From a virus, in the IMG/VR virus record IMGVR_UViG_3300034073_001700, positions 1 through 64,000 of that record: a stretch of 64,000 nucleotides of DNA. One strand, 5' to 3'. The translations under genes were made by a program, and so were the position numbers. This document shows positions 1-64,000 of this stretch, one piece after another (positions within the stretch are counted from its first letter, which is position 1; each line of letters opens with the position of its first letter). Below the pieces are notes generated by a model. It had not been told where the DNA came from. It did no database searches and saw nothing but the letters and a program-made list of their open reading frames with translations.

Positions 1-44
1 TCGCCAGATTCTCCTGGCTGGTTTTTCTTAATCTCTTCCGACAT
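1..44 (-). CDS. Start of a gene cut by the window edge, probably major capsid protein
   Basis: Only the first 14 codons (MSEEIKKNQPGESG) are in the window. A full Shine-Dalgarno (AGGAGGTGA) lies 5 nt before the ATG, the strongest in the leftward block. It directly follows portal and prohead protease, the place where tailed phages usually keep the major capsid gene. The product call rests on position and the strong ribosome site, not on its sequence. Confidence 0.5.
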   Translation of the reverse strand, partial: MSEEIKKNQPGESG

Positions 45-67
45 ATTGTCACCTCCTAAGTGATTAC

Positions 68-1402
68 TTAATTAAATAAGTCGGCTGTTTTGAGGAAACG
101 TCCGCCCCATAGGGATTTTTCAACCATCTCTGGTTGCTCCTGTACGATCTCGCCTAGATCGCCAGACTTTCGGAAAGCGGTATCTGCTTCTACTGCGTCA
201 ACTCGCTTACCAAACTTACTAACTTGTTCTACTGTTGCAGCGATATCTTTGGCGACTGCATCTAGTGAACTCTTTACTGCTTCTGTATCAACCTTTGAAG
301 ACTTAAGCATTTCTACTTCTGTCTGCAAAGACTTGACGGTTTCAGTTAAATCGCTAAAGGCTGATGTAATTGTATTCTTTAGTTCTGCTATTGATTCAAC
401 AATAACATCATCTGATTTCTTTGCCTTCATCTCTTCTTCATCTTCCATATCATCTTCTGAAGAATCTTCTTCTTTTGATGATGAGGATGATGCTGCAGCC
501 TTTTCTGTTTCAACAACTTCAGTTGTTTCTACAACAACTTCATCTGCCTTTTCAGTTTCAACTACTGGAGTTTCAGCAACTGCCTCTGGAGCGATCTCTT
601 CTGACTTTTCAATTTCGGTTACTTCTTCAGCAACCTTTTTTGTTTTTGCCATAGGATTTTCCTCCTTTGAAGTCTTAGCACCAATGCCTTTAGCACTATC
701 TACTAAGAATTTGACTATATCCATTTTTTCGTTGTCTTCTTTTTCAACGAAACCTATATTTTTCATTTCATTACCAGTAATTGGACTGTTTACTGTTTCT
801 TGATCTGAAACCATTACTATTCCAGATTCTTCATCATAAAAAACATTTTCAAGTGCAACATCTGCACCTTTAACAACTTCTACTCCATCAACTTTTTCAA
901 CTGACATAATATTAGCAAACTGATTAGCAGGAGAATCTACAAGACTCAACTCTACTAAATCATAATCCTTAATAATTCTAATTGTGGAATCTGATTTCTC
1001 ATCATAACCATCATCCCATTTATTCATACGTCCACCAATTGAAAATCCTGTTAGTGTACCGTCCAAAACTTTTTCCCATGTATCTTGTGCACCCTTTGAA
1101 ACATATGCTGATACAAAAACTCCAGAATAAAACTTTTTTGTTTCTGGATCAAAATATCTATCTTCTTTAAAGTTAACCATTTTACCAACAGCAAGTGGCT
1201 GATGCATTTCACGAATGTTTCCACGAAACTTTGAAAACGCTTTCATTGATGCCTCTGCTGTAACAATATCACCTTGCTTATCAAGGTTATCGAGTGAGGC
1301 AAAGCCTGAGACGATACGTCTCTCCTTATCAACCTTCGCAAATGGAAGGGAAAGCCTTACTGATTCGCCATCGGTATCCCAATGGGCTTTAGATATAGTC
1401 AT
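68..1402 (-). CDS. Prohead protease with C-terminal scaffold-like region
   Basis: Capsid maturation protease of the HK97/U35-like serine type. The N-terminal ~190 residues carry the family pattern: a GFAS strand, a conserved His in a MHQP motif (likely catalytic) and a GFSIGG segment with the candidate catalytic Ser. Residues ~230-455 are low-complexity, rich in Glu, Lys, Val and Ser and partly coiled coil, as expected for a fused scaffold. The start chosen is MTISKAHWD; an upstream in-frame start would add 11 unlikely residues, and a TATAAT box 10 nt before this ATG suggests a leaderless or very short-leader mRNA. It lies between portal and the putative capsid gene. The exact catalytic dyad is inferred. 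Confidence 0.85.
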   Translation of the reverse strand: MTISKAHWDTDGESVRLSLPFAKVDKERRIVSGFASLDNLDKQGDIVTAEASMKAFSKFRGNIREMHQPLAVGKMVNFKEDRYFDPETKKFYSGVFVSAYVSKGAQDTWEKVLDGTLTGFSIGGRMNKWDDGYDEKSDSTIRIIKDYDLVELSLVDSPANQFANIMSVEKVDGVEVVKGADVALENVFYDEESGIVMVSDQETVNSPITGNEMKNIGFVEKEDNEKMDIVKFLVDSAKGIGAKTSKEENPMAKTKKVAEEVTEIEKSEEIAPEAVAETPVVETEKADEVVVETTEVVETEKAAASSSSSKEEDSSEDDMEDEEEMKAKKSDDVIVESIAELKNTITSAFSDLTETVKSLQTEVEMLKSSKVDTEAVKSSLDAVAKDIAATVEQVSKFGKRVDAVEADTAFRKSGDLGEIVQEQPEMVEKSLWGGRFLKTADLFN

Positions 1403-1468
1403 ACTAGAATATATTATAGAGCCTTTTTTACACAAATGTTAATAAACTGTGAATAAACCTGTGGAAAA

Positions 1469-3049
1469 CTATTCTGAAGATCTACCTTCACCCTTTGGGT
1501 TTCTACCGTTTAAAGTAGCAGGACCGTCAGACTGATTGTTAGTTCTCTCTCCATCCCTCGCACGTTCTGGATCTGGCTTAGGCTGGAAAGGCTCGTCTCC
1601 TCCTTCCCTTTGTGGAAGACCCAATACAGATCTTGCCTCGTTAGGAAGCATAACTTGAGTCTTTACATATCGTTCCAAAATCTGAGACTGTGCTATTTCG
1701 TCTGTCAAGGTTAGTTCTTTAAACTTTAAAACCAACACATCTGTTTTTTCTTTAATAATTTTATTTAATGTCTTTTCTAATTCTTTTTGTGCTGGTCTAG
1801 CAACTTGTTCTTTAAATGTACGGTCTTGTGCAAGTGCTGCTGCTATTGAGCCAGAGTCTCCTCCGCCAATTTTAGATAGCGGTACTTGGTGTGCTATTAA
1901 AATGTCATCACGGTTCTGATTACGATATCTCTCAAATGAGCCTTCCTGTACGCCATTCTCAATAGGCTCCATCTTAAACTCAACCTTATTTGTATCGCTA
2001 TCTCCAGGAAGGGGTATGTATAGCGTTCTGTGTGACTGTCCTTTAAGACTTGTCTGTAAAAATCTAAACATCTTATCTTCAGCGTCTGCCGAAAGTCTGG
2101 CGCCCTTTAGTGTCACAACATAACGAGGGACAGCCTTATTGCTAAAGTAGTCGATGTTATATTGTGACGCTAACTGGTCTCCATGGAGCGAGTTTATTGC
2201 CGACATTATATCTGGTACACCATAAAAAGTATTTAAAGGCGAATACTGTTTAAAGTGTATTATTTCATTAGGCCTTGGATCAGAGGTTACTGGATTAGTA
2301 TTCTTTGCTCCAAAGTTTCTGAAATAAACAACCTTTTGTCCAATGATTTGAACAAATCCATCACGTAGTCTACGAACACGCATAGTAGTTGCTGGAATAT
2401 GTCCTATATATCCAATTTCACCACGGGTGGTTCTGCCTACTTCTAAATATCCGTTACCAACGGCCTGCACGTCTGTATAAACTTTCATCATTGTTGTAGT
2501 AAATGAATCATCATCATTTAAAGATTCTATCCATTCGTGCATCTCAATCTTTGCACGTTCAATTCTATTTCTTGCTCTTTCAACTTGTCCAGAATCTTTA
2601 TTAGATTCCAAACGAAGCATTGTGCTTGGAGAAACCTCAAAGTCATATCCAAGGCCAACGATGTTTTCTACTTTTGCATCAATTGCAGCATGGTTAGCAA
2701 ACGATGTATCATAATAGTTAGCAAGTTCATAAACATTCCATGGTGGTGTTATTACATCAAATAATCCGTAGCCATTTCTATATACCGTGCCAGGATTTAT
2801 TTCTTTTGACTTAGCACCATCAATTCCAGACTGCTCTGCTCTTGCGCTATCAAGATATCCCTGGGTGGGATTCATTCTGTCTGCTTTTTCTACAAGCCTT
2901 GTTGTTCTTCTTCTAAAATTATTGTCCAAACCGTTGTATGACTTGAGTTCTCCCCAAGACTTATTAAACGGATCCTCTGCCTTAAATTGATCTAGTGGAT
3001 TAACTAAATTATCAATACTAGCCTTAATAACGTATTCTTTTTCTTCCAT
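1469..3049 (-). CDS. Portal protein
   Basis: Forms the dodecameric ring at one capsid vertex through which DNA is packaged and ejected. The 526 residues fit the phage portal family: an N-terminal arm, a core with the pattern ITPPWNVYELANYYD and NEIIHFKQYSP, a helical stem region with IPLPGD, and a C-terminal region ending in a disordered Pro/Gly/Asp/Arg-rich tail. The DDILIAHQVPLSKIGG stretch is typical of portals. The start ATG overlaps the end of the upstream small gene and the protease gene follows after 66 bp. Confidence 0.9.
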   Translation of the reverse strand: MEEKEYVIKASIDNLVNPLDQFKAEDPFNKSWGELKSYNGLDNNFRRRTTRLVEKADRMNPTQGYLDSARAEQSGIDGAKSKEINPGTVYRNGYGLFDVITPPWNVYELANYYDTSFANHAAIDAKVENIVGLGYDFEVSPSTMLRLESNKDSGQVERARNRIERAKIEMHEWIESLNDDDSFTTTMMKVYTDVQAVGNGYLEVGRTTRGEIGYIGHIPATTMRVRRLRDGFVQIIGQKVVYFRNFGAKNTNPVTSDPRPNEIIHFKQYSPLNTFYGVPDIMSAINSLHGDQLASQYNIDYFSNKAVPRYVVTLKGARLSADAEDKMFRFLQTSLKGQSHRTLYIPLPGDSDTNKVEFKMEPIENGVQEGSFERYRNQNRDDILIAHQVPLSKIGGGDSGSIAAALAQDRTFKEQVARPAQKELEKTLNKIIKEKTDVLVLKFKELTLTDEIAQSQILERYVKTQVMLPNEARSVLGLPQREGGDEPFQPKPDPERARDGERTNNQSDGPATLNGRNPKGEGRSSE

Positions 3050-3417
3050 TAGTCATCTGCTCCATACTTTTTAATAGTTTGCTGTGCAGCGTGTACAGCA
3101 CCAAGATCATTAAGGTTTGGTATTAGCCCTTCAGACATTCTTTGTTTCTGCTCTGCATATTCCTCGTCAGAAATTCTGCTTAGTCCAGCAAAAAATACCG
3201 CTTCTCCGTCTGGCTCGCCGTAGTGTGCTGCAGCCTGACTTAATTCTGCTAGTTTTGATAGGTCCCCTCGCATTGATGGTATGTTTAATATATTACCTTG
3301 TCCATCTGTAAACCATTTACCATTAGATTTTTTCCATACATAAATACCCCAGTCATAATTTTTATCTATAACCTTCATACGTGAATTGCCAATTTTGCCA
3401 GGTTTTTTGTTTTTCAT
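3049..3417 (-). CDS. Small conserved phage protein beside portal
   Basis: About 122 residues, basic N-terminus, no recognised domain. It has a GIYVWKKSNGKWFTDGQG segment and an acidic C-terminal half with IPSMRGDLSKLAELSQAAAH. The start is taken as the ATG at 3417 because a TATACT box ends 7 nt upstream, giving a leaderless mRNA; a GTG two codons earlier is also open. It overlaps the portal start by one base, so the two are probably translationally coupled. A head or connector role is possible from position only. Confidence 0.7.
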   Translation of the reverse strand: MKNKKPGKIGNSRMKVIDKNYDWGIYVWKKSNGKWFTDGQGNILNIPSMRGDLSKLAELSQAAAHYGEPDGEAVFFAGLSRISDEEYAEQKQRMSEGLIPNLNDLGAVHAAQQTIKKYGADD

Positions 3418-3435
3418 ATCCACAAGTATACCATA

Positions 3436-6400
3436 TTATAAGGCTGAAGAGGTTGTCTGTTGCCACAAAACGTTCTGATATATATTATATTCACAACTAC
3501 CAATACTAAATATCCTATCTGACTCAACAGTTATCTTATTTGTTCCAGAGTAACTCTTATAAATGTCTTCTGGGTCAACCCCATAATAACTAATTGATGA
3601 CTGAACCAGTACCCCGTTCCACAAGAAAAACTCTGGTAACCAATAGTCCCAGTCCAGGGTTAATGGCCCAGATCTTTTAACCTGGAACCATGGCCTGGTA
3701 GAAACTCTCTGAACTTCTTGCAGATTTGTAGACTGATAATAAGAAATATTATTAAATAGCATTGGACCGTTTAGTTTGATTGACCCCATGACTCCAGAAA
3801 TATCCAAAAGGTTGGAAAATGATATTCCTAAAAAGGCCCACTGTTTAATAGTGATAGTTGGATCTTTTACGATATTTCCATTAAGGTAAAATGCTATACC
3901 ATTTTCAATCTTTCCAGTTAATGCATTGACTCCATAAATTCTACCTCGCTGACCAGTTTGATCATTTGCGACAATATAAAATCTTATGTAAGAATTTTTT
4001 GCCTCAATTTCAAATATCTGAGTTGGAGCATATGGAAAATAATCTTCGTCAAATCTCAAGGCAATTTGCATTGCCATAATTTTGTCAAAGTTGGTAAGTT
4101 GGTCTTCGTTAATTGGAATAAACAAACCTCTGTTAATAAGAGGATCTTGTTTGCCCCTTAATTGAATTCCGCTATTTCTTGTCATATATAAATACGGAGA
4201 ACTTTGTTTATATATGCTATATGGATTTTTACCGTTGTAATTGTAATATAATCCAGATTTTTTATAAGGATACATTTTGCTATAAGGACTAGTTCCAATA
4301 GGGTTGCTTGCCTCATTAAATGCCTGAGAACAATATTCTAATTTTTTAACTTTAACTTTATTTCTTAATATATTTTTTGCTTTAAATTCTAAATGAGTTA
4401 CGATTGCTAAGTCGTTAAAGTCAACATTGGTTGGTGGATATATAATCATATTATTTATAGTTTCATATTTTGTTGACAACCAATCATGACCTGGTTCAAT
4501 TGTTCCCTCTTTTGCTGGTGGCTCTGTTTTTGTAAAAAATCCTGCACTTGCATTTGCCCCAGCCTCTATGTATTGAAATGTAATGTAAGATCTAACATAT
4601 GCATTAGTGGTGTCATATTTAAAGGTTCTTGTTGTATTATACTGTAAGTCTTCGTAGTCCCTATATCCAGTAAATAAGAAATTATCCAAAGAGTCATAAT
4701 TACGCTTTCTTGGATAATTATATTTATTAAATAACTGTGCGTATGTCCAACTTTCTCCCTGTGTTTCTATTTCATAAAACTTGGATGGTGCTGGATAATC
4801 AATATTAAACTGTAAGAAATCTAAATCATAATAGGTATCTCCATCATAATCTTCTGTAAATTGTGCATAGTATGTAAGTGGTTGATAGTCTTCCCAATAT
4901 CCAGCACAGTCTATGTCTAAAGAATACTCGCCAAGATATCTAGATGCAACCAATGTGTACGATGCCGTATGATTTAGTACCTTATCGAATAGCATTAATC
5001 CAGGAGTTCCACCATCAATTAAATAATCCCACAGTTCTCGATCATATAGTCCAGCATCAACTACTAGGGCACTAGTATAATCATCAATACTAAAATAATC
5101 TGCAGGTAAGCCGTTAGTTCCAAATGCTGGAGCGATTAAAGAAGAATTTCTATCATTACATAACCCAACACTATATATATTGCCGTCAAACCAAGCACTA
5201 AAGAATTCATCATTGCCAATATATACTTTACATTGTGATATGTTTCCTAATATTGAGGCTACCTCGCCACCAAACCAATTTACTGCATTTGATATGTTAA
5301 ATCCAGCATAAAATTTTTCTCCTTTATTTATTTCAATGCTTTGTCGGTAAATTTGTTTTAATGGTTGATCTCCTAACTTAACAACGTAAGTCACCTTTGA
5401 ACTATCCTCATACAGGTAAATGTGAAAATAATTATTGTTTGGGTCTATAATTTTAAATAAAGTCATTGGCTGTTCTACGCCATTGATATATCTTGCATCA
5501 CCAGTTCTTTTAAACACACCATAAATACTTTTTACTTGTTGCTGTAAAAAGTTTACATTATCAAAATATACCTGTGCTGTATAACTATTATTAGGTCTTA
5601 CTCTAAAATATTCATCATCTAATTCTAGTGGAAGAGATGAGTTTGCATTTAACCACTCAGGGTAGTAGTCTTCTTTTGGTATACCTCCATAATTAATTAA
5701 AAAGTTAGGTAAGGCATAGTTAGGTGTTGATAATATGTTATTTTCTATTGACAGGTTATCATTTATACCCTGGCCCCACTTGCCAATATCTGGGTAGACA
5801 TAGTTATTAGAATAATCTGCAAAGGCATAATCTATAAGTAATGATTTTCCGCTATACGCAGTATTAATATTATCTGGAGACTCTACGCCCTGCCCATAAA
5901 CAAATCTACGCTTTGCTACAATATTTGAAACCTTATATGGATAAATTCCAACACAGTCTAACTCTAATGGGGTAACATCATCGTAAGCCCAAAAGCCTAA
6001 CCATTCTTTATCTGACTGAAAATCAATTTCTTCAGATTTTTGATAAATGGATAAAACTTCTTCGCCATTAATATATAACTTTGATGAGTCTTCTAAATAC
6101 AGAATATGAATAAGCATTGGCCTTACCCACTCACCAATGTAATGAGAGGCAGATTTGTTTCCTATTTTTAAAACTAAGAATGGTCCATCAACATACAGGC
6201 CATTATCATCTTCTATATTTCCAAATATTTTTTTAGGCTCTGTAGCATCTGAATTTATTCTTATCCACATTTCAACTGTATAAATTTTATACTTACCAGA
6301 ATTATTTAAAAATCCTAAAGACGGTAAAACTAAGGAAGGCTTGTTGTCGTTTGGAAATACAATGGTGCAGTTAGATGTTCCATAAACCATGGGGGCACCT

Positions 6401-7137
6401 GAATTTTTTGCTAACAGAGCATTGTTGTCAACCAAATAGTACCCGTCGTTTTCTTGAAGTCCGTATGATCTTGCTGGGTAACCGTATGTTGTTTGTTCAA
6501 ATATACCCTCAGGTATTTGTATTGGCTGAATGCCAAGGGAAACAGAGGCAAACTCCTCTGACCACTGACCAAAAGTTATTCCATTTACTAGTATTGAGTT
6601 TTCCTCTGGATCAGAATATCCAGTTAAAAAGTTTGCCTTTAGTACAAGCCTCATCTGACCTTCGTCATTTGGAATCTTAAAAGTTTCAGATAAGAACATC
6701 CACTTTTCCATAATTGTAGTATTAAAGATTCTAGTTTTTTGTATGTAGTCTCCGAGAGCCACGTCATAATATTCATATCCAAGTTCATAACTTGTTATGT
6801 ATGGACTATTTGAATAAACATAAACGCCTACTGAAAATGTTCCTAAGTTTAAACTTAATCCAGAAAAATCTAAAATGTCTGGGCTTACACAAGAAAAAGA
6901 TCCAGAGTCGCCAGATACTACGTTTCCCTTTATTTTAGTTACGCTAGAATTAATAAAAGGTTCATTTAAAATATTTGTAAAGTTTTCTACTTGACATCCT
7001 GCTGTAGCCCAAGTATAAACATTTCTATTTTCATTAGATATCAGAGAAACATAGTCTGCAGAGTCATCTAAGGACCAAAGACCTATTGGATGTTCTGCAA
7101 AGGCTTTATCTGCGTATAGATTAGAAGCAATAGACAT
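3436..7137 (-). CDS. Large tail or fibre protein with lectin-like (LamG-type) domains
   Basis: 1233 residues. Several regions look like concanavalin A/LamG jelly-roll modules: repeated patterns of the type YTVEMWIRINSD, DGPFLVLKIGN, KLYINGEEV and LEFKAKNILRN, which usually bind glycans. The protein is rich in Tyr, Asn and Ser and poor in Cys, as phage adhesins often are. No signal peptide or membrane segment is seen. It lies between the ribonucleotide reductase gene and the portal cluster; a TAAAAT box sits 9 nt before the ATG. Likely a minor tail or baseplate adhesin; the number of jelly-roll units is a guess without structure prediction. Confidence 0.7.
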   Translation of the reverse strand: MSIASNLYADKAFAEHPIGLWSLDDSADYVSLISNENRNVYTWATAGCQVENFTNILNEPFINSSVTKIKGNVVSGDSGSFSCVSPDILDFSGLSLNLGTFSVGVYVYSNSPYITSYELGYEYYDVALGDYIQKTRIFNTTIMEKWMFLSETFKIPNDEGQMRLVLKANFLTGYSDPEENSILVNGITFGQWSEEFASVSLGIQPIQIPEGIFEQTTYGYPARSYGLQENDGYYLVDNNALLAKNSGAPMVYGTSNCTIVFPNDNKPSLVLPSLGFLNNSGKYKIYTVEMWIRINSDATEPKKIFGNIEDDNGLYVDGPFLVLKIGNKSASHYIGEWVRPMLIHILYLEDSSKLYINGEEVLSIYQKSEEIDFQSDKEWLGFWAYDDVTPLELDCVGIYPYKVSNIVAKRRFVYGQGVESPDNINTAYSGKSLLIDYAFADYSNNYVYPDIGKWGQGINDNLSIENNILSTPNYALPNFLINYGGIPKEDYYPEWLNANSSLPLELDDEYFRVRPNNSYTAQVYFDNVNFLQQQVKSIYGVFKRTGDARYINGVEQPMTLFKIIDPNNNYFHIYLYEDSSKVTYVVKLGDQPLKQIYRQSIEINKGEKFYAGFNISNAVNWFGGEVASILGNISQCKVYIGNDEFFSAWFDGNIYSVGLCNDRNSSLIAPAFGTNGLPADYFSIDDYTSALVVDAGLYDRELWDYLIDGGTPGLMLFDKVLNHTASYTLVASRYLGEYSLDIDCAGYWEDYQPLTYYAQFTEDYDGDTYYDLDFLQFNIDYPAPSKFYEIETQGESWTYAQLFNKYNYPRKRNYDSLDNFLFTGYRDYEDLQYNTTRTFKYDTTNAYVRSYITFQYIEAGANASAGFFTKTEPPAKEGTIEPGHDWLSTKYETINNMIIYPPTNVDFNDLAIVTHLEFKAKNILRNKVKVKKLEYCSQAFNEASNPIGTSPYSKMYPYKKSGLYYNYNGKNPYSIYKQSSPYLYMTRNSGIQLRGKQDPLINRGLFIPINEDQLTNFDKIMAMQIALRFDEDYFPYAPTQIFEIEAKNSYIRFYIVANDQTGQRGRIYGVNALTGKIENGIAFYLNGNIVKDPTITIKQWAFLGISFSNLLDISGVMGSIKLNGPMLFNNISYYQSTNLQEVQRVSTRPWFQVKRSGPLTLDWDYWLPEFFLWNGVLVQSSISYYGVDPEDIYKSYSGTNKITVESDRIFSIGSCEYNIYQNVLWQQTTSSAL

Positions 7138-7157
7138 TATGGGTCTATTTTATCATA

Positions 7158-9191
7158 CTACGCAGATATTTTTATTTCACAGGCATCTGTAGTACAGTAC
7201 ATTTCTCCCTGTGCCTCTAAATTTTCAGCGCCATCATAAATAGCAGACCAGTCAATCTTTTTAATCTGTCCAATGTAACTGTCATATTCTTCCTTGGTTA
7301 TTTGGGTATACGGTTGTTGTGGATATACTGTATTTCCCATCGGCAAGAATGAGACAGCCTTTAATTGTCCCTCGTACATGTGAAGCGCAGGCGCAACATG
7401 CTTTGCTTCAGTTTCTTTGTCAAATGAAAGCGTTACAGACACGCCGTTATCTGACCAATATTTCTGAGCAGTAGCAGCAAGCGCAATTTTCTCAAATAAG
7501 GTAACATCTTTTTCAGATCTTGGATGTCCAGAATGTACTGGGAAATATACGACAGTTGTATTCGCAGATACAAGGTCATCTTCCATCTTATATCCAGCAG
7601 CCTTGAACAAGTGAATCATTGGGTCAGTATTCCCAAATCTAATTGCTCTCAAGAAATAATCTCCACCTGGTGCCCAGTGAACTCCTGGCGTTGCGCCAGA
7701 AAGAATTGATACAGACCCTGATGGCTTAACAGTTGTGACTCTAATGGACTCACGAACACATAACCATTCTGAATATGAATGATCATATTTACGGATAGTC
7801 TTGTATCCTTCGTCCATCCATTCACGCACAACAGGCAAGCCAAATTTGTCTGAGAATGAAGCAATACCTGTAAGCGATGTTCCAATGCGACGATTACGCT
7901 GCATAATTCCATTTGTCTGCTGCCAGTGTGTTGGAATCAGCGTTACCGTCTTGCCATACAAATATGCAAACTTTAATGTACGCAAGAAATCTTCTTTAGA
8001 CTCATGACGATTTAAGTGCACTTCAACCAAGGTACACAATTCGTATGACTCCAATGGTTGCTCTGCACATGGATTAAAGCCCATCACACGATAATCCTTG
8101 CCATCCTTTGGATCAGCCAAACGACCATAATTTCTAGCCACATCAAGCCAAATGAATCCTGGCTCTCCGTTGTTTACTATTAGGTCTACGTAGTCTTCGT
8201 ACTTTGTACCTACCGTCGCAGCAATGGAGTTATTAGACATCCATGCCCAACCTGGTTTTTCTGGATCAAATGAATTACGCTCTGGAAAAACCTCAGCGTT
8301 CTTCAAATTCATAAAGTCTTGATCTTCTGCCCCACCCAAAGCCAAGGTAGCAGATCGTCTAACATTTCCTGATACCACACAAGTACCAATAAGGTTTACT
8401 AGGTCTACTATTGCTCTTGAGTCTAGGGTTTCTCCAGCCCTACCGCCGATTACAGCCCTGATCTGCTTGTGTAACTGTATAAGTGGTGCAGGACCGCTTG
8501 CGGTGCCTCCAAAACCCTTAATAGGGGCACCCAAAGGCCTAATAAGGTCATAGTTAAACTCTTGTATATACATATTAGGTTTTAAAAATGAATTGATAAT
8601 TAATCTAACAGACTCAACCCATCCTTCACGAGTATCTGGTATTTCATATACCTGTGGTGGTTCTGTTGGGTCATAAATAGGAAGATTTTTCTCCCCGCCC
8701 AAAGTATCGAATCCTACGCCTACACCCATCATTAAGGCATCCATAACCCAACCAAATAACTGTCCTGGATCGTTGCGATCTATGTCCTTTGTAGAAACCA
8801 TTGCACAGTTCTGTAAAGCAGCAGAGTTTTTCTTTTCCATAGTAAGAGAAGTACCGAAAGACCATAGACCTCTTCCTGGTGGTGTCCACTTTAATTCAAA
8901 CAAACGCTGATAGGCCTCTTTAGCAGAAGCCTGTGCTTTATAGTCATTCCATGGGAGTCTGTTTTCTTTAGCATGATTCTTCTGGGCTGAATACATACCC
9001 TCGATTACTCTACGACAAACCTCATGCCATCTTTCTTTAGTTCCATCCTCTTTCATACGGGAGTAGGTACGAATAAAAGTAATCTCTCCTAATGAATTAC
9101 CACCTGCGTCTGTGAAACCAAATGGAGGTTCCTTTGTTTTATACTCATTTATAAACTCTTCAGACAAACGAAAACTAAAAAAATCAGACAT
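7158..9191 (-). CDS. nrdJ: Adenosylcobalamin-dependent ribonucleoside-triphosphate reductase (class II)
   Basis: Reduces NTPs to dNTPs with a B12-derived radical (EC 1.17.4.2). The 677 residues match the monomeric Lactobacillus-type enzyme end to end: N-terminal PWNDYKAQASAKEAYQRL and WTPPGRGLW, the NCAM cysteine, the active-site loop NPCAEQPLESYELC whose two cysteines are 11 apart as in C408/C419 of the model enzyme, and the C-terminal thiol pair C666/C671 (spacing 5) that re-reduces the active site. All key cysteines are present, so it should be active. Start: AGGAGA 6 nt before the ATG, behind a TATACT box near 9225. It sits oddly among structural and oxygenase genes. Confidence 0.95.
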   Translation of the reverse strand: MSDFFSFRLSEEFINEYKTKEPPFGFTDAGGNSLGEITFIRTYSRMKEDGTKERWHEVCRRVIEGMYSAQKNHAKENRLPWNDYKAQASAKEAYQRLFELKWTPPGRGLWSFGTSLTMEKKNSAALQNCAMVSTKDIDRNDPGQLFGWVMDALMMGVGVGFDTLGGEKNLPIYDPTEPPQVYEIPDTREGWVESVRLIINSFLKPNMYIQEFNYDLIRPLGAPIKGFGGTASGPAPLIQLHKQIRAVIGGRAGETLDSRAIVDLVNLIGTCVVSGNVRRSATLALGGAEDQDFMNLKNAEVFPERNSFDPEKPGWAWMSNNSIAATVGTKYEDYVDLIVNNGEPGFIWLDVARNYGRLADPKDGKDYRVMGFNPCAEQPLESYELCTLVEVHLNRHESKEDFLRTLKFAYLYGKTVTLIPTHWQQTNGIMQRNRRIGTSLTGIASFSDKFGLPVVREWMDEGYKTIRKYDHSYSEWLCVRESIRVTTVKPSGSVSILSGATPGVHWAPGGDYFLRAIRFGNTDPMIHLFKAAGYKMEDDLVSANTTVVYFPVHSGHPRSEKDVTLFEKIALAATAQKYWSDNGVSVTLSFDKETEAKHVAPALHMYEGQLKAVSFLPMGNTVYPQQPYTQITKEEYDSYIGQIKKIDWSAIYDGAENLEAQGEMYCTTDACEIKISA

Positions 9192-9224
9192 GTATTTCTC
9201 CTAATTGAAAACTGTAATTACTCA

Positions 9225-9230
9225 AGTATA
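9225..9230 (-). promoter_or_regulatory. -10 box (TATACT) for the ribonucleotide reductase gene
   Basis: TATACT on the minus strand, preceded by an 8-bp inverted repeat (AGAGTTTT/AAAACTCT, about 9235-9260). It gives a ~27-nt leader containing the AGGAGA site. No convincing -35 is seen. Confidence 0.45.
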
Positions 9231-9281
9231 CCAGAGTTTTTGTTTTTATAAAACTCTAATGTTATTATTGAGGTTTATGGT

Positions 9282-9908
9282 TTAGTGAATCCAATGTTGT
9301 GGAACCATATACTTATAACCACTCTTAACTAAATGTGCAGTGTGGTGATAAGGTGGTGATGGAGGAAAAACAATTATACTTCCTGCCTTTGGCTTAACTG
9401 CAAAATGATATGATGCAGGATCTGCCTTTTCAAAATCTTCTGATGGAGTTGGTCCTTGTATTGGACCTTTTGGATCTCTAATGGTAAAAGAAATTTCGCC
9501 ACCTTCATAGTCATCATTAAGATACATAACAAAAGAAACTTTTAGCCTTTCATCACCTTCTTGCTGATCAAAGTGTGCCCCCATAAATGTTCCAGCCATA
9601 TACTTTTTAATTGGATATACTGGGAAAAGTTTTGGCTCATCTGTTATTCCCTGTGCTGTTGCATAGTCCCTTGCTACATCATCAAATGCTTTTCTTAGTG
9701 TTTCATAAATATATTTATCTTTTTCGTTAGAACTTGAGTCTAGCGCAATATTCTTGTCAGTTCCATAAACATATGGCTGTCCGCTACACGCCATCCATTC
9801 GCCCCATGGATCTTTGTTGTCATTTTCAATTGCCTCTACAAGTTTTGCAGGGTCCTCAATAACATCTGTGTAGTAGTAAACTTTTTCTTCTAGTATTTCT
9901 TTTTTCAT
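9282..9908 (-). CDS. Fe(II)/2OG oxygenase, prolyl 4-hydroxylase-like (copy A)
   Basis: Double-stranded beta-helix oxygenase that would couple 2-oxoglutarate decarboxylation to hydroxylation. Iron ligands are visible as H112-x-D114 (AHFDQ) and H189, with K199 ten residues later as the 2OG-binding base; the core strand is FVMYLNDDYEGGEISF and the PKAGSIIVF turn follows. This is the P4H_alpha/2OG-FeII_Oxy_3 pattern. Substrate unknown; protein proline is the family precedent. Start behind GGAGAAAT. It is the last gene of the oxygenase block before the reductase. Confidence 0.88.
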   Translation of the reverse strand: MKKEILEEKVYYYTDVIEDPAKLVEAIENDNKDPWGEWMACSGQPYVYGTDKNIALDSSSNEKDKYIYETLRKAFDDVARDYATAQGITDEPKLFPVYPIKKYMAGTFMGAHFDQQEGDERLKVSFVMYLNDDYEGGEISFTIRDPKGPIQGPTPSEDFEKADPASYHFAVKPKAGSIIVFPPSPPYHHTAHLVKSGYKYMVPQHWIH

Positions 9909-9917
9909 ATTTCTCCT

Positions 9918-10574
9918 TTAATATTTATTGTGATCATAAAAGCCTTTAACCTTTATGAATCCAACTAAGACGTATCTTATTGGGCCTGCTCCTACATGCC
10001 TAACTCCATGCTCATATTCCTCATTACCTGGAAATATAAGTAGTTCCCCTGGCTTTGGGCGTACATCTAAATTCTTATTTTTAAAAAATAAAGTACCTTC
10101 AGTGTAGTCGTCATTAAGGTAAAGAATAGCAGCATATCTAATAGAAGGATCTGTATGCTGATCTGTATGAGATTTTAACTGTACCCCCTCTTGCATTCTT
10201 TGCAATGTAGCAAAACCAGTTAATTGTAAATCTTTATGATTTATCTCAATAAGTCTGTGCATTCTTGCTTGTAGTTTGCCAGATATGGGATAGTTGCCAA
10301 TGCTAAGATTTTTGTCATCCCAATCTTTTGTAATCTCGTATTTTCCTTCTTTAACTAAATTTTCTACATCATCTCTACCAAACTTTTCTAGGCAAAACCT
10401 GGCAAGACTTGCTCTATATGCTTCAAACCAAACTTCTTCTGGTGTTGCTTCAATAATATCTAAAATTTCCTGCAGTTCATCCTTCGATATAAAATCATGG
10501 ACAACAAGTATTTCTTCTTGAACTATGTCTGTCTTAAAACCAGCATCTTTAAACTCTTGTTCTAGAAATAGCAT
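9918..10574 (-). CDS. Fe(II)/2OG oxygenase (copy B)
   Basis: 218 residues. Iron triad H136-T-D138 and H189, with R200 as the likely 2OG-binding residue; core strand AAILYLNDDYTEGTLFF and turn PKPGELLIFPG. An N-terminal ~120-residue helical part differs from copies A and C, so the paralogs share only the catalytic half. The start is one base from the stop of copy C, indicating coupled translation. Substrate unknown; likely a protein or small-molecule hydroxylase. Confidence 0.87.
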   Translation of the reverse strand: MLFLEQEFKDAGFKTDIVQEEILVVHDFISKDELQEILDIIEATPEEVWFEAYRASLARFCLEKFGRDDVENLVKEGKYEITKDWDDKNLSIGNYPISGKLQARMHRLIEINHKDLQLTGFATLQRMQEGVQLKSHTDQHTDPSIRYAAILYLNDDYTEGTLFFKNKNLDVRPKPGELLIFPGNEEYEHGVRHVGAGPIRYVLVGFIKVKGFYDHNKY

Positions 10575-10575
10575 A

Positions 10576-11319
10576 TCAATTCTCCACCTTGTATTTATTT
10601 CCTTGTTGATCTATTTTATATCCATTTTTTAACAATTCTTGCCATTCGGCTCTTTCAACCTCTTGCTTGGCCCTTGTTTCTTTCATCTCTTCTGCCCAGG
10701 CATCTCTTAGTTCTTGTGGATACGCATCTTCTTCTCTGTCATCCCAGAAAGAGCCAATAGTATATCTAGTACCGCTTTCTATTAGAGTTACCTCATGCAT
10801 ATTGTTAAACCCGCCATCAAAAGCGGCAAGCATACCTACCTGTGGTTTAATAGTTATATTTTGACTTGGAAATTGTAATAGACCGCCATCAAAGTTATCA
10901 TTTAGGTATAAGAATGCAGCGTATCTACTTCTAGTAAAAGCACCAGAGTTGCCGTGTTCATCTGTGTTGTCTGAATGAATTCTTGCATATGCTCCTGGCT
11001 CCCACTTTTGCGTGTGATATCCAATCTGACAAATTATTTTTGGATCAAGATCGTGAACAGATGCAACTGCATTTATAATTCCTTGCTTTATTTGTGAGAA
11101 TATGTTTGATGGTAAACCTTCGGCAATTACATGTTCATCATTGTCTTGAGGAAGAACAGAAGAATATGATTCATAAAAAGAAATTGGCATCCATTGGATT
11201 GTTTTGAGTTCTGCATGCTTATCTAATACCTTTATAAGTTTTGCAGAGGTTTCTGCATCAATAAAGTTTTCATAAAGAACTATGTCCTTGGTTACTCTAT
11301 TTTTATTTTCTAAATTCAT
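10576..11319 (-). CDS. Fe(II)/2OG oxygenase (copy C)
   Basis: 247 residues. H115-S-D117 in ARIHSDNTD and a distal H in MHEVTLIESGTRYTIGSFW with Arg ten residues on; core strand AAFLYLNDNFDGGLLQF. The C-terminal ~45 residues after the catalytic core are charged and helical (EELRDAWAEEMKE type), a tail absent from the other copies. The start overlaps the stop of copy D (ATGA). Fold assignment is firm; substrate is unknown. Confidence 0.87.
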   Translation of the reverse strand: MNLENKNRVTKDIVLYENFIDAETSAKLIKVLDKHAELKTIQWMPISFYESYSSVLPQDNDEHVIAEGLPSNIFSQIKQGIINAVASVHDLDPKIICQIGYHTQKWEPGAYARIHSDNTDEHGNSGAFTRSRYAAFLYLNDNFDGGLLQFPSQNITIKPQVGMLAAFDGGFNNMHEVTLIESGTRYTIGSFWDDREEDAYPQELRDAWAEEMKETRAKQEVERAEWQELLKNGYKIDQQGNKYKVEN

Positions 11320-12077
11320 GAATTTCTCCTTATACCATTTTCTGGATCCCAGGCTTTTATTGATTCATCATCTGGAAAAATTCTATAATACTCCTTATTA
11401 AAGTCTGGTTTTACATCACCAGTATGCTCTAAAATTTCCCAGAAGAATGGACAAGTATATCTAATGCCATTTTTAATTTTAGTTACGCCGTGAACGTAGT
11501 TCATATCTCCTGGAAAGAAATATGCGGACCCTCTTTTAGGTTTAAATTGTATTCCTTGGTTTGGGAAATATAACTCTCCACCCTCATAATCGTCATTAAT
11601 ATAAAACAAACTTGCTATATCATAATTTGGAAAATCGTTTGGCGTACCTGCATCTGCACCTTGATGTAGTTCTTTATCTGCATGAGGCATCTGGAATTGT
11701 CCTGGATTCCATTTTACAATTGTTTGTCCTGTAGGCTGAACCTTTACATTAAAAAATTTTTCAATTACTGGTTGTAACTTATTAAATAGGCCAACTATAA
11801 CTGGGACAATATTGGGATCATTCTTATTAAGTGATGGGGCGCTTGCAACTCTATCTTTCCAGTATTCTGCGTCATATATTACTGTACCGTTTTCATTTTT
11901 GTGACTTTCTGTAACGTCCCATATAGTAATACTTCTTGCTGCTTTATCTAAAAAATCTACTTCTTCCTGAGTCATAAAATTTTCTAATTCAACAATATTT
12001 TCTGGACCGTGACCAAAAAATCCAGAGGGTGTGCTTGATGGTTTTCTGAATACTGTTACGGCATCTTCTGGTTTCAT
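11316..12077 (-). CDS. Fe(II)/2OG oxygenase (copy D)
   Basis: 253 residues. H132-A-D134 (MPHADKE), core strand ASLFYINDDYEGGELYFP, turn KPKRGSAYFFPG and distal H in VHGVTKIKNGIRYTCPFFW with Arg ten residues later. Close to the prolyl 4-hydroxylase alpha-subunit pattern. It starts its own transcript: TATAAT lies 7 nt before the ATG, with no ribosome site, so the mRNA is probably leaderless. Copies C, B and A follow in tight order. Confidence 0.88.
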   Translation of the reverse strand: MKPEDAVTVFRKPSSTPSGFFGHGPENIVELENFMTQEEVDFLDKAARSITIWDVTESHKNENGTVIYDAEYWKDRVASAPSLNKNDPNIVPVIVGLFNKLQPVIEKFFNVKVQPTGQTIVKWNPGQFQMPHADKELHQGADAGTPNDFPNYDIASLFYINDDYEGGELYFPNQGIQFKPKRGSAYFFPGDMNYVHGVTKIKNGIRYTCPFFWEILEHTGDVKPDFNKEYYRIFPDDESIKAWDPENGIRRNS

Positions 12078-12085
12078 AATAATAA

Positions 12086-12568
12086 TTATATCACAGGATG
12101 ATAATCCTGAGCCTTTACCTTTATGCCTAAATTATCAAAAAACCTTTCAATATTAAATCTCCAGTTATCTCTTCCAAAAGATGCTCCTATTCTTATACAT
12201 AAAATTTCAAAATCTTCTTCTGGCAGTTTATCTTTAATTTGTAAAAGTGCATTGGTTACATCTATATAATTTTGCCTAACAAAAGATGGGTCCCCTGCCT
12301 GATTTCTTTTAAATACCTTGGTATTAACTTTTCCAGACGGCTCATATAGAGATACTGTTAAATAATTTTTAGCAAAACCAGCATCCTTATACATCTCATA
12401 TCCAGCAACTGCATCTACAACATTATCAAAAGATATTATTGATCTTGCTGGGGATTCTCCGTCTCTTGATACAGCAATAATATAATGAGAAACTTTTCCC
12501 AACTTTGCATTCTGTAAATACTCTTCTATCATATCTTGATGGTTTGGCCTAAGTTCGTTACTCATCAT
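12086..12568 (-). CDS. Unknown protein sharing a domain with the small gene at 41447
   Basis: 160 residues, not recognised. Residues ~25-90 (HYIIAVSRDGES, VDAVAGYEMYKDAGFA, LTVSLYEPSGKVNTK) line up with the whole 71-residue product at 41447-41662, which suggests a compact alpha/beta module present as single-domain and extended forms. The C-terminal ~60 residues are helical. Its ATG overlaps the stop of the DUF6065-like gene upstream. The context, between oxygenase copies, hints at a shared pathway but nothing in the sequence names it. Confidence 0.7.
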   Translation of the reverse strand: MMSNELRPNHQDMIEEYLQNAKLGKVSHYIIAVSRDGESPARSIISFDNVVDAVAGYEMYKDAGFAKNYLTVSLYEPSGKVNTKVFKRNQAGDPSFVRQNYIDVTNALLQIKDKLPEEDFEILCIRIGASFGRDNWRFNIERFFDNLGIKVKAQDYHPVI

Positions 12569-13272
12569 ATACCCGAATTATCAATAACAGAAAGTTTTAA
12601 TGTCTTTACCTCATGCTGACCTACAGACTTTCCAGTTTCATCAACTGCTTCTCTGTACCAATCAGTCCATTGACCAGAAGAGTTAAGTACTTGTGCTGCT
12701 TCTCCGTAACTTATATTTGCCTTTTCCCTTATTCTATCTGGATCCTTATAAGCAACTATATTAATTACTGTATTGTTTAGTGCGGTTAAGGAAATTGGAA
12801 TAATAGTCGCAACTGGAGTTCCTGCTTTAATTATTGTTTCTTCATTTGCCTTTTTTGCTTTTAGTGCAAGCGGAAGAGGATTATCATAAAAAGATGTACT
12901 AATAAGGTTTGACATTGTTTCAAATTCATCATTAAAATAATTTACAGGATTGATTGTTAAAATACTAACATCTGGGTCTGTTCTAAATACCAGCGATGTG
13001 TTTAAACTAATTGAAGATTGTCCTCTTCCAGAATAAGAGTTATCTGGACTTTTAATTTTTACATGTTGGTCTGTTTGATCATTAATTCCATCCCAGGTAA
13101 AAACTATATCCTTTTTACATGATAGGTACCAGCCAACAACGTTTGCTTGTGTTACTGGAAAACACCTATATGCATGATTTTCAGATGTTGCATCCATCCA
13201 ATCCCTTTTAATCGACATTGGTGTGATGTCAAACTGACAGCCGAACATCTTTTCAACTGTTATGTTGTACAT
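12565..13272 (-). CDS. DUF6065-like protein (copy 1)
   Basis: 235 residues. The pattern HAYRCFPVTQANVVGWYLSC then FTWDG, and later AGTPVATIIPI, fits the uncharacterised DUF6065 family, which I recall but cannot search. The start is the ATG at 13272 overlapping the stop of oxygenase E (TAATG); a GTG five codons earlier is inside that gene. It has a sister at 13964-14758 with the same plan. The alternation oxygenase F, DUF, oxygenase E, DUF suggests a functional pairing with 2OG enzymes. Confidence 0.65.
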   Translation of the reverse strand: MYNITVEKMFGCQFDITPMSIKRDWMDATSENHAYRCFPVTQANVVGWYLSCKKDIVFTWDGINDQTDQHVKIKSPDNSYSGRGQSSISLNTSLVFRTDPDVSILTINPVNYFNDEFETMSNLISTSFYDNPLPLALKAKKANEETIIKAGTPVATIIPISLTALNNTVINIVAYKDPDRIREKANISYGEAAQVLNSSGQWTDWYREAVDETGKSVGQHEVKTLKLSVIDNSGI

Positions 13273-13955
13273 TATTCGTTTTCCCACTTTGGGTCATACA
13301 TATCTGGAGTATGATACTTTTTACTATAATCGAGCATTGTAACAATTGAGTATTTTGTTCCAGAGTTAACTGGCATAGCCTGATGAGGATACATATAGTT
13401 TGATGGAAATATATAAAGATCTCCAGCCTTTGGCTTTATGTTTAATCCTTGTAATCTAAAGTAAAGTTCTCCACCATCGTAATCATCATTAATATATGCC
13501 ACTAGTGAAACTGTACAGTTATACGAATATCCGTGATCATGATGCTCTTTAAAATGTTGACCTGGACCATATTTAATAAAGTTAAAAGACTCCCAATATT
13601 TTAATGGCATAATATTGTAGTCTCTCCTATAATCCTCAACTGCTGGAGCCTGTACATCATATACATCTTGCCAAATACTCTGAAGTAATTTAGAATCATT
13701 GCTTGTATCATGCTCTATATCTGTTTTCTTAAATTTAAAATCGTAGCAGTCACGATAATCTGGCATTAGTTGCTTATACCCAACATAGGCTGGAAGCCAG
13801 TGATATATCTTTCCATCTGATGACAATTCGCCCCAAGGTGCTGGTTCACCCAAAATACCTTCTAGTCTATTAATAATATCTAACTCTGGTTTAATTACAT
13901 TTCTATATACCGTAATACCATTTCCAAGGCTTTCTTTATTAGTCCAAGTTGTCAT
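13272..13955 (-). CDS. Fe(II)/2OG oxygenase (copy E)
   Basis: 227 residues. H138-H-D140 in FKEHHDHGYSYN, core strand VSLVAYINDDYDGGELYF, turn KPKAGDLYIFPS and distal H in PHQAMPVNSGTKYSIVTM with Lys ten residues later. It is closest to copy F, sharing the HDHG/HADHG stretch followed by YNCTVS. AGGAG precedes the ATG by 6 nt. It sits between two DUF6065-like genes and overlaps the downstream one by a base. Confidence 0.88.
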   Translation of the reverse strand: MTTWTNKESLGNGITVYRNVIKPELDIINRLEGILGEPAPWGELSSDGKIYHWLPAYVGYKQLMPDYRDCYDFKFKKTDIEHDTSNDSKLLQSIWQDVYDVQAPAVEDYRRDYNIMPLKYWESFNFIKYGPGQHFKEHHDHGYSYNCTVSLVAYINDDYDGGELYFRLQGLNIKPKAGDLYIFPSNYMYPHQAMPVNSGTKYSIVTMLDYSKKYHTPDMYDPKWENE

Positions 13956-13963
13956 TGCTACTC

Positions 13964-14758
13964 CTATTTATACTCTCTTCTTGTCCAAACCTTATCTTTA
14001 TATACCCCGCCATCTGGCTGACGATAAAAGTTTGCGTTATCTACTATTTTAGCATACATCGTTGATGAGTCTAAAATATCAATTTCATGACCCCAGTTTT
14101 CTCTTTTAAAGGGAAGTATTTGTAGATAAGGTGTTCCAGCAGGAATTGTTCCTTCCCACCCATCTATAATAAAGAATGGAAAACTACCCAAAAGTTCTAC
14201 TTTATCTGAATCTACAACACCAGTTGTATTCATAAATGGCAGATCAAACCTATTCATAGGTGTCATAAATAAAGCGCTATATCCTTCTGGAAGTTTTAAT
14301 CCCCAATCTGGCATCCATGCAAAATGATTTTTATAGTGTCCAATGGGATGTTCAAACTGTGGCATTGGAGGCCTTACTGTACAAAAATCTGCGTACATGG
14401 GATTTTCAACCTTTACATCTAAATACCCTGCGCTATTTTTTGTAAATGTTAGGTCACATGGAGTTTTAAATACATACCCAGTAATAAAAGCATCCATGAT
14501 TGCTGGACAGGCTTTCCATGTTGGGATCATTCCGTAGTCATCTGTTGTTCCAGATTTTGGAAAAGGACAAATGCTTGGTGGGGCCTTATAGTATTCACCA
14601 TTTGGCATTTTAGCAAATCTGTCTGCATCCTTATACCATTGAGGCATTTCTTTTTGTGTTGGAACTGGTACAGATTTACTTTCTTTTGTTAGCCATGGTC
14701 TGTATGACTTAAATACTATAGGGTTATACTCAATATCCACCCTTATGTCCCAACTCAT
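13964..14758 (-). CDS. DUF6065-like protein (copy 2)
   Basis: 264 residues. Same outline as the 12565-13272 product: a CPAIMDAFITGYVFKTPCDLTF segment where copy 1 has the GWYLSC/FTWDG stretch, then PMPQFEHPIGHYK, and a late IPAGTPYLQILPFKREN matching the AGTPVATIIPI of copy 1. Probably beta-rich. The ATG lies 29 nt inside oxygenase F in another frame, so the two are coupled. No catalytic residue can be named. Confidence 0.65.
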   Translation of the reverse strand: MSWDIRVDIEYNPIVFKSYRPWLTKESKSVPVPTQKEMPQWYKDADRFAKMPNGEYYKAPPSICPFPKSGTTDDYGMIPTWKACPAIMDAFITGYVFKTPCDLTFTKNSAGYLDVKVENPMYADFCTVRPPMPQFEHPIGHYKNHFAWMPDWGLKLPEGYSALFMTPMNRFDLPFMNTTGVVDSDKVELLGSFPFFIIDGWEGTIPAGTPYLQILPFKRENWGHEIDILDSSTMYAKIVDNANFYRQPDGGVYKDKVWTRREYK

Positions 14759-15446
14759 TAATATCAGTCATGATTACGACACAATACTTTGTACCGCTCT
14801 TCATCGGAAGAGACGCATGCTCATAAATGTAGTTAGATGGGAAGACGGCGATATCTCCTACTTTTGGAGTAAGTGTATAACCGTCAAGTCTTGGAAATTG
14901 TATCTCTCCACCTTCATAATCATCGTTTATATAGATTACTGCTGAAACTGTGCAGTTATATGCTGGTCCATGATCTGCATGTATGTTAAAGTGCTTTCCT
15001 TCACCTTCATACTTAACAAAGTTAAATGCTTCATAATAAATAACATTAATGCCCCAATAACGTGCATAATCATCAATACAATATTTTAACTTTTGATAAA
15101 TTTCTTCATGTAAGTCTATTAACTCTGCATTAAGATCATCTCGTGGTCCAAGATTTTCTTGCTTGTACTTAAAATCTACACAGTCCCTTGCTCTCTTTAT
15201 TGGGGTTGTAGAGTTAGTTACCTGTGCCTCTGACCAACTGTATCTTTTTGTACCGTCTAAATTTGATTCAAGAGTTTTAATATATCTATCTGCATCTTCT
15301 TTATTAAATACATTTCTATATATATTTAATCCAAGTCCAGGATTTTCAACAACTATGCCATTAGGCAAAGTTTTTGCAGGATACCTGTTTGATGCTGTTT
15401 CTGATCTATCTTTTGTAAACCAAGGATTTTGATTTTCATCGTACAT
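14730..15446 (-). CDS. Fe(II)/2OG oxygenase (copy F)
   Basis: 238 residues. H156-A-D158 (NIHADHGPAYN), core strand VSAVIYINDDYEGGEIQFP, turn TPKVGDIAVFPS and distal H in YEHASLPMKSGTKYCVVIM with Lys ten residues on. Paralog of copy E with a longer N-terminus. First oxygenase of the leftward block and the one with the longest overlap into its downstream neighbour (29 nt). Confidence 0.88.
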   Translation of the reverse strand: MYDENQNPWFTKDRSETASNRYPAKTLPNGIVVENPGLGLNIYRNVFNKEDADRYIKTLESNLDGTKRYSWSEAQVTNSTTPIKRARDCVDFKYKQENLGPRDDLNAELIDLHEEIYQKLKYCIDDYARYWGINVIYYEAFNFVKYEGEGKHFNIHADHGPAYNCTVSAVIYINDDYEGGEIQFPRLDGYTLTPKVGDIAVFPSNYIYEHASLPMKSGTKYCVVIMTDINELGHKGGY

Positions 15447-15458
15447 GCTGTCTCTTTT

Positions 15459-15905
15459 CTATTGTTCTACAGCGACAAATCTTGTTCCATCCCAGCCATA
15501 AGTTTCTCCAACGAATACTATTTGGTCATTTGGAATTTTTACAAGCATAACATCGCTACTAAATGCTGCAGCAAATTTTAATGAATTAGGGCTGTCGTCA
15601 CCAACTATTACACTTGCCACTATTTTATTATCAGAAATAAAAGAATATTTTTTCTTATCTAACCAAAAAGACTCATCCGCTCTTGTTGCTTCGTCCACTT
15701 GATGTCCTCCAGAAAAAGAAGTGCCATTCCAGACTGCTCCATTTGAGGCATCATATTTATATTGTGTTGTCTCCATTCCAATAATTGGAAGACCACTATC
15801 TAAGGCATCGTCTATTAATTTTGCTTTTTCTGGCATAGAGTCATAATTAAATAATGAAAAAACATCCCAAGAGGTATCACCACTTTTTACTAATGCTGCG
15901 TACAT
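15459..15905 (-). CDS. Small virion-type protein ending in a WDGT motif
   Basis: 148 residues, not recognised. The C-terminus GETYGWDGTRFVAVEQ resembles the end of the 68-residue product at 29369 (GWNWDGTNFTPP), a motif common at the ends of small phage tail-associated proteins. An NGAVWNGTSFSG repeat of the same kind lies mid-protein. It has a good ribosome site (AAGGAGAATAT). Tail or fibre-assembly function is a guess from context. Confidence 0.65.
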   Translation of the reverse strand: MYAALVKSGDTSWDVFSLFNYDSMPEKAKLIDDALDSGLPIIGMETTQYKYDASNGAVWNGTSFSGGHQVDEATRADESFWLDKKKYSFISDNKIVASVIVGDDSPNSLKFAAAFSSDVMLVKIPNDQIVFVGETYGWDGTRFVAVEQ

Positions 15906-15981
15906 ATATTCTCCTTTATACTTATCAGTATATCATAACTTTTAATGAGGGTACATTTTTTAGATATACCCTCATTATTTT

Positions 15982-17043
15982 TTAGCAACAACAGTTACTG
16001 CAAGGGCATCGCCAGCAATATGTTGCAGAACACTGACATTGTGCTCCTGGTGTTGGTGCTGGTGCAAAAGATGGGAAGAATGGTGGGAAGAATGGGAAGA
16101 ATGGGAAGAACGGGAAGTACGGTGGGAAGAACGGGAAGAACGGGAAGAATGGGAAGAAAGGTGGGAAGAACGGGAAGAATGGGAAGAATGGGAAGAAAGG
16201 TGGGAAGAACGGGAAGAATGGGAAGAATGGGAAGAAAGGTGGGAAGAATGGGAAGAATGGGAAGAATGGGAAGAACGGTGGGAAGAATGGGAAGAATGGG
16301 AAGTATGGAAAGAATGGAGGGAAGAATGGGAAAAACGGAAAGAATGGGAAGAATGGCGGGAAGAATGGGAAGAACGGCGGGGTAGTTGTAACAGATCCAG
16401 TTGTAGATCCATCAGATGTACCATTAGCATTAATAGCAACAACTGTATAAGTTTGAGATCCTGGAGATGCTCCAGGGTCATTAGCATCATATGATGTTGC
16501 TGAGGCTGAAATACCAGTATAACTTGATCCATCTGAACCAGTAATAGTAAATGATGTTAATGCAGAGCCACCATTTTGATTTCCAGTATAAGCAGACCAA
16601 GTAATTCTATTTGTATTGGCAGATAACGCTGAAGCGCTAACATTTTGTGGGTTTAATGGTTTTGTAGTTACCGTAACTGACCCTGATACGGTATTAGGGG
16701 TTTTTGCTGATCCAGAAGCATTCTTTGGGGTAATGGTAAAAGTATAAGATACTCCAGAGGCTAAACCTTCAAAAGTATAACTTGTTGATGTTGTATTTGC
16801 AGTATAGGTTGAAGGGGTGGTGGTTATGTCATAACTTGTTGCTGGTGGAGATGTTTCTGGCAAGGACCAAGATAAACTAACTGCTCCACCAGTTCCTGCT
16901 GCAGTAGCAGAAGAAGTTTTTGCAGTTTCCAAATATGGTCGATTTGAACCCACATTTGTTGCTGTTAAATTAGTAACATTAAGTGGTTCCAAAAAGTTAT
17001 CTTGTGCTGAGGACTTAATACCCCTTTTCTTTGCTTGTGCCAT
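15982..17043 (-). CDS. Fibronectin III protein with (FFP)n repeats and a Cys-rich tail
   Basis: 353 residues in three parts. Residues ~45-220 hold two fibronectin type III-like domains (VSLSWSLPETSPPATSYD and NRITWSAYTGNQNGGSALT strands). Residues ~220-327 are almost only Phe and Pro, in 13-residue units of the form PFFPFFPFFPFFP, six full units plus partial ones, with rare Tyr. The last ~18 residues carry eight cysteines in QCQC, YCWRCPC and CCC clusters. No signal peptide or membrane helix. Likely a virion surface or fibre protein; the FFP block has no function I know of. Ribosome site GGAGAG before the ATG. Confidence 0.8.
   Translation of the reverse strand: MAQAKKRGIKSSAQDNFLEPLNVTNLTATNVGSNRPYLETAKTSSATAAGTGGAVSLSWSLPETSPPATSYDITTTPSTYTANTTSTSYTFEGLASGVSYTFTITPKNASGSAKTPNTVSGSVTVTTKPLNPQNVSASALSANTNRITWSAYTGNQNGGSALTSFTITGSDGSSYTGISASATSYDANDPGASPGSQTYTVVAINANGTSDGSTTGSVTTTPPFFPFFPPFFPFFPFFPFFPPFFPYFPFFPFFPPFFPFFPFFPFFPPFFPFFPFFPFFPPFFPFFPFFPFFPPFFPFFPFFPFFPPYFPFFPFFPFFPPFFPSFAPAPTPGAQCQCSATYCWRCPCSNCCC
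16063..16385. repeat. 39-bp tandem repeat coding for PFFPFFPFFPFFP
   Basis: The plus strand is an almost pure purine tract of GGGAAGAAY blocks, with GGTGGG at unit borders; one unit is 39 bp. Third-position differences between units (AAT/AAC, occasional TAC) show that the repeat is old enough to have diverged but keeps the amino acids. Such homopurine tracts can slip in replication and form triplex structures. Confidence 0.85.
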
Positions 17044-17073
17044 CTTGCTCTCCTTTGTCTATACTGAATTCTG

Positions 17074-19347
17074 TTATGCTGATAGGTCGCCCATTACAAT
17101 CCATTTATTTGTTCCACGCTTGAACAATGTAACAGATGAATACTGCGCTCTTAACTTAAGACCAGGGGTTCCATTTACAGTAACGGTTCCATCTGCTCCT
17201 GCAATTGTCACATTTCCAGTATTCATTCTAACTATATCGATAGAGGTTCCAACTGGGAATGCTGTTGTTGCATTGGTTGGAATATTAATAGTAATATCTG
17301 TTCCAGACTCATTATTACATTCTATTAAAGTATCTCTATAATCTAGATTACTTAAAGTAGTGGTTGCTGTTAATGCATTAGTATTAGTTTCACCATAAAT
17401 ATATGTTATGGATGGAACGCCTTGTTTTGTCTGTGTCCCATCTGTGAAAACTACTCCTGCTGTTGTTAGATTATTTACGGCCAGGTCATCGAGAGAACCT
17501 TGTCCAAAGTTTACAGTTGTTGCTGGTTCGTCTGCAACATCCTTAAATAGTTTCCATGTACTATCAGAAACATCTCTTACGATACCTGCATGTTTTGCAG
17601 ATCCATCGTTATATGCTACTACAAGACCAAGGTCTACTGTATTTGCTGCATTTTCATGTGCAAGTTGGACCATGTTATCTTCAATTGTAATAGATGTTGC
17701 GCTGGCACTAAAGGATGTACCGTTTACAGTTAAGTTTCCGTCAACTGTTAGGTTTTGATCAATTTCTACTGAGCCTGTGAATGTTGCTCCAGATAGTGAT
17801 GCCTTTGCATCAAGTGCTGTTTGTGTAGCAGTAGAAACTGGCTTGTCAGCATCAGAGGTATTATCTACGTTTCCAAGGCCAACCATGCCCTTTGTAATAC
17901 CAGAAACCGTGCCTGTGAATGTTGGGTCTGCAAGAGGAGCCTTTGCAGCAAGATCTGATGTAAGTCCAGAAATCTTTGACTGTGCAATTGCTGCTGATGC
18001 ATTAATGTCAGCATCTACAATTGTTCCGTCTGCAATCTTTCCAGATGTAACTGCTCCATCTTCAATTTTAGCAGTGGTTACAGAATCACCAGCAAGTTTA
18101 TCTGCGGTAACTGCAGAATTAACAATCTTTTCTGTTGAAACAGTATTATCTGTTGGTGTTCTTGTATCAGATAAACGAGCATCATCTGTAAGAACAAGGT
18201 TTGCTGTATCTGCAATTCCATGTACGCTTGTTGTATCTGCTCTGTGAGTTTCAATGTCTGCTGTGGTTGCTAGAAGTGATGTATCTGCAATACCATGTAT
18301 ATTTAAAGTTATGTTATGTGCAGTTATCGCATCATCTGCGTATGATTTTGTGGCAAGTTGGCCAACATCTGCAATTCCATGAACGTTGGTAGTCAAAGCA
18401 TTGTGTGTGCCTACTTCTCCTGTTGCAGCCACGCTAGATGAGTTATCTGCGTAGTCTTTTGTTGCAAGTTCTCCGACATCTGCAATACCATGTACGTTTG
18501 TGGTTAGCAAATTATGTGTTGATACCTCTCCTGATGCAGCGCTACTAGATGTATTGTCTACATATTGTTTTGTTGCTGCATGAGTAGCATCTGTTGGTGG
18601 TCCAACAAGTTCTAAATAACCTGTCATAATGTCGCCAGACTTTGAAACCTTAGTTGCTAATGATGCAACAACATCATTGGCAAAGTTTGCATCATCATTT
18701 AAGGCTGCTGCCAATTCATTGAGTGTATCTAATGCTTCTGGGGCTCCATTAATTAATGCAGCAATTTTTGATTGAACGAATTGTGTTGTTGCAATCTTAG
18801 TAGAGTTATCTGCAAGAATTGGTGTTGTGGCAAAAGAAAAACTTCCAAGATCTGCACCTTCAAATGTTTTATTAGTTAAAGTTTGTGTTCCATCTAATGT
18901 AACTACTGTTGAGTCAATGTCAAATTGTTCTGTACCTGAATTCCACTCTATTCCAGCACCAGCGAGTGCTGACTGGTCTACTGTTGCTCCTGATACTGCA
19001 TCAATAACATATTGCTGAGTAGCAAGGTCTGCTGTATCATCTATACCGTGCACATTTGTTGTTGCATCTGTGTGTGCTGAGAGATTTGTAGAAACTGTTG
19101 TTATAAAGGCAGGGTCATCGCCAAGGGCAGCAGCAAGTTCATTTAGTGTATCAAGAACTTCTGGTGCACCGTCTAGTAGTGCATTAGCGTCTACATAATA
19201 ATTAAGGGCAGACCACTGAGATGATCCATTACCAATCTTAAATTTACCAGTATCAGTCTCAAATCCAATTTCTCCTGCTGCTAAGACTGGGTTTACTTCT
19301 GTCCACTGTGCTGCAGTTCCTCTGCGCTGTTGCATTCTTGTTGCCAT
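17074..19347 (-). CDS. Tail fibre protein with Mtd-like N-terminus
   Basis: 757 residues. The first ~50 residues (RRGTAAQWTEVNPVLAAGEIGFE, then TGKFKIGNGSSQW) match the N-terminal domain seen in major tropism determinants and many fibres. Then come repeated APEVLDTLNELAAALGDD segments, at least five VHGIAD repeats, and a coiled SAVTADKLAGDSVTTAKI series. The C-terminal ~90 residues (DITINIPTN, VDIVRMNTGNVTIAG, KWIVMGDLSA) recur at the N-terminal part of the 729-residue product at 29611. Trimeric fibre shaft plus cap is likely. Ribosome site GGAGAG. Confidence 0.85.
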   Translation of the reverse strand: MATRMQQRRGTAAQWTEVNPVLAAGEIGFETDTGKFKIGNGSSQWSALNYYVDANALLDGAPEVLDTLNELAAALGDDPAFITTVSTNLSAHTDATTNVHGIDDTADLATQQYVIDAVSGATVDQSALAGAGIEWNSGTEQFDIDSTVVTLDGTQTLTNKTFEGADLGSFSFATTPILADNSTKIATTQFVQSKIAALINGAPEALDTLNELAAALNDDANFANDVVASLATKVSKSGDIMTGYLELVGPPTDATHAATKQYVDNTSSSAASGEVSTHNLLTTNVHGIADVGELATKDYADNSSSVAATGEVGTHNALTTNVHGIADVGQLATKSYADDAITAHNITLNIHGIADTSLLATTADIETHRADTTSVHGIADTANLVLTDDARLSDTRTPTDNTVSTEKIVNSAVTADKLAGDSVTTAKIEDGAVTSGKIADGTIVDADINASAAIAQSKISGLTSDLAAKAPLADPTFTGTVSGITKGMVGLGNVDNTSDADKPVSTATQTALDAKASLSGATFTGSVEIDQNLTVDGNLTVNGTSFSASATSITIEDNMVQLAHENAANTVDLGLVVAYNDGSAKHAGIVRDVSDSTWKLFKDVADEPATTVNFGQGSLDDLAVNNLTTAGVVFTDGTQTKQGVPSITYIYGETNTNALTATTTLSNLDYRDTLIECNNESGTDITINIPTNATTAFPVGTSIDIVRMNTGNVTIAGADGTVTVNGTPGLKLRAQYSSVTLFKRGTNKWIVMGDLSA

Positions 19348-19405
19348 TTATCTCTCCTTGTGGTATTTCTACCATTTTATTTCTGTGCCAATTATAACAT
19401 CAATT

Positions 19406-19861
19406 TTAATTGAAATTATCTACTACACTACCACCGTCAAGAACTAGTGTCCATTCTGTGGTACTTGGACCACCACCATCTACTGGTGATCCTTGCGGAT
19501 CATTGAAACTACCGCCTTCAGTGAAAGTAGTAACAATTAATCCTGTTCCATCAATTGCAGTATCATGAATGTGCTGTGGCAAATTCAAAGTATCATCAAT
19601 TGTTGCCATTGTTAACCAAGAGCCCTCGTAATATACATTGACTCTTGATGTTAATGTATCAAACCACATATCACCATTATCTGGTGATTCGGGAGCGGTA
19701 GACCCTACTGGTAAACCGCCTACCAGGCCATCTACATAAGATTTTGTAACAGCATGACCATCCAATGTTGGAGTACCAACTGTTACAGCACCTCCGAAAC
19801 TACCGCCATTAGTGACGACTAGTCCGTTTTTGACCTTGAAATCTTTATCTACTGTTGACAA
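19406..19861 (-). CDS. Short tail fibre-associated protein
   Basis: 151 residues. Starts MSTVDKDFKVKNGLVV, nearly the same as the start of the downstream-numbered 605-residue fibre (MATVTKDFKVKNGLIV), suggesting a shared attachment peptide. It then has DGHAVTKSYVDGL, a SPDNGDMWFDTLTSRVNVYYEGSW motif common in phage fibres, and an HIHDTAIDG stretch. Likely a short fibre or adaptor that docks to the same partner as the long one. Confidence 0.75.
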   Translation of the reverse strand: MSTVDKDFKVKNGLVVTNGGSFGGAVTVGTPTLDGHAVTKSYVDGLVGGLPVGSTAPESPDNGDMWFDTLTSRVNVYYEGSWLTMATIDDTLNLPQHIHDTAIDGTGLIVTTFTEGGSFNDPQGSPVDGGGPSTTEWTLVLDGGSVVDNFN

Positions 19862-19891
19862 GATCTACCACTCCCTCTTTTATTTATTTTG

Positions 19892-21709
19892 TTATGCTAA
19901 AAGTGTTCCAACAACTGTAACTGTTGAGTTATTGTTGTCAGTTTCTACACGAAGACGAACATCGGTTCCACTAACATCTGCTGAAACAGATCCAAGTGCA
20001 CCATTTGTTCCTACCATCGCATATTCTGTAATTGCAATATTGTCAGATGTATCAAGTGTAAGAACTACCTTTGATACTTCTGTATGTGAGCCATTTGCAA
20101 TCTTTACAAGGAATTCAGCAGAGCGATAGTCTGCCTTAGCCCATGATACTGCTGTGTTTGTGCTTGCGGTTGCTACAGTTGCAGATGCTGCAACCTGCTT
20201 TGCTACAGATGCAATTTCTACTGCTGGGAAGTCAGGTGTGACTGCCTCAAGAGCAGATACTGCACGAGCATCTGTAAAGTAAAGGTTTGTTGTACCTTCA
20301 AGAAGATCATCAGTTGTTGAGTCTGCAACACCGTTTTCTGCGGTAATTGTAAGACCATTTCCGTCACCAGTGATCTGAATATTTGTTAATGTAGCACCTG
20401 TTAGTAGTGATGCTGCATCACCTTGAGCACGAGCAGTTGTGTAGTAAAGGTTTGAACCTTCTTCAATATCAGATGTTGAAAGCAAATCAATTGCGTTGTT
20501 TGTATATGTTGCCGCATTTGATTCTGCTGTATTTGCATATCCTTGTGCTGTTGAAAGAGCAGTTGTGATTTCGCCATCTGTATAAGAGTTAGCAGAAGTA
20601 ATAGCATCTGTCTCTGCTTGATCAGCGTAAGCCTCATATGCTGCTGTAATAGCAATCTCACGGCCATCTGTATAAGAATTTGCTGATGTTACAGCATCAG
20701 ATTCTGCAGTATCAACATAAAGTTTATTTGCAGCGTCTCCATTTGCTGTTGGTTCTGCAAGGCTTGTTACCTTGTTTGTACCACCAAAATCAAGGTTACC
20801 AGTCATGCTGTCTCCAGCCTTGGCTACCTTTTCACCAATTGATGCAGTTACTGTTGTTACGAAGTTAGCATCATCACCAATCGCTGCAGCAAGTTCATTC
20901 AATGTATCAAGAACTTCTGGAGCAGAATCTACAAGATTTGATACTGCTGTATCAACATAAGATTTTGTTGCAGCATCTTGGTTTGCAGCAGGTTCGGCAA
21001 GGCCAGAAACCTTATATCCGCCAGCAGCAAGATCGCTGCCAAGAGTTTTGTTTGAAAGTGTTTGTACATCAGTTGTACCAACAACATTTCCAGTTACTCC
21101 ATGAACTCCAGTTGTTAGGTCATTATGATCGTCAACTGCCCCATCAGCATAGTTTTGGTATGCAGTTGTAATTGCTGTTTCTCTTCCATCTGTATAAGAG
21201 TTAGCAGAAGTAATAGCATCTGCTTCTGCAGCATCTGCATATGCCTGATAAGCGGTAGTAATTGCTGTCTCACGACCATCTGTGTATGCTTCTGCTGCAT
21301 CAATTGCTTCGCCCTTTGCTGTAGCAACTTCTGCATCTGTTGCAAAAGAGCCATCAATTGTTGCTGTAATGCTTACGTTTGCTGTACCGTCAAAAGATAC
21401 AGAACCTGTTACATCTCCAGCCAAAGAAATTGTACGAGCAGTCTCAAGTGCTGTTGCTGTATCTGCATTACCAGTTACATCACCAACAAGGTCTGCTGTT
21501 ACTGTACCCGCAGCAAAATCGCCATTAGCATCACGCTTTACGACTGTATCTGCAGTATTGTTTGAGGTGGCTGTTCCACCGATTAAACCAATAATGTAAT
21601 TATCATCATCTGGTTTCTTTGTAAGAATGTCATAATTATTGATGGTACCTGTTGTGCCTTCAACAATCAGACCATTCTTTACCTTAAAGTCTTTTGTGAC
21701 TGTTGCCAT
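19892..21709 (-). CDS. Long tail fibre protein
   Basis: 605 residues. N-terminal KDFKVKNGLIV attachment segment, then a long repetitive shaft with SANSYTDGRETAITTAYQ repeats (at least four) and an APEVLDTLNELAAAIGDD segment like that in the 757-residue fibre. Residues ~525-605 form a C-terminal domain (SAEFLVKIANG, VVLTLDTSDNIAITEY, DVRLRVETDNNNSTVTV) that is also the C-terminal half of the 148-residue neighbour at 21728. That domain is a good candidate receptor-binding tip. Confidence 0.82.
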   Translation of the reverse strand: MATVTKDFKVKNGLIVEGTTGTINNYDILTKKPDDDNYIIGLIGGTATSNNTADTVVKRDANGDFAAGTVTADLVGDVTGNADTATALETARTISLAGDVTGSVSFDGTANVSITATIDGSFATDAEVATAKGEAIDAAEAYTDGRETAITTAYQAYADAAEADAITSANSYTDGRETAITTAYQNYADGAVDDHNDLTTGVHGVTGNVVGTTDVQTLSNKTLGSDLAAGGYKVSGLAEPAANQDAATKSYVDTAVSNLVDSAPEVLDTLNELAAAIGDDANFVTTVTASIGEKVAKAGDSMTGNLDFGGTNKVTSLAEPTANGDAANKLYVDTAESDAVTSANSYTDGREIAITAAYEAYADQAETDAITSANSYTDGEITTALSTAQGYANTAESNAATYTNNAIDLLSTSDIEEGSNLYYTTARAQGDAASLLTGATLTNIQITGDGNGLTITAENGVADSTTDDLLEGTTNLYFTDARAVSALEAVTPDFPAVEIASVAKQVAASATVATASTNTAVSWAKADYRSAEFLVKIANGSHTEVSKVVLTLDTSDNIAITEYAMVGTNGALGSVSADVSGTDVRLRVETDNNNSTVTVVGTLLA

Positions 21710-21727
21710 TTTTATTATCTCCTTGTG

Positions 21728-22174
21728 TTACGCCTTAAGTCCAATTCGTGCATAACGAACTGTGACTGGCTTAATTGCAGGATCTGGAGTAACCGTTAAG
21801 GATACTGTATTTCCAGCCCTGGAGACGCTAATGGTGCCAATATTCCCATCGTTGTCTATTGTTCCGTATTCGCTGACATTTACATTTGTACCGTCAACTA
21901 ATACGGTCAACTCTGTTGCATAAAACTTATTGTCTCCCGCAGTTACCTTAGCGATTGAAACAATATACTTGATCATACGCCACTCTGTGGCATCAAAATT
22001 ATCAATTACTGTTGGATTCTCAATACCAGTAATTGTATTTTCATTATTGCCCATTGAGCCTAAATCGGTAGAACGAGCAGAGGCGGAATCAATTAAATCT
22101 TCGTAATCTTCCTGTGTAGGACGATCACCAGTCTCAAATTTTGTTTTTAGCGTAGGTATTGATATCTTAGCCAT
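21728..22174 (-). CDS. Short fibre tip protein
   Basis: 148 residues. An N-terminal TRPTQEDYEDLIDS-type helix (seen here as GDRPTQEDYEDLIDSA) is common in fibre connectors. Residues ~60-148 (EWRMIKYIVSIAKV, TELTVLVDGTNVNVSEYGTI, NTVSLTVTPDPAIKPVTVRY) match the C-terminal domain of the 605-residue fibre. It starts 6 nt after a TATAAT box, so it is likely read from a leaderless mRNA and could be made apart from the operon. Confidence 0.75.
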   Translation of the reverse strand: MAKISIPTLKTKFETGDRPTQEDYEDLIDSASARSTDLGSMGNNENTITGIENPTVIDNFDATEWRMIKYIVSIAKVTAGDNKFYATELTVLVDGTNVNVSEYGTIDNDGNIGTISVSRAGNTVSLTVTPDPAIKPVTVRYARIGLKA

Positions 22175-22197
22175 GATCGTATTATAACTCCTTTTTA

Positions 22198-22446
22198 CTA
22201 TAAAATATAGTTACTATATCCTATAATTTGTAACGGTATGGGAGGTGGATTATTCTTAGAATACCCATACGTTCCAACATTGATAAACTGAACTCTAAAG
22301 GGCAAAACCTCTTCTAGTTTAACCTTTGGAGTTATGTCATTAATTTTTATATATCTTTTATCCAATTCATGTATTTGTGCATGTGATAAACGGTGAGTTG
22401 TATTATAAACTTCTTTATATGCTGGAGTTAGGTTTTGATTAATCAT
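22198..22446 (-). CDS. Small phage protein, unknown
   Basis: 82 residues, no recognised family. Contains AYKEVYNTTHRLSHAQIHELDKRY and a Pro-rich NNPPPIPLQIIGY end. Its ATG overlaps the stop of the gene upstream (ATGA), so it belongs to the tail operon. Tail-associated by position only. Confidence 0.65.
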   Translation of the reverse strand: MINQNLTPAYKEVYNTTHRLSHAQIHELDKRYIKINDITPKVKLEEVLPFRVQFINVGTYGYSKNNPPPIPLQIIGYSNYIL

Positions 22447-22832
22447 TCCGTAACATCTTCAATGATAACCATGGACCCTTTGGCTATCGTCCAGACTCTT
22501 CCTTCTGACAAAAGTTCTGTCAACTGAATATCAAAAATATCTCCAGTTTCTAAAAGTTCTGATTGTGATGATGTTAGGTTTACCGTGAAACTTCCTTCTA
22601 CATCCTGAAACTCAATTGGGTGGGGTTCTAATGAAACTATTACTTGATCTGTTGATGGACGATAAATGTCCATCTTAATTTCCCAATCTTCTAAGTATAA
22701 TGGCTCACGAGCATCGTTTGTGACATATACTCTAAATGCTGCAGAGTCTCCTCTAATTACCGTCCATCTTACTTCTGGTGGTAAAGCACCTAATGCATAA
22801 GAATCTGTTGTCTGATTTCGGAAGGTAGCCAT
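22443..22832 (-). CDS. Baseplate/upper-fibre-like beta domain protein (paralog 1)
   Basis: 129 residues. The pattern VRWTVIRGDSAAFRVYV, LEDWEIKMDIYRPS, and EGRVWTIAKGSMVIIEDVT matches the 34574 and 32940 products: a beta-sandwich that starts with RGD(S/T)A and ends with a strand and ITxx. This plan resembles BppU-type N-terminal domains. Start 6 nt after TATAAT (leaderless). Probably an adaptor for receptor-binding proteins. Confidence 0.7.
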   Translation of the reverse strand: MATFRNQTTDSYALGALPPEVRWTVIRGDSAAFRVYVTNDAREPLYLEDWEIKMDIYRPSTDQVIVSLEPHPIEFQDVEGSFTVNLTSSQSELLETGDIFDIQLTELLSEGRVWTIAKGSMVIIEDVTE

Positions 22833-22850
22833 GTGTTGATTATATCATAT

Positions 22851-23393
22851 TTAGGCTAATCCAGCCTTCAATGCTCCCCAAGTTCCATTACCCTTTGCCT
22901 CAACAATAATAATACCATTGGTTGTATGTGCATATGCAACTATTCCTACTGCCCCGCTTCCTGCTGTTGGCCTTGTTTGTGTAAGGCCTCCATCTGGTCT
23001 GCTTACATACAAAACATCTCCAGCAGAAAAAGAAGAGGTATTGACATTTGCTAATACTCCAGCAACAACTACTTTGCCAATCTCATTATTGTCAAGTGAT
23101 GACTTTAATAATCCCAATACTGGTTTTACAACCTCTGCATCCCATAAATCTTCAGTGTAGTGTTTTACACCAGGAAGTGTTTCTGAATAGTTAAAAATAT
23201 ATACTGGAGTTCCTGCTATTAAATTTATTCCGCTAATATTTTTAACATCTATCTGAATAATTGATACATCTATTGACTCTAAGGATTCCTTTACGTCTTC
23301 GGCTAATTGCTCCATATCTCCGTGTACGTTAACTGGATCTGTCGCTTTTGGGAAACTAATCTCAAATTGACCTGTTGTTTTGTCTGTTGCCAT
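22851..23393 (-). CDS. Tail-associated beta-rich protein
   Basis: 180 residues. The stretch VKNISGINLIAGTPVYIF, DNNEIGKVVVAGVLANVNT, SAGDVLYVSRPDGG and AVGIVAYAHTTNGIIIVEA is the pattern of phage decoration/fibre proteins that resemble DUF2190. It has its own TATAAT box 9 nt before the ATG and lies divergent to the lysin gene, with about 30 bp between their promoter boxes. Confidence 0.7.
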   Translation of the reverse strand: MATDKTTGQFEISFPKATDPVNVHGDMEQLAEDVKESLESIDVSIIQIDVKNISGINLIAGTPVYIFNYSETLPGVKHYTEDLWDAEVVKPVLGLLKSSLDNNEIGKVVVAGVLANVNTSSFSAGDVLYVSRPDGGLTQTRPTAGSGAVGIVAYAHTTNGIIIVEAKGNGTWGALKAGLA

Positions 23394-23423
23394 AATAGAT
23401 TTATTATACCACTTTTACTCTAT

Positions 23424-23453
23424 TTGACATAAGCCTCAAATTCATGTTATACT
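23424..23453 (+). promoter_or_regulatory. Sigma70-type promoter for the lysin gene
   Basis: TTGACA at 23424-23429, 18-bp spacer, TATACT at 23448-23453. This is one of the best-matching promoters in the window and the only one on the plus strand in the leftward structural half. Confidence 0.8.
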
Positions 23454-23463
23454 AAGTAGTAAT

Positions 23464-23487
23464 ATGACACCCTTAAAAAGGTGTCAT
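23464..23487 (+). promoter_or_regulatory. Hairpin in the lysin mRNA leader
   Basis: ATGACACC at 23464-23471 pairs with GGTGTCAT at 23480-23487 around an 8-nt loop, just after the expected transcription start. The 5'-end hairpin lies ahead of the AAGGAGG site at 23497-23503 and could stabilise the mRNA or tune translation. Confidence 0.55.
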
Positions 23488-23508
23488 TGTGTTTCTAAGG
23501 AGGAAACT

Positions 23509-24087
23509 ATGATTAACTTTATGAAAAATAATAGGAAAATCATTGGTACACTCAGCATCATGGCTATGTTTTCCGTTTGGGCAAATATCGCTAATGCTTC
23601 TGAAAACCGATTAGAGGACATTAAACAGCCTGAACAGGTTGTTGTCCTGCTTGAGGAATCACTAAAGGCCACGGAAGTGGCCAAAGTCGTTTCTAAGGCT
23701 AAAGAAGATCAGTTAGAAAAATATGAAAACGCTACATCTCTATCTGATAAGGACCTTAAAGAACTGCTTAGGCTAGTAGGGTTTAAGGGACAAAGTCTCA
23801 AGGAGGCATGGGCTATTGTTAAAAAAGAAAGTAATGGTAGGCCATTTGCATTCAACGGAAATTCCAATACTGGAGACAGTTCATATGGTATTTTTCAAAT
23901 TAATATGATTGGAATGCTTGGCCCTGATCGTCGTAATAAATTCGAATTAGATCATAATGCAGACTTGTTTAATCCAGTTATAAACGCAAAAATTGCATAT
24001 CATATGTCCAAGGGTGGTGAAGACTGGAGAGCCTGGAAGGGTATCACTCCAAGAACCAAAGAACTAATGTCTGGGTTCCCACATTAA
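23509..24087 (+). CDS. Secreted lytic transglycosylase-like lysin
   Basis: 192 residues. Start is the ATG behind AAGGAGG; a farther upstream ATG is the first codon of the leader hairpin. Residues ~1-32 are a signal peptide (positive NFMKNNRK, hydrophobic IIGTLSIMAMFSVW, then ANASE). Residues ~95-190 resemble the SLT/lysozyme fold: KKESNGRPFAFNG with the candidate catalytic Glu, then SSYGIFQINMIG and DLFNPVINAKIAYHMS. It would cut peptidoglycan glycan strands outside the membrane, so it may act in entry, release or exclusion. Plus strand amid minus-strand genes; its last 24 bases overlap the convergent gene. Confidence 0.85.
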   Translation: MINFMKNNRKIIGTLSIMAMFSVWANIANASENRLEDIKQPEQVVVLLEESLKATEVAKVVSKAKEDQLEKYENATSLSDKDLKELLRLVGFKGQSLKEAWAIVKKESNGRPFAFNGNSNTGDSSYGIFQINMIGMLGPDRRNKFELDHNADLFNPVINAKIAYHMSKGGEDWRAWKGITPRTKELMSGFPH

Positions 24088-24957
24088 AATACCAGATGGG
24101 TCCAGGCCTGCTACTTTATTCTTAAAGTGGTTGTGCCTGTGATCCATACCATTTTTTTCAGGCATTCCGATTACACTATTAGTTGAAAGTACCCCCGCAG
24201 ACTGACTAAATGCAGAGTTTCCAACTATTAAAACTTTGGCAGTTAACATAAATATAAAAGAGTCATATGTGTCCATATCATCTTTGATTATTATGTCTGG
24301 AATAATATTTTTAAATCTATCAGCGTTAATGCTTGTATGGGGGTATGACCCAGAATTATCCTTGTATAGGTGTGGTTGATGCCACATTCTCTCCTGGTCA
24401 AACCCTTTTGGAGAAAAGTTATTATTTGTTGAGTCTGTACAGATAAATATTTTTGGATTGTCTAATTTAAGTTTATCTATTATTTCTGGTATTTGTTTTA
24501 AAACATTTTCGTAGAACTCATCTGGGACATATCTTGGATTTTCTGGTATTGCATTTCCTCTTCGTATATGAATAACTATAGAATTATGGGTAGCGTTGAC
24601 AAACTTATTAAATGTTGGCCCCTCTTTTATAAAATCTTTATCATAATCATGCTTGGCAAATCCTGGAGCCTCTGCTCCTGCTCCTACATTAGTGCATAAT
24701 CTTTTATATGGTATTTGTTCAAAGTCTATATTTGCCCAGGGATTATATAAAACATTATTAAATTTATTTAATAAGTCTAAATATTTTGGATCTGACTCAT
24801 CTACAATGTTATCAGATTCATGAATTAGAAACCAATCAATTGGGGTGTTTTGAAATAACTTTCCATAGTACTTAGAATAACACATGGCATAAATTTTTTT
24901 CCACAGCATTGCGCCCAATCCATCCATGGTTTTAAATTCTTTTACTATCTCTGTCAT
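24064..24957 (-). CDS. Fucosyltransferase-like glycosyltransferase (1)
   Basis: 297 residues. VIHIRRGNAIPENPRYVP contains the H-x-R-R-G-(N/D) motif of alpha-1,2/alpha-1,6 fucosyltransferases, which binds the GDP-sugar diphosphate. Further downstream are KIFICTDSTNN and a DDMDTYDSFIFMLTAKVLIVGNSAFSQSAG segment typical of the donor half of the GT-B fold. No membrane anchor. ATG at 24957 overlaps the stop of the SGNH gene. The GDP-sugar epimerase gene lies three genes upstream in the same direction, so a GDP-linked donor is likely; acceptor unknown. Confidence 0.72.
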   Translation of the reverse strand: MTEIVKEFKTMDGLGAMLWKKIYAMCYSKYYGKLFQNTPIDWFLIHESDNIVDESDPKYLDLLNKFNNVLYNPWANIDFEQIPYKRLCTNVGAGAEAPGFAKHDYDKDFIKEGPTFNKFVNATHNSIVIHIRRGNAIPENPRYVPDEFYENVLKQIPEIIDKLKLDNPKIFICTDSTNNNFSPKGFDQERMWHQPHLYKDNSGSYPHTSINADRFKNIIPDIIIKDDMDTYDSFIFMLTAKVLIVGNSAFSQSAGVLSTNSVIGMPEKNGMDHRHNHFKNKVAGLDPSGILMWEPRH

Positions 24958-25910
24958 ATCCAATCTCTCTTTACTAATTCATTGTAATAAAACTCTTCCC
25001 AATGTAGTTGTCTGTGTATTCCAGGGTGCGGTCTGTGTGATCCAGGACCCCACGGACCTTTTATCATGTGATAGTCATAAGCCATATCAAAAATTTCTGG
25101 ATATTTGTCATTATATTCTTTGTGACACATTATGTCATTCCAATTATTCATTTGATAGTACGGTAATAATTTTTCTCTTTTTACTAAGTCTATCGTAAAC
25201 TCAAAATCTGGTGGAAATTCTTTTCTTGTATAGTCTCTTACATAATTTTTAAAATTACTTTCTAAAAACCTTTCATTATCTTCTGTTAATGCATTTGACC
25301 ATGAACTCCAAATCATTTTAATTTTATGAGAATTACAAAAAGTTTCTAACATTTTTAAATGGTCTAAATTTTGATAATATACCCATTCATATGGAAGTAT
25401 TTCTTGATAATTCCAGGGTGCAGAAACTTTTGTTTTTTTAGGAGAATAGTTTATGTACCAGTCTTGTAAATGTGTTGCATCTGGAGATACAAAATAAAAT
25501 CTTTCAAAATTTGCAAAATTACAAATTACAATTTCAGGAACATAATCATATTTATTAATTAAGCCAAAGAAACTGGAAACCAATTTATTGACTGCTGCAC
25601 CGCTATAAGATATATTTCCTATAAGATATTTGCCATAACCAATTCTTTCTTGTAAAAGGTTTGACCATCTAAGATTTTCTGGAAGTCCTTGGCCCAATGT
25701 TAAAGAACAACCAATAACTACTATATTTGGCTTTTGACTAAAGTCAACCGATCTTAAGCCATCTTCATTCCATTGGTAACTATACTCTGGCCTTGGAATT
25801 TCTGCATGCCCCGCAATTATTGGGCTATTAGATTTATAGTTTCTATTTTTATCTAATTTATTATATCCATTATGTGGTATTGGTCCAGGGATAAATAGGT
25901 CATCGAACAT
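24954..25910 (-). CDS. SGNH/GDSL-type hydrolase
   Basis: 318 residues. Block I is VVIGCSLTLGQG (nucleophile Ser), an Asn-bearing block III lies in VICNFANFERF, and HPGIHRQLHWEEFYYNEL gives the distal His. These blocks fit an esterase or acetyl-esterase of sugar or glycan acyl groups. No signal peptide is seen, so it should act in the cytoplasm or on the virion. Leaderless start: TATACT 6 nt before the ATG. It sits in the glycan cassette between two transferase-like genes. Confidence 0.75.
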   Translation of the reverse strand: MFDDLFIPGPIPHNGYNKLDKNRNYKSNSPIIAGHAEIPRPEYSYQWNEDGLRSVDFSQKPNIVVIGCSLTLGQGLPENLRWSNLLQERIGYGKYLIGNISYSGAAVNKLVSSFFGLINKYDYVPEIVICNFANFERFYFVSPDATHLQDWYINYSPKKTKVSAPWNYQEILPYEWVYYQNLDHLKMLETFCNSHKIKMIWSSWSNALTEDNERFLESNFKNYVRDYTRKEFPPDFEFTIDLVKREKLLPYYQMNNWNDIMCHKEYNDKYPEIFDMAYDYHMIKGPWGPGSHRPHPGIHRQLHWEEFYYNELVKRDWI

Positions 25911-25985
25911 ATTACTAGTATAGCAAATTACTTTTTTTAATTTTTCTATATTTTTTCCACATACGGTATTTAAATATAAGCCTCT

Positions 25986-27023
25986 TTACAATTTTAATTT
26001 TGACTCACTCCATTCTCTCCACCACATCTTTCTGCCCAAGTCTAGCGGGTAGTTATTCCAAGAATACGGATGTCCTTCGGCTTTTGGCGGGTTATCAAAA
26101 AAGTCCCAAGTTTCTATGCCCTTTTCATGTCTAATTCTATGAATATAGGCGGTATATGTACTTCCAGATGTTCCAACAAAATTAATTGAATCATGTAAAA
26201 CTAAATTACATATGAGCCCAAATACCACTTCGTCCTGAAAAGGCAAAGATCTAAAATCTTCTGTAAAATTATTAACAATATATTCATCTAGTAATATAAA
26301 TCTATTTTTATTTTTTTCTATCATTTCGTGTCCTGGCTCACAAGTAGAAACAACTATCTTGTGTCCATTATTTTCATAACTATCTAACCATGACTCAAAC
26401 ATATCTTGTGTTGTATTAAACATATTAACATGATCTGATAATCTTAAATGCATTCCCTGAAATGTTCCCAAGGAATTAGATATTTTTTTGGCTAGATCAA
26501 CGTATTCTTTTTTAAATTTTACTGAAGATAATGACATATCTAAACTTTGACTTCTATTATAAAAAAATCTTGAGTACCAACCTAATGTTCTTTTAAGATG
26601 AACATTTTTATCTAATGGTAGTCTTTCTCTTCCTTCTGCAAACAGCAGTTCATCTTCTGTTATTTCTTTTTCTTTACTATAATAATATCTTGACATAAGT
26701 TCATCAGCAAGAAAGTCTTGTTGCCTAAAAAAATCTATCTTCTGATCTATAAATGTTATATTTTGATTAAACTCTACAAGGTCAAGTAGGTGAGGAAATT
26801 GTTCCTTATTTGTAAAATCTTTTCTTTGTGGATTGTACCAAAGGCTTGGGGTAAATATTGGAACCTGCTTAAAATCGTAAAGTTTATCCCCCGAATTACT
26901 TACATAATGAACTATTACATCTTTTTTAGTTTCATGAGCAAGACCTACCGCAAGTTCAAGGCTCATTACTTGATTAATCATTCCAGTGGGGTTATATAAC
27001 TGAAAAAATATTTTATTTGACAT
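25986..27023 (-). CDS. Fucosyltransferase-like glycosyltransferase (2)
   Basis: 345 residues. GMHLRLSDHVNMFN is in the place of the H-x-R-x-D donor motif of O-fucosyltransferase-like GT-B enzymes, followed by KIVVSTCEPGHEMI and INFVGTSGSTYTAYIHRIRHEKG, the late Ser/Thr-rich donor-binding turn. N-terminal MSNKIFFQLYNPTGMINQVMSLELAVGLA also fits (GGLGNQ-like region). The start overlaps the end of the epimerase gene by 11 nt. Donor is probably a GDP-sugar; acceptor not known. Confidence 0.65.
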   Translation of the reverse strand: MSNKIFFQLYNPTGMINQVMSLELAVGLAHETKKDVIVHYVSNSGDKLYDFKQVPIFTPSLWYNPQRKDFTNKEQFPHLLDLVEFNQNITFIDQKIDFFRQQDFLADELMSRYYYSKEKEITEDELLFAEGRERLPLDKNVHLKRTLGWYSRFFYNRSQSLDMSLSSVKFKKEYVDLAKKISNSLGTFQGMHLRLSDHVNMFNTTQDMFESWLDSYENNGHKIVVSTCEPGHEMIEKNKNRFILLDEYIVNNFTEDFRSLPFQDEVVFGLICNLVLHDSINFVGTSGSTYTAYIHRIRHEKGIETWDFFDNPPKAEGHPYSWNNYPLDLGRKMWWREWSESKLKL

Positions 27024-27981
27024 TTTTAATTTGATCGCTTATCCAGTTATAAGTTTGTGTCAAACCATATTCTAAATCTTCACTTGGCCTGTAACCTAAA
27101 ACTTTTGTAATTAACTCATTATGAGATGTTCTTGCATGAACACCAAGTGGGCCAGGGATATGCTTTTTATTTAATTTCTTTCCTGCTATACTACAAACAA
27201 TATCTACTAATTCATTTATAGAGACATTTCTCTCCGAACCTATATTTATTGGCTCAAAGTAATTTTGCTCTCTATAAAAATCTATGGTAGCCTTTACTGC
27301 TTCATCTATATATAAAAATGATCTATGCTGTTCTCCACTACCCCAAATTTCTATTTCATCAGTTGCTTTTGCTACCTTGCGACAAATGGCTGCTGGAGCC
27401 TTTTCTTTGCCTCCGTCCCAAGTTCCATATGGTCCATAAACATTGTGGTAGCGGGCTATTTTGTTTTTCATTCCATAATTACGATTGTATGCAAGATAAA
27501 GTCTTTCACTAAATAATTTTTCCCATCCATATTCTGTATCTGGTTCTGCTGGGTAAACAGTATCCTCACGAGTATTTATTGATCCTGGGTCCATTTGATT
27601 ATACTCTGGATAAACGCAAGCGGTAGAAGAAAAGAATACTGACTTAATACCAATTTTTTCTGCTTGCTTTAAAACATTTACATTTATTAAAATTGAATTT
27701 CCCATAACCTCTGCATCATTATCTCCAGAGTTTATATATCCAGCACCCCCCATATCTGCTGCTAATTGATAAACTTCATCAAATCTTTTATCTAAAACAT
27801 TTTCAACAACTTCTTTAATTCTTAAGTCTCCAATAACAAAATCATCTGCGTAGGTATCCCAATGTTCTGGATACTTTAAATCTACACCACGAACCCAAAA
27901 TCCTTGTTCTTTTAGTTTTTTAACAAGATGGCTTCCAATAAACCCACCTGCTCCAAGTACTAATGCTGTTTTTGATTCCAT
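27013..27981 (-). CDS. GDP-mannose 3,5-epimerase
   Basis: Converts GDP-D-mannose to GDP-L-galactose and GDP-L-gulose (EC 5.1.3.18); 322 residues, extended SDR. Visible: NAD-binding GAGGFIG (residues 10-16), AADMGGAGYI, catalytic C122 in SSTACVYPE, Y151-x3-K155, and K194 in GGKEKAPAA. C122, Y151, K155 and K194 all lie 23 residues before C145, Y174, K178 and K217 of the plant enzyme, so numbering is collinear. Also conserved: HNVYGPYGTWDGG and HIPGPLGV. Active enzyme is expected. It feeds the two transferase-like genes beside it. Confidence 0.92.
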   Translation of the reverse strand: MESKTALVLGAGGFIGSHLVKKLKEQGFWVRGVDLKYPEHWDTYADDFVIGDLRIKEVVENVLDKRFDEVYQLAADMGGAGYINSGDNDAEVMGNSILINVNVLKQAEKIGIKSVFFSSTACVYPEYNQMDPGSINTREDTVYPAEPDTEYGWEKLFSERLYLAYNRNYGMKNKIARYHNVYGPYGTWDGGKEKAPAAICRKVAKATDEIEIWGSGEQHRSFLYIDEAVKATIDFYREQNYFEPINIGSERNVSINELVDIVCSIAGKKLNKKHIPGPLGVHARTSHNELITKVLGYRPSEDLEYGLTQTYNWISDQIKNVK

Positions 27982-28526
27982 TCTTCCTCCGTTATATTAC
28001 CACGAATTACATCTAAATAATCTTTACCTTTTGCAATATACCAATGATCTGGTTCAACAAAATGAAAAAATATCATTGCAACATGACTAGAATCTGGGTT
28101 TGGGAATTCTTCTCTCCAATGTAATTGATCATTTCCATAATATGCCAATGCTTGATTTTCTTGTAGTCGATATGGCTTATCAATAACATATAGATCCCAA
28201 GGCTCTGTTTGATATACACAATAGTCAATTGTATATGTGCATGCATTATCGTCTTTGTGAGCATGCAACGAAGCCCCTGGTCCTTCATAATGTGCAAACA
28301 ATGAGTATGATGGTAATAAAGTCTCACTGTTAAAGTGTTTTCTTGCAATAGGAAGTAACTTTTCTGTGTATTGATCTATTACACTGTCTGTAAAACAATA
28401 TCTTCCAAAGGATCCAGAGTAATTTGCTTCAAGTTTGGGCTGTGCAAACAAATGGTGTTTAAGATAAAGATAATCTTCATGCAAAAACACATGTTGCATT
28501 ATTTCTGGATCTTTTAAACTAGTCAT
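27960..28526 (-). CDS. Divergent Fe(II)/2OG oxygenase-like protein
   Basis: 188 residues. Candidate iron ligands are H-K-D in SLHAHKDDNACT and H in NDQLHWREEFP; core strands TIDYCVYQTEPWDLYV and ALAYYGN. The layout matches the plus-strand product at 56569 (PVHYDHDSSD, then THWRPH). No clear Arg/Lys for 2OG follows the last His, so activity is uncertain. The start ATG overlaps the stop of the next oxygenase (AGATGA); a TTG three codons earlier is rejected. Confidence 0.65.
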   Translation of the reverse strand: MTSLKDPEIMQHVFLHEDYLYLKHHLFAQPKLEANYSGSFGRYCFTDSVIDQYTEKLLPIARKHFNSETLLPSYSLFAHYEGPGASLHAHKDDNACTYTIDYCVYQTEPWDLYVIDKPYRLQENQALAYYGNDQLHWREEFPNPDSSHVAMIFFHFVEPDHWYIAKGKDYLDVIRGNITEEEWNQKQH

Positions 28527-29125
28527 CTTAGCCAACTCACCACGGCATATCTAGTACCGTTAGTAACTGGAACCACAGAATGATTATAAACAAAAGTAGA
28601 TGGAAAAATCAATAATTCATTTTTTTCTGGTTTATGATTTAAATTAAATCTAGGAAATAAAATCTCTCCACCTTCATAATCATCATTCATATAAAAAGTA
28701 GTAGATATTCTTCTATGGTGATCTTTATGGTCATCAATGTGATTGGTAAATTTTTGACCAATTCCATATTTTAAAATACCATACTGGTCATGCCAATTTG
28801 TTTCGCACTGAAACATTGCTTTATAGTCTTTTTCTCTTGGATCAAATGCTTCAAAAAAAATACTTGATAATGTTTTATAAAATGCATCACGCATACCCAT
28901 AAAATCACTTACGGTTTCTCCAACATATGGAACGCCAAATGTTTGTGTGTCTCTCGATTTAGTATCTACAGTAACTTTATCATAAGTTTGAACTTGTGAC
29001 TGTTGCCATTCTGTATTTATAGTTTTCATACCCTCTTCTATTTCAAAAATAAGAGTATCTATAGTATTGGAATCTAAAACATTTTTATATGAAACAATTC
29101 CTGGAGCCAATTCAACTTTTTCCAT
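28523..29125 (-). CDS. Fe(II)/2OG oxygenase (copy G)
   Basis: 200 residues, prolyl-hydroxylase-like. H129-I-D131 in FTNHIDDHKDHH, core strand STTFYMNDDYEGGEILFP, turn PEKNELLIFPS and distal H in YNHSVVPVTNGTRYAVVSWL with Arg ten residues later. It sits in the glycan cassette rather than in the 9-15 kb oxygenase block. Translationally coupled to the next gene. Confidence 0.87.
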   Translation of the reverse strand: MEKVELAPGIVSYKNVLDSNTIDTLIFEIEEGMKTINTEWQQSQVQTYDKVTVDTKSRDTQTFGVPYVGETVSDFMGMRDAFYKTLSSIFFEAFDPREKDYKAMFQCETNWHDQYGILKYGIGQKFTNHIDDHKDHHRRISTTFYMNDDYEGGEILFPRFNLNHKPEKNELLIFPSTFVYNHSVVPVTNGTRYAVVSWLR

Positions 29126-29126
29126 A

Positions 29127-29366
29127 CTACCATTTCCCTAACGGACATGTTGCTTTTTCTAATTTAGTTTTTCCGTACATAAAACAACCACACTGTTTGC
29201 ATTGTTTTGTTAGTTTGAATAATTCTGGACATCCTAAACAAATATTAAATCTTTCTTTAGCCTTTTCTTCGGAAGCCCATTCTGTATTAGGATTTACTAA
29301 ATCCCATGGCCTAGTTTCGCCTAGTTTTTCTTTATATTGTTGCCAAGCAGATTTTTCTTCTGACAT
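29127..29366 (-). CDS. DUF6171-like zinc-ribbon protein (copy 1)
   Basis: 79 residues. The C-terminal half has C-x2-C, then QCKQCGCFM and ATCPLGKW: a Cys pattern shared with the product at 36314 (CNTC, KCKKCGCFM, AKCPIGKW). That is a small zinc-ribbon often placed beside glycosylation or virion genes; the DUF number is from memory. Likely metal-binding, partner unknown. Confidence 0.75.
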   Translation of the reverse strand: MSEEKSAWQQYKEKLGETRPWDLVNPNTEWASEEKAKERFNICLGCPELFKLTKQCKQCGCFMYGKTKLEKATCPLGKW

Positions 29367-29368
29367 TA

Positions 29369-29575
29369 TTACTCCTGTGGAGGAGTAAAATTAGTACCGT
29401 CCCAGTTCCAACCATGCGTAATGTCAGAATTAGAATCAACTTCAACTATCTTTGGATCTGAGGAAAGTCCAGAAACAAGTCTAATGCCATTAGGATTGAT
29501 TTCTGGATTATCTTCAACCTCTATCATTCCAAATACATCATTGTCAACAATTAAAGCATATTTATGTTTTGTCAT
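29369..29575 (-). CDS. Small tail-associated protein
   Basis: 68 residues: KYALIVDNDVFGMIEVED then THGWNWDGTNFTPPQE. The ending shares the WDGTxF motif with the 15459 product, a feature of small fibre-linked proteins in marine and freshwater phages. It sits directly downstream of the 729-residue Pro-rich protein gene. Function otherwise unknown. Confidence 0.65.
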   Translation of the reverse strand: MTKHKYALIVDNDVFGMIEVEDNPEINPNGIRLVSGLSSDPKIVEVDSNSDITHGWNWDGTNFTPPQE

Positions 29576-29610
29576 TTTTGAATCTCCTTATTATTACAGT
29601 ATATCATAAA

Positions 29611-31800
29611 CTATGTAAGACACATACTTCCTGTCCATGAGCCTCCGCTTGCATAGCATTCCCAACATGTACAGTTTCCTCCGCATCCAAAGTCAAAACA
29701 GTCAATAACTGGTGCTGCTACTGGTGTTGGGGCAGCAGGGCTAGGTGCTGCAGGGCTAGGCGCTACTGGTGTAGGCGCAACTGGAGTAGGTGCTACTGGA
29801 GTAGGTGCTACTGGAGTAGGTGCTACTGGTGTAGGCGCTACTGGACTTGGTGCTGCTGCTGGAGAAGGTGTAAAGAATGGGAAGTATGGGAATGATGGTG
29901 GGAAGAATGGTGGTGCTACAGGGCTAGGTGCTACAGGTGAAGGAGCGACTGGGCTTGGTGCTACTGGGCTTGGTGCTACTGGTGCAGGCGCTGGTTCGTA
30001 GCAACTTGTCCATGTACTGGAAAGTATTGAACCAGTATAGTCTGGTTGATCATAGCAAACTGTATAATTTGCGAAGCCAGAAGAGCATGAGAATGTGCCA
30101 TCTTCTTGAACTTCATTTCTGCAATAACTTTGAACTGGTGCAGGTGCAGGGGCAGGGGCAGGTGCTGGGGTTGGTGCTGGGGTTGGTGTTGGAGCAACTG
30201 CTACAGGAGTGGGTGCTACAGGAGTAGGTGCTACAGGAGTAGGTGCTGCTGGTGCAGGTGCTGGAGTTGGAGTGCTTCCACAATTCTGTGGTGTTGTGTA
30301 AACTCCGCCCTGTAAAGTATTTCCTGGTTCATCATTTTGACAAGCAGTCGTTAGTCCTGTTACTGCTGCTGATTCACTAGAGTATGAACCACTTACTGCT
30401 GTTCCATTAACACAACAAGCATAATAAGTTGTTAATCCTACTGGTGCAGGAGAAGCAGGTGCAGGAACAGGTGCTGCTGGTGCTGGTACAGGTATTGGTG
30501 CTTCACAGGTTATTGAAGGAACAGTTCCAGTACCACTTTGAGTATTGGTTAGAGTTGTTCCACATTGTGCGTCTAAGTCTAAGAATGCTAATTGTTCTGT
30601 TTCTCCAGCGCCAGTTAATTGAACGCCATCACAGCATCCTGTATACCACCATCCCTCTGACTGTACTGGTGCTGGTGCTGGTGCAGGCGCTGGTGCTGGC
30701 GCAGGCGCAGGAGTAGGAATAGGAGTAGGTGCTGGGGTTGGTGACCCAGAACACGTTAATGTTGGAATAGTACCATCAACTCCGCTTTGTTGATCTGTAA
30801 CAGTTCCAGAACACTGACTATTCATTAAGTTAAATGCTGTTGTAAAGTCAACTGTGCTTGTTCCAGTTACTTGTGATCCAGTGTCACTGCAGCAACCAGT
30901 GTACCAATATGTTGTAGAGGGTGAGGTTGGTACTGGGGTAATAACTGGTGCTGGTGTTGGCGTGGGTGCTGGTGCTGGTGCAGGTGTTGGTGTTGGAGTA
31001 GGGGTTGGAGTAGGGGTTGGGACTGGGACAGGTGTTGTAACTGGTGCAGGCGCTACAGGAGCAGGCGCTACAGGAGCAGGTGCTACTGGGGCTGGTGCAA
31101 TAGGTGCTGGCGCAGGTGTGGGAGCAGGTGTAGGTGCAGGAGCAGGAGTTGGTGCAGGTGCAGGTGCTGGAGCAATACCTTCATTTATATCTCCATAAAC
31201 AACCCATGTATTTGTATCAATTTTTAATACTGTTACTTTTCCATACTGCTCATCTATTTTTGCAGAAGTGCCTTTTGAATTAACCGTAACTCCATCTTCT
31301 CCAGAAATTGTTACATCTCCAGATCCAAGTCTTACTATCTCTACCTTATATCCATTATCAATTGCTTCCAAAGAATTTAGTGGTATTGTAATTATTGTTT
31401 CTGATGTGTTATCTACGGTTATTACTTTACCTGCATCGGATGCAGTGATTGTATAGTCAGATAACTTTGCCTGTATTAAAGAATATCCATTTATGTACTT
31501 CCATTTAGTCCCATCATAATATTGGACTTGATTTATTACTGTACCGCCACCAGATTGTTGCCTAACAAAACAAACTGCACCGTTAGACGGGGAAGGTAAT
31601 GCTAAATCACGTTCTTCTGGTGTTTGAAAATTATTTATTCCAGCCCTAGACTTTAAGACCTCTTCAAATGTGACTGGTGATGAAAATGTTTGGCTTGCTG
31701 TCCAGGTGTAAGAAGCATTTGTATTAATAGCACCACTAATTGCATACCAAGTACCGTCTTTATAAACATATGCGACTTTTCCATCTGTATTAATTGCCAT
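29611..31800 (-). CDS. Proline-rich virion protein with disulfide modules
   Basis: 729 residues. Residues ~1-205 include a domain (VKVEIVRLGSGDVTISGEDG-like, ending WVVYGDI) shared with the end of the 757-residue fibre. The rest alternates long (AP/TP/VP)n linkers with small Cys modules: YWYTGCC, WWYTGCC and YYACC each begin a ~45-residue unit with four cysteines, and a fourth unit starts SYCRNEV. Near the C-terminus lies a short FFPPSFPYFPFF stretch, like the FFP repeat protein, then (PVAPT)n and a Cys-rich end (CFDFGCGGNCTCWECY). Looks like an extended surface appendage. Hydroxylation of its prolines is a hypothesis. Confidence 0.8.
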   Translation of the reverse strand: MAINTDGKVAYVYKDGTWYAISGAINTNASYTWTASQTFSSPVTFEEVLKSRAGINNFQTPEERDLALPSPSNGAVCFVRQQSGGGTVINQVQYYDGTKWKYINGYSLIQAKLSDYTITASDAGKVITVDNTSETIITIPLNSLEAIDNGYKVEIVRLGSGDVTISGEDGVTVNSKGTSAKIDEQYGKVTVLKIDTNTWVVYGDINEGIAPAPAPAPTPAPAPTPAPTPAPAPIAPAPVAPAPVAPAPVAPAPVTTPVPVPTPTPTPTPTPTPAPAPAPTPTPAPVITPVPTSPSTTYWYTGCCSDTGSQVTGTSTVDFTTAFNLMNSQCSGTVTDQQSGVDGTIPTLTCSGSPTPAPTPIPTPAPAPAPAPAPAPAPVQSEGWWYTGCCDGVQLTGAGETEQLAFLDLDAQCGTTLTNTQSGTGTVPSITCEAPIPVPAPAAPVPAPASPAPVGLTTYYACCVNGTAVSGSYSSESAAVTGLTTACQNDEPGNTLQGGVYTTPQNCGSTPTPAPAPAAPTPVAPTPVAPTPVAVAPTPTPAPTPAPAPAPAPAPVQSYCRNEVQEDGTFSCSSGFANYTVCYDQPDYTGSILSSTWTSCYEPAPAPVAPSPVAPSPVAPSPVAPSPVAPPFFPPSFPYFPFFTPSPAAAPSPVAPTPVAPTPVAPTPVAPTPVAPTPVAPSPAAPSPAAPTPVAAPVIDCFDFGCGGNCTCWECYASGGSWTGSMCLT

Positions 31801-31906
31801 CAGATGTCAACCCCAATGCTCTTAATTCAGACTCTGTTAATCCTAAAGCAACTAATTTTGCTATGGCTCTTTCTTTAAGTATTTGATTAGTGTTATCTTC
31901 AGACAT
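31790..31906 (-). CDS. 38-residue tail microprotein
   Basis: Sequence has the form MSEDNTNQILKERAIAKL then VALGLTESELRALGL, a single helix-turn-helix-like motif found in many small phage tail ORFs. Its ATG overlaps the upstream stop (TAATG) and its stop overlaps the start of the 729-residue gene, so all three are coupled. It is too short for most gene callers. Confidence 0.75.
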   Translation of the reverse strand: MSEDNTNQILKERAIAKLVALGLTESELRALGLTSDGN

Positions 31907-32340
31907 TATTCACCAATCACCCGCCATTCTGAGCCAGACCAAACATACATTTTTAGCGGGGTAGAGTCAGAATCAACCCATAAAGTTCCAGCAGTAAGAT
32001 CAGTAGTTGGAGCACTAGCAGAATATGTGGCAGTTCCATATGTTGGTGCATTTCCAGTTACTGATGTAGAATCAACCCAGATATATCCATTTACAAGGTT
32101 TGTGCCAGTTGGTGCGGTATCTGAATAAATAGAACGAGCAGGATCATCCTCAATAAAATCAACCCTAGTATCTAATGCCTTAAAATGACCAGCAATAGAG
32201 TTTGCAATAACATCTTCTTCTGTTGTTGGGGCAGTTGTAGATCCATAATGATAAGTTCTTAAAGCAGCCTGAATATCAGCAGCGTCCTCATAACCTGGTA
32301 CCTGCGTTTTATAAATTTGTCCAATATCTTCAGAAGCCAC
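31906..32340 (-). CDS. Small tail structural protein
   Basis: 144 residues, GTG start. Contains DIQAALRTYHYGSTTAPTTEEDVIANSI, GHFKALDTRVDFIED, then two repeats of the NGYIWVDSTS / GTLWVDSDS kind and an ending SGSEWRVIGE. Such WVD/W...W motifs are common in phage fibre connector proteins. Tail or baseplate role inferred from operon position. Confidence 0.65.
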   Translation of the reverse strand: MASEDIGQIYKTQVPGYEDAADIQAALRTYHYGSTTAPTTEEDVIANSIAGHFKALDTRVDFIEDDPARSIYSDTAPTGTNLVNGYIWVDSTSVTGNAPTYGTATYSASAPTTDLTAGTLWVDSDSTPLKMYVWSGSEWRVIGE

Positions 32341-32358
32341 CCTTGATCACCACCTGAA

Positions 32359-32943
32359 TTATACCACCCTAATATCAAGGTGTACTGTTCTAGTTCCTGA
32401 TATATTGCTCCAAGATCCTTCATCATATTCTATTGCTTTTAATGTTATCACTAGGTTTATAAATTCTGTCTCTGCATCTGGAACTACCTGAATAGAGTCT
32501 ATAGATGTAGATAAAGGGTTTTGGTTTTCTATGCTATATACAATATTAAAATTTTCTGGCTCTGGTAGTGAACCGATTAGAGATAGTGGCAATATGTCAG
32601 TAACATTTATAGTTTTAATAGCAAAACCATCTACAAAATCTAAAGCATAATTTTTTCTTAACTCATTGGGGAATATCTTAAATACTTTTTGCCATGTTCC
32701 GCCTAAAACTGGAACAGATATAAATTGATAAACTGTTAAATATTCGCTATCTAATGGGTTTAAATTAAAAAATAAATCATATGGCAATGGGGTTCCTTCA
32801 AAAACTTCTGTAGGCTTTCCTATTCCTAAAAATATCTGACTTCCTCTTTGTCCTTTTTGTCCGATATCTAAATCTACTTCTATTGTTGTTGGTGGTCCAA
32901 CAACCAACATATCCTCCGTAGATAATAGAACTTCAGTTGTCAT
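32359..32943 (-). CDS. Tail-associated protein, unknown
   Basis: 194 residues, not recognised. N-terminal VVGPPTTIEVDLDIGQKGQRGSQIF includes a short collagen-like QKGQRG; the rest is beta-rich. The ATG overlaps the stop of the 32940 gene. Part of the leftward tail operon. Confidence 0.6.
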   Translation of the reverse strand: MTTEVLLSTEDMLVVGPPTTIEVDLDIGQKGQRGSQIFLGIGKPTEVFEGTPLPYDLFFNLNPLDSEYLTVYQFISVPVLGGTWQKVFKIFPNELRKNYALDFVDGFAIKTINVTDILPLSLIGSLPEPENFNIVYSIENQNPLSTSIDSIQVVPDAETEFINLVITLKAIEYDEGSWSNISGTRTVHLDIRVV

Positions 32944-33311
32944 GTTGTAATACTCACCTGATCAGTAATTGATATTGTTCCAGTGAGAACTGTATATACA
33001 TAACTATAGGGGCTGGACGCTTTTCTAATTTCTACATCATAAACATATGTTTTACTAGCATCTAAAGAGTTTCCGTCATCTGGTCTAATGGCACATCTAA
33101 TATAGTTTGGAAATGAAGAACTATCAGTGTCAGTTGGAATTATCGCATAACATTCTGCTGTGTAGGCTACACCTCGTGACTCTGCAATTCTAAAAGTAAC
33201 CGTATAGTCAGTTAGGTCCATAGCAGATCCGCCTGCTAATTTAGGGTATACGTTAAATTCGTAAGTGTCACCTTTATAATAATTAATGTTTAACTCGCCT
33301 GGAAATGCCAT
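32940..33311 (-). CDS. Baseplate/upper-fibre-like beta domain protein (paralog 3)
   Basis: 123 residues. NINYYKGDTYEFNVYPK, LTDYTVTFRIAESR, and VYTVLTGTISITDQVS follow the same beta-sandwich plan as the 22443 and 34574 products: a (R/K)GD start, a middle ALxxY strand, a late G-T-I strand then IT. Similarity is weaker than between the other two. Adaptor role is inferred. Confidence 0.62.
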   Translation of the reverse strand: MAFPGELNINYYKGDTYEFNVYPKLAGGSAMDLTDYTVTFRIAESRGVAYTAECYAIIPTDTDSSSFPNYIRCAIRPDDGNSLDASKTYVYDVEIRKASSPYSYVYTVLTGTISITDQVSITT

Positions 33312-33328
33312 GGGTTCCTCCTAGATTA

Positions 33329-34057
33329 TTATACCACGCTGACGTATATAGAATTCATGATTAAGGAGGAGTCGTAATCTGCCCTAATTTGTGGAATTGC
33401 TCCATTAGACCACATATGACTATCTTCAATGAAAAAGTGCTGAGTTACATACATATTGTAGACATACTGATATTTTAAGGTAGCAACATATTGTGAAATT
33501 TCGGTGGTAGATTTAGGGAAAAAAGTTCTAATCCAAACCTCTGTATTGTTATTATGTGTGGTCAGTTCAAAATTATATGTAACAAATACTTGAGACCCTA
33601 TTTTTAAACCATGAAAATTTAGCATTTTTTGGTGCTCGTTCCATAGACTAGTGCATCCTTGTGGTAAATATTTTTCGTTTGTATTTATGCCTTTTGAATC
33701 TACCGAAACATTAACCCATCCATCTTCACCTTGGCTTGCTCCTAATTTTATATCTTTCCTATTTTGATTAAAATATGCCCCCCATCCAGCCTGTTGTCCA
33801 GAAGAAGATAAAGAACTTAAGCCGTCTTTACCAGGTGTACCTCTTTCGCCTTTAGGACCCTGAATGCCGTCCTTTCCTGCAGGCCCTTGAGGTCCAGGTA
33901 CCCCTTGCACTCCTTGAGGTCCCTGTGGACCCATTGGGCCAGGAACGGGTACATAATTAATTAAAACATCAGCATTAGTACTTTGAGTTTCTACAACTTG
34001 TGCAGCATAACTTGATTTTTTACTTGAAGGGAAGTCCATGGATTTAGACATTGCCAT
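33329..34057 (-). CDS. Collagen-like tail fibre (long)
   Basis: 242 residues. Residues ~35-80 are about a dozen Gly-x-y triplets (GPMGPQGPQGVQGVPGPQG and on through GERGTPGKDG), which form a trimeric collagen helix. After it a ~160-residue C-terminal domain with WGAYFNQNRK and a VFVTYNFELTTHNNNTEVW beta region probably forms the tip. The Pro-rich triplets are natural substrates for prolyl 4-hydroxylases. Near 34068, a second collagen-like fibre gene lies just upstream. Confidence 0.82.
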   Translation of the reverse strand: MAMSKSMDFPSSKKSSYAAQVVETQSTNADVLINYVPVPGPMGPQGPQGVQGVPGPQGPAGKDGIQGPKGERGTPGKDGLSSLSSSGQQAGWGAYFNQNRKDIKLGASQGEDGWVNVSVDSKGINTNEKYLPQGCTSLWNEHQKMLNFHGLKIGSQVFVTYNFELTTHNNNTEVWIRTFFPKSTTEISQYVATLKYQYVYNMYVTQHFFIEDSHMWSNGAIPQIRADYDSSLIMNSIYVSVV

Positions 34058-34067
34058 GGTTTATTTT

Positions 34068-34574
34068 TTATTCCTCTGACTCGTAAACAAATGACATGTG
34101 AAATAAGTCAGATGTGGTTAAATTAATTGGAGCGTTGTGAATAAATGGCTCATCTTTTGATGATCCAGAAACATACCATAATGTAGCAGTATTACTTCCT
34201 ACATTTAAATGTCCTTTAATGCTATAGTGATCATTTCCGCTTGTATCATGAATTGATCCACCATAAACATCTGTGTGCCATCTTGATGTAAACGGTAAAG
34301 TAATTGAGTATTGTCCGCTTCCAAAATTTGTAACATTTGTCATGTCTACAGAAATTTGAACAAAAATCATTGTTCCATTTTTAATATAAGAACCAAATGC
34401 TGGTGCTCCTGTATAAGAAAGACCTGTTCCAGACCATGTTGGTACATATAATTCTGGCTCTGATGCTGGACCTGCTGGACCTACTGGGCCAATCTCTCCT
34501 TGTGGACCTTGCGGACCCTGTTCTCCTTGCTGTCCTTCTGCACCTGGCATAGGAACAATCTTAATTACTGCCAT
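34068..34574 (-). CDS. Collagen-like tail fibre (short)
   Basis: 168 residues. Residues ~10-37 are Gly-x-y triplets (GEQGPQGPQGEIGPVGPAG). Residues ~38-168 form a beta-sandwich with VPTWSGTGLSYTGAP, IKNGTMIFVQISVDMTNVT and FHMSFVYESEE. This is the plan of small receptor-binding proteins of actinophage tails. The ATG overlaps the stop of the 34574-34972 gene. Confidence 0.8.
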   Translation of the reverse strand: MAVIKIVPMPGAEGQQGEQGPQGPQGEIGPVGPAGPASEPELYVPTWSGTGLSYTGAPAFGSYIKNGTMIFVQISVDMTNVTNFGSGQYSITLPFTSRWHTDVYGGSIHDTSGNDHYSIKGHLNVGSNTATLWYVSGSSKDEPFIHNAPINLTTSDLFHMSFVYESEE

Positions 34575-34972
34575 TATAAAGTACCTCCTGGTGTAATATC
34601 ACCTAATACATAAATAGTTCCAATAACTGGAGTCCACACTGTGTCTTCAATTTCGTTTGGAATAATAACCTGTAAATCAAAAGGAAGTTCTGCAACATTT
34701 GCTGCATACTTCAATCCCCAATTTTTAGTTACTGAGGGATAGGCAGTAATATCAACATAGCCAGGCTCTGATGCACAATCGAGGGCATCTAAAATATCTC
34801 CAGACTGATCGTATGCTGTTGCTCTATAGATCCATCCCTCAGTATCATAGTAAGTAGCCTCGTCGTCTTCATAAAATTCTACTCGTAATGTTGCGGTATC
34901 TCCACGTACAACTCGCCATTGAATATTTGCTGGGTCAGCACCAAATTTTTCGGGAGCACAGAGATTTGCCAT
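34574..34972 (-). CDS. Baseplate/upper-fibre-like beta domain protein (paralog 2)
   Basis: 132 residues. IQWRVVRGDTATLRVEFYEDD, TEGWIYRATAYDQSGD and TVWTPVIGTIYVLGDIT match the 22443 product along its length. First gene after the 280-bp spacer; a TATAAT box ends 8 nt before the ATG, so it starts the leftward tail operon, leaderless. Likely connects collagen-like fibres to the tail. Confidence 0.7.
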   Translation of the reverse strand: MANLCAPEKFGADPANIQWRVVRGDTATLRVEFYEDDEATYYDTEGWIYRATAYDQSGDILDALDCASEPGYVDITAYPSVTKNWGLKYAANVAELPFDLQVIIPNEIEDTVWTPVIGTIYVLGDITPGGTL

Positions 34973-35001
34973 AATAAAAGATTATACCATGAAAATATGG
35001 A

Positions 35002-35047
35002 CTTGCCCCTTGATCGGTGGGTATGAGAGACAGACCAAAGGGGCAAG
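35002..35047. promoter_or_regulatory. 10-bp inverted repeat in the 35-kb spacer
   Basis: CTTGCCCCTT (35002-35011) pairs with AAGGGGCAAG (35038-35047) around a 26-nt loop. There is no T-run, so it is not a clear terminator. It lies upstream of the first tail gene and could be a transcript-end or protein-binding hairpin. Confidence 0.5.
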
Positions 35048-35066
35048 CATTAAAAGTATATCATAA

Positions 35067-35081
35067 CGGATAAAACGGACA
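35067..35081 (+). promoter_or_regulatory. CGGA(C/T)A direct repeat, 9-bp period
   Basis: CGGATA at 35067 and CGGACA at 35076, exactly 9 bp apart, 8 bp before the -35 at 35089. Same motif and period as the sites at 38497, 40720, 41910 and 46317. Confidence 0.55.
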
Positions 35082-35088
35082 TACTTAT

Positions 35089-35117
35089 TTGAAGTAAAAA
35101 ATTACATGTGGTATAGT
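35089..35117 (+). promoter_or_regulatory. Rightward promoter in the 35-kb spacer
   Basis: TTGAAG (35089-35094), 17-bp spacer, TATAGT (35112-35117), preceded by TGG (extended -10). It reads into a stretch with no open reading frame, so its product may be a non-coding RNA. Confidence 0.6.
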
Positions 35118-35123
35118 GTTTAA

Positions 35124-35245
35124 ATGGGTTTGTAGGGGCTTTGCACTGAGAGATATGCAACGCTCCCTTTCTCACCATTAGATTGTAGTATAAAAATCTA
35201 TGGGGGGAGGGGGGGCTTTCCCTAAGAGATATTACTTATATATTA
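35124..35245 (+). ncRNA. Possible non-coding RNA
   Basis: A good promoter starts here, yet the only ATG opens a 3-codon frame. The transcript would carry a G-rich block near 35203-35217 (six G, A, seven G) and GCTTTCCC after it, and would run antisense to the end of the holin-like gene. No known RNA family is recognised. Confidence 0.35.
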
Positions 35246-35252
35246 TATATAA

Positions 35253-35519
35253 CTACTTGGTGGTTTTAGAAATATGGTCTAACAAAACTTCAAACATCTT
35301 GTCTATTTTTCTGTGTAATTCTTTTCTATCTTCTTCTGCGTCTTCTGATTTTTTTTCTAATCTGTTAATTTGATCTTTCAATGATGATCCTCCGTTAGGC
35401 TTTAGTTCTGCTCTTATTTCGTCAAAATAATGTTTTGTTAACCACTTGACTGAACCTACAGCAAATGCTACAATAGAACATATTGAAACTATTAACGCTG
35501 CCCAGGATTCAATTGACAT
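35253..35519 (-). CDS. Holin-like single-span membrane protein
   Basis: 88 residues. One membrane span at ~6-25 (WAALIVSICSIVAFAVGSVKW), then a charged coiled coil (SLKDQINRLEKKSEDAEEDRKEL). This matches small holin-type or membrane-anchored phage proteins. TATAAT lies 10 nt before the ATG and overlaps the opposite-strand -10 of the next gene. Holin is likely but not proven; a coiled-coil accessory protein is the alternative. Confidence 0.6.
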   Translation of the reverse strand: MSIESWAALIVSICSIVAFAVGSVKWLTKHYFDEIRAELKPNGGSSLKDQINRLEKKSEDAEEDRKELHRKIDKMFEVLLDHISKTTK

Positions 35520-35528
35520 TATGAAAGA

Positions 35529-35535
35529 TATTATA
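35529..35535. promoter_or_regulatory. Overlapping divergent -10 boxes
   Basis: Plus-strand TATTAT (35529-35534) and minus-strand TATAAT (35530-35535) share five bases. They start the rightward early block and the leftward holin-like gene, so only one can be bound at a time. Confidence 0.5.
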
Positions 35536-35552
35536 AGGGGAATTTTTAAAAA

Positions 35553-36320
35553 ATGAAATCTCGTATACTGGAAACGCTGGAGTATTCTACAAATTTAATA
35601 ATATCCCCAGATATGGATGGTTTCGTTTCGGCGCAGTTACTAAATCGTTATAACGGTGCAAAGGTTGTTGGCACTTACGATAAGAATATTCTTTGTCTTT
35701 CGCCAGGAATTAGTCCTAAAGATTGTTTGTTCGTCGACTGCGATATGAATCATCCAGAATACGTGTCGATTGGCAATCATATGCGTTTGCAAAATGACAA
35801 TATGTCGGCGAAAAGTTTTAACCCCAATATTCATTTCGGTATAACTAAGTACAGCGACAAATTTCCATTCGCAACCGCTTATTTAATTGCTTACGCTACA
35901 GATATTAAAACATCGGCGTCAGAGATGATACGCATGGCCTACGCTGACTCTACCCTACGCAATATGGATAATTACAGCGATAACATGCGAACATGGTCTG
36001 ATAGGATGATTTGCCCTGCAGTGGATTATGTTATTTATGAAACCGAAGATGCCAGAGAAATTGACGACGGTATACGAAACATCTATCCAAACCAATCCTT
36101 TACGTCAAAGCGGTATGGCAAAGAGCGGTATATACAAACCCTCAATGAGGCATTTGTCCAAGAGAAGATATACCACGAAGTCCTCAATAAGGGATATAAA
36201 TATAAAACCGATAAAGTTGGTTTGACAACCGTAAATAAATATATGTGTGATATTTTCTCATATGCTGAAGTGTTTGGGGGAGAGTATTCTATTACGTATT
36301 ATGATAGAATAGAATGGTGA
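35553..36320 (+). CDS. DHH-type phosphoesterase-like protein
   Basis: 255 residues. SPDMDGFVSAQLL matches DHH-family motif I (metal-binding Asp pair), LFVDCDM motif II, and IGNHM motif III where DHH normally stands. These align to RecJ/nanoRNase-like enzymes that cleave phosphodiesters with Mn. The C-terminal half is less clear. A role in nucleic-acid or cyclic-nucleotide breakdown is plausible; since DHH is seen as GNHM, activity is uncertain. First gene of the early block. Confidence 0.6.
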   Translation: MKSRILETLEYSTNLIISPDMDGFVSAQLLNRYNGAKVVGTYDKNILCLSPGISPKDCLFVDCDMNHPEYVSIGNHMRLQNDNMSAKSFNPNIHFGITKYSDKFPFATAYLIAYATDIKTSASEMIRMAYADSTLRNMDNYSDNMRTWSDRMICPAVDYVIYETEDAREIDDGIRNIYPNQSFTSKRYGKERYIQTLNEAFVQEKIYHEVLNKGYKYKTDKVGLTTVNKYMCDIFSYAEVFGGEYSITYYDRIEW

Positions 36321-36514
36321 GAGACGTAAGGTTTAGTGATTTGTTTGATCCTTCTCAGCCAAGAAGTGATAGGCAGTTAATTGAATCCCGCCTCGAAATT
36401 TGCAATACGTGTGAATGGTTTAACAAGCGTATGGTAAAATGTAAGAAATGCGGTTGTTTCATGAAATTGAAGTCAACCTTAAAACAAGCAAAATGTCCTA
36501 TAGGAAAGTGGTGA
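36314..36514 (+). CDS. DUF6171-like zinc-ribbon protein (copy 2)
   Basis: 66 residues. C-x2-C in EICNTCEWF, then KCKKCGCFM and AKCPIGKW: same Cys frame as the 29127 product. Overlaps the end of the DHH-like gene by 7 nt. Likely zinc-binding. Confidence 0.75.
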   Translation: MVRDVRFSDLFDPSQPRSDRQLIESRLEICNTCEWFNKRMVKCKKCGCFMKLKSTLKQAKCPIGKW

Positions 36515-36517
36515 AAC

Positions 36518-36703
36518 ATGAGTAAGGAAGAAGTAATCAAGATCATGTTGGACAGCATCAATGCTGACAACAGAGAATTGTCTAAGAAGGCTGGAATTAA
36601 GGAAGAAGACGCTGAAGCGCAAATTGCACAAAGTCAGCCAAGTCTTGTTTTTATTCTAGGTAATGTTTACGATAAGTTGAAGAGCAACAACATTATTGCT
36701 TAA
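36518..36703 (+). CDS. Small conserved phage protein
   Basis: 61 residues, helical (EEVIKIMLDSINADNRELSKKAG, then LVFILGNVYDKLKSNNIIA). No family recognised. Last gene before the strong terminator at 36717, in the same operon as the two genes upstream. Confidence 0.7.
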   Translation: MSKEEVIKIMLDSINADNRELSKKAGIKEEDAEAQIAQSQPSLVFILGNVYDKLKSNNIIA

Positions 36704-36716
36704 TTTATTGTACAAT

Positions 36717-36761
36717 AATAATGCCCCAGTATCAAATAGATATTTGGGGTATTATTTTTTT
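36717..36761. terminator. Bidirectional rho-independent terminator
   Basis: AATAATGCCCCA (36717-36728) pairs over 12 bp with TGGGGTATTATT (36745-36756, one G-T pair), followed by T7 on the plus strand. Genes converge on it from both sides (36703 and 36760), so the A-rich left flank serves the minus strand. Confidence 0.85.
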
Positions 36762-36879
36762 ATGATTCTTGTACGTTAACCTCAGGTGTGTTATCTTCTT
36801 CTACAGGTGTTGATCTATGAGGATTATCACATGTACAGGCATCACAGCACCGTGGTGGGGTTTCGATTGTCTCAGTCAT
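36760..36879 (-). CDS. 39-residue Cys-rich microprotein (CCxxCxC, copy 1)
   Basis: MTETIETPPRCCDACTCDNP opens it, then an acidic tail. The CC-x2-C-x-C motif recurs in the next gene (CCENCSC), so the pair looks duplicated. Leaderless: TATAAT (36887-36892) ends 7 nt before the ATG. It probably binds a metal ion. Confidence 0.68.
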   Translation of the reverse strand: MTETIETPPRCCDACTCDNPHRSTPVEEDNTPEVNVQES

Positions 36880-36896
36880 AGCAATCATTATAGCAC

Positions 36897-37046
36897 CTAA
36901 TTATTATCCTTGCAGGAGCAGTTTTCACAGCATTGTTCTTGGAACATCTTTAGGGCTAAACCGTCGTTTTCTGGCCTACCCAGATCTTCCCAAAATTTTT
37001 CACGACCCATATTGTCATTTTCTGAAATTTTTTCTGATTCGCTCAT
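36897..37046 (-). CDS. 49-residue Cys-rich microprotein (CCxxCxC, copy 2)
   Basis: MSESEKISENDNMG start, then KMFQEQCCENCSCKDNN at the end. Its ATG overlaps the stop of the SpeD-like gene (ATGA), so it is translationally coupled to it. Metal binding is likely; linkage to polyamine chemistry is only positional. Confidence 0.68.
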   Translation of the reverse strand: MSESEKISENDNMGREKFWEDLGRPENDGLALKMFQEQCCENCSCKDNN

Positions 37047-37435
37047 TTTTGTTCCTTTGATATATAGATATCCTCTACCACAAAGCCATCTTCTCTATCA
37101 TATATAACCCAGTCTATAGACTTAATATCAAACCGTTCATTGAGTGCATTAAGTACCGTGAATTTATCTAGGCTACCGCATGTGTATAGGTCGAATTGTA
37201 GTAATCCTGGATCTACCTCGTCCCAGATGTGAAATGCTATATGGCTTGTCTCAATCATAACAATTGCTGTCAAACCTTTGTTTCCAGGAGCATCTACATA
37301 TGAGGCAAATGGTCCTTTGATTATTTTCATATCTACCCTGCGAACTAGGTCTTTTAAGAACTCTACCGCCTCATCCTCTGATCGGATCGGATTTGATACC
37401 TTGGCGTTTACGAGCATGTGCTTGTGGAATATCAT
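37043..37435 (-). CDS. speD: SpeD-family pyruvoyl decarboxylase
   Basis: 130 residues, the size of a class 1B S-adenosylmethionine decarboxylase proenzyme. The pattern TAIVMIETSHIAFHIWDEV, then LLQFDLYTCGS, keeps the Ser-His pair at the self-cleavage site and the catalytic Cys. In the classical enzyme cleavage is Glu-Ser; here the residues read E-T-S-H, as in some phage homologs that may decarboxylate ornithine or arginine instead of AdoMet. Leaderless: TATAAT 6 nt before the ATG. Confidence 0.8.
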   Translation of the reverse strand: MIFHKHMLVNAKVSNPIRSEDEAVEFLKDLVRRVDMKIIKGPFASYVDAPGNKGLTAIVMIETSHIAFHIWDEVDPGLLQFDLYTCGSLDKFTVLNALNERFDIKSIDWVIYDREDGFVVEDIYISKEQK

Positions 37436-37442
37436 GTGTTTA

Positions 37443-37523
37443 TTATACCCTAAGTCCTTGTAGGTAGGCTAAATAGTTTAATATTAAAAATATTACCAGT
37501 ACCCCGCCTATTGTGTATTTCAT
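37443..37523 (-). CDS. 26-residue membrane microprotein
   Basis: MKYTIGGVLVIFLILNYLAY is a single membrane span followed by LQGLRV. TATAAT (37530-37535) ends 6 nt before the ATG. Its stop codon (37443-37445) is part of the -10 box of the SpeD-like gene. It is the shortest gene I support here. Confidence 0.6.
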   Translation of the reverse strand: MKYTIGGVLVIFLILNYLAYLQGLRV

Positions 37524-37591
37524 AAATTCATTATACCAAAAATCTGAATTTTTTGCTGATATGCATGATGCGTGTAATTGTAATAAAAAGA

Positions 37592-37620
37592 TAAAAAAAT
37601 AGTGAGCACTTTTTGCTCAC
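37592..37620 (-). terminator. Rho-independent terminator of the leftward microprotein operon
   Basis: On the minus strand GTGAGCA (37614-37620) pairs with TGCTCAC (37602-37608) around a 5-nt loop, then TATTTTTTTAT. It ends the operon that runs leftwards from 38186. Confidence 0.8.
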
Positions 37621-37630
37621 GATCTTTTAT

Positions 37631-37819
37631 TTATTCTTTTGGCATTTTTCCAACGACCCAGCCGTTATGGATTCCGACCAGTGGGGCGTCAATACATACG
37701 GCATACCCCTGCGGCAATTTAGATGGAAAGAAAGCAATAAACTTTTCTACATGCTCTCTTGTATAAAACGGAATAGTTTTACTCTCTCCGTTAGTTGTTG
37801 TTAGTTTTACTTGTATCAT
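37631..37819 (-). CDS. Small phage protein, unknown
   Basis: 62 residues: KLTTTNGESKTIPFYTREHVEKFIAFFPSKLPQGYAVC. No family recognised. AGGAGA precedes the ATG. Last gene of the operon, directly before the terminator. Confidence 0.7.
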   Translation of the reverse strand: MIQVKLTTTNGESKTIPFYTREHVEKFIAFFPSKLPQGYAVCIDAPLVGIHNGWVVGKMPKE

Positions 37820-37931
37820 TTTTATTTTCTCCTAATTCTATTTTATCATAATGAGAGCGGTCATAGTTAGCAAGTGTGCCACCATTTTCAAGGTGGGCTT
37901 TTCTTCTTAGTTGTTCAGTTGAATAATTCAT
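37791..37931 (-). CDS. 46-residue microprotein
   Basis: MNYSTEQLRRKAHLENGG then a charged, Asn-rich end. Overlaps both neighbours (29 nt with 37631, 17 nt with 37915) in different frames, which argues for real translation in a packed operon. Function unknown. Confidence 0.6.
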   Translation of the reverse strand: MNYSTEQLRRKAHLENGGTLANYDRSHYDKIELGENKNDTSKTNNN

Positions 37932-38040
37932 CTGCTACACACTCGCAAGGTTCAATCCAAAAATCGTCATTGTCTCCAATGAAGATGTAGCCTCTACCTG
38001 AGCAAGGCTGACATTCAATTGTTTTTACTGAGTTTATCAT
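37915..38040 (-). CDS. 41-residue DnaJ-zinc-finger-like microprotein
   Basis: C-x2-C in TIECQPCSGRGYIF and C-x-C in EPCECVAD give half of a DnaJ-type zinc finger. Its ATG overlaps the upstream stop (TAATG) and GGAGGT lies 7 nt before it. Probable metal binder. Confidence 0.68.
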   Translation of the reverse strand: MINSVKTIECQPCSGRGYIFIGDNDDFWIEPCECVADELFN

Positions 38041-38186
38041 TAGCGCACCTCCATGCTATCTACTGTGTAGCCATGAGCAACAAGGCTATCCATAAGGTTA
38101 TTTATTTGATACTCATTGAGCATGAGTCTATCTTTTACTGTGATGAGGTTGCCCTCTTTTTCTACTGTGTAATTTAGTGTTAGCAT
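38040..38186 (-). CDS. 48-residue microprotein
   Basis: NYTVEKEGNLITVKDRLMLNE then NLMDSLVAHGYTVDSMEV. Ribosome site GAAAGG before the ATG; preceded by a TATAGA -10 (38215-38220) and, about 62 bp upstream of the expected start, a CRP-type palindrome at 38263. First gene of the operon. Confidence 0.65.
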   Translation of the reverse strand: MLTLNYTVEKEGNLITVKDRLMLNEYQINNLMDSLVAHGYTVDSMEVR

Positions 38187-38262
38187 TTTGCTACCTTTCT
38201 TTTGATAATCTTATTCTATACCCTGCCACTGACATTTTGGGGTGTCTGTGGGCTATCCCCTT

Positions 38263-38278
38263 TGTGATTTACCTCACA
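38263..38278. promoter_or_regulatory. CRP/GlxR-type palindrome 1
   Basis: Perfect TGTGA-N6-TCACA. Its centre is ~62 bp upstream of the expected start from the minus-strand TATAGA box (38215-38220), the classic class I activator position. Confidence 0.6.
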
Positions 38279-38399
38279 TTGGAGGAGCGAAGATAGCGAG
38301 AAGCGTAAGTTCAATTGTGATAATTGTCACAAAAGCGACAAGCGCCCAAGGCGAATCGGAGGTGAGTAGGTCAAAAGTTTTATTCATAATGTTTTTCAT
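38274..38399 (-). CDS. 41-residue membrane microprotein
   Basis: A short polar start (MKNIMNKTFDLLTSDSP) then one span (WALVAFVTIITIELTLLAIF). GAAAGG lies upstream. It has its own 17-bp-spacer promoter at 38432-38460. A second TGTGA-N6-TCACA site at 38316 lies inside its coding part. Confidence 0.6.
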   Translation of the reverse strand: MKNIMNKTFDLLTSDSPWALVAFVTIITIELTLLAIFAPPM

Positions 38400-38431
38400 T
38401 TTTAGTTTACCTTTCATTTTGTTATAGGAGA

Positions 38432-38460
38432 ATAATAACATAATAAACTGACAAAGTCAA
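38432..38460 (-). promoter_or_regulatory. Leftward promoter, TTGACT-N17-TATTAT
   Basis: On the minus strand TTGACT (38455-38460), 17-bp spacer with TG at its end, TATTAT (38432-38437). Same family as the rightward early promoters. It drives the membrane microprotein at 38274. Confidence 0.7.
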
Positions 38461-38496
38461 GAATAAACACGCCCAAGTTTTGTGGTGTTGGTCACA

Positions 38497-38511
38497 TGTC
38501 CCAAATGTCCG
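38497..38511 (-). promoter_or_regulatory. CGGACA-type direct repeat, 9-bp period
   Basis: TGTCCC at 38497 and TGTCCG at 38506 (plus-strand reading), 9 bp apart; further single TGTCCG copies follow near 38559 and at 38613. Lies in the 300-bp control region between the divergent genes at 38399 and 38700. Confidence 0.5.
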
Positions 38512-38516
38512 ATTTT

Positions 38517-38534
38517 GCTAGGCGATCTCCTAGC
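38517..38534. promoter_or_regulatory. GCTAGG/CCTAGC inverted repeat
   Basis: GCTAGG (38517-38522) and CCTAGC (38529-38534) around 6 bp. CCTAG is normally rare in bacteria but recurs at 39896, 41898, 44177, 45117, 46307 and 48803, mostly between a gene end and the next promoter. Confidence 0.45.
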
Positions 38535-38580
38535 CCACGCAGTCGGGCGTGTCGCAGTGTCCGTTTTGTTACGTTTTACG

Positions 38581-38596
38581 TGTGATAATCCTCACA
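38581..38596. promoter_or_regulatory. CRP/GlxR-type palindrome 3
   Basis: Perfect TGTGA-TAATCC-TCACA, 42 bp before the -35 of the 38638 promoter. The rest of the ~300 bp here holds no gene, only the repeats listed. Confidence 0.55.
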
Positions 38597-38637
38597 AAAA
38601 AAGTTTTTAAAATGTCCGATTTGTTAGCATTTTGGAT

Positions 38638-38666
38638 TTGATTTTGTCGGTCTTTTATGTTAAACT
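38638..38666 (+). promoter_or_regulatory. Early promoter, TTGATT-N17-TAAACT
   Basis: -35 38638-38643, -10 38661-38666, TGT before the -10. Followed by AGAAAGG as ribosome site for the gene at 38700. Confidence 0.7.
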
Positions 38667-38699
38667 TACAGAGTAAGAAAATAAGAAAGGTGGTCTAAA

Positions 38700-38879
38700 A
38701 TGACTAACACTAAAATTAAAGTTAATGAGAATTATTATTCTACTAATGAAACTTTCTTTTGTTGTGATGAACAAGTAATTAAAATGTATTGCGAGCCTCA
38801 CGGCGAGGCTATGGGTTGCTACTATTGCGAGTTTGACTACACCGAGCCTTGCGAGTGTGAGCCAATTCACACAAACTAA
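38700..38879 (+). CDS. 59-residue Cys-rich protein
   Basis: Seven cysteines: FFCC at 21-22, C31, C40, C43, C51 and C53 (MYCEP, MGCYYCEF, EPCECEP). The C-x2-C and C-x-C spacings suggest a zinc site. AAGG lies 10 nt before the ATG. Short gene right behind its own promoter; function unknown. Confidence 0.7.
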   Translation: MTNTKIKVNENYYSTNETFFCCDEQVIKMYCEPHGEAMGCYYCEFDYTEPCECEPIHTN

Positions 38880-38892
38880 GTGGCGTGTCGTT

Positions 38893-38921
38893 TTGACTTT
38901 TGCCCTAAAAAATGAAATAAT
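38893..38921 (+). promoter_or_regulatory. Early promoter, TTGACT-N17-AATAAT
   Basis: -35 38893-38898, -10 38916-38921. Drives the 38948 gene with AAAGGA as ribosome site. Confidence 0.65.
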
Positions 38922-38947
38922 AGCAGTATAAAGAAAGGAAAACTTAA

Positions 38948-39148
38948 ATGAAATCATACTCAATTCCAGACCTTCTAATTGGTCACATCTACTACCCTTC
39001 CTCTATGGCGAGGAAATACCAATACGGCGAGATTAACTACGCCTCTAAGCGTGATGACATCTATTTATCAGAAGGCTATGAAGCCTACGCTATCCGTTTC
39101 AATGGTTGGAAATGGGCTACTATTGCGGTGAAAGTAGAGGATAACTAA
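38948..39148 (+). CDS. Small phage protein, unknown
   Basis: 66 residues: YYPSSMARKYQYGEINYAS, then EAYAIRFNGWKWATIAVKVED. The beta-type ending may be an SH3-like or KTSC-like fold but I do not recognise it. Adjacent to the 39149 gene with no gap. Confidence 0.68.
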   Translation: MKSYSIPDLLIGHIYYPSSMARKYQYGEINYASKRDDIYLSEGYEAYAIRFNGWKWATIAVKVEDN

Positions 39149-39265
39149 ATGAAACTTCACGAATTCGTTGAAATGGTTGAGCGTGAGCGAGAGGCTACAC
39201 GCTTGACAAACTTAGAAAAAATCGCTAAAATTAATAATAACAATAAAGAAAAGGAAAAGAACTAA
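39149..39265 (+). CDS. 38-residue helical microprotein with an internal promoter
   Basis: MKLHEFVEMVEREREATRLT then a Lys/Asn-rich end. Begins one base after the previous stop. Its coding part contains TTGACA-N17-TAAAAT, the promoter of the next gene. Confidence 0.6.
   Translation: MKLHEFVEMVEREREATRLTNLEKIAKINNNNKEKEKN
39203..39231 (+). promoter_or_regulatory. Early promoter inside a small gene, TTGACA-N17-TAAAAT
   Basis: -35 39203-39208, -10 39226-39231, fully inside the 39149-39265 gene; drives the 39267 gene. Confidence 0.65.
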
Positions 39266-39266
39266 A

Positions 39267-39524
39267 ATGACTAACGCTACTTATACCGATTACCCCTTCA
39301 CCCTTAATGGTGTAAATTTTATCTCACGAGTATTTACTCACTCACACATGGCGCAAACTATTGCGAGCCTGCCTGAAGGTATCTTTGCTCAATTAAATCA
39401 AGACGCAGTTTCAGAAATTATTGGTGACCCTGCTCAATTAACTATTGAAGAATTAGAAGATGAGTTAAATAGAGTTAATGAAGGTGGCACTCATGCGTTT
39501 ATTTTGTTAGGAGAAAACGCCTAA
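39267..39524 (+). CDS. Small acidic phage protein
   Basis: 85 residues, no family recognised. TDYPFTLNGVNFISRVFTHSH, then an Asp/Glu-rich helix (QLTIEELEDELNRVNEGG). AAAGGA before the ATG. Its stop overlaps the next start (TAATG). Confidence 0.68.
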   Translation: MTNATYTDYPFTLNGVNFISRVFTHSHMAQTIASLPEGIFAQLNQDAVSEIIGDPAQLTIEELEDELNRVNEGGTHAFILLGENA

Positions 39525-39715
39525 TGATGACACGAAAAGACTATGTAAAAACTTCAAACATCCTAAAAGGATTTGCGGATGAAATTCATCCACAAGTCTT
39601 TGAGGATTTAGTGGAAGAATTCGCTCAATACTTTCAGAGCGACAATGATAGATTTGACAAAGCAAAATTTGAAAAGGCTTGCGGTGTTGATGAGTTAGGA
39701 CTAATTCCAGTATGA
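39524..39715 (+). CDS. Small helical phage protein
   Basis: 63 residues: MMTRKDYVKTSNILKGFAD, then QVFEDLVEEFAQYFQSDNDRF and FEKACGVDELGL. Reminds of small phage proteins with a DUF-type helical hairpin. ATGA overlap with the membrane microprotein downstream. Confidence 0.68.
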   Translation: MMTRKDYVKTSNILKGFADEIHPQVFEDLVEEFAQYFQSDNDRFDKAKFEKACGVDELGLIPV

Positions 39716-39795
39716 GAATTCTAACTACAATTGTTCAAATTGCGCTTATTGTTTCTATTTATTACACAATAAAAATTGCTAATGAAGAAAACTAA
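39712..39795 (+). CDS. 27-residue membrane microprotein
   Basis: MRILTTIVQIALIVSIYYTI spans the membrane once, then KIANEEN. ATG overlaps the upstream stop and its own end overlaps the next gene. Confidence 0.6.
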   Translation: MRILTTIVQIALIVSIYYTIKIANEEN

Positions 39796-39874
39796 ATTCG
39801 CAACATGCGAGATTTGCGGTAGAATTTTTATCGCAGATCTCAAATGCTTTGCTTGCGCTGCTAAACAAAATTAA
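39782..39874 (+). CDS. 30-residue zinc-ribbon microprotein
   Basis: C-x2-C in ATCEICGRIF and C-x2-C in KCFACAAKQ: a complete four-Cys zinc ribbon in 30 residues. Overlaps the membrane microprotein by 14 nt. Confidence 0.6.
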   Translation: MKKTKFATCEICGRIFIADLKCFACAAKQN

Positions 39875-39904
39875 TTTAATTTTCAACAAAAACCGCCTAG
39901 GGGG

Positions 39905-39925
39905 TTATCCACAGGGTTATCCACA
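39905..39925 (+). promoter_or_regulatory. Pair of DnaA-box-like sites
   Basis: TTATCCACA at 39905-39913 and 39917-39925, two perfect consensus boxes 12 bp apart on the same strand. A CCTAGG site precedes them and a CRP-type palindrome (39955) follows. Single perfect boxes on the other strand lie at 50079 and 50720. Confidence 0.6.
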
Positions 39926-39954
39926 ATGTGAATTAAGACACAATTTACGTATTT

Positions 39955-39970
39955 TGTGAATTTCCTCACA
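39955..39970. promoter_or_regulatory. CRP/GlxR-type palindrome 4
   Basis: Perfect TGTGA-ATTTCC-TCACA. Its centre is about 62 bp before the expected start from the -10 at 40013, a class I activator distance. Confidence 0.6.
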
Positions 39971-39989
39971 GATTTACGGCGTGTCTGAT

Positions 39990-40018
39990 TTGAAATTGTC
40001 AGTAGAAAATGATAGGAT
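39990..40018 (+). promoter_or_regulatory. Early promoter, TTGAAA-N17-TAGGAT
   Basis: -35 39990-39995, -10 40013-40018, with TGA before the -10. Drives 40049 and 40220. Confidence 0.7.
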
Positions 40019-40048
40019 AAAATCCTAAAATAAAGAAAGGAAAAACTA

Positions 40049-40219
40049 ATGAAAAAAATTGTTCTTGTTAGTTATGTTGCTGAAGCAGATACAGATGTCG
40101 CTGCTATTTTCGCTCTACGCCGTTCTCTCGCTTATTTACCTGAAAGCGAATTAGAAAAGTTTGAAGCGTTTAATGTTGTTGATTTTGAAGGTAATCAAGT
40201 AGAAGGGTTGTTGGTATAA
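40049..40219 (+). CDS. 56-residue phage protein
   Basis: MKKIVLVSYVAEADTDVAAI, helix ALRRSLAYLPESELEKF, then VVDFEGNQVEGLLV. AAGGAA before the ATG; the next gene starts at the following base. Alpha/beta mini-fold, unknown. Confidence 0.68.
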   Translation: MKKIVLVSYVAEADTDVAAIFALRRSLAYLPESELEKFEAFNVVDFEGNQVEGLLV

Positions 40220-40717
40220 ATGGGTTTGGACATGTATCTAAGTGCCCGTAAGCACGTTGAAAAAATTCAATGGGATAAACTTGATCGTGATAGCGATACA
40301 AGGTATTCTGATGCTACCGCTCCACAATGGTTTGATGTAGTCAATGCTGCTGGTGTTGCTACTCTTGTCGATAAAGAAAGTATCTATGGTGTAGATGTAT
40401 CCGTCAATGTTGCTTATTGGCGTAAGTCTAATCAGATACACAATTGGTTTGTGATTAATGTTCAGCGTGGCGAAGATGATTGCGGTGAATACTATGTATC
40501 TAATAACAAGATAAAAGAATTGTTAGATACCTGCCGTGAGGCTTTGTCTAAGAAAGACCCTAATTTGCTACCGCCACGAGAAGGATTTTTCTTTGGCTCT
40601 ACTGATGTAGATGAGTGGTATTGGGCAGACATAAAGGACACTATCAAGCAATTAGATAGGCTTGTAAGTCTACCTGATTTTGATAAACTATCGTTCTACT
40701 ATCAATCATCTTGGTAA
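40220..40717 (+). CDS. Conserved phage protein of the MGLDMYL type
   Basis: 165 residues. Starts MGLDMYLSARKHVEK and later has VAYWRKSNQIHNWFVINVQ, CGEYYVS and GFFFGSTDVDEWYWADIKDT. I have seen this MGLDMYL...YWRKxNxIHxWF plan in many uncharacterised phage proteins. The conserved His/Trp pair suggests a fixed active or binding site, but no function is known to me. Confidence 0.75.
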   Translation: MGLDMYLSARKHVEKIQWDKLDRDSDTRYSDATAPQWFDVVNAAGVATLVDKESIYGVDVSVNVAYWRKSNQIHNWFVINVQRGEDDCGEYYVSNNKIKELLDTCREALSKKDPNLLPPREGFFFGSTDVDEWYWADIKDTIKQLDRLVSLPDFDKLSFYYQSSW

Positions 40718-40719
40718 AA

Positions 40720-40734
40720 CGGACAATTCGGACA
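40720..40734 (+). promoter_or_regulatory. CGGACA direct repeat, 9-bp period
   Basis: CGGACA at 40720 and 40729, just after a stop codon and 13 bp before the next -35. Confidence 0.6.
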
Positions 40735-40747
40735 TGGTGTGTCTGAT

Positions 40748-40776
40748 TTGATTTTGTCAGCGCACCATGATAGGAT
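40748..40776 (+). promoter_or_regulatory. Early promoter, TTGATT-N17-TAGGAT
   Basis: -35 40748-40753, -10 40771-40776, TGA before the -10. Drives the 40803-41893 set. Confidence 0.7.
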
Positions 40777-40802
40777 TTCAGTATTGAAAGAAAGGAAATA
40801 AA

Positions 40803-41021
40803 ATGGATAAATTGGAATACGCACTTCGTCAGATTGCTAACTGCGACCTATGCTTAGGCAGAGGTGTTGATTATTGGGCTAATGGCGAGGACTATGATTT
40901 TGAGGATTGTGTTTGTAATCCTTATGGAATTATCCTTGATGAAACTGGAGAGGTAATTTGGGATAATGGCTTATCAAGCGAGGCAGAATTATCTATCTTT
41001 GCTACTGCGGAGGCTAACTAA
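40803..41021 (+). CDS. Small DnaJ-zinc-finger-like phage protein
   Basis: 72 residues. NCDLCLGRGVDYWAN and EDCVCNPYG hold C-x2-C and C-x-C, like the 37915 product. GAAAGGA before the ATG. Probable zinc binder. Confidence 0.7.
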   Translation: MDKLEYALRQIANCDLCLGRGVDYWANGEDYDFEDCVCNPYGIILDETGEVIWDNGLSSEAELSIFATAEAN

Positions 41022-41023
41022 TA

Positions 41024-41305
41024 ATGGGAAGTAATTTTGCTAATGATTTGGCTTTGGCTGATAATCTAACTATTGAAACTCAGATAGAGATACACTTATC
41101 TGCTAATCACTACCCGCCCGTTCCTAAGACTATGGTTCAGCCTTGTGTTGAAGCCATAGATGCGGTCAATGACTTAGGGCTATGGGATTTGGAAATACCG
41201 CTACCCGAAGGCGTGTCATGGAAAGGTTTGACAACTGCCCCTGCTCATGCCATAATTGAAGCACACCACCTAAATGCGTGGATTATTGAAAGAGAGGAAT
41301 ACTAA
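41024..41305 (+). CDS. Small phage protein, unknown
   Basis: 93 residues: LADNLTIETQIEIHLSANHY, VPKTMVQPCVEAIDAVNDLGLWD, then WKGLTTAPAHAIIEAHHLNAWI. Its frame starts 2 bp after the previous stop. No family recognised. Confidence 0.68.
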   Translation: MGSNFANDLALADNLTIETQIEIHLSANHYPPVPKTMVQPCVEAIDAVNDLGLWDLEIPLPEGVSWKGLTTAPAHAIIEAHHLNAWIIEREEY

Positions 41306-41306
41306 A

Positions 41307-41447
41307 ATGGCTAAAGTAAAAGAGATTTGGTCGTCTAAAATAACTTCAGACATGGTTTCTAACCTTGATGAAGATACTATTGAAGAATTAGTGGAAGCAC
41401 TAAATGATACAGTAATGGCAACCTGCGAGGATTTTGGAGTAGAATAA
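41307..41447 (+). CDS. 46-residue microprotein
   Basis: MAKVKEIWSSKITSDMVSN, then an acidic helix. Starts one base after the previous stop and overlaps the next start (TAATG). Confidence 0.65.
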   Translation: MAKVKEIWSSKITSDMVSNLDEDTIEELVEALNDTVMATCEDFGVE

Positions 41448-41662
41448 TGGAATACTTATACTCAGTAACTTGTACCTATGACGGAGAGCGCACCCCTCGT
41501 TGGGTGGGTCGTTATAGTGACGCACTATCGGCGGTAGAAACTTATCAAAAGTTTGTAGACCACGGAACTGCCTTAGAATACGCAACAATAAACTTGGCAG
41601 AGCCTAATGGAAAATTACATACCAAAAATCTCTATGCTAATGGAGAGATGAGCACTCGCTAA
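41447..41662 (+). CDS. Single-domain relative of the 12086 product
   Basis: 71 residues. YSVTCTYDGERTPRWVGRY, SDALSAVETYQKFVDHG, YATINLAEPNGKLHTK align with the middle of the 160-residue protein at 12086. So the same module is used once in the early and once in the late region. Function unknown. Confidence 0.7.
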   Translation: MEYLYSVTCTYDGERTPRWVGRYSDALSAVETYQKFVDHGTALEYATINLAEPNGKLHTKNLYANGEMSTR

Positions 41663-41893
41663 ATGTCTGCTACAATGTTAAGCATGGAAGATTTCACTGC
41701 GGTAGACATTCTCAATGCCGACCAATTAGAAGTAGGAGATCTAATTGGTATCGGTGATGAGGTTGTAAAAGTTCTCGGTATTCAACCACTTCACTATGGA
41801 TTTAATCTTGCTATTGAAAATAATTTTGGCGAAAAAGATTTTGTTGATGTAAGCGAAGATGATAAATTTAATTTATATATAGAAAATTTCTAA
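41663..41893 (+). CDS. Small beta-rich phage protein
   Basis: 76 residues. ADQLEVGDLIGIGDEVVKVLGIQ is like the opening strand of Hint or SH3-like domains, then GFNLAIENNFGEKDFVDVSE. Follows the previous gene with no gap. Confidence 0.65.
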   Translation: MSATMLSMEDFTAVDILNADQLEVGDLIGIGDEVVKVLGIQPLHYGFNLAIENNFGEKDFVDVSEDDKFNLYIENF

Positions 41894-41909
41894 AACCGCC
41901 TAGCCAATT

Positions 41910-41924
41910 CGGACATTTCGGGCA
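41910..41924 (+). promoter_or_regulatory. CGGACA direct repeat, 9-bp period
   Basis: CGGACA at 41910 and CGGGCA at 41919, right before the TTGCAT -35. A CCTAG site lies 7 bp upstream. Confidence 0.55.
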
Positions 41925-41925
41925 T

Positions 41926-41954
41926 TTGCATTTTTTGTATTTTTATGATAAGAT
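41926..41954 (+). promoter_or_regulatory. Early promoter, TTGCAT-N17-TAAGAT (leaderless gene)
   Basis: -35 41926-41931, -10 41949-41954; the ATG at 41961 is 6 nt past the -10, so the mRNA should start at or next to the start codon. Confidence 0.7.
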
Positions 41955-41960
41955 TAATTT

Positions 41961-42098
41961 ATGTTTAAGAAAACGGCTGAAGAAATTCGGAGATTACAAG
42001 ACCTCCGCAGATCTAATGCTGCCCAACCATTAAGGAACAAAAAACAATACTCTCGCAAGATTAAGCACAAAAAATTTGACTTCACAGAAAATAAATGA
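41961..42098 (+). CDS. 45-residue basic microprotein
   Basis: MFKKTAEEIRRLQDLRRSNA then a Lys/Arg-rich end; could bind nucleic acid or a partner. Leaderless start. The promoter of the next gene lies over its last codons. Confidence 0.65.
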   Translation: MFKKTAEEIRRLQDLRRSNAAQPLRNKKQYSRKIKHKKFDFTENK

Positions 42099-42104
42099 TA
42101 GAAT
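42076..42104 (+). promoter_or_regulatory. Early promoter, TTGACT-N17-TAGAAT
   Basis: -35 42076-42081, -10 42099-42104; -10 begins at the stop codon of the upstream gene. Drives the 42125 gene (AAAGGA). Confidence 0.7.
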
Positions 42105-42124
42105 TGTAAAAAAGAAAGGACCCA

Positions 42125-42844
42125 ATGAAACTAAAACGTTCAATGGATAGGAAGGTGACTAATGCAGTCTCAAGAAATGGAAAAACCCCAACAATTGCCA
42201 ACACTTTTGGACTCCCTGCTGGAAAGGCTTTCTCGTGCCCTGGTGCCACTAACACTTGTGAGAGCGTATGCTACGCAGGAAAACTCGAAAGAGTATACAA
42301 AGGAGTAAAAGCAGTATTATTACACAATTGGGAATTACTCAAAGACGCAGACCATGACACTATGGAAGCGTTATTGCAAGATATGATTGATGATTTCAAG
42401 AAAGATTGCGATAAGCGTAATGCGCCTAAGTTATTCCGTATTCACTGGGATGGAGATTTCTTTAGTGATGAGTATGCATTCGTATGGAAGCATATCGTAC
42501 TAAATAATCCTGATGTTAAATTTTGGGTATACACTCGTGTGGCTACCGCCGCAAATATCCTAAAGGGTATTGAAAACCTATCTCTCTATTTCTCTACTGA
42601 TAAAGATAATAAAGAGATTGCTATTAGTCTTAATAAGGACAAAGGAATTAGATTAGCATACCTTGCAGATACCTTCGCAATTGGGCAGGAAGACCTAAAA
42701 GCAATGATTGGAAAAGTAGGTGCTAAGTGTCCTGAGAATAAAAAGGCTATTCCATTAATCTCACAGGCTGGCAGCGCATGCGTGTCGTGTGGCTTGTGTA
42801 TTGACGAGAAAACTGATATAGTATTCTCTGCTAAGAAAAGGTAA
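42125..42844 (+). CDS. Gp88-family phage protein
   Basis: 239 residues. CPGATNTCESVCYAGK gives three early cysteines, then LFRIHWDGDFFSDEYAF, FWVYTRVATAANIL and SLYFSTDKDNKE, the plan of the phage gene product 88 family (known mainly from mycobacteriophages). Late cysteines KCPEN and ACVSCGLCIDE. The eight cysteines could bind iron-sulfur or zinc; enzymatic role is not established. Confidence 0.78.
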   Translation: MKLKRSMDRKVTNAVSRNGKTPTIANTFGLPAGKAFSCPGATNTCESVCYAGKLERVYKGVKAVLLHNWELLKDADHDTMEALLQDMIDDFKKDCDKRNAPKLFRIHWDGDFFSDEYAFVWKHIVLNNPDVKFWVYTRVATAANILKGIENLSLYFSTDKDNKEIAISLNKDKGIRLAYLADTFAIGQEDLKAMIGKVGAKCPENKKAIPLISQAGSACVSCGLCIDEKTDIVFSAKKR

Positions 42845-42849
42845 ACTAA

Positions 42850-42918
42850 ATGAAAATAATACTATTACTTGTGTGGGCATTGTTCTTGTTGTCAATATTC
42901 CATGCCCCGCTAAAGTGA
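42850..42918 (+). CDS. 22-residue membrane microprotein
   Basis: MKIILLLVWALFLLSIFHAP, one membrane span. Starts 5 bp after the Gp88-like gene. One of the shortest possible genes; weak on its own. Confidence 0.5.
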   Translation: MKIILLLVWALFLLSIFHAPLK

Positions 42919-42929
42919 TCTACCTCACA
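42914..42929. promoter_or_regulatory. CRP/GlxR-type palindrome 5 (one mismatch)
   Basis: AGTGA-TCTACC-TCACA, close to the sites at 38263 and 39955, 34 bp before the next -35. Confidence 0.45.
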
Positions 42930-42962
42930 AATCTCAAAATATGAGAAAATGTCAAAAATAAC

Positions 42963-42991
42963 TTGACAAACCCAAAAATAAATGAAATAAT
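42963..42991 (+). promoter_or_regulatory. Early promoter, TTGACA-N17-AATAAT
   Basis: -35 42963-42968, -10 42986-42991. Drives the 43026 gene. Confidence 0.68.
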
Positions 42992-43025
42992 AAATACCAT
43001 AACCGAAAACAAAGGAGAAATACAA

Positions 43026-43193
43026 ATGGCAGTATCAACAGCAACTTACAAGGTAGGCGACCTCTACACCTCACAGAAGTCAAAGGTGACAGGCACAATT
43101 ACCGAAATCAAGCCAAACAAAGACGGAAGTTCCGTTCGTGTAAAACTTGATGTCAATGGTAGCCCACGCTGGACTACTTGGACAGCAAAGTAA
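43026..43193 (+). CDS. SH3-like small protein (paralog 1)
   Basis: 55 residues: TYKVGDLYTSQKSKVTGTI, then VRVKLDVNGSPRWTTWTAK. Sister of the 43803 product (YQVGDLFTTSKTGVTGRI). ATG chosen behind AAAGGAG; an upstream in-frame ATG would put the promoter inside the gene. Confidence 0.72.
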   Translation: MAVSTATYKVGDLYTSQKSKVTGTITEIKPNKDGSSVRVKLDVNGSPRWTTWTAK

Positions 43194-43212
43194 TTCTCAA
43201 TACGAGAAATGT

Positions 43213-43240
43213 CCTGAGCATGACAACTAAAACTGCTCAA
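43213..43240 (+). promoter_or_regulatory. CCTGAGCA/TGCTC hairpin element 1
   Basis: TGAGCA (43215-43220) and TGCTCA (43234-43239) pair; the right arm abuts the TTGATT of the next promoter. Three more copies lie at 44127, 45081 and 46259. Confidence 0.55.
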
Positions 43241-43241
43241 C

Positions 43242-43270
43242 TTGATTTTCTAACATTTTTGTGTTAGACT
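43242..43270 (+). promoter_or_regulatory. Early promoter, TTGATT-N17-TAGACT
   Basis: -35 43242-43247, -10 43265-43270. Drives the 43298 gene (AAAGGA). Confidence 0.7.
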
Positions 43271-43297
43271 AAATACAACCCAAACGAAAGGATAACA

Positions 43298-43720
43298 ATG
43301 GCAAGAAATGGAAAAGCCATAAATGTCAAGATTGCTACAACCAAAGTAATCAAGGCACTTGAAACTAAGTTAGCCGAAATCAACAAGAATAAGGCTAATC
43401 AAAAAGTCAATGAGGAGAAACACTCAAAGGCTATGGAGAAGTATAATAAGGAAGTCGCTAAACTTGCGGTATCCGCTATCGCTAAGGCAACTGACTTGTC
43501 TGCTCACACTCGCTATAATGGTGAAATCGCAGTATCTTTCAACTTACCTAAAGATACTATTGAACTACCTGCTGAACCTGAAAAGGATTTTGATACCTAC
43601 CACGATTGGCAGTATCGTGAGATGATAGAGGAAATTGAGAACGCAATTCGTATTCTCAAGATGACAGATGAGGAAGTAGTTTCTACTTCTACTTACAACG
43701 CTATCGCAAGATACCTATAA
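43298..43720 (+). CDS. Phage protein, unknown, mostly helical
   Basis: 140 residues. Basic N-terminal helix (ARNGKAINVKIATTKVIKALE), then coiled-coil-like stretch to ~60, then LSAHTRYNGEIAVSFNLPKD and DTYHDWQYREMIEEIENAIRIL. Not recognised; a nucleic-acid binding or structural role is possible. Single-gene unit with its own promoter. Confidence 0.7.
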   Translation: MARNGKAINVKIATTKVIKALETKLAEINKNKANQKVNEEKHSKAMEKYNKEVAKLAVSAIAKATDLSAHTRYNGEIAVSFNLPKDTIELPAEPEKDFDTYHDWQYREMIEEIENAIRILKMTDEEVVSTSTYNAIARYL

Positions 43721-43726
43721 TTGGTT

Positions 43727-43749
43727 GGGGGAGGGTATTTGACTCCCCC
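43727..43749 (+). terminator. GC hairpin overlapping the next promoter
   Basis: GGGGGAG (43727-43733) pairs with CTCCCCC (43743-43749) around 9 nt. The next -35 (TTGACT, 43739-43744) lies in its loop and arm; only a short T-rich tail follows. Likely terminates the previous transcript. Confidence 0.55.
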
Positions 43750-43767
43750 TTCTAAAAATGCTAAAAT
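43739..43767 (+). promoter_or_regulatory. Early promoter, TTGACT-N17-TAAAAT
   Basis: -35 43739-43744 inside a hairpin, -10 43762-43767. Drives the 43803 gene. Confidence 0.68.
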
Positions 43768-43802
43768 TAAATAAATAACCCAATAAACAGAAAGGCAAGT
43801 AA

Positions 43803-43970
43803 ATGACACTCGGAGGATACACTTATCAAGTAGGAGATTTATTCACTACTTCTAAAACAGGTGTTACAGGAAGAATAAACTCTTTCACACCTATTCGTCA
43901 AAATGTAACTCGTGTAGGTCTTACACTTAGCAACGGCGCAAAGCGTTTTGCTATGGTAAAAACTTACTAA
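43803..43970 (+). CDS. SH3-like small protein (paralog 2)
   Basis: 55 residues: MTLGGYTYQVGDLFTTSKTG, VTGRINSFTPIRQ, then VGLTLSNGAKRFAMVKTY. Aligns with the 43026 product without gaps in the first 25 residues. AGAAAGG before the ATG. Confidence 0.7.
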   Translation: MTLGGYTYQVGDLFTTSKTGVTGRINSFTPIRQNVTRVGLTLSNGAKRFAMVKTY

Positions 43971-43975
43971 TACAA

Positions 43976-44020
43976 TTGTGGCGGGTTTCGGGTGTGTAAT
44001 CGGAATTCCCCCCGCCACAA
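43976..44020 (+). terminator. 10-bp hairpin after the 43803 gene
   Basis: TTGTGGCGGG (43976-43985) pairs with CCCGCCACAA (44011-44020). Few Ts follow, so termination is only probable. The ~320 bp from here to 44290 hold no gene, only this hairpin, the CCTGAGTA element, a CCCCTAGGGG palindrome at 44174 and a promoter. Confidence 0.55.
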
Positions 44021-44126
44021 CTAAAAACTAAATAGAATTGGGTGATCGTCTGCGTTCACGGCAAACTGCGACATAATTCATGGTTGTGTTGATCTTTTTG
44101 CGAAAGTCCCTTGACACTCCCTAACG

Positions 44127-44166
44127 CCTGAGTATGGAGGAAATCCTTTAGCGTCTAAACTGCTCC
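44127..44166 (+). promoter_or_regulatory. CCTGAGYA/TGCTC element 2
   Basis: CCTGAGTA at 44127 and TAAACTGCTCC ending at 44166, with a longer middle than the other copies. Confidence 0.5.
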
Positions 44167-44233
44167 CCAAAAATCCCCTAGGGGGTGTGATAATAAACAC
44201 AGTCCAATATGTGAGATTATTTACGTACTCGAC

Positions 44234-44262
44234 TTGCTTTCCCCCCTAAAAAATGTTATGAT
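44234..44262 (+). promoter_or_regulatory. Early promoter, TTGCTT-N17-TATGAT
   Basis: -35 44234-44239, -10 44257-44262; upstream TTACGTAC is repeated before the 46365 promoter. Drives 44290 and 44553. Confidence 0.7.
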
Positions 44263-44289
44263 TAGATTATCTAAAGAAAGGATAACCCA

Positions 44290-44553
44290 ATGATAGCAAC
44301 CGCTATTGCTTTACAAGAAACCAGCAAAGAGGCAGTATATGATGAAACCTCAATGATGATGGCTTCTGCTTTATTTCATGGCAGACACGAGATGGATGAT
44401 GAACAATTCCAAAGAGCAATTTTTATGTATTCCGCTCACCTCTCTGCTGTTGCCACAACTCTCGCTACAAATGTCCTCTTGACAAAAGAGCAGGTAGATG
44501 AGATGATTAATACCATACAAGAAATGGAAACAATGGGAAAGGACATTGAATAA
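44290..44553 (+). CDS. Small helical phage protein
   Basis: 87 residues. Helical: ALQETSKEAVYDETSMMMASAL, QRAIFMYSAHLSAVATTLATNV, EQVDEMINTIQEME. Not recognised. AAAGGATA before the ATG; TAATG overlap with the next gene. Confidence 0.7.
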   Translation: MIATAIALQETSKEAVYDETSMMMASALFHGRHEMDDEQFQRAIFMYSAHLSAVATTLATNVLLTKEQVDEMINTIQEMETMGKDIE

Positions 44554-44999
44554 TGGAAATGACTGAAACATTAGTGCCTGAGCACTATAATCCAAATCAA
44601 TTGGTAACCTATAAGGTTATCAATAATGGTGAAACCACATATCCAACCAGCAAGGTTGTTGATATCGAATGGAAATTAGAAAGTGCACGGGCTGCAGATA
44701 GACAACTATCATCTCTAAGACTTAGTGTCAGCAACTTAGAAGACATGCTGCCCAACTGGTTAGAAAATGAACCAGATACTGGCGAGATTGTCTCTGACAT
44801 CTGTCAACTATTCGGATTCAATCCTACCAAGGATGTTGAGTTTGAGGCCACGGTAACAATTAGCGGAATCATAACTGTTCCACTTGCAGAACTAAATGAT
44901 TTTGATATTGATAGTGTTGATTTAAATATCGATGCAAATTCTTATTCACATGATGTCGATATTCAGAATGTAGAAGTCGACACAATCACAACGCTATAA
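44553..44999 (+). CDS. Phage protein, unknown, acidic
   Basis: 148 residues. LVTYKVINNGETTYPTSKVVDIEWKLE, a coiled-coil-like AADRQLSSLRLSVSNLEDML, then a beta-rich acidic end (VEFEATVTISGIITVP, SVDLNIDANSYSHDVD). Coupled to the gene upstream. Function unknown. Confidence 0.7.
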   Translation: MEMTETLVPEHYNPNQLVTYKVINNGETTYPTSKVVDIEWKLESARAADRQLSSLRLSVSNLEDMLPNWLENEPDTGEIVSDICQLFGFNPTKDVEFEATVTISGIITVPLAELNDFDIDSVDLNIDANSYSHDVDIQNVEVDTITTL

Positions 45000-45004
45000 T
45001 AAAT

Positions 45005-45031
45005 TTGCGGGGTTCATGAAAGGCCCCGCAA
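45005..45031 (+). terminator. GC hairpin after the 44553 gene
   Basis: TTGCGGGG (45005-45012) pairs with CCCCGCAA (45024-45031). Little T-run follows. From here to 45233 there is no gene. Confidence 0.5.
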
Positions 45032-45080
45032 TGTACGCAGCATCCCTCTTTCATCCTTTCTTATAGGGATCTGCAAGGGA

Positions 45081-45106
45081 CCTGAGCACGTCCACGTAAA
45101 CTGCTC
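45081..45106 (+). promoter_or_regulatory. CCTGAGCA/TGCTC element 3
   Basis: CCTGAGCAC at 45081 and GTAAACTGCTCC at 45096-45107; a CTCCTAG site follows at 45115. Confidence 0.5.
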
Positions 45107-45177
45107 CAATCAATCTCCTAGCAGGTCGATCTTGAAAAGTCAAATTTATGGCGTGTCGGTGCATTAAGTAATAGGAT

Positions 45178-45206
45178 TTGCTTTTGTCGCTGGTTTATGC
45201 TAAGAT
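45178..45206 (+). promoter_or_regulatory. Early promoter, TTGCTT-N17-TAAGAT
   Basis: -35 45178-45183, -10 45201-45206, TGC before the -10. Drives the DUF932 gene (GAAAGGA). Confidence 0.72.
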
Positions 45207-45233
45207 TAGTTTATCTACAGAAAGGAAATAAAA

Positions 45234-46244
45234 ATGGCTCACGAATTAGAAACGCAAAATGGCGTTGCTTCTTTCGCTTCTTTTAGAGAACCTGCTTGGC
45301 ATGGTCTTGGCACAGTTTTCACAGAAGAAAAAAATACAGCAGAAATGCTTGCTGCTGCTAATCTAAACAATTGGAATGTTAGATTGGTTGATGTTGAAAT
45401 TCCAAATACTCTTACATCAGATAAGAATTATTCTTATGTTGTAAGAACTAACCCTACCGATAAATCTCAGACCGATGTTCTCGGTGTTGTCGGTGAGCGT
45501 TATCATGTTCTACAAAATGAGGATTTATTCTCTTTTGGTGACACTATGCTTGACGGCGGTGGCCGTTGGGAAACTGCTGGCTCCATTCGTGGTGGTCGTG
45601 TAGTATTCGGCTCTCTTGCTCTTGAGCGTGAGACAATTCTTGACCCTAATGGTGTTGCGGATAAGGTAAAGACTTATCTTCTAATCAATACCTCTCATGA
45701 TGGGTCTATCGCAATTCAGGCTTCAATCACGCCCGTTCGTGTTGTATGCGCTAACACTCTCAATCTTGCGTTAGGTCGTAAGGGTAAAGGCCCTAAGCAA
45801 TCTTTCAAGATTAGACACACACAGACCGCTAACGGCAAAGTTCAAATTGCTCGTGAGGCTCTTGGTCTTGCTAATACTTACATGGACGAATTCGATAAAA
45901 TGGCTAAGGCTATGATTGAAAAAGAAATCACAGCACAGCAATTTAACGACATCGTTCTCGCTGCTTATCCTAAGCCTGACAGCGACAAGAAAATCGCTAT
46001 CACAAAATGGACTAACAAGATTGATGTTATCAATGACATCTACACAGGCCAATTTAATGGCATGATTGCTAACACCGCTTGGGGTGCGTTCAATGCGCTA
46101 ACCGAAAGATTGGATTGGCATCGTTCTGCTCGTGGTGGTAATACTGAGGCAATGCTCGCTGCTGCTTCTGGTTTTGACCCATCAATTACAGCAGAAAAAA
46201 ATCGTTTGCTAAAAGTTGTAAAAGATGTTTTAGCCGTAGCGTAA
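45234..46244 (+). CDS. DUF932 phage/plasmid-like protein
   Basis: 336 residues. PAWHGLGTVF, VVGERYHVLQNEDLFSFGD, GSIRGGRVVFGSLAL, INTSHDGSIAIQASITPVRVVCANTLNLAL and WGAFNALTERLDWHR are the DUF932/TIGR03299 pattern, found in many phages and plasmids. Biochemical role is unknown; the family is often near early replication or anti-defence genes. Well expressed unit with its own promoter and ribosome site. Confidence 0.88.
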   Translation: MAHELETQNGVASFASFREPAWHGLGTVFTEEKNTAEMLAAANLNNWNVRLVDVEIPNTLTSDKNYSYVVRTNPTDKSQTDVLGVVGERYHVLQNEDLFSFGDTMLDGGGRWETAGSIRGGRVVFGSLALERETILDPNGVADKVKTYLLINTSHDGSIAIQASITPVRVVCANTLNLALGRKGKGPKQSFKIRHTQTANGKVQIAREALGLANTYMDEFDKMAKAMIEKEITAQQFNDIVLAAYPKPDSDKKIAITKWTNKIDVINDIYTGQFNGMIANTAWGAFNALTERLDWHRSARGGNTEAMLAAASGFDPSITAEKNRLLKVVKDVLAVA

Positions 46245-46258
46245 TAAAATACGCAACT

Positions 46259-46290
46259 CCTGAGCATGAGTATAAACTGCTCTATTTTTT
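46259..46290 (+). terminator. CCTGAGCA/TGCTC element 4 with T-run
   Basis: GAGCA (46262-46266) pairs with TGCTC (46278-46282), followed by TATTTTTTATT. This copy looks like a true rho-independent terminator, which suggests that the whole family ends transcripts. Confidence 0.6.
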
Positions 46291-46316
46291 ATTGATCAAA
46301 AAATCGCCTAGGCAAA

Positions 46317-46331
46317 CGGACAAATCGGACA
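46317..46331 (+). promoter_or_regulatory. CGGACA direct repeat, 9-bp period
   Basis: CGGACA at 46317 and 46326; a CGCCTAGG site lies 10 bp upstream. The next -35 is at 46365. Confidence 0.6.
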
Positions 46332-46364
46332 TAACATTTTTGATTTATTTTTATTACGTACGAC

Positions 46365-46393
46365 TTGATTTTTTTGCTGGATTGTGGGATAAT
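46365..46393 (+). promoter_or_regulatory. Early promoter, TTGATT-N17-GATAAT
   Basis: -35 46365-46370, -10 46388-46393. Drives the 46419 microprotein. Confidence 0.62.
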
Positions 46394-46418
46394 TAAATAT
46401 ACCCAATGAAAGGAAAAT

Positions 46419-46574
46419 ATGTTAGGCTATAAAATAACAGACATAGTAGATATGCAGATCTCTATTAATGAGGCTACTAAATATATACCCGCCGATGACC
46501 CTGAAACCAAGCGGGATCTATACAAAGCCTTTGACTTCTTACAAGGATTAATAGTAGAGGGCCACATTCAATAG
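46419..46574 (+). CDS. 51-residue microprotein
   Basis: MLGYKITDIVDMQISINEAT, then DDPETKRDLYKAFDFLQGLI. AAAGGA before the ATG; next promoter starts at its stop. Function unknown. Confidence 0.68.
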   Translation: MLGYKITDIVDMQISINEATKYIPADDPETKRDLYKAFDFLQGLIVEGHIQ

Positions 46575-46603
46575 TTGACATTCCCCTACATTTTTGCTAA
46601 AAT
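46575..46603 (+). promoter_or_regulatory. Early promoter, TTGACA-N17-TAAAAT
   Basis: -35 46575-46580, -10 46598-46603. Drives the 46634-48180 operon. Confidence 0.72.
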
Positions 46604-46633
46604 TTAATTACGAACCCAATAGAAAGGCCCACG

Positions 46634-47005
46634 GTGCAAGAGCAGTTTATTGAAATGTCATTCGATGAGTGGCTTACTACATATAAACCTATACTTAATC
46701 ATATTGATAAGAATGCCTCATTCCAATCAGATGACGGAGGCATAATGTTTGAAACCTATGGTGATGAGGTAGAGTTTGTTAAGTCTCAGCCGCCTGCCAA
46801 TATATGGACATACGGTGACGGTGACATGGGTGTAGGCTATATTTGGTCTGGTTGGTCCTTTGTTAACAGGATTGGTTATTTTATTACTGAGGTACCGTGC
46901 CCTGAAAATACTATTATTCAAATACAACTTGACGAATTCCCCGAAGAATGCGATACTTGTGGGGTATTCATTTATAACGAGGAGGACGACCATGAGTGCG
47001 AGTAA
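46634..47005 (+). CDS. Phage protein, unknown
   Basis: 123 residues, GTG start with AAAGG 6 nt upstream; an in-frame ATG seven codons on is possible. Has FIEMSFDEWLTTYKPIL, SQPPANIWTYGDGDMGVGYIW and a zinc-like ending (EECDTCGVFIYNEEDDHECE). First gene of a tight operon. Confidence 0.7.
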   Translation: MQEQFIEMSFDEWLTTYKPILNHIDKNASFQSDDGGIMFETYGDEVEFVKSQPPANIWTYGDGDMGVGYIWSGWSFVNRIGYFITEVPCPENTIIQIQLDEFPEECDTCGVFIYNEEDDHECE

Positions 47006-47210
47006 TTACTTGCTTGAATATATGAAGATACATCTTGTTAGTTTGGAGCAAGACCAAGCAGATGTAGCAGAACAAATGGAGGCACTTGACCCTAATAGCA
47101 AAGACTATCAAGAGTTAGACTTCGAGTATAACTGGCTTGCTGGTCAGATTATTGCTACCCGTCATTTTATAGAGATTGCAGAAGGAGCAGAGTATGAAGC
47201 CAAAGCCTAA
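46992..47210 (+). CDS. Small helical phage protein
   Basis: 72 residues: YLLEYMKIHLVSLEQDQADV, then YNWLAGQIIATRHFIEIAEG, two helices. ATG overlaps the gene upstream by 14 nt with GAGGA as ribosome site. An earlier in-frame start is rejected: it lies deep in the preceding gene. Confidence 0.7.
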   Translation: MSASNYLLEYMKIHLVSLEQDQADVAEQMEALDPNSKDYQELDFEYNWLAGQIIATRHFIEIAEGAEYEAKA

Positions 47211-47481
47211 TGAGTTACCAGATAATCTAATTAAGTCTGTCCAAGCAGGTGTATCAGGTCTTGATATTATCCATGGTGAACTTAAGAACTGGATGTATGA
47301 AACAGAACAAGAACTAAATCCATTGCTGCAGCAATCAGAAGAGATTGGCTCAGATGAAGACTACTCAGATACAGAAGATAGACTATGGCTGTCAGGGTAT
47401 ATGGAGGCACTTGCAGATGTATACAATTTGACATATCAACTCTCATTTGCTATTATGGACAAGGAAAAGGAGCAAGAATGA
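47194..47481 (+). CDS. Small helical phage protein
   Basis: 95 residues. MKPKPNELPDNLIKSVQAGV, acidic middle, then RLWLSGYMEALADVYNLTYQLSF. Related in outline to the upstream 72-residue product (xWLxGxxxA..). GAAGGAG 6 nt before the ATG; overlaps both neighbours. Confidence 0.7.
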   Translation: MKPKPNELPDNLIKSVQAGVSGLDIIHGELKNWMYETEQELNPLLQQSEEIGSDEDYSDTEDRLWLSGYMEALADVYNLTYQLSFAIMDKEKEQE

Positions 47482-47822
47482 TTAAAGTAGATAACCTACA
47501 ATTAGTTGGCGAGTTTAATGTAGATAGCGGACAGGCTATCATTGGTGACCCATGCTATTTAGATAGTTGGAAGCCTTGGAATCAGGATACTGGTGAGGAG
47601 TTTGACGAGTATAAGAACCGTCAAGGCGAATACGGATATCTTGGTGCTTGTGAGGCTACCATTAGCAAAGGTCATGGCACATTAGGCATGGGAAGCGCAG
47701 TTGCTATTAGCACAGGCTATGGTGACGGTGTCTATCCAGTCTATGCACAACTTAATGATGATAACAGGGTAGCCCTTGTTGTTATCGATTTCACTGGCGA
47801 GTATCTAACAGAGGATAATTAA
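47478..47822 (+). CDS. Phage protein with a GDPCY motif
   Basis: 114 residues. LQLVGEFNVDSGQAIIGDPCYLDSW, YLGACEATISKGHGTLGMGSAVAI, then VYAQLNDDNRVALVVIDF. The IGDPCY motif marks a common uncharacterised phage family with a beta fold. Coupled by ATGA overlap, AAAGGAG upstream. Confidence 0.75.
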   Translation: MIKVDNLQLVGEFNVDSGQAIIGDPCYLDSWKPWNQDTGEEFDEYKNRQGEYGYLGACEATISKGHGTLGMGSAVAISTGYGDGVYPVYAQLNDDNRVALVVIDFTGEYLTEDN

Positions 47823-47823
47823 T

Positions 47824-48180
47824 ATGGGAGCACGTTGTACATTCGTTTTTAAACAGTCCAAAAACCAGGCTGTGGCCTTATACAGTCACTGGGGTGAGGA
47901 TACCATGTATGAAGACCTGGCAGCAGCATTACAGCATGCAGCGCCACGTAAGGGTGATGAGTCATACTACACCCGCATGGCTGTTAGTTACCTCCTGAAG
48001 GACGACCTTCTGGATGAGTTACACTACGGTCTCTATGCATGCAATCCCAAAGACCTTGGATTCATGGACCACCCAATCGTAATCGACTTAACTGACAGTA
48101 CTGTTACAGATGACACTGGTACCCACAGTATTGATGAATTTATTAATTACCATGGCTTAGTGGCGACGGCCACTTCATAA
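47824..48180 (+). CDS. Phage protein, unknown
   Basis: 118 residues: MGARCTFVFKQSKNQAVALYSHWGED, then YLLKDDLLDELHYGLYACNP and HPIVIDLTDSTVTDDTG. The ALYSHWGE motif and the following helices occur in several uncharacterised phage proteins. Last gene of the operon. Confidence 0.72.
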   Translation: MGARCTFVFKQSKNQAVALYSHWGEDTMYEDLAAALQHAAPRKGDESYYTRMAVSYLLKDDLLDELHYGLYACNPKDLGFMDHPIVIDLTDSTVTDDTGTHSIDEFINYHGLVATATS

Positions 48181-48205
48181 AAGAGGGTTGGGTCCCCTCT
48201 TCAAT

Positions 48206-48247
48206 GGGGCGTGAGTAACTTGCCACTTGCGCCCCTCTATCTTTTTT
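48206..48247 (+). terminator. Hairpin terminator overlapping a promoter
   Basis: GGGGCG (48206-48211) pairs with CGCCCC (48230-48235), then TCTATCTTTTTT. A smaller hairpin (AAGAGGG/CCCTCTT, 48181-48201) precedes it. The next -35 (TTGCGC, 48227-48232) lies in its right arm. Confidence 0.65.
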
Positions 48248-48255
48248 GATACAAT
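48227..48255 (+). promoter_or_regulatory. Early promoter, TTGCGC-N17-TACAAT
   Basis: -35 48227-48232, -10 48250-48255, TGA before the -10. Drives the 48271 gene (AGGAGG). Confidence 0.6.
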
Positions 48256-48270
48256 CCAATAGGAGGAACT

Positions 48271-48516
48271 ATGAGTTATAGAATTAGAAGCAAACCTGAG
48301 AATACCAAAGAAATAGCATACGCAGGTAGATTTGCCAAATTGCTTACTGAGGACATGGGGCTCAATTTGGAGGCTGTTGGCTTTCACATTGTCCGTAATC
48401 ACCCTGTCATTGTGGCACGGCGTTTAGATGTCATGGCCTTGACAGCAGGCGAGGAGTATGATAAACTTATGGTAGAGTATTTAGGAGAAAATCATGCCAA
48501 TCAGTATGTCAGATAA
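48271..48516 (+). CDS. Small phage protein, unknown
   Basis: 81 residues: ENTKEIAYAGRFAKLLTEDMG, then AVGFHIVRNHPVIVARRLDVM. AGGAGG before the ATG. Overlaps the next gene by 23 nt. Confidence 0.7.
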   Translation: MSYRIRSKPENTKEIAYAGRFAKLLTEDMGLNLEAVGFHIVRNHPVIVARRLDVMALTAGEEYDKLMVEYLGENHANQYVR

Positions 48517-48781
48517 ATGTGGGATCTTGGGTCAGTTCTGGTTTCAGTTCAGAGATGACGAAAATCTCAAGAGTTTCATTGAGTATAACGATGTTGGTCT
48601 GCCATTAGGATGGTTTATTGCTTCTGGTTTGGTAACTGGCAGTGATCTGGCTGATGACTACATTATTGAAACCTTCAATCATTTTCTTGCTGCCTTAGAG
48701 GTAACAGAGGAAGAGGTTGAGGGTGCTACTAATCTTGATGAAGTCCTTGCTATCGTAGCAGAGAAAAAAGAAGAACTATAA
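48494..48781 (+). CDS. Small phage protein, unknown
   Basis: 95 residues: CGILGQFWFQFRDDENLKSF, YNDVGLPLGWFIASGLV, then an acidic helical end. TTAGGAGAAAATC before the ATG. The GLPLAxxxA-type stretch is common among small phage proteins, function unknown. Confidence 0.7.
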   Translation: MPISMSDKCGILGQFWFQFRDDENLKSFIEYNDVGLPLGWFIASGLVTGSDLADDYIIETFNHFLAALEVTEEEVEGATNLDEVLAIVAEKKEEL

Positions 48782-49108
48782 AAATCTCAGCCCTAACGGG
48801 CGCCTAGAGGATATTTGTATATAAAACCATCAAACCATTTTTACGAATGTATTACGAACCATTACCAAATTTTTCCTGAAAGTTTATTACGATCCAAACC
48901 ATAATATCCCCAAACCTTCTATCATAATATTTTTGTTTTGTCAAACCATCAAACCATAGTGTATGATTGTATCTCTATGTATTGTACTAGATGTATTACG
49001 ATCTCTTCTTCTATACCCCGCCGTTTTTGCGGGGGCTTTTAAAAAAGATTAAGAACGCCGATTTCTTCCCCCCCTCAGAAGTTATCAAACCAGGGTTATA
49101 ATGTATAT
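48782..49108. repeat. Non-coding repeat field, part 1
   Basis: No gene. AT-rich, with ATTACGANCY at 48851, 48886 and 48995 and many AAACCAT copies (48823 to 48960). It also holds a CCTAG site (48803) and the GC hairpin at 49016. Confidence 0.7.
49016..49040 (+). terminator. GC hairpin terminator
   Basis: CCCCGC (49016-49021) pairs with GCGGGG (49029-49034), then GCTTTT. Ends rightward transcripts before the 49109 gene. Confidence 0.65.
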
Positions 49109-49303
49109 ATGAGTCCAGGACGCTTTAGCCAACTATCAAAAGAAGAATGGAAAGCATTTGATAAGGATATGAAGGTTTTGACGGGTATGTTATATACCGT
49201 TACTACTTGGCCATTGAAGCCCTTTATTCCTGCCCTGCGAAAAAAGGCGGGGACAGATAAAAAACATTACGAACCTCTATATAATCCCCCTATAGATCAA
49301 TAA
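49109..49303 (+). CDS. Small protein inside the repeat field
   Basis: 64 residues: FSQLSKEEWKAFDKDMKVLTG, WPLKPFIPALRKKAG, then HYEPLYNPPIDQ. Leaderless: TATAAT (49097-49102) ends 6 nt before the ATG. Its 3' end carries one ATTACGAACC repeat. Function unknown. Confidence 0.65.
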   Translation: MSPGRFSQLSKEEWKAFDKDMKVLTGMLYTVTTWPLKPFIPALRKKAGTDKKHYEPLYNPPIDQ

Positions 49304-49690
49304 CAAACCATATTTCCTGGTTTTCTGGTTTTTTAAAACATTTTAAAAAGTATTACGAACTTATTGGAATTTTTCCTGGATATTTGGCAATTTTCATCCA
49401 AAAATAGATTACGAGCCTATTGACAAACCATGGTTTTGGATGTATAATGCCCAAACCTTGATACAATGGTTTGACAGATATGGGGGATATGTGGTATAAG
49501 GATACAATGGTTTGGGATATAGGGTTTGATAGATAGATCAATTTGTCCCCGCCCATTACGAGCCGCCCTATAGAAAACGTTCCATCCTCCACTATCCTCC
49601 ACTTCACTCCACTTTACGACTATATAGAAATAATATCAGTAAGATTTTTATATTACCAATAGTTGACAATTACTTATCAAAATGGTATTC
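49304..49690. repeat. Non-coding repeat field, part 2
   Basis: About 390 bp with no gene. ATTACGANCY at 49352, 49408 and 49555 (and 49266 just upstream), AAACCAT/ATGGTTT in both orientations, including a palindromic AAACCATGGTTT near 49425, and GATACAATGGTTTG twice (49460, 49501). CCTCCACT repeats near 49588-49612. This looks like iterons of an origin or a partition site. Confidence 0.7.
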
Positions 49691-49697
49691 TTTTTAT

Positions 49698-50075
49698 ATG
49701 GAAAACATAGACTTTGGATCATTTGATATAACATTTTCTAACATAATGTTCTATTTAGGCGCATTATTATTTTTTTATTTTGCATTTATTTCAAAAGCAA
49801 ATGATTGGTCCACCCTAAAGGGATTTGGAAGATTTTGTGTATCTGCTTGGACCATAGCCTCATTGATTAAATTAATAAGAACTCAGACAACAGTCATAGA
49901 TGTTATAGATTGGACCCTTATTATGTTTATGGCCTCTTACTTAGTAGCAATTATATTTAAGGCTATACATAAAACTGCTGTAGAGAATGCTGAAGAACAG
50001 TTAAAAATATTAGAACAAGAAGAGGCAGATAAAGAACTAATTCGGCAGGCTGCTAAAAAGATTATTCAAGGATAA
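49698..50075 (+). CDS. Small membrane protein, three spans
   Basis: 125 residues. Spans near 14-32 (NIMFYLGALLFFYFAFIS), 47-60 and 72-90 (WTLIMFMASYLVAIIFKAI), then a charged coiled-coil tail. Promoter TTGACA (49662) -N17- TATTCT; the ATG is 6 nt past the -10, so leaderless. Function unknown. Confidence 0.75.
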   Translation: MENIDFGSFDITFSNIMFYLGALLFFYFAFISKANDWSTLKGFGRFCVSAWTIASLIKLIRTQTTVIDVIDWTLIMFMASYLVAIIFKAIHKTAVENAEEQLKILEQEEADKELIRQAAKKIIQG

Positions 50076-50128
50076 ACCTGTGGATAAACATACTTGCCAA
50101 ACCTCTGTATTCATGGTATCCTGAAAGA

Positions 50129-50569
50129 ATGAACAAACCATTTAGCCCTACCCTATATGCCATAAATGATGATGCCAAGGTCTTGGTCATTGACTATCTA
50201 CAAGCGAATGGATTTTTGGCAAAGGTAAATCCAGATGACTATGGCATTGATCTGTTAGCCAAACATATTGAAACTAACAATAGGTATGAATTTGAGGTAG
50301 AGGTTAAGCATAACTGGAAGGGTGAAAGGTTTCAGTATCCAACCCTACATTTTCCAGGTAGAAAACAAAAGTTTATTAAGAATTCTCCACATACAGTATT
50401 CTTTATCTTAAATCACGAAAGAACTCATGCATATTGGGTAGATGGAACAACCCTATCTACTTGTCCCATAGTTACTAAAAATACAATCTATACCAAGAAT
50501 GAGCAGTTTATCGAGGTATCCATAAACAAATGCAAACTTATAGATTTGAGTAAAAATCTAACACTTTAA
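50129..50569 (+). CDS. PD-(D/E)XK nuclease-like protein
   Basis: 146 residues. VIDYLQANGFLAKVNPDDYGIDLLAKH, then YEFEVEVKHNWKG: an Asp then E-x-E-x-K, the metal-binding core of restriction-type nucleases. Later strands (VFFILNHERTHAYWVDG) also fit. Size suits a small resolvase or host-DNA nuclease. Leaderless behind TTGCCA-N17-TATCCT. Confidence 0.65.
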   Translation: MNKPFSPTLYAINDDAKVLVIDYLQANGFLAKVNPDDYGIDLLAKHIETNNRYEFEVEVKHNWKGERFQYPTLHFPGRKQKFIKNSPHTVFFILNHERTHAYWVDGTTLSTCPIVTKNTIYTKNEQFIEVSINKCKLIDLSKNLTL

Positions 50570-50586
50570 CAGGTTATAATGGGTGT

Positions 50587-51114
50587 ATGGATATCGAAAC
50601 CATAAAAAACGCAGGGTACATAGTAAAACCAAATCACTTTGAGGTCAAAACCGATTGGCCAACAGTATTAGACCTTATATACAAAAACTCAGACAATACC
50701 AAGACTAATGGTAGAGACCTGTGGATAAAGATAAAAGATCGTAGACCATTTGGCCACATACCTGACCTTAGAGATTTTTGTCATCAATTAAATAAAGACT
50801 TTGAATCAAAATATATTGAAGGCTGTGACTTTAACAAAGATTGGGACAAACCATGTAGTTGTTTTGGTATCTGGCATATAGATGGACCAGTTGTATCTTT
50901 GTCCAATATCCACATAAGCAAGCATAAGGATATTAAAATAGCAGCCTATATTCAAATCTTGGGAAACTCTTTTTGGAAACTTAATGATAACAAAACCATA
51001 ACCCTAAAGCCATCTGATGTTATTTTTCTAAATAAGGATATAGAACATGAGGTTTGGGGAGAAGGTCCAAGGTTTGGTGTATTGTTGTTTGCTATGGATA
51101 AGAAGACTAAGTAA
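50587..51114 (+). CDS. Cupin/JmjC-like Fe(II) oxygenase candidate
   Basis: 175 residues. WHIDGPVVSLSNIHIS holds H-x-D and EHEVWGEGPRFGVLLFAM a later His plus Arg; between them lie beta strands typical of the double-stranded beta-helix. It differs from the prolyl-hydroxylase-type copies. TATAAT ends 6 nt before the ATG. Substrate unknown. Confidence 0.65.
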   Translation: MDIETIKNAGYIVKPNHFEVKTDWPTVLDLIYKNSDNTKTNGRDLWIKIKDRRPFGHIPDLRDFCHQLNKDFESKYIEGCDFNKDWDKPCSCFGIWHIDGPVVSLSNIHISKHKDIKIAAYIQILGNSFWKLNDNKTITLKPSDVIFLNKDIEHEVWGEGPRFGVLLFAMDKKTK

Positions 51115-51145
51115 TACTTCTATAGGGGATGATGGGGTATATTCT

Positions 51146-51973
51146 CTATACCGCCCCAAATTTCTCCTTGTATCCCCAAATACCCCTAAACTCTCTATCT
51201 TCTGGTTTAAAACCACCTGTAACGGCATGGGCTAACTTAAACATATCTGGTATTACCAGATCCCCTTGTTGCCACTTATGGACAATACGGATATCCTCAT
51301 TGTTCCATATAATATCTTCGATCTTTCTAATTACCGCCTCAAAATATGATAGGTTGTCCTCAGTTGGCACTTGACCCTTATAGGACACAAGCCTGACTAT
51401 ATATGGTTTGGGCAAAATAGTAAATCTGATAATTGGTTTTCCTGTTAGCCAGTGTTCTGCCACAATAGGGTAATCATCTGCAAAGTTTAAATTAGCACTT
51501 GCAAAACCATGTTCCAACTGTGGACCCTTAATAAAATCTGGTTCGGTGATTCTGCTATTTAAAAGAAAATCTTTTTCATCATCTGTGAGCATCTCAAATA
51601 CTACATTAGTATCTACAAAGTATGTCTTGCCATTCTCATTGTTTGTCTTGAAGTTATACATATTCCAAGTAGAGCCTACGATAGGATTAATATAATATGT
51701 GTGCTCTACATGCCACTCTACAATAATATCATCTGGGCCAGAGACCACCTCTGACTTCCGCTCATGATTTTCTATGTACTTACTTTCATCATTCATGAGA
51801 TACCAGCCAAAGGACTCACCTAATTTTTGAGCAAAATCAAACTGTTCCTTTTCGGTTAGGTTGGCATTTCTAAAGCATATGACAGAATCACTAATAAGTT
51901 TATCTTTATAGTAGTTGGCATTTTCTAATACTTGGTCAACACCAGGAAACTCTACAGGTTCTACGTATATCAT
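51146..51973 (-). CDS. TauD/TfdA-family dioxygenase-like protein
   Basis: 275 residues. EWHVEHTYY sits where TauD has W-H-x-D/E, so H-V-E; distal HAVTGGFKPEDREFRGIWGYKE gives the last His and the 2OG-binding Arg. VICFRNANLTEKEQFDFAQKLG is the usual N-terminal strand-helix. TauD enzymes hydroxylate small acids such as taurine or gamma-butyrobetaine analogues. Start behind GGAGTAAT. Confidence 0.78.
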   Translation of the reverse strand: MIYVEPVEFPGVDQVLENANYYKDKLISDSVICFRNANLTEKEQFDFAQKLGESFGWYLMNDESKYIENHERKSEVVSGPDDIIVEWHVEHTYYINPIVGSTWNMYNFKTNNENGKTYFVDTNVVFEMLTDDEKDFLLNSRITEPDFIKGPQLEHGFASANLNFADDYPIVAEHWLTGKPIIRFTILPKPYIVRLVSYKGQVPTEDNLSYFEAVIRKIEDIIWNNEDIRIVHKWQQGDLVIPDMFKLAHAVTGGFKPEDREFRGIWGYKEKFGAV

Positions 51974-51974
51974 A

Positions 51975-52346
51975 TTACTCCTTTTTGGCTGTGCAAGGTT
52001 CGTCTACTTTATGGGCTACATATGCTCCACATTTGCATGATGTTGTTGTACACTGGCAGTCCCAGGTTCTTGTTTGCTTGTCTGGTTCATCATTAATAAC
52101 ATCACATGGCTCATTTGCTGGATGGGTTATATAGTCTCCACATGGACAAAATCCAGGTGCATCGTTACAAACACTACGATCAATGGGTTCGTATACACCT
52201 AAATGTGTTGGAAAGGGAAGTTTATTTTTATTTTCTTTTGTAACCTGAGTAAACTTATTACCCTCACAAATATGACATATCAAGCCCTCATCTGTTTCTA
52301 AGGTAAAATGATTGCCACATTTATCACATCTATATAGATTTTCCAT
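51975..52346 (-). CDS. Cys-rich zinc-ribbon protein
   Basis: 123 residues. RCDKCGNHF and LICHICEGN form a first ribbon; APGFCPCGDYITHPANEPC and CKCGAYVAHKVDEPC are two repeats of one motif, with CQC between. Leaderless: TATACT (52354-52359) 7 nt before the ATG. One base separates it from the TauD-like gene. Function unknown. Confidence 0.75.
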   Translation of the reverse strand: MENLYRCDKCGNHFTLETDEGLICHICEGNKFTQVTKENKNKLPFPTHLGVYEPIDRSVCNDAPGFCPCGDYITHPANEPCDVINDEPDKQTRTWDCQCTTTSCKCGAYVAHKVDEPCTAKKE

Positions 52347-52466
52347 TATCTTTAGTATATCAGATAGGGCGATATATGATATATTAACCCCTATTGCTCG
52401 TTTAGAGCATAGGAGGGTGTTTATTTCTATTTACCGCCGAACTCAAAGCCTGCTATAATTGAACAT

Positions 52467-53222
52467 ATGAATGATAACCTATCCATCGCCGAACTTCAAG
52501 AAATTTGGGAACCCCGCAAAGAATACATAGAAAAAGATCTTTGGGTAATACGAAACTTTTTGACCGAAGAAGAGTTAGTTTTGCTTAATAAAGAGGCCAA
52601 CGAACCAGAAGGTTGGTATACCACAATGAGGTCACCATACGGAGGCAACACAAAGAATAAATTTATTGGTTATATTCCAGAGTATAATGAAAATGGAGAT
52701 ATGCTCGTTCCAGGTCCAGGCTCAAAATGGCATGGACAGATCCAAGACGTTATGTCTGTTATTGAAAAAAGAATAGAAGCCGTAGTCCCTAAATATTTTG
52801 GTGGAGCAGGAGCACTTCAATCATTCTTTGAAGTTCCTGACGAGCAAATCATGGCAGAACTTGGAAGAATACCAGATTACGCTATGGGGTGGCACTATGA
52901 AAGAGATCATGAAGATGATGAAGAAACACAAAAAACTATTGTTGAACATTCTAAAACTCAGGGCAAGCAAATACTTAGCGAAGGTAAAATATCAGCATCA
53001 TTTAATGTTTATATAAATGATAATTTTGATGGCGGTATATTAGAGTTCCAAAATAAAGATTATGTTATAAAACCAGAAGTTGGAATGTTAGTTAATATTC
53101 CTATATACAAGGAGTTTATGCATAGAGTTACAAAGGTTACTAATGGCAACAGACATACGATTTATGGAAGATGTTGGGATACCCCAAATGGCAAATACTT
53201 TTCAACGAATGAAGATTGCTAA
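52467..53222 (+). CDS. Fe(II)/2OG oxygenase (copy I)
   Basis: 251 residues. N-terminal DLWVIRNFLTEEELVLLNKEA, GWYTTMRSPYGGNTKN are shared with the 59005 product. The iron site reads WHYERD, H-x-E rather than H-x-D, then core FNVYINDNFDGGILEF and distal H in MHRVTKVTNGNRHTIYG with Arg. The Glu replacement may lower activity. Leaderless: TATAAT 7 nt upstream. Overlaps the next gene by a base. Confidence 0.85.
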   Translation: MNDNLSIAELQEIWEPRKEYIEKDLWVIRNFLTEEELVLLNKEANEPEGWYTTMRSPYGGNTKNKFIGYIPEYNENGDMLVPGPGSKWHGQIQDVMSVIEKRIEAVVPKYFGGAGALQSFFEVPDEQIMAELGRIPDYAMGWHYERDHEDDEETQKTIVEHSKTQGKQILSEGKISASFNVYINDNFDGGILEFQNKDYVIKPEVGMLVNIPIYKEFMHRVTKVTNGNRHTIYGRCWDTPNGKYFSTNEDC

Positions 53223-53470
53223 TGGCGAATAAAAGAATTTTACAAGATGGAACAGAGGTGCCATCATACGATCATCCAATTGATCTTATAATTCATACTA
53301 AAGCACCTGCCAAATGGAAATTAATTGATCTTGAAACAGGTCAAGAATATATTGGGTCTGAAATAACCCATCCATCATTTGGAGAACTTCTAAGGCAAAA
53401 GGTTATGGAGTGTAAAATAGGTTCATGGAAAAAAACAAAAGGGAGACAAAGTGAATCAAATAGTATTTAA
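53222..53470 (+). CDS. Small phage protein, unknown
   Basis: 82 residues: RILQDGTEVPSYDHPIDLII, then WKLIDLETGQEYIGSEITHPSFGELL and KIGSWKKTKG. Looks like a small beta-rich partner; its start overlaps the stop of copy I (TAATG). Confidence 0.68.
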   Translation: MANKRILQDGTEVPSYDHPIDLIIHTKAPAKWKLIDLETGQEYIGSEITHPSFGELLRQKVMECKIGSWKKTKGRQSESNSI

Positions 53471-54041
53471 TTCTTTTCCAAGATCTGGAAATGTATATTC
53501 TGGACATTGCTATCCTGCATTTATAAATGGTATGTATGCTACTGTTCATATACCAGAAATTTTTAGTGTAGAGGAGATTGACAATATAACCATTTTTAGA
53601 AAACCAGAAGATGCTATATCCTCTCTTATTAATAAACAATTTGAGTACGCCCCTCCTGGAACTAATATACATATATCTGGAATGACAAGTGCGATAGATG
53701 AAAACATAAAGTTATATCGCCAATACATGGAATATGCAGCCAAATACAAAGATATTGTCTATATAGGTAAGTTTGATGATCTGATTAATAATACCGTTTC
53801 ACATTTTGAAAATGTTTCTAAATGGTTTGAAAGACCTTTGATTGCTGGCTATAAAGAAAGGTTTGAGAATATTTCTTTTAATGGTAAATTGTGGGAGGAT
53901 AGGCATGATGGTCATGTACCAAGACCTAAAGATGAGACTCGACTTAAAATTGAGTCAGAAGTCGCCAAACTAAACAACATTCAGAAGTTAAATAAAGATT
54001 ACGAAGACTTTATAGCGGAGTATGCTACCAAGGTAGACTAA
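53451..54041 (+). CDS. Sulfotransferase-like protein (1)
   Basis: 196 residues, GTG start with GGGAGA. NSFPRSGNVYSG near the N-terminus is the 5'-phosphosulfate loop of PAPS-dependent sulfotransferases, and IFRKPEDAISSLIN matches the RxPxxxxxSxxxx 3'-phosphate region. Would transfer sulfate from PAPS to a sugar or protein. Short for the family (usual 250-300), so it may be a minimal form. Confidence 0.7.
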   Translation: MNQIVFNSFPRSGNVYSGHCYPAFINGMYATVHIPEIFSVEEIDNITIFRKPEDAISSLINKQFEYAPPGTNIHISGMTSAIDENIKLYRQYMEYAAKYKDIVYIGKFDDLINNTVSHFENVSKWFERPLIAGYKERFENISFNGKLWEDRHDGHVPRPKDETRLKIESEVAKLNNIQKLNKDYEDFIAEYATKVD

Positions 54042-54042
54042 T

Positions 54043-54204
54043 ATGAAACAGTCGAATGAGCAAAAATCTCAATCTGGTCGTAAGCGGTATGAAAAAAATA
54101 AGGATCGCCTGTCAGATAAACCATCCATGTCCAAGCAAGAGCGCTGGGAAGCCCGTGAAAGGCTAAGAATAATCTCACAGGCTTTATCAAAAGACCCCCT
54201 ATAA
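54043..54204 (+). CDS. 53-residue basic microprotein
   Basis: MKQSNEQKSQSGRKRYEKNK, then SKQERWEARERLRIISQALS. Very basic; a nucleic-acid or partner-binding peptide is plausible. Follows the sulfotransferase gene by one base. Confidence 0.62.
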   Translation: MKQSNEQKSQSGRKRYEKNKDRLSDKPSMSKQERWEARERLRIISQALSKDPL

Positions 54205-54212
54205 TTATCTAT

Positions 54213-54365
54213 ATGCTATCTCATGAATCAAAGGTTGATATTATTGCTGATATTATTTCTGACTACCTTAAGGGCAAGCATAAGGATAAGATCGCTAAAG
54301 ATTTAGCAGAACAAATAATAGAGGCATTGGACGAAGAGCCTCCAAGTTGGTATACTCATGGGTAA
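54213..54365 (+). CDS. 50-residue microprotein
   Basis: MLSHESKVDIIADIISDYLKG then KIAKDLAEQIIEALDEEP, two helices. Leaderless: TATAAT (54200-54205) 7 nt before the ATG. Overlaps the next gene. Confidence 0.62.
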   Translation: MLSHESKVDIIADIISDYLKGKHKDKIAKDLAEQIIEALDEEPPSWYTHG

Positions 54366-54468
54366 ACTTACCTTAAATATATTATGTCATAAGTGTGGGG
54401 TCATGTTTACTGTTTCTGTCGATACCCCGAATCTTATACAGCAATGTCCAAGATGCTATAATAAATAG
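54358..54468 (+). CDS. 36-residue zinc-ribbon microprotein
   Basis: C-x2-C in NILCHKCGVMF and C-x2-C in QQCPRCYNK: minimal zinc ribbon. Overlaps the upstream gene by 8 nt and touches the next. Confidence 0.65.
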   Translation: MGKLTLNILCHKCGVMFTVSVDTPNLIQQCPRCYNK

Positions 54469-54588
54469 ATGGATAAAGTAAAATGTTATTATTGTGATAA
54501 CGAGGCAAAGTATACTCAGCCAGGACAAACCACTGGTAAGATTATTGATGTATGCGAAAAACACTTTACCTTTAAACATTGGGGATAG
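54469..54588 (+). CDS. 39-residue Cys/His microprotein
   Basis: KCYYCDNEAKYTQPG then VCEKHFTFKHWG: C-x2-C plus C-x2-H, probable zinc site. Leaderless: TATAAT within the end of the upstream gene, 6 nt before the ATG. Confidence 0.68.
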   Translation: MDKVKCYYCDNEAKYTQPGQTTGKIIDVCEKHFTFKHWG

Positions 54589-54596
54589 GAGATATC

Positions 54597-54698
54597 ATGG
54601 CGATTGATACTAAAGAATGGTCTAAGGAAACAAAGCAAAAGATTGTTATTTCTGTTATGATCATTGCTGCAGCAGCCGTATTTTTTGTACTTATCTAA
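54597..54698 (+). CDS. 33-residue membrane microprotein
   Basis: Basic start then IVISVMIIAAAAVFFVLI span. AGGAGATATC before the ATG. Confidence 0.58.
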   Translation: MAIDTKEWSKETKQKIVISVMIIAAAAVFFVLI

Positions 54699-54717
54699 TA
54701 CTAATCAGTAACATTAA

Positions 54718-54852
54718 ATGGAGGTAAAATACTCCATTGTGCATACTGTTCATTCTATGTGGCTTAGTGTAGAAACGGTTGTAGTTGATGATGTTTCATA
54801 TACCCGCACATCGTGCGCCAGATGTGGATATCATTCACTTCGGCCAAGTTGA
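54718..54852 (+). CDS. 44-residue microprotein (start unsure)
   Basis: VKYSIVHTVHSMWLSVETVV then SCARCGYHSLRPS, with one C-x2-C. The ATG lies in the arm of a 7-bp hairpin (AATGGAG/CTCCATT, 54717-54738). Weak ribosome site, so reality is uncertain. Confidence 0.5.
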   Translation: MEVKYSIVHTVHSMWLSVETVVVDDVSYTRTSCARCGYHSLRPS

Positions 54853-54913
54853 CTGCAACGGCCACGCTTCCGCCAAACTTTACAAACAGTCGTTTTTGCT
54901 GTATAATAAAAGT

Positions 54914-55021
54914 ATGTCACAAAAAATTGTAATATGTACAATATGTAAAAAAGAAATAGAGGTGCGCTCTGGCATTTTTGCACATGATACACTTAATAGG
55001 CATATGAAGGAGCATAAGTGA
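54914..55021 (+). CDS. 35-residue zinc-finger-like microprotein
   Basis: VICTICKKEIEVRSGIFAHDT then LNRHMKEH: C-x2-C and late His pair like a C2H2 finger. Leaderless: TATAAT (54902-54907) 6 nt before the ATG; a farther ATG upstream is rejected. Confidence 0.66.
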   Translation: MSQKIVICTICKKEIEVRSGIFAHDTLNRHMKEHK

Positions 55022-55170
55022 AAGAATATTTAGATGATTATGATATTGAATTTGACATACCCCGCAGTGTTAAAAGGCAAATAGAAAAAGATTATATTCA
55101 GCGCACATACTACTGGACTGTAGGCCTTGGCTGTTTAATCATAGGATTTTTATTAGGAATATTGATATGA
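55018..55170 (+). CDS. 50-residue membrane microprotein
   Basis: GTG start overlapping the previous stop (GTGA) behind AAGGAG. Acidic N-terminal part, then WTVGLGCLIIGFLLGILI span. Its end overlaps the 55167 gene. Confidence 0.65.
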   Translation: MKEYLDDYDIEFDIPRSVKRQIEKDYIQRTYYWTVGLGCLIIGFLLGILI

Positions 55171-55511
55171 CCGATGATAGTTTAAAGATTAATAAATCCC
55201 GTCCACCCTTACGTTGGTTTGCTAATATGTGTGGATCAATTGCAGGATGGGCAATTATGCGTATCTCATATCAGGATGAATTAGAAGATTTTGGATGGCG
55301 GTATAAATTACACTCAACTATTTGGAAGATAACATGGCCAGTATATTACAAGTTCGGCACATTCTATGAATTTAGTTATGATATGAGTGGAGATGGATGG
55401 AATGACTACGATGAAAATGGAATTCCCTATTGGGAAAAATGGGTAGATTGGGATTTTGAAGATGCATGGACAGGCGATGCATTTAGGATTATAAACAAGG
55501 GAGATAAATAA
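55167..55511 (+). CDS. Phage protein, unknown, Trp-rich
   Basis: 114 residues. PLRWFANMCGSIAGWAIMRISY could be a membrane-near segment; then WKITWPVYYKFGTFYEF and WNDYDENGIPYWEKWVDWDFEDAW with many Trp and Asp. No family recognised. Coupled to the membrane microprotein upstream (ATGA) and to the CDGSH gene downstream. Confidence 0.68.
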   Translation: MTDDSLKINKSRPPLRWFANMCGSIAGWAIMRISYQDELEDFGWRYKLHSTIWKITWPVYYKFGTFYEFSYDMSGDGWNDYDENGIPYWEKWVDWDFEDAWTGDAFRIINKGDK

Positions 55512-55512
55512 T

Positions 55513-55704
55513 ATGCAATGCGGATGTGGTTTTTCAACAGAATATCCAACGTGTAATGGTACACATAAGGTTGTAAAGGAAGTTAAAGATAAAATTATCG
55601 CAGCGATTGAAAATATACCTACAGAAAGCAATGGTGCACAACTAAATGCAATAGGAATGAAGATGCTTGTGATAGATGCTATCAAAAAAACAAGAGGTAT
55701 TTAG
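55513..55704 (+). CDS. CDGSH-type iron-sulfur protein
   Basis: 63 residues. Residues 3-18 fit the CDGSH 2Fe-2S motif: C3, C5, S8, P12, C14, N15-G16-T17-H18 (Asn for the usual Asp). Three Cys plus one His would bind a redox-active cluster. The C-terminal ~45 residues form a helix (VVKEVKDKIIAAIENI). CDGSH proteins in phages are rare to my knowledge. Followed by a flavin-type monooxygenase gene. Confidence 0.75.
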   Translation: MQCGCGFSTEYPTCNGTHKVVKEVKDKIIAAIENIPTESNGAQLNAIGMKMLVIDAIKKTRGI

Positions 55705-55718
55705 GGTATAATACCAAC

Positions 55719-56582
55719 ATGAAGTTTTGTTATTTTGGTGGAAATGTTTCTTTAACACAATCAAATATAGATCAACTTGAGGATGCCCATTTTGAATCAG
55801 TGCTATTTACATATAGGCAAATGCAAGGAGATTTTTTCACTACTATAGCAAGAACAATGAGGTTAGATCAAAAAATAAAATATATGGTTGCTATTAGGCC
55901 GCATGCTTTGTCAGCACAATATTTAACTATGATAAACAAATCAATCAATAGCATACAAAAAAATAGGCTACAAATTAATATCATTGCGGGACATATAAAG
56001 CCTGATGAAGTTGACTTTGGAGGAATTATTGGTGCAGTAACTGATCGTTCTTCAGTTCCAGATAGAACAGATTACATGATAGACTACATTAAAGAACTTG
56101 ACAATATGAAAAAAAATAATATTGATATTCCAGACTGTTATGTTTCTTGTACCAATAACTTTTCCTTAGAGGCAGCAGCCGAACTTGACTATAAAATAAT
56201 TTTTTCTTACAAAGATTACAAGTTTGGATATTTTTTAGATAAAAGCGTAGAAGGTCAGGAAAAGCCTGGGGATACTTTTGATTTATCTGGTAAAAAGATA
56301 ACATTGGCAATATCTCCAATCATAAGAGAGACCCAGGAAGAAATAGACAGCGAGTTTCCAAAAGATGTAATTGTTCACCTATACGGTGGCAAGTCATATA
56401 AAGATAGACCAAGATTTGCAAAAGATACAGCATATTTTACGTATGACAGGTTTGTTACTTTTATAAAAGAATTAGAAGAAAGTGGTATTAAAGAAATTCT
56501 TCTAAACGGAATACCTGAATCTGAAAGAAATAATTTAATTAGTTACGTTAAGAGGTATATAGAAGAACATGGAAATAATTAA
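55719..56582 (+). CDS. Luciferase-like (LLM) flavin oxidoreductase
   Basis: 287 residues. IRPHALSAQYLTMINKSINSI then RLQINIIAGHI is the TIM-barrel strand-helix pattern of bacterial luciferase-like FMN/F420 enzymes; VSCTNNFSLEAAAELDYKII and IKEILLNGIPESE also fit. Leaderless: TATAAT 6 nt before the ATG. Shorter than most relatives (usual ~330). Its end overlaps the oxygenase-like 56569 gene by 14 nt, so the two are made together. Substrate unknown. Confidence 0.75.
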   Translation: MKFCYFGGNVSLTQSNIDQLEDAHFESVLFTYRQMQGDFFTTIARTMRLDQKIKYMVAIRPHALSAQYLTMINKSINSIQKNRLQINIIAGHIKPDEVDFGGIIGAVTDRSSVPDRTDYMIDYIKELDNMKKNNIDIPDCYVSCTNNFSLEAAAELDYKIIFSYKDYKFGYFLDKSVEGQEKPGDTFDLSGKKITLAISPIIRETQEEIDSEFPKDVIVHLYGGKSYKDRPRFAKDTAYFTYDRFVTFIKELEESGIKEILLNGIPESERNNLISYVKRYIEEHGNN

Positions 56583-57126
56583 ATTTGAAAATGTTTTTAC
56601 TAAAGAGCAACTAAAAACAATTAAAGAAGTAATTAGTTCTTCTGAAATAGACCAAATAAATACAGAATTAGGAAGATTACAATATAAGTCACCTTTGGAT
56701 TTTCCATTTGATTTATTAAATGAAATTAATTATTTAATTTTTAAAAATTTTAACAACTTAGCATTAGGCCCTGTTTCGGTAGTAGAATATAGTGCAAAAT
56801 ATGGTAAGCCAAATTTGCCAGTACATTACGATCATGATTCAAGTGACCTGGTATTTAATTTTCAACTGGAATCAAACACATCTTGGGATATTGGCATAGA
56901 TAAAACTGTTTATAGTTTAAAAGATAATGAGGCTATCCTATTTAATCCAAATAAATACACTCATTGGAGACCGCATAAAACCTTTAAGGATGGTGAATAT
57001 GTTAAGATGATATTCTTTAGGTTTCATAATCCAACAGAAATATCAGATTATTCTCACCTTGATTTGAGTCAAGAGAATGAAATTTTTAAAGAAGTTCGTG
57101 AATTTAGGGATAGCCTGGGCACTTGA
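56569..57126 (+). CDS. Divergent Fe(II)/2OG oxygenase-like protein
   Basis: 185 residues. H-Y-D in PVHYDHDSSD, core FNFQLESNTSWDIGI, and H in THWRPHKTFKDG followed by VKMIFFRF. Outline matches the 27960 product. Coupled to the LLM gene, so both may act on one substrate. Confidence 0.65.
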   Translation: MEIIKFENVFTKEQLKTIKEVISSSEIDQINTELGRLQYKSPLDFPFDLLNEINYLIFKNFNNLALGPVSVVEYSAKYGKPNLPVHYDHDSSDLVFNFQLESNTSWDIGIDKTVYSLKDNEAILFNPNKYTHWRPHKTFKDGEYVKMIFFRFHNPTEISDYSHLDLSQENEIFKEVREFRDSLGT

Positions 57127-57152
57127 CAAATACCCCCACTCTGTTCTATAAT
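57123..57152 (+). promoter_or_regulatory. Promoter, TTGACA-N18-TATAAT
   Basis: -35 57123-57128, -10 57147-57152. The perfect -35 and -10 make it among the strongest in the window. Gives a ~30-nt leader to the 57191 gene. Confidence 0.78.
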
Positions 57153-57190
57153 TAATACTGTAAGCACACAACCTAACAGAAAGATATAAC

Positions 57191-57352
57191 ATGAGCAGAT
57201 CATTTGCAGAGGCAGTTAAGTATAACGATACATATTCATCAATGTTTGGACAAGATACAGTAATGGATCAGCCTACATGGGGAATTTTTCAAGATGCCCC
57301 CAGATTTCATGATGATTGGAACGAAGATCTATTTGAAGATGGTGAGGAATAA
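57191..57352 (+). CDS. 53-residue acidic microprotein
   Basis: MSRSFAEAVKYNDTYSSMFG, then WGIFQDAPRFHDDWNEDLFE. Acidic and aromatic. First gene of a two-gene unit with the secreted protein below, behind a strong promoter. Confidence 0.68.
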   Translation: MSRSFAEAVKYNDTYSSMFGQDTVMDQPTWGIFQDAPRFHDDWNEDLFEDGEE

Positions 57353-57354
57353 TA

Positions 57355-58569
57355 ATGAAAAAGTTAATCGCTATTGTTTTTGCAGTTTCTTTAATTGCTC
57401 CCTCGCCTGCTCAGGCTGATGATTTTTCTGACAAGACAAAGTTACAACAAGAGGCAGAGACTTTATACAGAACATCTCTTGAGCAAATTAATCAACAATA
57501 CTCTAAAAATGTTTTAGATATTAAAAATAATTATGACCTAAATTTACAAAAAATCAAAAACACTGCTGGTGTTAAAGAAACACAATCTATTTCTGACTAT
57601 AACAATGCATTGTTAAAGTGGAAAGAAGTAGATCAGGTCAAGTTAAATAATTTTAGACCATATTCATGGCCTCTTGATGCAGGGAAATCATTTACATACA
57701 CAATCAATAGTCCGTTTGTTGCGGGTGGGGTTTTGTCAGATACCTTATCTTATCAAGATGATCCTCATGCTTTTAAAAATATCTTTAATGTAGTAAATTT
57801 TGATTCATGCTATGCAAATAATACATGGGCATGTCCACAAAACAATATCTATCAACTCAAAGAAAGAGTTGATCGTAGACCAACATGGGATTTTGAAGGT
57901 ATATCAAAAGGTGCAGTTTTTCATAAAACAACAGTCGCTTCTACCATAGTTGCGTTTAATAACTCTTTATTAATTTCAGTAAAAGATGATGGATCGGCGG
58001 TACCTTTTTCAGAGTTTAGTTCTATTAGAAATAATGCAAAAACATCTTACCTTAATATGCTATCTGCTCAGTCTGAACACCAAGCATTGATTGCATCAGT
58101 AAATACCGAATATGCTAATCAAATGTCAAATGCTGAAAAGTCTAAAAATTCTTTAATTGCAAAAGCAGAGTCGGACAGATCTGGCACATTATCTTCTATT
58201 AGTTGGGTTGATAATGCTAACAAGACACTGATTTCACATTTTCCAGACAAAGTTAAGTCTGAATTGATGAAAGATGGATACTTTAAACCATTAAAGCCAT
58301 TTTATTATACTTCAAAAACTGGAAGGTATATTGTAAGTGCTACAATGATTGATAACTATACTGTAGTTGCTACGGCTGGTCCAGAATACAAAAGATATAA
58401 GTATGTTTATACAAAAAAAGAACAGGCTGATCATATCAAAAGTTCTAAAAATTTGCTAAAGAAGCAAACAAAACCATATTACGATACAATTAATCAGGCA
58501 AAATCTATGGGATGGAAGGTAGAGTGTAAGGATAAAACCCCTTGCAAAATTAAATATATCAAAAACTAA
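57355..58569 (+). CDS. Secreted protein of unknown function
   Basis: 404 residues. Signal peptide MKKLIAIVFAVSLIAPSPAQA with an AQA cut site before DDF. Residues ~25-95 form a coiled coil, ~100-210 a mixed domain with one Cys pair (SCYANNTWACPQ), then a second coiled coil and a C-terminal domain with TSKTGRYIVSATMIDNYTVVATAG. Not recognised. A phage protein sent out of the cell could block superinfection or change the envelope; it resembles host lipoprotein-like cell-surface proteins in style. Confidence 0.78.
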   Translation: MKKLIAIVFAVSLIAPSPAQADDFSDKTKLQQEAETLYRTSLEQINQQYSKNVLDIKNNYDLNLQKIKNTAGVKETQSISDYNNALLKWKEVDQVKLNNFRPYSWPLDAGKSFTYTINSPFVAGGVLSDTLSYQDDPHAFKNIFNVVNFDSCYANNTWACPQNNIYQLKERVDRRPTWDFEGISKGAVFHKTTVASTIVAFNNSLLISVKDDGSAVPFSEFSSIRNNAKTSYLNMLSAQSEHQALIASVNTEYANQMSNAEKSKNSLIAKAESDRSGTLSSISWVDNANKTLISHFPDKVKSELMKDGYFKPLKPFYYTSKTGRYIVSATMIDNYTVVATAGPEYKRYKYVYTKKEQADHIKSSKNLLKKQTKPYYDTINQAKSMGWKVECKDKTPCKIKYIKN

Positions 58570-58576
58570 GGTTTAA

Positions 58577-58650
58577 GGAGCAGTAGCCAAGTTGGTCAAG
58601 GCCCCGAACTCATAATTCGGTTATCGTAGGTTCGAGTCCTACCTGCTCTA
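58577..58650 (+). tRNA. tRNA-Met (CAT)
   Basis: 74 nt. Acceptor GGAGCAG/CTGCTCT, anticodon stem CCGAA/TTCGG around CTCATAA, T arm GTAGG-TTCGAGT-CCTAC. CAT means Met or, if the C is modified, Ile for AUA. It lacks initiator features. Confidence 0.9.
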
Positions 58651-58670
58651 CAGTGATACAATAGAATAAT

Positions 58671-58743
58671 TGATCTGTAGTTCAGTTGGTAGAACACTCG
58701 ACTGTTAATCGAGATGTCGCAGGATCGAGACCTGCCAGATCAG
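58671..58743 (+). tRNA. tRNA-Asn (GTT)
   Basis: 73 nt. Acceptor TGATCTG/CAGATCA, anticodon loop CTGTTAA, T arm GCAGG/CCTGC. All arms pair. Confidence 0.93.
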
Positions 58744-58747
58744 CGAA

Positions 58748-58821
58748 GGTCCGTTAGTTCAGTTGGTTAGAACGCTACCCTGTCACGGTAGAGGTCGTGA
58801 GTTCAAGTCTCATACGGATCG
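58748..58821 (+). tRNA. tRNA-Asp (GTC)
   Basis: 74 nt. Acceptor GGTCCGT/ACGGATC, anticodon loop CTGTCAC, T arm GTGAG/CTCAT (one G-T). Cloverleaf complete. Confidence 0.93.
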
Positions 58822-58823
58822 CA

Positions 58824-58896
58824 GAGAAGGTAGGTGCTGTATGTGTGCCAGGGAAAAGGGAAACACATGTATAGCAAGTTGCAACCCTACCTTCTC
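58824..58896 (+). ncRNA. Long hairpin RNA between tRNA genes
   Basis: GAGAAGGTAGG (58824-58834) pairs with CCTACCTTCTC (58886-58896) over 11 bp; inner arms TGTGT/ACACA extend the stem with a bulge. It is tRNA-sized and lies in the tRNA run, yet has no T loop or anticodon arm. It may be a tRNA remnant or a separate structured RNA. Confidence 0.5.
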
Positions 58897-58904
58897 CCTA
58901 TTTT

Positions 58905-58976
58905 GGCACTATCGTCTATCGGCTAGGACATCGCCCTTTCACGGCGGAAAGACGGGTTCGATTCCCGTTAGTGCTA
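58905..58976 (+). tRNA. tRNA-Glu (TTC)
   Basis: 72 nt. Acceptor GGCACTA/TAGTGCT, anticodon loop CTTTCAC, T arm CGGG/CCCG. Fits GAA-rich codon use. Confidence 0.93.
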
Positions 58977-59004
58977 CACTTTAAAGTTATGGTATTATAT
59001 AGAG

Positions 59005-59688
59005 ATGGAAAAAATATATTTAGATGAAGACAAAAAGGTTTGGATTATTGAAAACTTCCTTACCGAAGAAGAACTAAAATGGTTTAAAGAGCAAACCGAC
59101 GATGAAAATGGGTGGTACCCAACAATGAGGTCTCCATATAGAAATATATTAAATAAATTTTTAAATATCGTTCCAAGATATGACGACACTGGTAACATTA
59201 TATTCCCAGATGAAAACTCTCAAGTATTACAACTAGAAATTTTTACTAAACCTGGCGGAATTTGGGATAGACTTGAATCTGTATTGCCACCAGTATATGG
59301 AAGACATGCTACATTACAATCTTTTAAGTATATGACAGATGAAGAAATAAAGGAAGCAGTAAACGATACATTATTAAGAGAATATAAGATTAAAGTTGAA
59401 GATATAGACTTTGCTATGTACTGGCATCAAGATCCAGATGAAGAGCAGAACATAATTTGTTCTTTTAGTCTTTACCTAAACGACGACTTTGAAGGTGGAG
59501 AATTGGAATTTGCAGAAGTTCCAATCAAACTAAAGCCAAAGGCTGGGACCTTGGCCGTAATACCTGGCGGACATAAGTATCGACATAGGGTAAATAAGGT
59601 GTTAGGCCCTAATTCACGTCATACCCTATATGGAAACTCTTTTATAGATGCTTCTAAGATACCTCAAAGCACAAAAGATGACTGCTAA
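59005..59688 (+). CDS. Fe(II)/2OG oxygenase (copy J)
   Basis: 227 residues. VWIIENFLTEEELKWFKEQ, GWYPTMRSPY are shared with copy I. Iron ligands H141-Q-D143 (MYWHQDPDEE) intact, core FSLYLNDDFEGGELEF, turn KPKAGTLAVIPG and distal H in YRHRVNKVLGPNSRHTLYG with Arg. Leaderless: TATTAT 6 nt before the ATG. Directly upstream of the peroxidase cassette. Confidence 0.88.
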   Translation: MEKIYLDEDKKVWIIENFLTEEELKWFKEQTDDENGWYPTMRSPYRNILNKFLNIVPRYDDTGNIIFPDENSQVLQLEIFTKPGGIWDRLESVLPPVYGRHATLQSFKYMTDEEIKEAVNDTLLREYKIKVEDIDFAMYWHQDPDEEQNIICSFSLYLNDDFEGGELEFAEVPIKLKPKAGTLAVIPGGHKYRHRVNKVLGPNSRHTLYGNSFIDASKIPQSTKDDC

Positions 59689-59730
59689 AAGAGTGTTATA
59701 ATAATCCCATAACCCCACAGGAGGTAATTG

Positions 59731-60546
59731 ATGAAATCAATTTACGATATCGAATTGGAATCAGCCGAAGGCGTTCCACACTTTATGCAACAGTTTAAGG
59801 GCAAAGCGATCATGCTTATCAACACAACAGTTGGTTGTGGAAATGCTGGTCAAATGCAACCCATTCAATGGATACAGGAAGACCTTGCGGGAGAAGATTT
59901 CTCCGTTGTTGCAATCCCAACAAATGATTTCTGTGGCCCAAGCATTACAAAAGGCAAGTGGTCTAAAGGAATTGAAAAAGGTTTAGACTCAAAGAACTAC
60001 GGAGAAGATGTATACGGAGTTACATTCCCATTCTCACAAATGATTACATCTAATCCAGCAGAGATTCCATTAGAGGCTCCATGGCTTGGAAAAGGCCCAG
60101 GACTTAACGGAAATGGAGAGCCTTTTGGAGAAAGACACGAACTTTATTTAGAAGTTTCAGAACAAATTAAAGCAATACAGTTAAAGAAAATAGAACTTGG
60201 TATTGTAGAAAGGACAGATTACGAATCACGTTATTTAAATGAACACAACGGTGGCTTGTATATGAACTGTAACTTTGAAAAATATTTAATTGATAAGGAC
60301 GGATATGTTGTTAAGCACTATCCTTGCACAACATTAAATTATGATGTTGAAAAGACACTCAAAGAAGACCTTTTAGAAAAGGGAATTTTTGCAAAAATGG
60401 GTCCAGATAGATCCCCTTCTATTTTTGACGAAGAAAACAGAGTTATCCGTGACCACATTCAGCGTCTTATGAATGGAGAAAAATCAATTATTAATCCTAG
60501 TAATACGCTAACAGAAAAGTCTAAAGAACCACTGACAATCTCATAA
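59731..60546 (+). CDS. Glutathione-peroxidase-like protein, long form
   Basis: 271 residues. NTTVGCGNAGQMQPIQW sits where GPx has VASKCGLTPQY, with C36 as peroxidatic candidate; NFEKYLIDKDGYVVKHY is the late GPx strand with the W-N-F-E-K region. Longer than usual (~160) by an inserted central part and a tail. The expected Gln and Trp of the triad are not clear, so it may be a modified thioredoxin-fold peroxidase. Start behind GGAGG. Confidence 0.7.
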   Translation: MKSIYDIELESAEGVPHFMQQFKGKAIMLINTTVGCGNAGQMQPIQWIQEDLAGEDFSVVAIPTNDFCGPSITKGKWSKGIEKGLDSKNYGEDVYGVTFPFSQMITSNPAEIPLEAPWLGKGPGLNGNGEPFGERHELYLEVSEQIKAIQLKKIELGIVERTDYESRYLNEHNGGLYMNCNFEKYLIDKDGYVVKHYPCTTLNYDVEKTLKEDLLEKGIFAKMGPDRSPSIFDEENRVIRDHIQRLMNGEKSIINPSNTLTEKSKEPLTIS

Positions 60547-60557
60547 AAATATAAACT

Positions 60558-60600
60558 ATTTTCTCCTATGGTATACTTAATATATAGCATAGGAGAAAAT
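60558..60600 (+). promoter_or_regulatory. Hairpin that hides the gpx ribosome site and holds a promoter in its loop
   Basis: ATTTTCTCCTATG (60558-60570) pairs perfectly over 13 bp with CATAGGAGAAAAT (60588-60600). The right arm holds the AGGAG ribosome site; the 17-nt loop holds TATACT (60572-60577) with TGG before it. Transcripts from upstream would mask the ribosome site; a transcript from the loop promoter would lack the left arm and be free. Confidence 0.7.
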
Positions 60601-60604
60601 TTTT

Positions 60605-61036
60605 ATGAGCATATATGATTTATCATTTACTGATAACAATAAAAATGTTATACAGTTAAAGAATTTTGAAGGAAAAAATATATTAATAGTCAACACTGCA
60701 AGTCATTGTGGAAATACCCCACAGTATGCAGATTTACAAAAAATACAAAGTGATTCGTTGGTTGTTATTGGCTTTCCTTGCAACCAGTTTGGTAATCAGG
60801 AGCCAGGAACCAATGATGAAATTAAGGCTTTTTGTACAACTAATTACGGTGTAACCTTCCCAGTGTCTGAAAAGGTAGAGGTTAATGGTCCTAACGCTCA
60901 CCCTATATATAAGTACTGCAAAGAGGCTACTGGAGTAAGTAATATTGGATGGAACTTTGAGAAGTTTTTAATATCTGCTGATGGGTCCATCTCTCATTAT
61001 CCTACATCTTGCCCAGTATCTGATATAATAAAATAA
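60605..61036 (+). CDS. Glutathione peroxidase (Cys type)
   Basis: 143 residues, compact GPx: IVNTASHCGNTPQY with peroxidatic C35, FPCNQFGNQEPGTN with the conserved Gln, C77 in AFCTTNYGVTFPV as resolving cysteine, and GWNFEKFLI with the Trp. The pattern of a Cys-type, thioredoxin-fed GPx that reduces H2O2 and lipid peroxides. Second gene of the peroxide cassette and under a regulatory hairpin. Confidence 0.85.
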   Translation: MSIYDLSFTDNNKNVIQLKNFEGKNILIVNTASHCGNTPQYADLQKIQSDSLVVIGFPCNQFGNQEPGTNDEIKAFCTTNYGVTFPVSEKVEVNGPNAHPIYKYCKEATGVSNIGWNFEKFLISADGSISHYPTSCPVSDIIK

Positions 61037-61057
61037 CTACTAGTAGAAAGAAGCATA

Positions 61058-63142
61058 ATGTCAGAAGCAAAATGCCCATTCACAGGCAATAGCCTAACAA
61101 ACGAAGGAACATATAATAAGGATTGGTGGCCAAACCAGTTAGATTTGTCTCCTTTAAGAAAAAATTCAGAAAAATCTGATCCTATGGGAGAAGACTTTGA
61201 CTACGCTAAAGAGTTTAATAGTTTAGATCTTGATACTCTTAAGGCTGATATTGAGGAAGTTATGACTACCTCGCAAGATTGGTGGCCTGCCGATTACGGT
61301 AACTACGGCCCACTATTCATTCGTATGGCATGGCACTCTGCAGGTACATACAGAACAACTGATGGTCGTGGTGGCGCAGGAGAAGGCCTACATAGATTTG
61401 CTCCACAAAATTCATGGCCAGATAATGGTAATTTAGATAAGGCTCGAAGACTTCTTTGGCCTATTAAGAAGAAGTATGGAAAGAAGATTTCATGGGCAGA
61501 CCTCATGATTCTTGCTGGTAACGTTGCTTTAGAAAACATGGGCTTTAAGACTTTCGGTTTTGGTGGAGGTCGTGAAGATGTTTGGGAAGCAGATGATACT
61601 TACTGGGGTAGTGAAAAGGAATGGCTTGCAGACAATCGCTATAGCGGAGATCGTGAGTTAGAGAATCCTCTTGCTGCAGTTCAGATGGGTTTGATTTATG
61701 TAAACCCTGAGGGTCCAAATGGTAATCCAGATCCACTTCTATCTGCTCGTGATATTCGTGAGACATTTGCTCGTATGGCAATGAACGATGAAGAGACTGT
61801 AGCACTTATTGCTGGAGGACATGCATTTGGTAAAGCACATGGTGCTGGAGATCCTAAGCATGTTGGTCCAGAACCAGAAGGTGCACCAATTGAAGAACAA
61901 GGTCTTGGATGGAAAAATTCATTTGGAAAGGGTAATGCAGAAGATACTATTACAAGTGGTATCGAAGGTGCATGGACTCCAACTCCAACAAAGTGGGATA
62001 ACACCTACCTTAAACTATTATTTAAGTATGACTGGAAGCAGGTAAAGAGTCCTGCTGGTGCTACACAATGGATTCCCACAGATGAGTCTGCTGCTAATTT
62101 AGTTCCAGACGCACACGTTGAGGGTAAATTCCATGCTCCAGTTATGACAACTGCAGACTTAGCACTTAAGTTTGATCCAGAATATGAAAAGATTTCAAGA
62201 CGATTCCTTGAAGACTTTGACTATTTCTCTGATCAATTTGCTCGTGCCTGGTTTAAGTTGACGCATAGAGATATGGGTCCAATTGCAAGGTATCTTGGTA
62301 AAGAGGTTCCTGTAGAAGAACTAATTTGGCAGGACCCAGTTCCTGTATCAATTACAAAGGATATTGATGTAGAGAGTATTAAGAATAGAATTAAATCTTC
62401 TGATATTCCTATGTATCATTTTGTCTATACGGCATGGGCTTCTGCGTCTACCTTCCGCAAAACAGATAAGCGTGGTGGTGCAAATGGCGCTCGTATACTA
62501 CTTGAGCCACAGCGTAGTTGGGAAGTAAATGATAACTCAATAATTTCTAGCGCTGTTGATTTCCTTAGCACGGTTCAAAAAGAACATATGATTTCTATGG
62601 CAGATTTAATTGTTCTTGCTGGATGTGCAGCAATCGAAAAGGCTTCTGGAGAAAGAGTTAAGGTTCCATTTACTCCTGGTCGTGGAGATGCAACTCAAGA
62701 GCAGACCGATGTTGAGTCTTTCAAAGTTCTTGAACCTATCGCAGATGGCTTTAGAAATTATTTAGGAAAAGGCACTACAGTTCCTTCAGAAATTTTGTTG
62801 GTAGAGAAGGCTAATATGCTAAATCTAACCCCAGTAGAGATGGTTGTTCTTCTTGCTGGAATGAGAACATTAGTGATTGATACACTAAATAATGGCTATC
62901 TGATTAGTCTTTTGTCTGGACAAATTTCTTGGAAGCAAACATCTATTGATAATTTCCAAGGATATGTCAACGGAGAACTAGTTGGTAATGCAACTCGTGT
63001 TGATCTGATTACTGGATCAAACTCAGAACTCCGTGCTATTGCAGAGGTATATGCTTCTGACGATGCAAATGATAAGTTTGTGTCTGACTTTGCTAAAGCA
63101 TGGAATAAGGTAATGATGCTTGATAGGTTTGATGTCAAGTAA
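61058..63142 (+). CDS. katG: Catalase-peroxidase KatG
   Basis: 694 residues, both halves present. Breaks down H2O2 as catalase and peroxidase (EC 1.11.1.21). Active-site R89, W92, H93 ([12 protein letters not shown]), heme ligand H255 ([10 protein letters not shown]), and the W92-Y214-M240 adduct needed for catalase activity are all there. Each lies 15 residues before its counterpart in the tuberculosis enzyme (R104, W107, H108, Y229, M255, H270). The C-terminal copy ([20 protein letters not shown]) lacks heme ligands as usual. AGAAAGAAG before the ATG; 21 bp after gpx. Confidence 0.97.
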
Positions 63143-63154
63143 TAAGTAGGGGTT

Positions 63155-63226
63155 GCCTCCTTAACTCAGGGGTAGAGTACCCGCCTTGTAAGCGGGTTGT
63201 CGTAGGTTCAAATCCTACAGGAGGCT
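63155..63226 (+). tRNA. tRNA-Thr (TGT)
   Basis: 72 nt. Acceptor GCCTCCT/AGGAGGC, anticodon loop CTTGTAA, T arm GTAGG/CCTAC. Reads ACA codons. Separate from the main tRNA run. Confidence 0.93.
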
Positions 63227-63242
63227 CTGATATAATTTAATT

Positions 63243-63425
63243 ATGGATTTAGAAAAAGAAATTAAAAATATATTATTTAATATAGGAAAAGATATACAGA
63301 TCCATAAACTTATTGATGGCAACATGATTATTGAAATAGATTATGACAAATACGTATCTGAAATTAAAAATCTAATAGATAATTATTTACTGGAAGATGG
63401 ATTCCAGAATAAAGAATCATTGTAA
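63243..63425 (+). CDS. 60-residue phage protein
   Basis: MDLEKEIKNILFNIGKDIQI, HKLIDGNMIIEIDYDKYV then a helix. Looks like a small alpha/beta partner. Leaderless: TATAAT (63231-63236) 6 nt before the ATG. Its 3' end overlaps the convergent gene by 43 nt. Confidence 0.66.
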   Translation: MDLEKEIKNILFNIGKDIQIHKLIDGNMIIEIDYDKYVSEIKNLIDNYLLEDGFQNKESL

Positions 63426-64000
63426 TATATTTCTTTATCAAACATAAAATGATTATAAATATAATCTTTTTCCTCTTGACTTAGTTTATTAAATAAAGAT
63501 TCGGAGGCATAGTTTTTAAATGTTAGACTATCTGTTTCTCCTAAATTTATCTTTATATCTACGCCTAAGTCTGAAGATATTTTGTTGACTAGATCATAAT
63601 AGTTCATATTTTTTAAATCTTTGTGCCTAAGCATCAAGTTAGTTCTTTTAATTCTTTTATATACTAATTCTTTATTTATTATAAAGTTATCTTTATGCTT
63701 CACCCTTGACTCATATATAGTATTGCCTATGCTTGGCTCTAAAATAAAGTTTTGTGATTGAAAATCTTTTAAGTAAGTAAACTCAGACAAAGCCTTATAT
63801 ATTTGATATTTCTCTATTTCTAGACTAGCGCCATTATGTTTTAGTATAAAGTTATTATTTTTATCTATTAGCCCAACTTCATCTGAAATCATATGTGCGA
63901 GGGCACTTATAAAAAATTCTACTGGATCTCTAAATATTGTAATAACATATGTTTCATCATCTATATCTTTATACCAGCCACCATGCTTATGAATATTAGA
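63383..64000 (-). CDS. Sulfotransferase-like protein (2), N-terminus outside the window
   Basis: The frame is open to the edge, so at least 205 residues. YVITIFRDPVEFFISALAHM is the RDPxxxxxS 3'-phosphate region of PAPS sulfotransferases; the 5' loop would be beyond the edge. The rest is helical with KLSQEEKDYIYNHFMFDKE. A later ATG at 63892 is inside this conserved region and is not the start. Confidence 0.7.
   Translation of the reverse strand, partial: SNIHKHGGWYKDIDDETYVITIFRDPVEFFISALAHMISDEVGLIDKNNNFILKHNGASLEIEKYQIYKALSEFTYLKDFQSQNFILEPSIGNTIYESRVKHKDNFIINKELVYKRIKRTNLMLRHKDLKNMNYYDLVNKISSDLGVDIKINLGETDSLTFKNYASESLFNKLSQEEKDYIYNHFMFDKEIYYNDSLFWNPSSSK

What the first reader, a model, noticed from the sequence alone, without database searches (positions are those of the whole stretch)
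48851..49564. ATTACGANCY iteron-like array with AAACCAT repeats: candidate origin
Seven copies of the 10-mer ATTACGANCY, all on the plus strand (48851, 48886, 48995, 49266, 49352, 49408, 49555), in 714 bp, with about ten AAACCAT/ATGGTTT copies, in the longest AT-rich, gene-poor stretch. One copy lies at the 3' end of the small 49109 gene. Repeats of one site next to AT-rich DNA are typical of replication or partition sites.
Basis: partly seen in the sequence, partly recalled or inferred. Interest (0 to 1): 0.75.

Follow-up and report, generated by a model that had tools for sequence, protein, structure and literature searches.

The report
Phage origin-like repeats at genome end
A cluster of one-directional repeats in a freshwater phage genome is a real, family-wide conserved control region that sits where related phages' DNA molecules physically end, next to binding sites for the bacterial replication starter DnaA, and is most likely where the phage starts copying its DNA.

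Summary
ATTACGANCY occurs 9 times in the 120,142-bp phage record, all on the + strand: 7 in 48851-49564, one at 46607, one at 117229. The repeat is longer than reported: a bipartite ~27-bp element, ATTACGAWCC plus a C-box at +22 to +25. In 43 non-redundant relatives the 850 bp upstream of a conserved CTCCAC block hold 220 forward and 1 reverse TTACGA. Behind the array lie a conserved sigma70 promoter, CTCCAC repeats, ATCAGTAAGATTT and, in 31 of 43, a tandem pair of DnaA boxes (expected 0.04 boxes); in the window phage this pair is split by a small inserted gene. Cultured Streptomyces relatives (Boydwoodruffvirinae) carry the same array in the last ~700 bp of the genome, at the edge of ~11-kb terminal repeats. 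In several the last repeat starts 28 nt before the physical end; the same spacing predicts an end at 49582|49583 here. In Loccivirinae, copies stay beside DnaA boxes in a ~1.4-kb noncoding region; in Comrade this is ~6 kb from a conserved cut site, so the array follows DnaA boxes rather than ends. Best reading: an iteron-like origin fused to the packaging end (confidence 0.55). Replication function and binding protein are inferred.

The parts
48851..48876 (+). repeat copy 1 (ATTACGAACC ... TTCC)
   Evidence: exact 10-mer; PWM from relatives 20.0 bits
48886..48911 (+). repeat copy 2 (ATTACGATCC ... CCCC)
   Evidence: PWM 32.7, best in genome
48995..49020 (+). repeat copy 3 (ATTACGATCT ... CCCC)
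   Evidence: PWM 22.0
49048..49073 (+). degenerate copy (ATTAAGAACG ...
   Evidence: PWM 16.7
49266..49291 (+). repeat copy 4, inside the 3' end of ORF 49109-49303
   Evidence: PWM 28.1
49352..49377 (+). repeat copy 5
   Evidence: PWM 23.8
49408..49433 (+). repeat copy 6, abuts the -35 of the array promoter
   Evidence: exact 10-mer; PWM 9.8 only
49555..49582 (+). repeat copy 7, terminal type; 28 nt from its start to the predicted genome end
   Evidence: exact 10-mer; PWM 11.6; aligned with relatives and with Streptomyces phage ends
49582..49583 (.). predicted physical genome end / terminal-repeat junction (cut between these bases)
   Evidence: homology with GCAC|CATTACACACTATC of Streptomyces relatives and the same 28-nt spacing; inferred, no read data
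48824..49527 (.). AAACC(AT) elements, mostly AAACC to the left and GGTTT to the right of ~49430
49420..49448 (+). consensus sigma70 promoter TTGACA-N17-TATAAT; spacer holds most of the palindrome AAACCATGGTTT (49425-49436)
   Evidence: sequence; a TTGACA-N15..19-TANNNT promoter lies roughly 100-180 bp before CTCCAC in most relatives
49587..49613 (+). three CTCCAC repeats at 10-bp spacing
49635..49647 (+). ATCAGTAAGATTT, strongly conserved, AT-rich surroundings
49651..50070 (+). approximate extent of an insertion that separates the DnaA boxes from the array; carries ORF 49698-50075 (125 aa) and promoter TTGACA-N17-TATTCT
   Evidence: comparison with L055 and L013
50071..50087 (-). remnant of the tandem DnaA pair (GGATAAACCTGTGGATAA); intact box 50079-50087
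46575..46632 (+). promoter TTGACA-N17-TAAAAT followed by a lone motif copy (46607) over the start site, C-box at about +22
   Evidence: same arrangement in 21 other loci, redundant ones included
49109..49303 (+). small ORF (64 aa) within the array; no family match; similar sequence in close relatives
45234..46244 (+). DUF932 / phrog_1221 gene, positional anchor used to find relatives

Best explanation
The array is the iteron-like part of a phage replication origin built at the junction between terminal repeat and unique region. A phage-coded protein (unidentified) binds the bipartite repeats ATTACGAWCC-N12-CCCC in one orientation. The strong promoter at 49420 transcribes through the CTCCAC / ATCAGTAAGATTT segment, and in most relatives host DnaA binds a tandem box pair beyond it, so that this AT-rich segment opens and the phage helicase and primase load. 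The same protein would regulate the operon promoter at 46575 through its lone operator copy. The last repeat is also the end element of the linear genome, where concatemers are cut. Shown: the motif, its orientation, conservation, promoter, DnaA boxes and position relative to the ends in cultured relatives. Inferred: protein binding, opening, initiation, cutting at 49582|49583 in this phage.
For: 9 copies in 120 kb, all +, 7 clustered. A motif model built without the window finds its best hits in the array. 220 forward against 1 reverse TTACGA in 43 non-redundant loci, and DnaA-box pairs in 31 of 43 against 0.037 boxes expected. Module of array, promoter, CTCCAC repeats, ATCAGTAAGATTT and DnaA pair in register. 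Same array in Boydwoodruffvirinae with DnaA boxes just outside the end. In Loccivirinae 2-3 copies stay within ~350-400 bp of DnaA boxes in a ~1.4-kb noncoding region; in Comrade that is ~6 kb inside the genome, away from a conserved cut site. Annadreamy: 3 of its 4 exact boxes lie in that region. Flank-only motif models transfer between clades (P 0.03 to 4e-4). Operator copy over a promoter start, as expected for a self-regulating initiator.
Against: No replication data and no identified initiator. 12 of 43 loci, the window among them, lack an intact DnaA pair beside the block. A second tandem DnaA pair lies ~5 kb upstream of the DUF932 gene in the window (39905) and about a dozen relatives, so DnaA boxes are not unique to this site. 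The satellite MulchRoom, which lacks key replication genes (PMC10690885), carries one terminal copy but no array and no exact DnaA box. In Comrade bipartite copies are also scattered in gaps between genes. No GC-skew switch. Repeat spacing is irregular, unlike classic plasmid iterons.
Confidence: 0.55

Rival explanations
1. The array is the packaging recognition site (pac/cosB-like): the small terminase binds the repeats and the complex cuts 28 nt after the start of the last copy, making the long terminal repeat.
For: In Boydwoodruffvirinae the array abuts the physical end; in Karimac, StarPlatinum, Mildred21, MulchMansion and MindFlayer the last CTTACGA copy starts exactly 28 nt before it. 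Ends of BE1 phages were set by read-start pile-ups (PMC5764925). Satellite MulchRoom ends CTTACGA...ATACCCCAT|, like its helper's ...ATACCCCAC|. Freshwater relatives keep a sequence like |CATTACCCACTATC at about the same distance.
Against: In Comrade both cut-site junctions are conserved but the array is ~6 kb away beside DnaA boxes. NootNoot, Jay2Jay, EGole and Comrade have end elements without TTACGA although the first three keep the array. MulchRoom has a single copy and its own terminase genes. A lone copy over a promoter has no packaging role.
Confidence: 0.2
2. The array is mainly a transcription-control region: a phage repressor or activator binds the repeats, and another protein binds AAACCATGGTTT, to control early promoters at the genome end.
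For: Conserved sigma70 promoters in the array with a palindrome in the spacer; lone operator copy over the 46575 promoter start; scattered bipartite copies between genes in Comrade.
Against: Does not by itself explain the CTCCAC repeats, the DnaA pair, or one-directional clustering in a single noncoding region; the window genome has almost no copies elsewhere.
Confidence: 0.18
3. Partition (parS-like) or other maintenance site.
For: Repeats in a noncoding region; ParB-like nuclease-domain proteins are annotated in terminal repeats of relatives.
Against: Repeats are directional, not palindromic; no ParA seen among the genes scanned; BE helper phages are presumed virulent (PMC10690885).
Confidence: 0.03

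Closest known systems
Iteron-type origins with DnaA boxes (P1 oriR, RK2 oriV, Vibrio cholerae ori2)
   Same: Several one-directional repeats, DnaA boxes, AT-rich segment, promoter, extra operator copy outside the array
   Different: Irregular spacing, bipartite ~27-bp repeat, no recognised initiator gene, located at a linear genome's terminal-repeat junction
lambda cosB / SPP1 pac packaging sites
   Same: Direct repeats on one side of a cut site; last copy at a fixed 28 nt from the end in several relatives
   Different: Spread over ~700 bp; separable from the cut site in Comrade; linked to DnaA boxes; a copy also overlies a promoter
Terminal regions of Boydwoodruffvirinae (Streptomyces BE phages NootNoot, Jay2Jay, Karimac; PMC5764925)
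   Same: Homologous locus: DUF932 gene, array, end junction, DnaA boxes
   Different: TTTACGA instead of ATTACGA, CCCGG-like box, no CTCCAC repeats seen, DnaA boxes inverted and further apart
Stoperator / operator arrays of actinobacteriophages (from own knowledge)
   Same: Asymmetric repeated sites in noncoding DNA with one orientation
   Different: Clustered at one locus here rather than spread through the genome; no repressor gene found

Membership tests
Iteron/DnaA-type replication origin | several direct repeats of one site in one orientation | tested here: met
Iteron/DnaA-type replication origin | DnaA boxes next to the repeats | tested here: inconclusive
   met in 31 of 43 relatives and in cultured relatives; in the window the pair is split by an insertion and one intact box remains at 50079
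Iteron/DnaA-type replication origin | AT-rich unwinding segment | tested here: inconclusive
   conserved AT-rich ATCAGTAAGATTT segment; opening not testable; region overall 35.6% GC
Iteron/DnaA-type replication origin | cognate initiator protein, usually self-regulated | tested here: inconclusive
   no initiator found among the genes scanned; an operator copy overlies a promoter
Iteron/DnaA-type replication origin | replication starts there | not testable with these tools
   needs infected-cell sequencing
Terminase pac/cos site | fixed position next to the physical genome end | tested here: inconclusive
   met in Boydwoodruffvirinae, not met in Comrade, predicted only for the window phage
Terminase pac/cos site | binding by the small terminase | not testable with these tools
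   no binding data
parS partition site | palindromic sites plus ParA/ParB | tested here: not met
   repeats are asymmetric and one-directional; no ParA among the genes scanned

The most novel reading that the evidence does not exclude
One bipartite element is used three ways by a phage family: as origin repeat beside DnaA boxes, as operator on a promoter, and as the end element at which the linear genome is cut, so that replication start and packaging end are physically coupled; the satellite MulchRoom copies the element at its own genome end to match its helper.
Probability: 0.3. Interest if true: 0.75.

Novelty: new variant of a known kind. Interest (0 to 1): 0.55.

Why it matters
I found no described origin or end-recognition sequence for these phages in the papers searched. 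The comparison gives a 27-bp motif, a conserved module and a base-exact predicted genome end for uncultured freshwater phages, and makes origin against packaging testable in cultured Streptomyces relatives and their satellites.

Tried and rejected
Blastn of the region against phage records: no match; the link came through the DUF932 protein. GC skew: no switch. Reading the repeats as antisense ECF-type promoters (GGGG...TCGTAAT) was considered and not pursued: seven tandem antisense promoters have no gene to serve. The nucleotide consensus of the other terminal-repeat edge is not found in this genome, so the far edge of any terminal repeat here is unknown. Contig ends of relatives do not pile up at the predicted cut (read off). 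The Streptomyces cut-site consensus has its best whole-locus match in the block in 12 of 37 relatives, not in the window itself; this is supportive but the relatives are not independent. Helical phasing of the array copies: none seen by eye.

Full report
Observation. The window belongs to a 120,142-bp virus record with only two further copies, 46607 and 117229. Ten AAACCAT/ATGGTTT copies lie between 48824 and 49513. The stretch is not unusually AT-rich.

The element is longer than seen. Aligning 91 de-duplicated sites (the window's own included) shows a second conserved part: a run of C at +22 to +25 from the A of ATTACGA, preceded by an A/T-rich spacer. A weight matrix built only from relatives puts five of the seven array copies, the lone copy at 46607 and a degenerate copy (49048) above everything else in the genome; copies 49408 and 49555 score lower, within the range of chance matches.

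Conservation. The DUF932 gene (45234-46244) leads to 80 viral loci with up to 92% protein identity. In 43 non-redundant loci the 850 bp before a CTCCAC block hold 220 forward and 1 reverse TTACGA (6.0 and 0.03 per kb), against 0.39 and 0.20 per kb elsewhere. The module reads: array; one or two sigma70-type promoters roughly 100-180 bp before CTCCAC; a last copy of distinct type; two or three CTCCAC repeats 10 bp apart; ATCAGTAAGATTT; then two DnaA boxes TGTGGATAA 11-12 bp apart. The pair is present in 31 of 43 loci. In the window a ~420-bp insertion with a 125-aa ORF separates the array from one intact box at 50079 and a truncated partner.

Relation to genome ends. The phage is a distant relative of Stanwilliamsviridae: its DUF932 protein is ~52% identical to that of NootNoot, where the gene sits 1.4 kb from the left end. 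In NootNoot (terminal repeat 10,787 bp) and Jay2Jay the terminal ~700 bases hold 5-6 copies of TTTACGA, all in one orientation, with DnaA boxes just outside the junction. Karimac, EGole, Mildred21, StarPlatinum, MulchMansion and MindFlayer also carry the array at the end. BE1 ends were set by read-start pile-ups (PMC5764925). In Karimac, StarPlatinum, Mildred21, MulchMansion and MindFlayer the last copy starts 28 nt before the end. Freshwater phages have a last copy followed, usually 27-28 nt later, by a sequence like |CATTACMCACTATC of the Streptomyces junctions; L049 matches 16 of 18 positions, the window 12 of 18. This predicts an end at 49582|49583 in the window.

Separating origin from packaging. 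Comrade (Loccivirinae) keeps both end junctions (GCAC|TATTACACTCTC and TATAT|CATACATC) but has a terminal repeat of only 734 bp. Its array copies lie at 121500-121646 with DnaA boxes at 121979 and 122182, in a 1.46-kb noncoding region about 6 kb from the junction. Annadreamy has a similar noncoding region with two copies and three boxes. The array therefore follows DnaA boxes, not ends. Against this, the satellite MulchRoom, which lacks key replication genes (PMC10690885) and carries its own terminase genes, has a single copy exactly at its physical end and no array, so the terminal copy seems to matter for end formation. The simplest reconciliation is a composite locus: an origin whose last repeat doubles as the end element.

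Regulation. A lone copy lies over the start of the promoter at 46575-46603; the same promoter-plus-copy arrangement is found in 21 other loci, redundant ones included. This suggests the binding protein also regulates transcription. In Comrade, bipartite copies are also found in gaps between genes, which supports a regulatory role there and tempers the origin reading.

Limits. All function is inferred from sequence. The binding protein is unknown. A second tandem DnaA pair lies ~5 kb upstream of DUF932 in the window (39905) and about a dozen relatives, so DnaA boxes alone do not single out this site. The freshwater relatives are not independent samples, and the host (probably a low-GC freshwater actinobacterium) is inference.

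Noticed in passing
window 39905-39925: Tandem DnaA boxes TTATCCACA-GGG-TTATCCACA in a noncoding gap; a similar pair lies ~5 kb upstream of DUF932 in about a dozen relatives. Possible second origin or DnaA-controlled promoter.
   Followed up: partly
window 49651-50070: Inserted small gene (ORF 49698-50075, 125 aa, own promoter, no PHROG match) that splits the conserved array-DnaA module in this phage.
   Followed up: partly
window 61058-63142: 694-aa peroxidase-family protein (PF00141, E 6e-67) in a phage genome, catalase-peroxidase-like; unusual phage cargo.
   Followed up: no
L089 6027-7577 and 2639-4060: Tryptophan halogenase-like and carbamoyltransferase-like phage genes.
   Followed up: no
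L122 1-27 and 13179-13205: Physical end of satellite MulchRoom carries the helper's end element (CTTACGA...ATACCCCAT|) and the other end shares CATGTAT| with the helper.
   Followed up: yes
L096, minus strand, gaps between genes at 374-7240: Comrade has TTTACGA/CTTACGA, some in hairpin loops (e.g. GGAGGGTCCTTTACGAACCCTCC), between genes, oriented against transcription; function unknown.
   Followed up: partly
window 37043-37435: S-adenosylmethionine decarboxylase-like gene on the minus strand inside the plus-strand gene island.
   Followed up: no

What the first reader, a model, noticed from the sequence alone, without database searches (positions are those of the whole stretch)
59731..63142. 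Peroxide-defence cassette in a phage: two GPx-like proteins and an intact KatG
KatG keeps every catalytic residue and the W-Y-M adduct at collinear positions (offset 15). With C35/C77 GPx and a longer GPx-like gene in one rightward run, the phage could detoxify H2O2 for its host. A full katG in a phage is unusual to my knowledge. It would matter for aquatic hosts exposed to photochemical peroxide, and may make peroxide clearance a virus-borne trait.
Basis: partly seen in the sequence, partly recalled or inferred. Interest (0 to 1): 0.9.

Follow-up and report, generated by a model that had tools for sequence, protein, structure and literature searches.

The report
Catalase gene carried by freshwater actinophages
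A freshwater virus of actinobacteria carries a complete, selection-maintained gene for the peroxide-destroying enzyme KatG, and so do well over a hundred other virus fragments, so it is a real and widespread cargo gene rather than a one-off; whether the enzyme works has not been tested.

Summary
The genes are real. A 120-kb virus contig encodes a full KatG (61058-63142), a thioredoxin-type GPx (60605-61036) and a longer, degenerate GPx-like protein (59731-60546). It is a genuine actinophage: portal, head protease, DnaE and WhiB are present, and its nearest isolates are ~130-kb Streptomyces phages. It is not a chimera, because independent contigs repeat the context. At least 147 IMG/VR contigs encode KatG relatives. 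The 81 KatGs examined (80 plus the window) form one clade with intact catalytic residues and dN/dS about 0.1 in most pairs, branching beside KatG of the freshwater actinobacterial order Nanopelagicales (acI). The gene sits in the phage tRNA array (53 of 63 distinct copies within 500 bp of a tRNA) and has moved between distant phage lineages. The four-gene "cassette" is a juxtaposition: the conserved unit is 2OG-oxygenase + GPx-like + GPx; katG is independent cargo. Viral katG and phage ROS defence are already published. New here: single origin from acI-type KatG, the tRNA slot, phage-to-phage exchange, and the trio. Caveat: the closest cellular KatGs include one reported as non-functional despite intact residues, and acI hosts are heme auxotrophs, so activity is unproven.

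The parts
61058..63142 (+). katG, catalase-peroxidase, 694 aa
   Evidence: Above both NCBIfam cut-offs; active-site residues intact in 81/81 viral copies; fold matches solved KatG, TM 0.82
60605..61036 (+). GPx, thioredoxin-type glutathione-peroxidase-family protein, 143 aa
   Evidence: Pfam 129.5 bits; C35, Q61, W116, N117 and C77 conserved in 52/52 distinct viral copies
59731..60546 (+). GPxL, divergent GPx-like protein, 271 aa (ATG start; the ORF list begins at TTG 59728)
   Evidence: Pfam 35.3 bits; C36 (31/31), D66 and C68 (32/32 each) invariant, Q and W of the tetrad replaced; AGGAGGT 5 bp before the ATG
59005..59688 (+). 2OG-Fe(II) oxygenase, first gene of the conserved trio 2OG-GPxL-GPx
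   Evidence: PF13640 35.6 bits, cut-off 27; H141, D/E143, H194 and R205 kept in 40/40 distinct copies; trio synteny
58577..58977 (+). tRNA array upstream: Met 58577-58651, Asn 58671-58744, Asp 58748-58822, Glu 58905-58977
   Evidence: ARAGORN
63155..63227 (+). tRNA-Thr, 12 bp after the katG stop; closes the cargo slot
   Evidence: ARAGORN; the same katG-tRNA-Thr order in L003-L008, L026, L050, L081 and L082
60558..60600 (+). 13-bp inverted repeat; 3' arm holds the GPx Shine-Dalgarno, loop holds a -10-like TATACT
   Evidence: RNA fold -21.8 kcal/mol, z -5.3; paired changes in relatives
1469..3049 (-). portal protein (phage hallmark)
   Evidence: phrog_12, E 1.3e-53; 46-47% to Streptomyces phage portals
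68..1435 (-). head maturation protease (phage hallmark)
   Evidence: phrog_9427, E 1.7e-113

Best explanation
katG is a mobile auxiliary gene of large freshwater actinophages. It was acquired once from a KatG of the Nanopelagicales (acI) type, is kept in the phage tRNA array together with other exchangeable cargo, and is passed between phage lineages. During infection it is most likely translated in the actinobacterial host, loaded with host heme, forms the Met-Tyr-Trp adduct, and breaks down H2O2, protecting the infected cell, which has weak or no catalase of its own, until progeny are made. The neighbouring GPx most likely removes peroxides with thioredoxin as reductant. Shown here: gene integrity, purifying selection, phage context, origin, tRNA slot, exchange between phages. 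Inferred: expression, heme loading, activity, benefit, and the exact host genus.
For: Family scores above curated cut-offs. All 11 active-site and structural residues kept in 81/81 viral copies. dN/dS 0.03-0.20 in 15 of 16 informative pairs, 0.40 in one. Viral clade 100/100, sister L175 at 100/99, beside acI group A. WhiB in 17/18 phage records tested. DnaE and portal place the phage among Streptomyces-phage-like viruses. 53/63 distinct viral katG lie within 500 bp of a tRNA, against 7/125 cellular ones. KatG identity 76-89% between lineages whose DnaE is only 53-57% identical; rank correlation 0.20. Viral katG abundance and transcripts tracked in an estuary (PMC13390420). acI cultures need added catalase (PMC7527133).
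Against: The closest cellular KatGs include that of IMCC25003, for which PMC7527133 (citing Kim et al.) says the cloned protein was not a functional catalase although the known active-site residues of its group are present; intact residues therefore do not prove activity. Planktophila is reported heme-auxotrophic. Inner viral KatGs have lost two loops of the C-terminal domain. None of 19 long contigs with related portals carries katG, so it is dispensable.
Confidence: 0.62

Rival explanations
1. Viral KatG is made but acts mainly as a peroxidase or on other small substrates, not as a catalase; its catalatic activity is feeble, as reported for the acI group A enzyme.
For: Nearest relatives are group A KatGs, one of which was reported non-functional as a catalase; C-terminal loops trimmed.
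Against: All residues needed for catalatic turnover, including the M-Y-W adduct, D122 and R411, are kept in 81/81 copies. If catalase activity did not matter, these would be expected to drift.
Confidence: 0.2
2. The genes protect the phage-infected cell against the oxidative burst of grazing flagellates rather than against photochemical H2O2 (phage-mediated ROS defence).
For: Proposed for freshwater phages with GPx, SOD and thioredoxin (PMC6802176).
Against: No evidence here separates it from photochemical peroxide; it makes the same sequence predictions.
Confidence: 0.12
3. Assembly chimera or host contamination.
For: katG hits in isolate-phage records are contamination-like: host-sized bacterial segments or unannotated fragments, all under 60% identity.
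Against: Independent contigs from other metagenomes place katG in the same phage tRNA array with the same downstream phage gene (L003-L007, L026). L037 repeats the whole 2OG-GPxL-GPx-KatG run. Viral KatGs are a clade of their own. GC3 of katG (0.26) equals that of phage genes.
Confidence: 0.02
4. The conserved trio 2OG-GPxL-GPx does something other than peroxide removal, for example an oxygenase with a dedicated redox partner that modifies a virion or host molecule, and katG sits beside it by chance.
For: The trio is kept together in 29/35 distinct close GPx loci, katG in only 2. GPxL has lost the catalytic Gln and Trp but keeps C36 and C68.
Against: GPx itself has a full tetrad and resolving Cys, which fits peroxide reduction.
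Confidence: 0.35

Closest known systems
Bacterial catalase-peroxidase KatG (NCBIfam NF011635/TIGR00198; B. pseudomallei and M. tuberculosis KatG)
   Same: Whole length, two-domain layout, all catalytic residues and the M-Y-W triad; solved-structure match TM 0.82
   Different: 694 aa against a median 742 for cellular ORFs in the set; two C-terminal-domain loops lost in the inner viral clade; encoded by phages
KatG of Nanopelagicales / acI 'group A' (Ca. Planktophila rubra IMCC25003)
   Same: Nearest cellular kin, 66-70% identical; one clade with the viral KatGs (98 UFBoot / 70 SH-aLRT)
   Different: Viral copies form a separate clade (100/100) with sister L175 from one Nanopelagicales-order genome; far lower GC (median 0.40 against 0.48)
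katG as a viral auxiliary metabolic gene (Lake Mendota series, cited in PMC12713726; estuary, PMC13390420)
   Same: Virus-borne katG in freshwater or low-salinity water, interpreted as peroxide defence
   Different: The passages read do not give the single clade, the acI-type origin, the actinophage hosts, the tRNA slot or the exchange; the Mendota paper itself was not held
Phage-mediated ROS defence of freshwater phages (PMC6802176)
   Same: Freshwater phages with glutathione peroxidase, many of them WhiB-bearing actinophages
   Different: The main text names no catalase ('catalase' 0 occurrences); no 2OG-GPxL-GPx trio found mentioned
Streptomyces phages of about 130 kb with DnaE (Bmoc, Wakanda, BillNye and others)
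   Same: DnaE about 55%, portal about 47%, similar genome size
   Different: None of the isolates has katG or GPxL

Membership tests
Catalase-peroxidase (KatG) | Score above the curated family cut-off over the full length | tested here: met
   1113.5 against 981 bits, residues 2-694
Catalase-peroxidase (KatG) | Distal Arg/Trp/His, proximal His/Trp/Asp | tested here: met
   R89 W92 H93; H255 W306 D367; 81/81 viral
Catalase-peroxidase (KatG) | Met-Tyr-Trp adduct residues and mobile Arg | tested here: met
   W92-Y214-M240, R411; 81/81. Adduct formation itself not testable
Catalase-peroxidase (KatG) | Duplicated peroxidase domain architecture with intact C-terminal domain | tested here: met
   Both domains match the Pfam peroxidase model and solved KatG; two C-terminal loops shortened
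Catalase-peroxidase (KatG) | Catalase and peroxidase activity with bound heme | not testable with these tools
   Needs purified enzyme
GPx, thioredoxin-dependent 2-Cys type (60605-61036) | Cys/Gln/Trp/Asn tetrad and resolving Cys | tested here: met
   C35 Q61 W116 N117 and C77, 52/52; the resolving role of C77 is from family knowledge
GPx applied to GPxL (59731-60546) | Pfam GSHPx gathering score | tested here: met
   35.3 against 27 bits over residues 5-109 only
GPx applied to GPxL (59731-60546) | Catalytic tetrad Cys/Gln/Trp/Asn | tested here: not met
   Cys and Asn kept, Gln is Asp (32/32), Trp is Ala or Cys (32/32)
Virus-borne auxiliary metabolic gene | Carried by a genuine virus, flanked by virus genes | tested here: met
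Virus-borne auxiliary metabolic gene | Changes host metabolism during infection to the virus's benefit | not testable with these tools
   Needs infection experiments

The most novel reading that the evidence does not exclude
Phages supply working catalase to freshwater actinobacteria that have lost it. Viral KatG, derived from an acI-type enzyme but evolving separately, would be a functional replacement that infected acI cells receive from a katG pool circulating among phages in a tRNA-array cargo slot. Viruses would then be part of the answer to how catalase-poor acI live in sunlit water.
Probability: 0.25. Interest if true: 0.75.

Novelty: new member of a known kind. Interest (0 to 1): 0.5.

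Why it matters
acI actinobacteria are among the most abundant freshwater bacteria, resisted axenic culture until catalase was added, and have patchy or feeble KatG of their own. A large set of their likely phages carrying intact katG in an exchangeable slot makes it directly testable whether infection changes peroxide tolerance, and offers candidate active KatGs for comparison with the reportedly inactive acI enzyme. The trio 2OG-GPxL-GPx is a second, more conserved unit of unknown purpose that would have been missed by reading the run as one peroxide cassette.

Tried and rejected
Assembly chimera: rejected (independent contigs with the same context; separate clade). KatG in isolate phages: the seven records are contamination-like and under 60% identical. 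Co-inheritance of katG with the phage core: not supported (rank correlation 0.20, 243 of 5000 permutations as high). katG as a core gene of this phage group: rejected (0 of 19 long portal relatives; the tool warns that fragments can miss a gene). A four-gene operon conserved as such: rejected. Prophage or other host link through the phage portal in Nanopelagicales genomes: one partial hit (80%) on a short contig in 1 of 296 genomes, too weak to count. AlphaFold model of KatG is moderate (pLDDT 72, shallow alignment), used only to confirm the fold; the GPxL model is poor (pLDDT 57), so no fold search was run on it. The Lake Mendota and Kim et al. papers are not held, so their content is taken from papers that cite them.

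Full report
WHAT IS THERE. The three ORFs exist as described: GPxL 59731-60546, GPx 60605-61036, KatG 61058-63142, all +. A 2OG-Fe(II) oxygenase (59005-59688) stands directly before them, and the run sits inside a tRNA array: Met, Asn, Asp, Glu at 58577-58977 and Thr at 63155-63227, 12 bp after the katG stop. KatG passes both curated family cut-offs.

IT IS A PHAGE. The window lies in an IMG/VR virus record of 120,142 bases. It encodes a head maturation protease, portal, ribonucleotide reductase and tail fibre proteins, and in the other half DnaE-type DNA polymerase, DnaB helicase, a weak terminase match, carbamoyltransferase and tryptophan halogenase. The nearest isolates are Streptomyces phages of about 130 kb: DnaE 55%, portal 47%. 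A WhiB gene, typical of actinobacteria and their phages, is in this record (G000:73047-73220) and in 17 of 18 related records tested. The host is therefore very likely an actinobacterium (inference). The order Nanopelagicales is the best guess from KatG kinship; it is not shown.

IT IS NOT A CHIMERA AND NOT RARE. A scan of IMG/VR found 147 stretches encoding KatG relatives; the best 80 are 73-89% identical. In L003-L007 the same tRNA array, katG, in most of them tRNA-Thr, and the same downstream phage gene (87-91% identical) recur in contigs from other samples. Annotated isolate phages hold only contamination-like katG records below 60% identity. The third-position GC of katG (0.26) equals that of the phage's structural genes (0.24-0.33).

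INTACT AND UNDER SELECTION. All 11 active-site and structural residues checked are conserved in 81 of 81 viral KatGs. dN/dS between viral pairs is 0.03-0.20 in 15 of 16 informative pairs and 0.40 in one. A model of the window protein, of moderate confidence, matches solved KatGs along the whole length, TM 0.82. Viral KatGs are shorter (median 687 against 742 aa for cellular ORFs, whose starts may be over-extended): two loops of the C-terminal domain are missing in the inner viral clade but present in the basal members L031, L050 and L010, which points to trimming after acquisition (inference).

ORIGIN. In FastTree and IQ-TREE with a mixture model the viral KatGs are one clade (100/100). The sister is L175 (100/99), a KatG on a bacterial contig with ptsI and a transporter beside it from a genome in the order of IMCC25003. 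Around them lie the acI group A KatGs (98 bootstrap, 70 SH-aLRT, so only moderately supported). The simplest reading is one transfer from a Nanopelagicales-type donor, followed by long evolution in phages. Nearest named cellular relative: IMCC25003, 67-70%.

CARGO THAT MOVES. Of 63 distinct viral katGs, 53 lie within 500 bp of a tRNA; of 125 cellular ones, 7 do. The katG-bearing phages fall into two lineages whose DnaEs are 53-57% identical, yet their KatGs are 76-89% identical. Examples: L051 and L079 have KatG 89% and DnaE 53%; L051 and L053 have KatG 87% and DnaE 54%. The rank correlation over 17 genomes is 0.20. None of 19 long contigs with portals 74-92% identical to this phage's carries katG. 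So katG is exchanged between phages and often absent. The same tRNA slot holds other cargo in relatives: a carbamoyltransferase pair, luciferase-like and halogenase genes.

THE 'CASSETTE' IS TWO THINGS. Among 35 distinct close GPx genes in virus contigs, 31 have GPxL directly upstream, 29 also the 2OG oxygenase, and only 2 have katG nearby. The trio 2OG-GPxL-GPx is the conserved unit. KatG joins it directly in the window and in L037; those two KatGs lie apart in the virus tree, so the junction probably formed twice (inference). GPx keeps the whole tetrad and the resolving Cys in 52 of 52 copies. GPxL keeps Cys36 and Asn181 but has Asp for Gln and Ala or Cys for Trp, and has its own invariant Cys68 and a long insertion. 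GPxL has no good relative in isolate phages. I therefore do not count GPxL as a peroxidase.

MECHANISM AND ITS LIMITS. Most likely the phage KatG removes H2O2 in the infected actinobacterium, with GPx as a thioredoxin-fed helper. The weak points are real. PMC7527133 reports, after Kim et al., that the cloned KatG of IMCC25003, in the group nearest to the viral clade, was not a functional catalase although the known active-site residues of that group are present, and that catalase had to be added to cultures. Heme auxotrophy is reported for Planktophila (PMC12381374). Sequence integrity thus does not settle activity.

WHAT WAS KNOWN. katG as a freshwater viral auxiliary gene is reported for Lake Mendota (cited in PMC12713726, listed as not validated), and viral katG abundance and transcripts were tracked in an estuary (PMC13390420). 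Phage-mediated ROS defence with glutathione peroxidases was proposed in 2019 (PMC6802176). I found no paper describing the single clade, the acI-type origin, the tRNA slot, the exchange between phages or the trio, but subscription papers and supplements were not searchable.

VERDICT. A real, widespread and ordinary-looking auxiliary gene in an interesting setting: a new member of a known kind. The testable point of interest is whether phage KatG is the working catalase that acI cells lack.

Noticed in passing
60558-60600: A 13-bp perfect inverted repeat before GPx hides its Shine-Dalgarno in the 3' arm and has a -10-like TATACT in the loop (fold z -5.3). It recurs in L324, L333, L335, L362 and L388 with paired changes. 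It resembles the arrangement of phage T4 gene e (from memory): silent in read-through RNA, translatable from a promoter in the loop.
   Followed up: partly
59005-61036; L324-L399: The trio 2OG-oxygenase, GPxL, GPx is conserved across many freshwater actinophage contigs, mostly without katG. Its function is unknown.
   Followed up: partly
58577-63227: The tRNA array is a cargo hotspot: in relatives it holds carbamoyltransferase, luciferase-like and tryptophan halogenase genes in place of or beside katG.
   Followed up: partly
L182, L185, L197, L207, L209, L210: A few cellular Nanopelagicales-order katGs also lie close to a tRNA (17-737 bp; L207 is group B). PMC7527133 reports the same for group B katGs; a tRNA-linked gain, perhaps by phage, is possible.
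   Followed up: no
G022, G055, G059, G071, G076, G081, G085, G112, G150, G179, G202: Several Nanopelagicales group A katG matches contain an in-frame stop. This may be decay or an over-extended match; positions were not examined.
   Followed up: no
55719-56582: A luciferase-like monooxygenase ORF (Pfam Bac_luciferase 24.1 bits, just under the 27.9 cut-off), with relatives in other katG loci.
   Followed up: no
G000:70027-71577 and 66639-68060: Tryptophan halogenase and Nol-like carbamoyltransferase genes in the same phage, outside the window.
   Followed up: no
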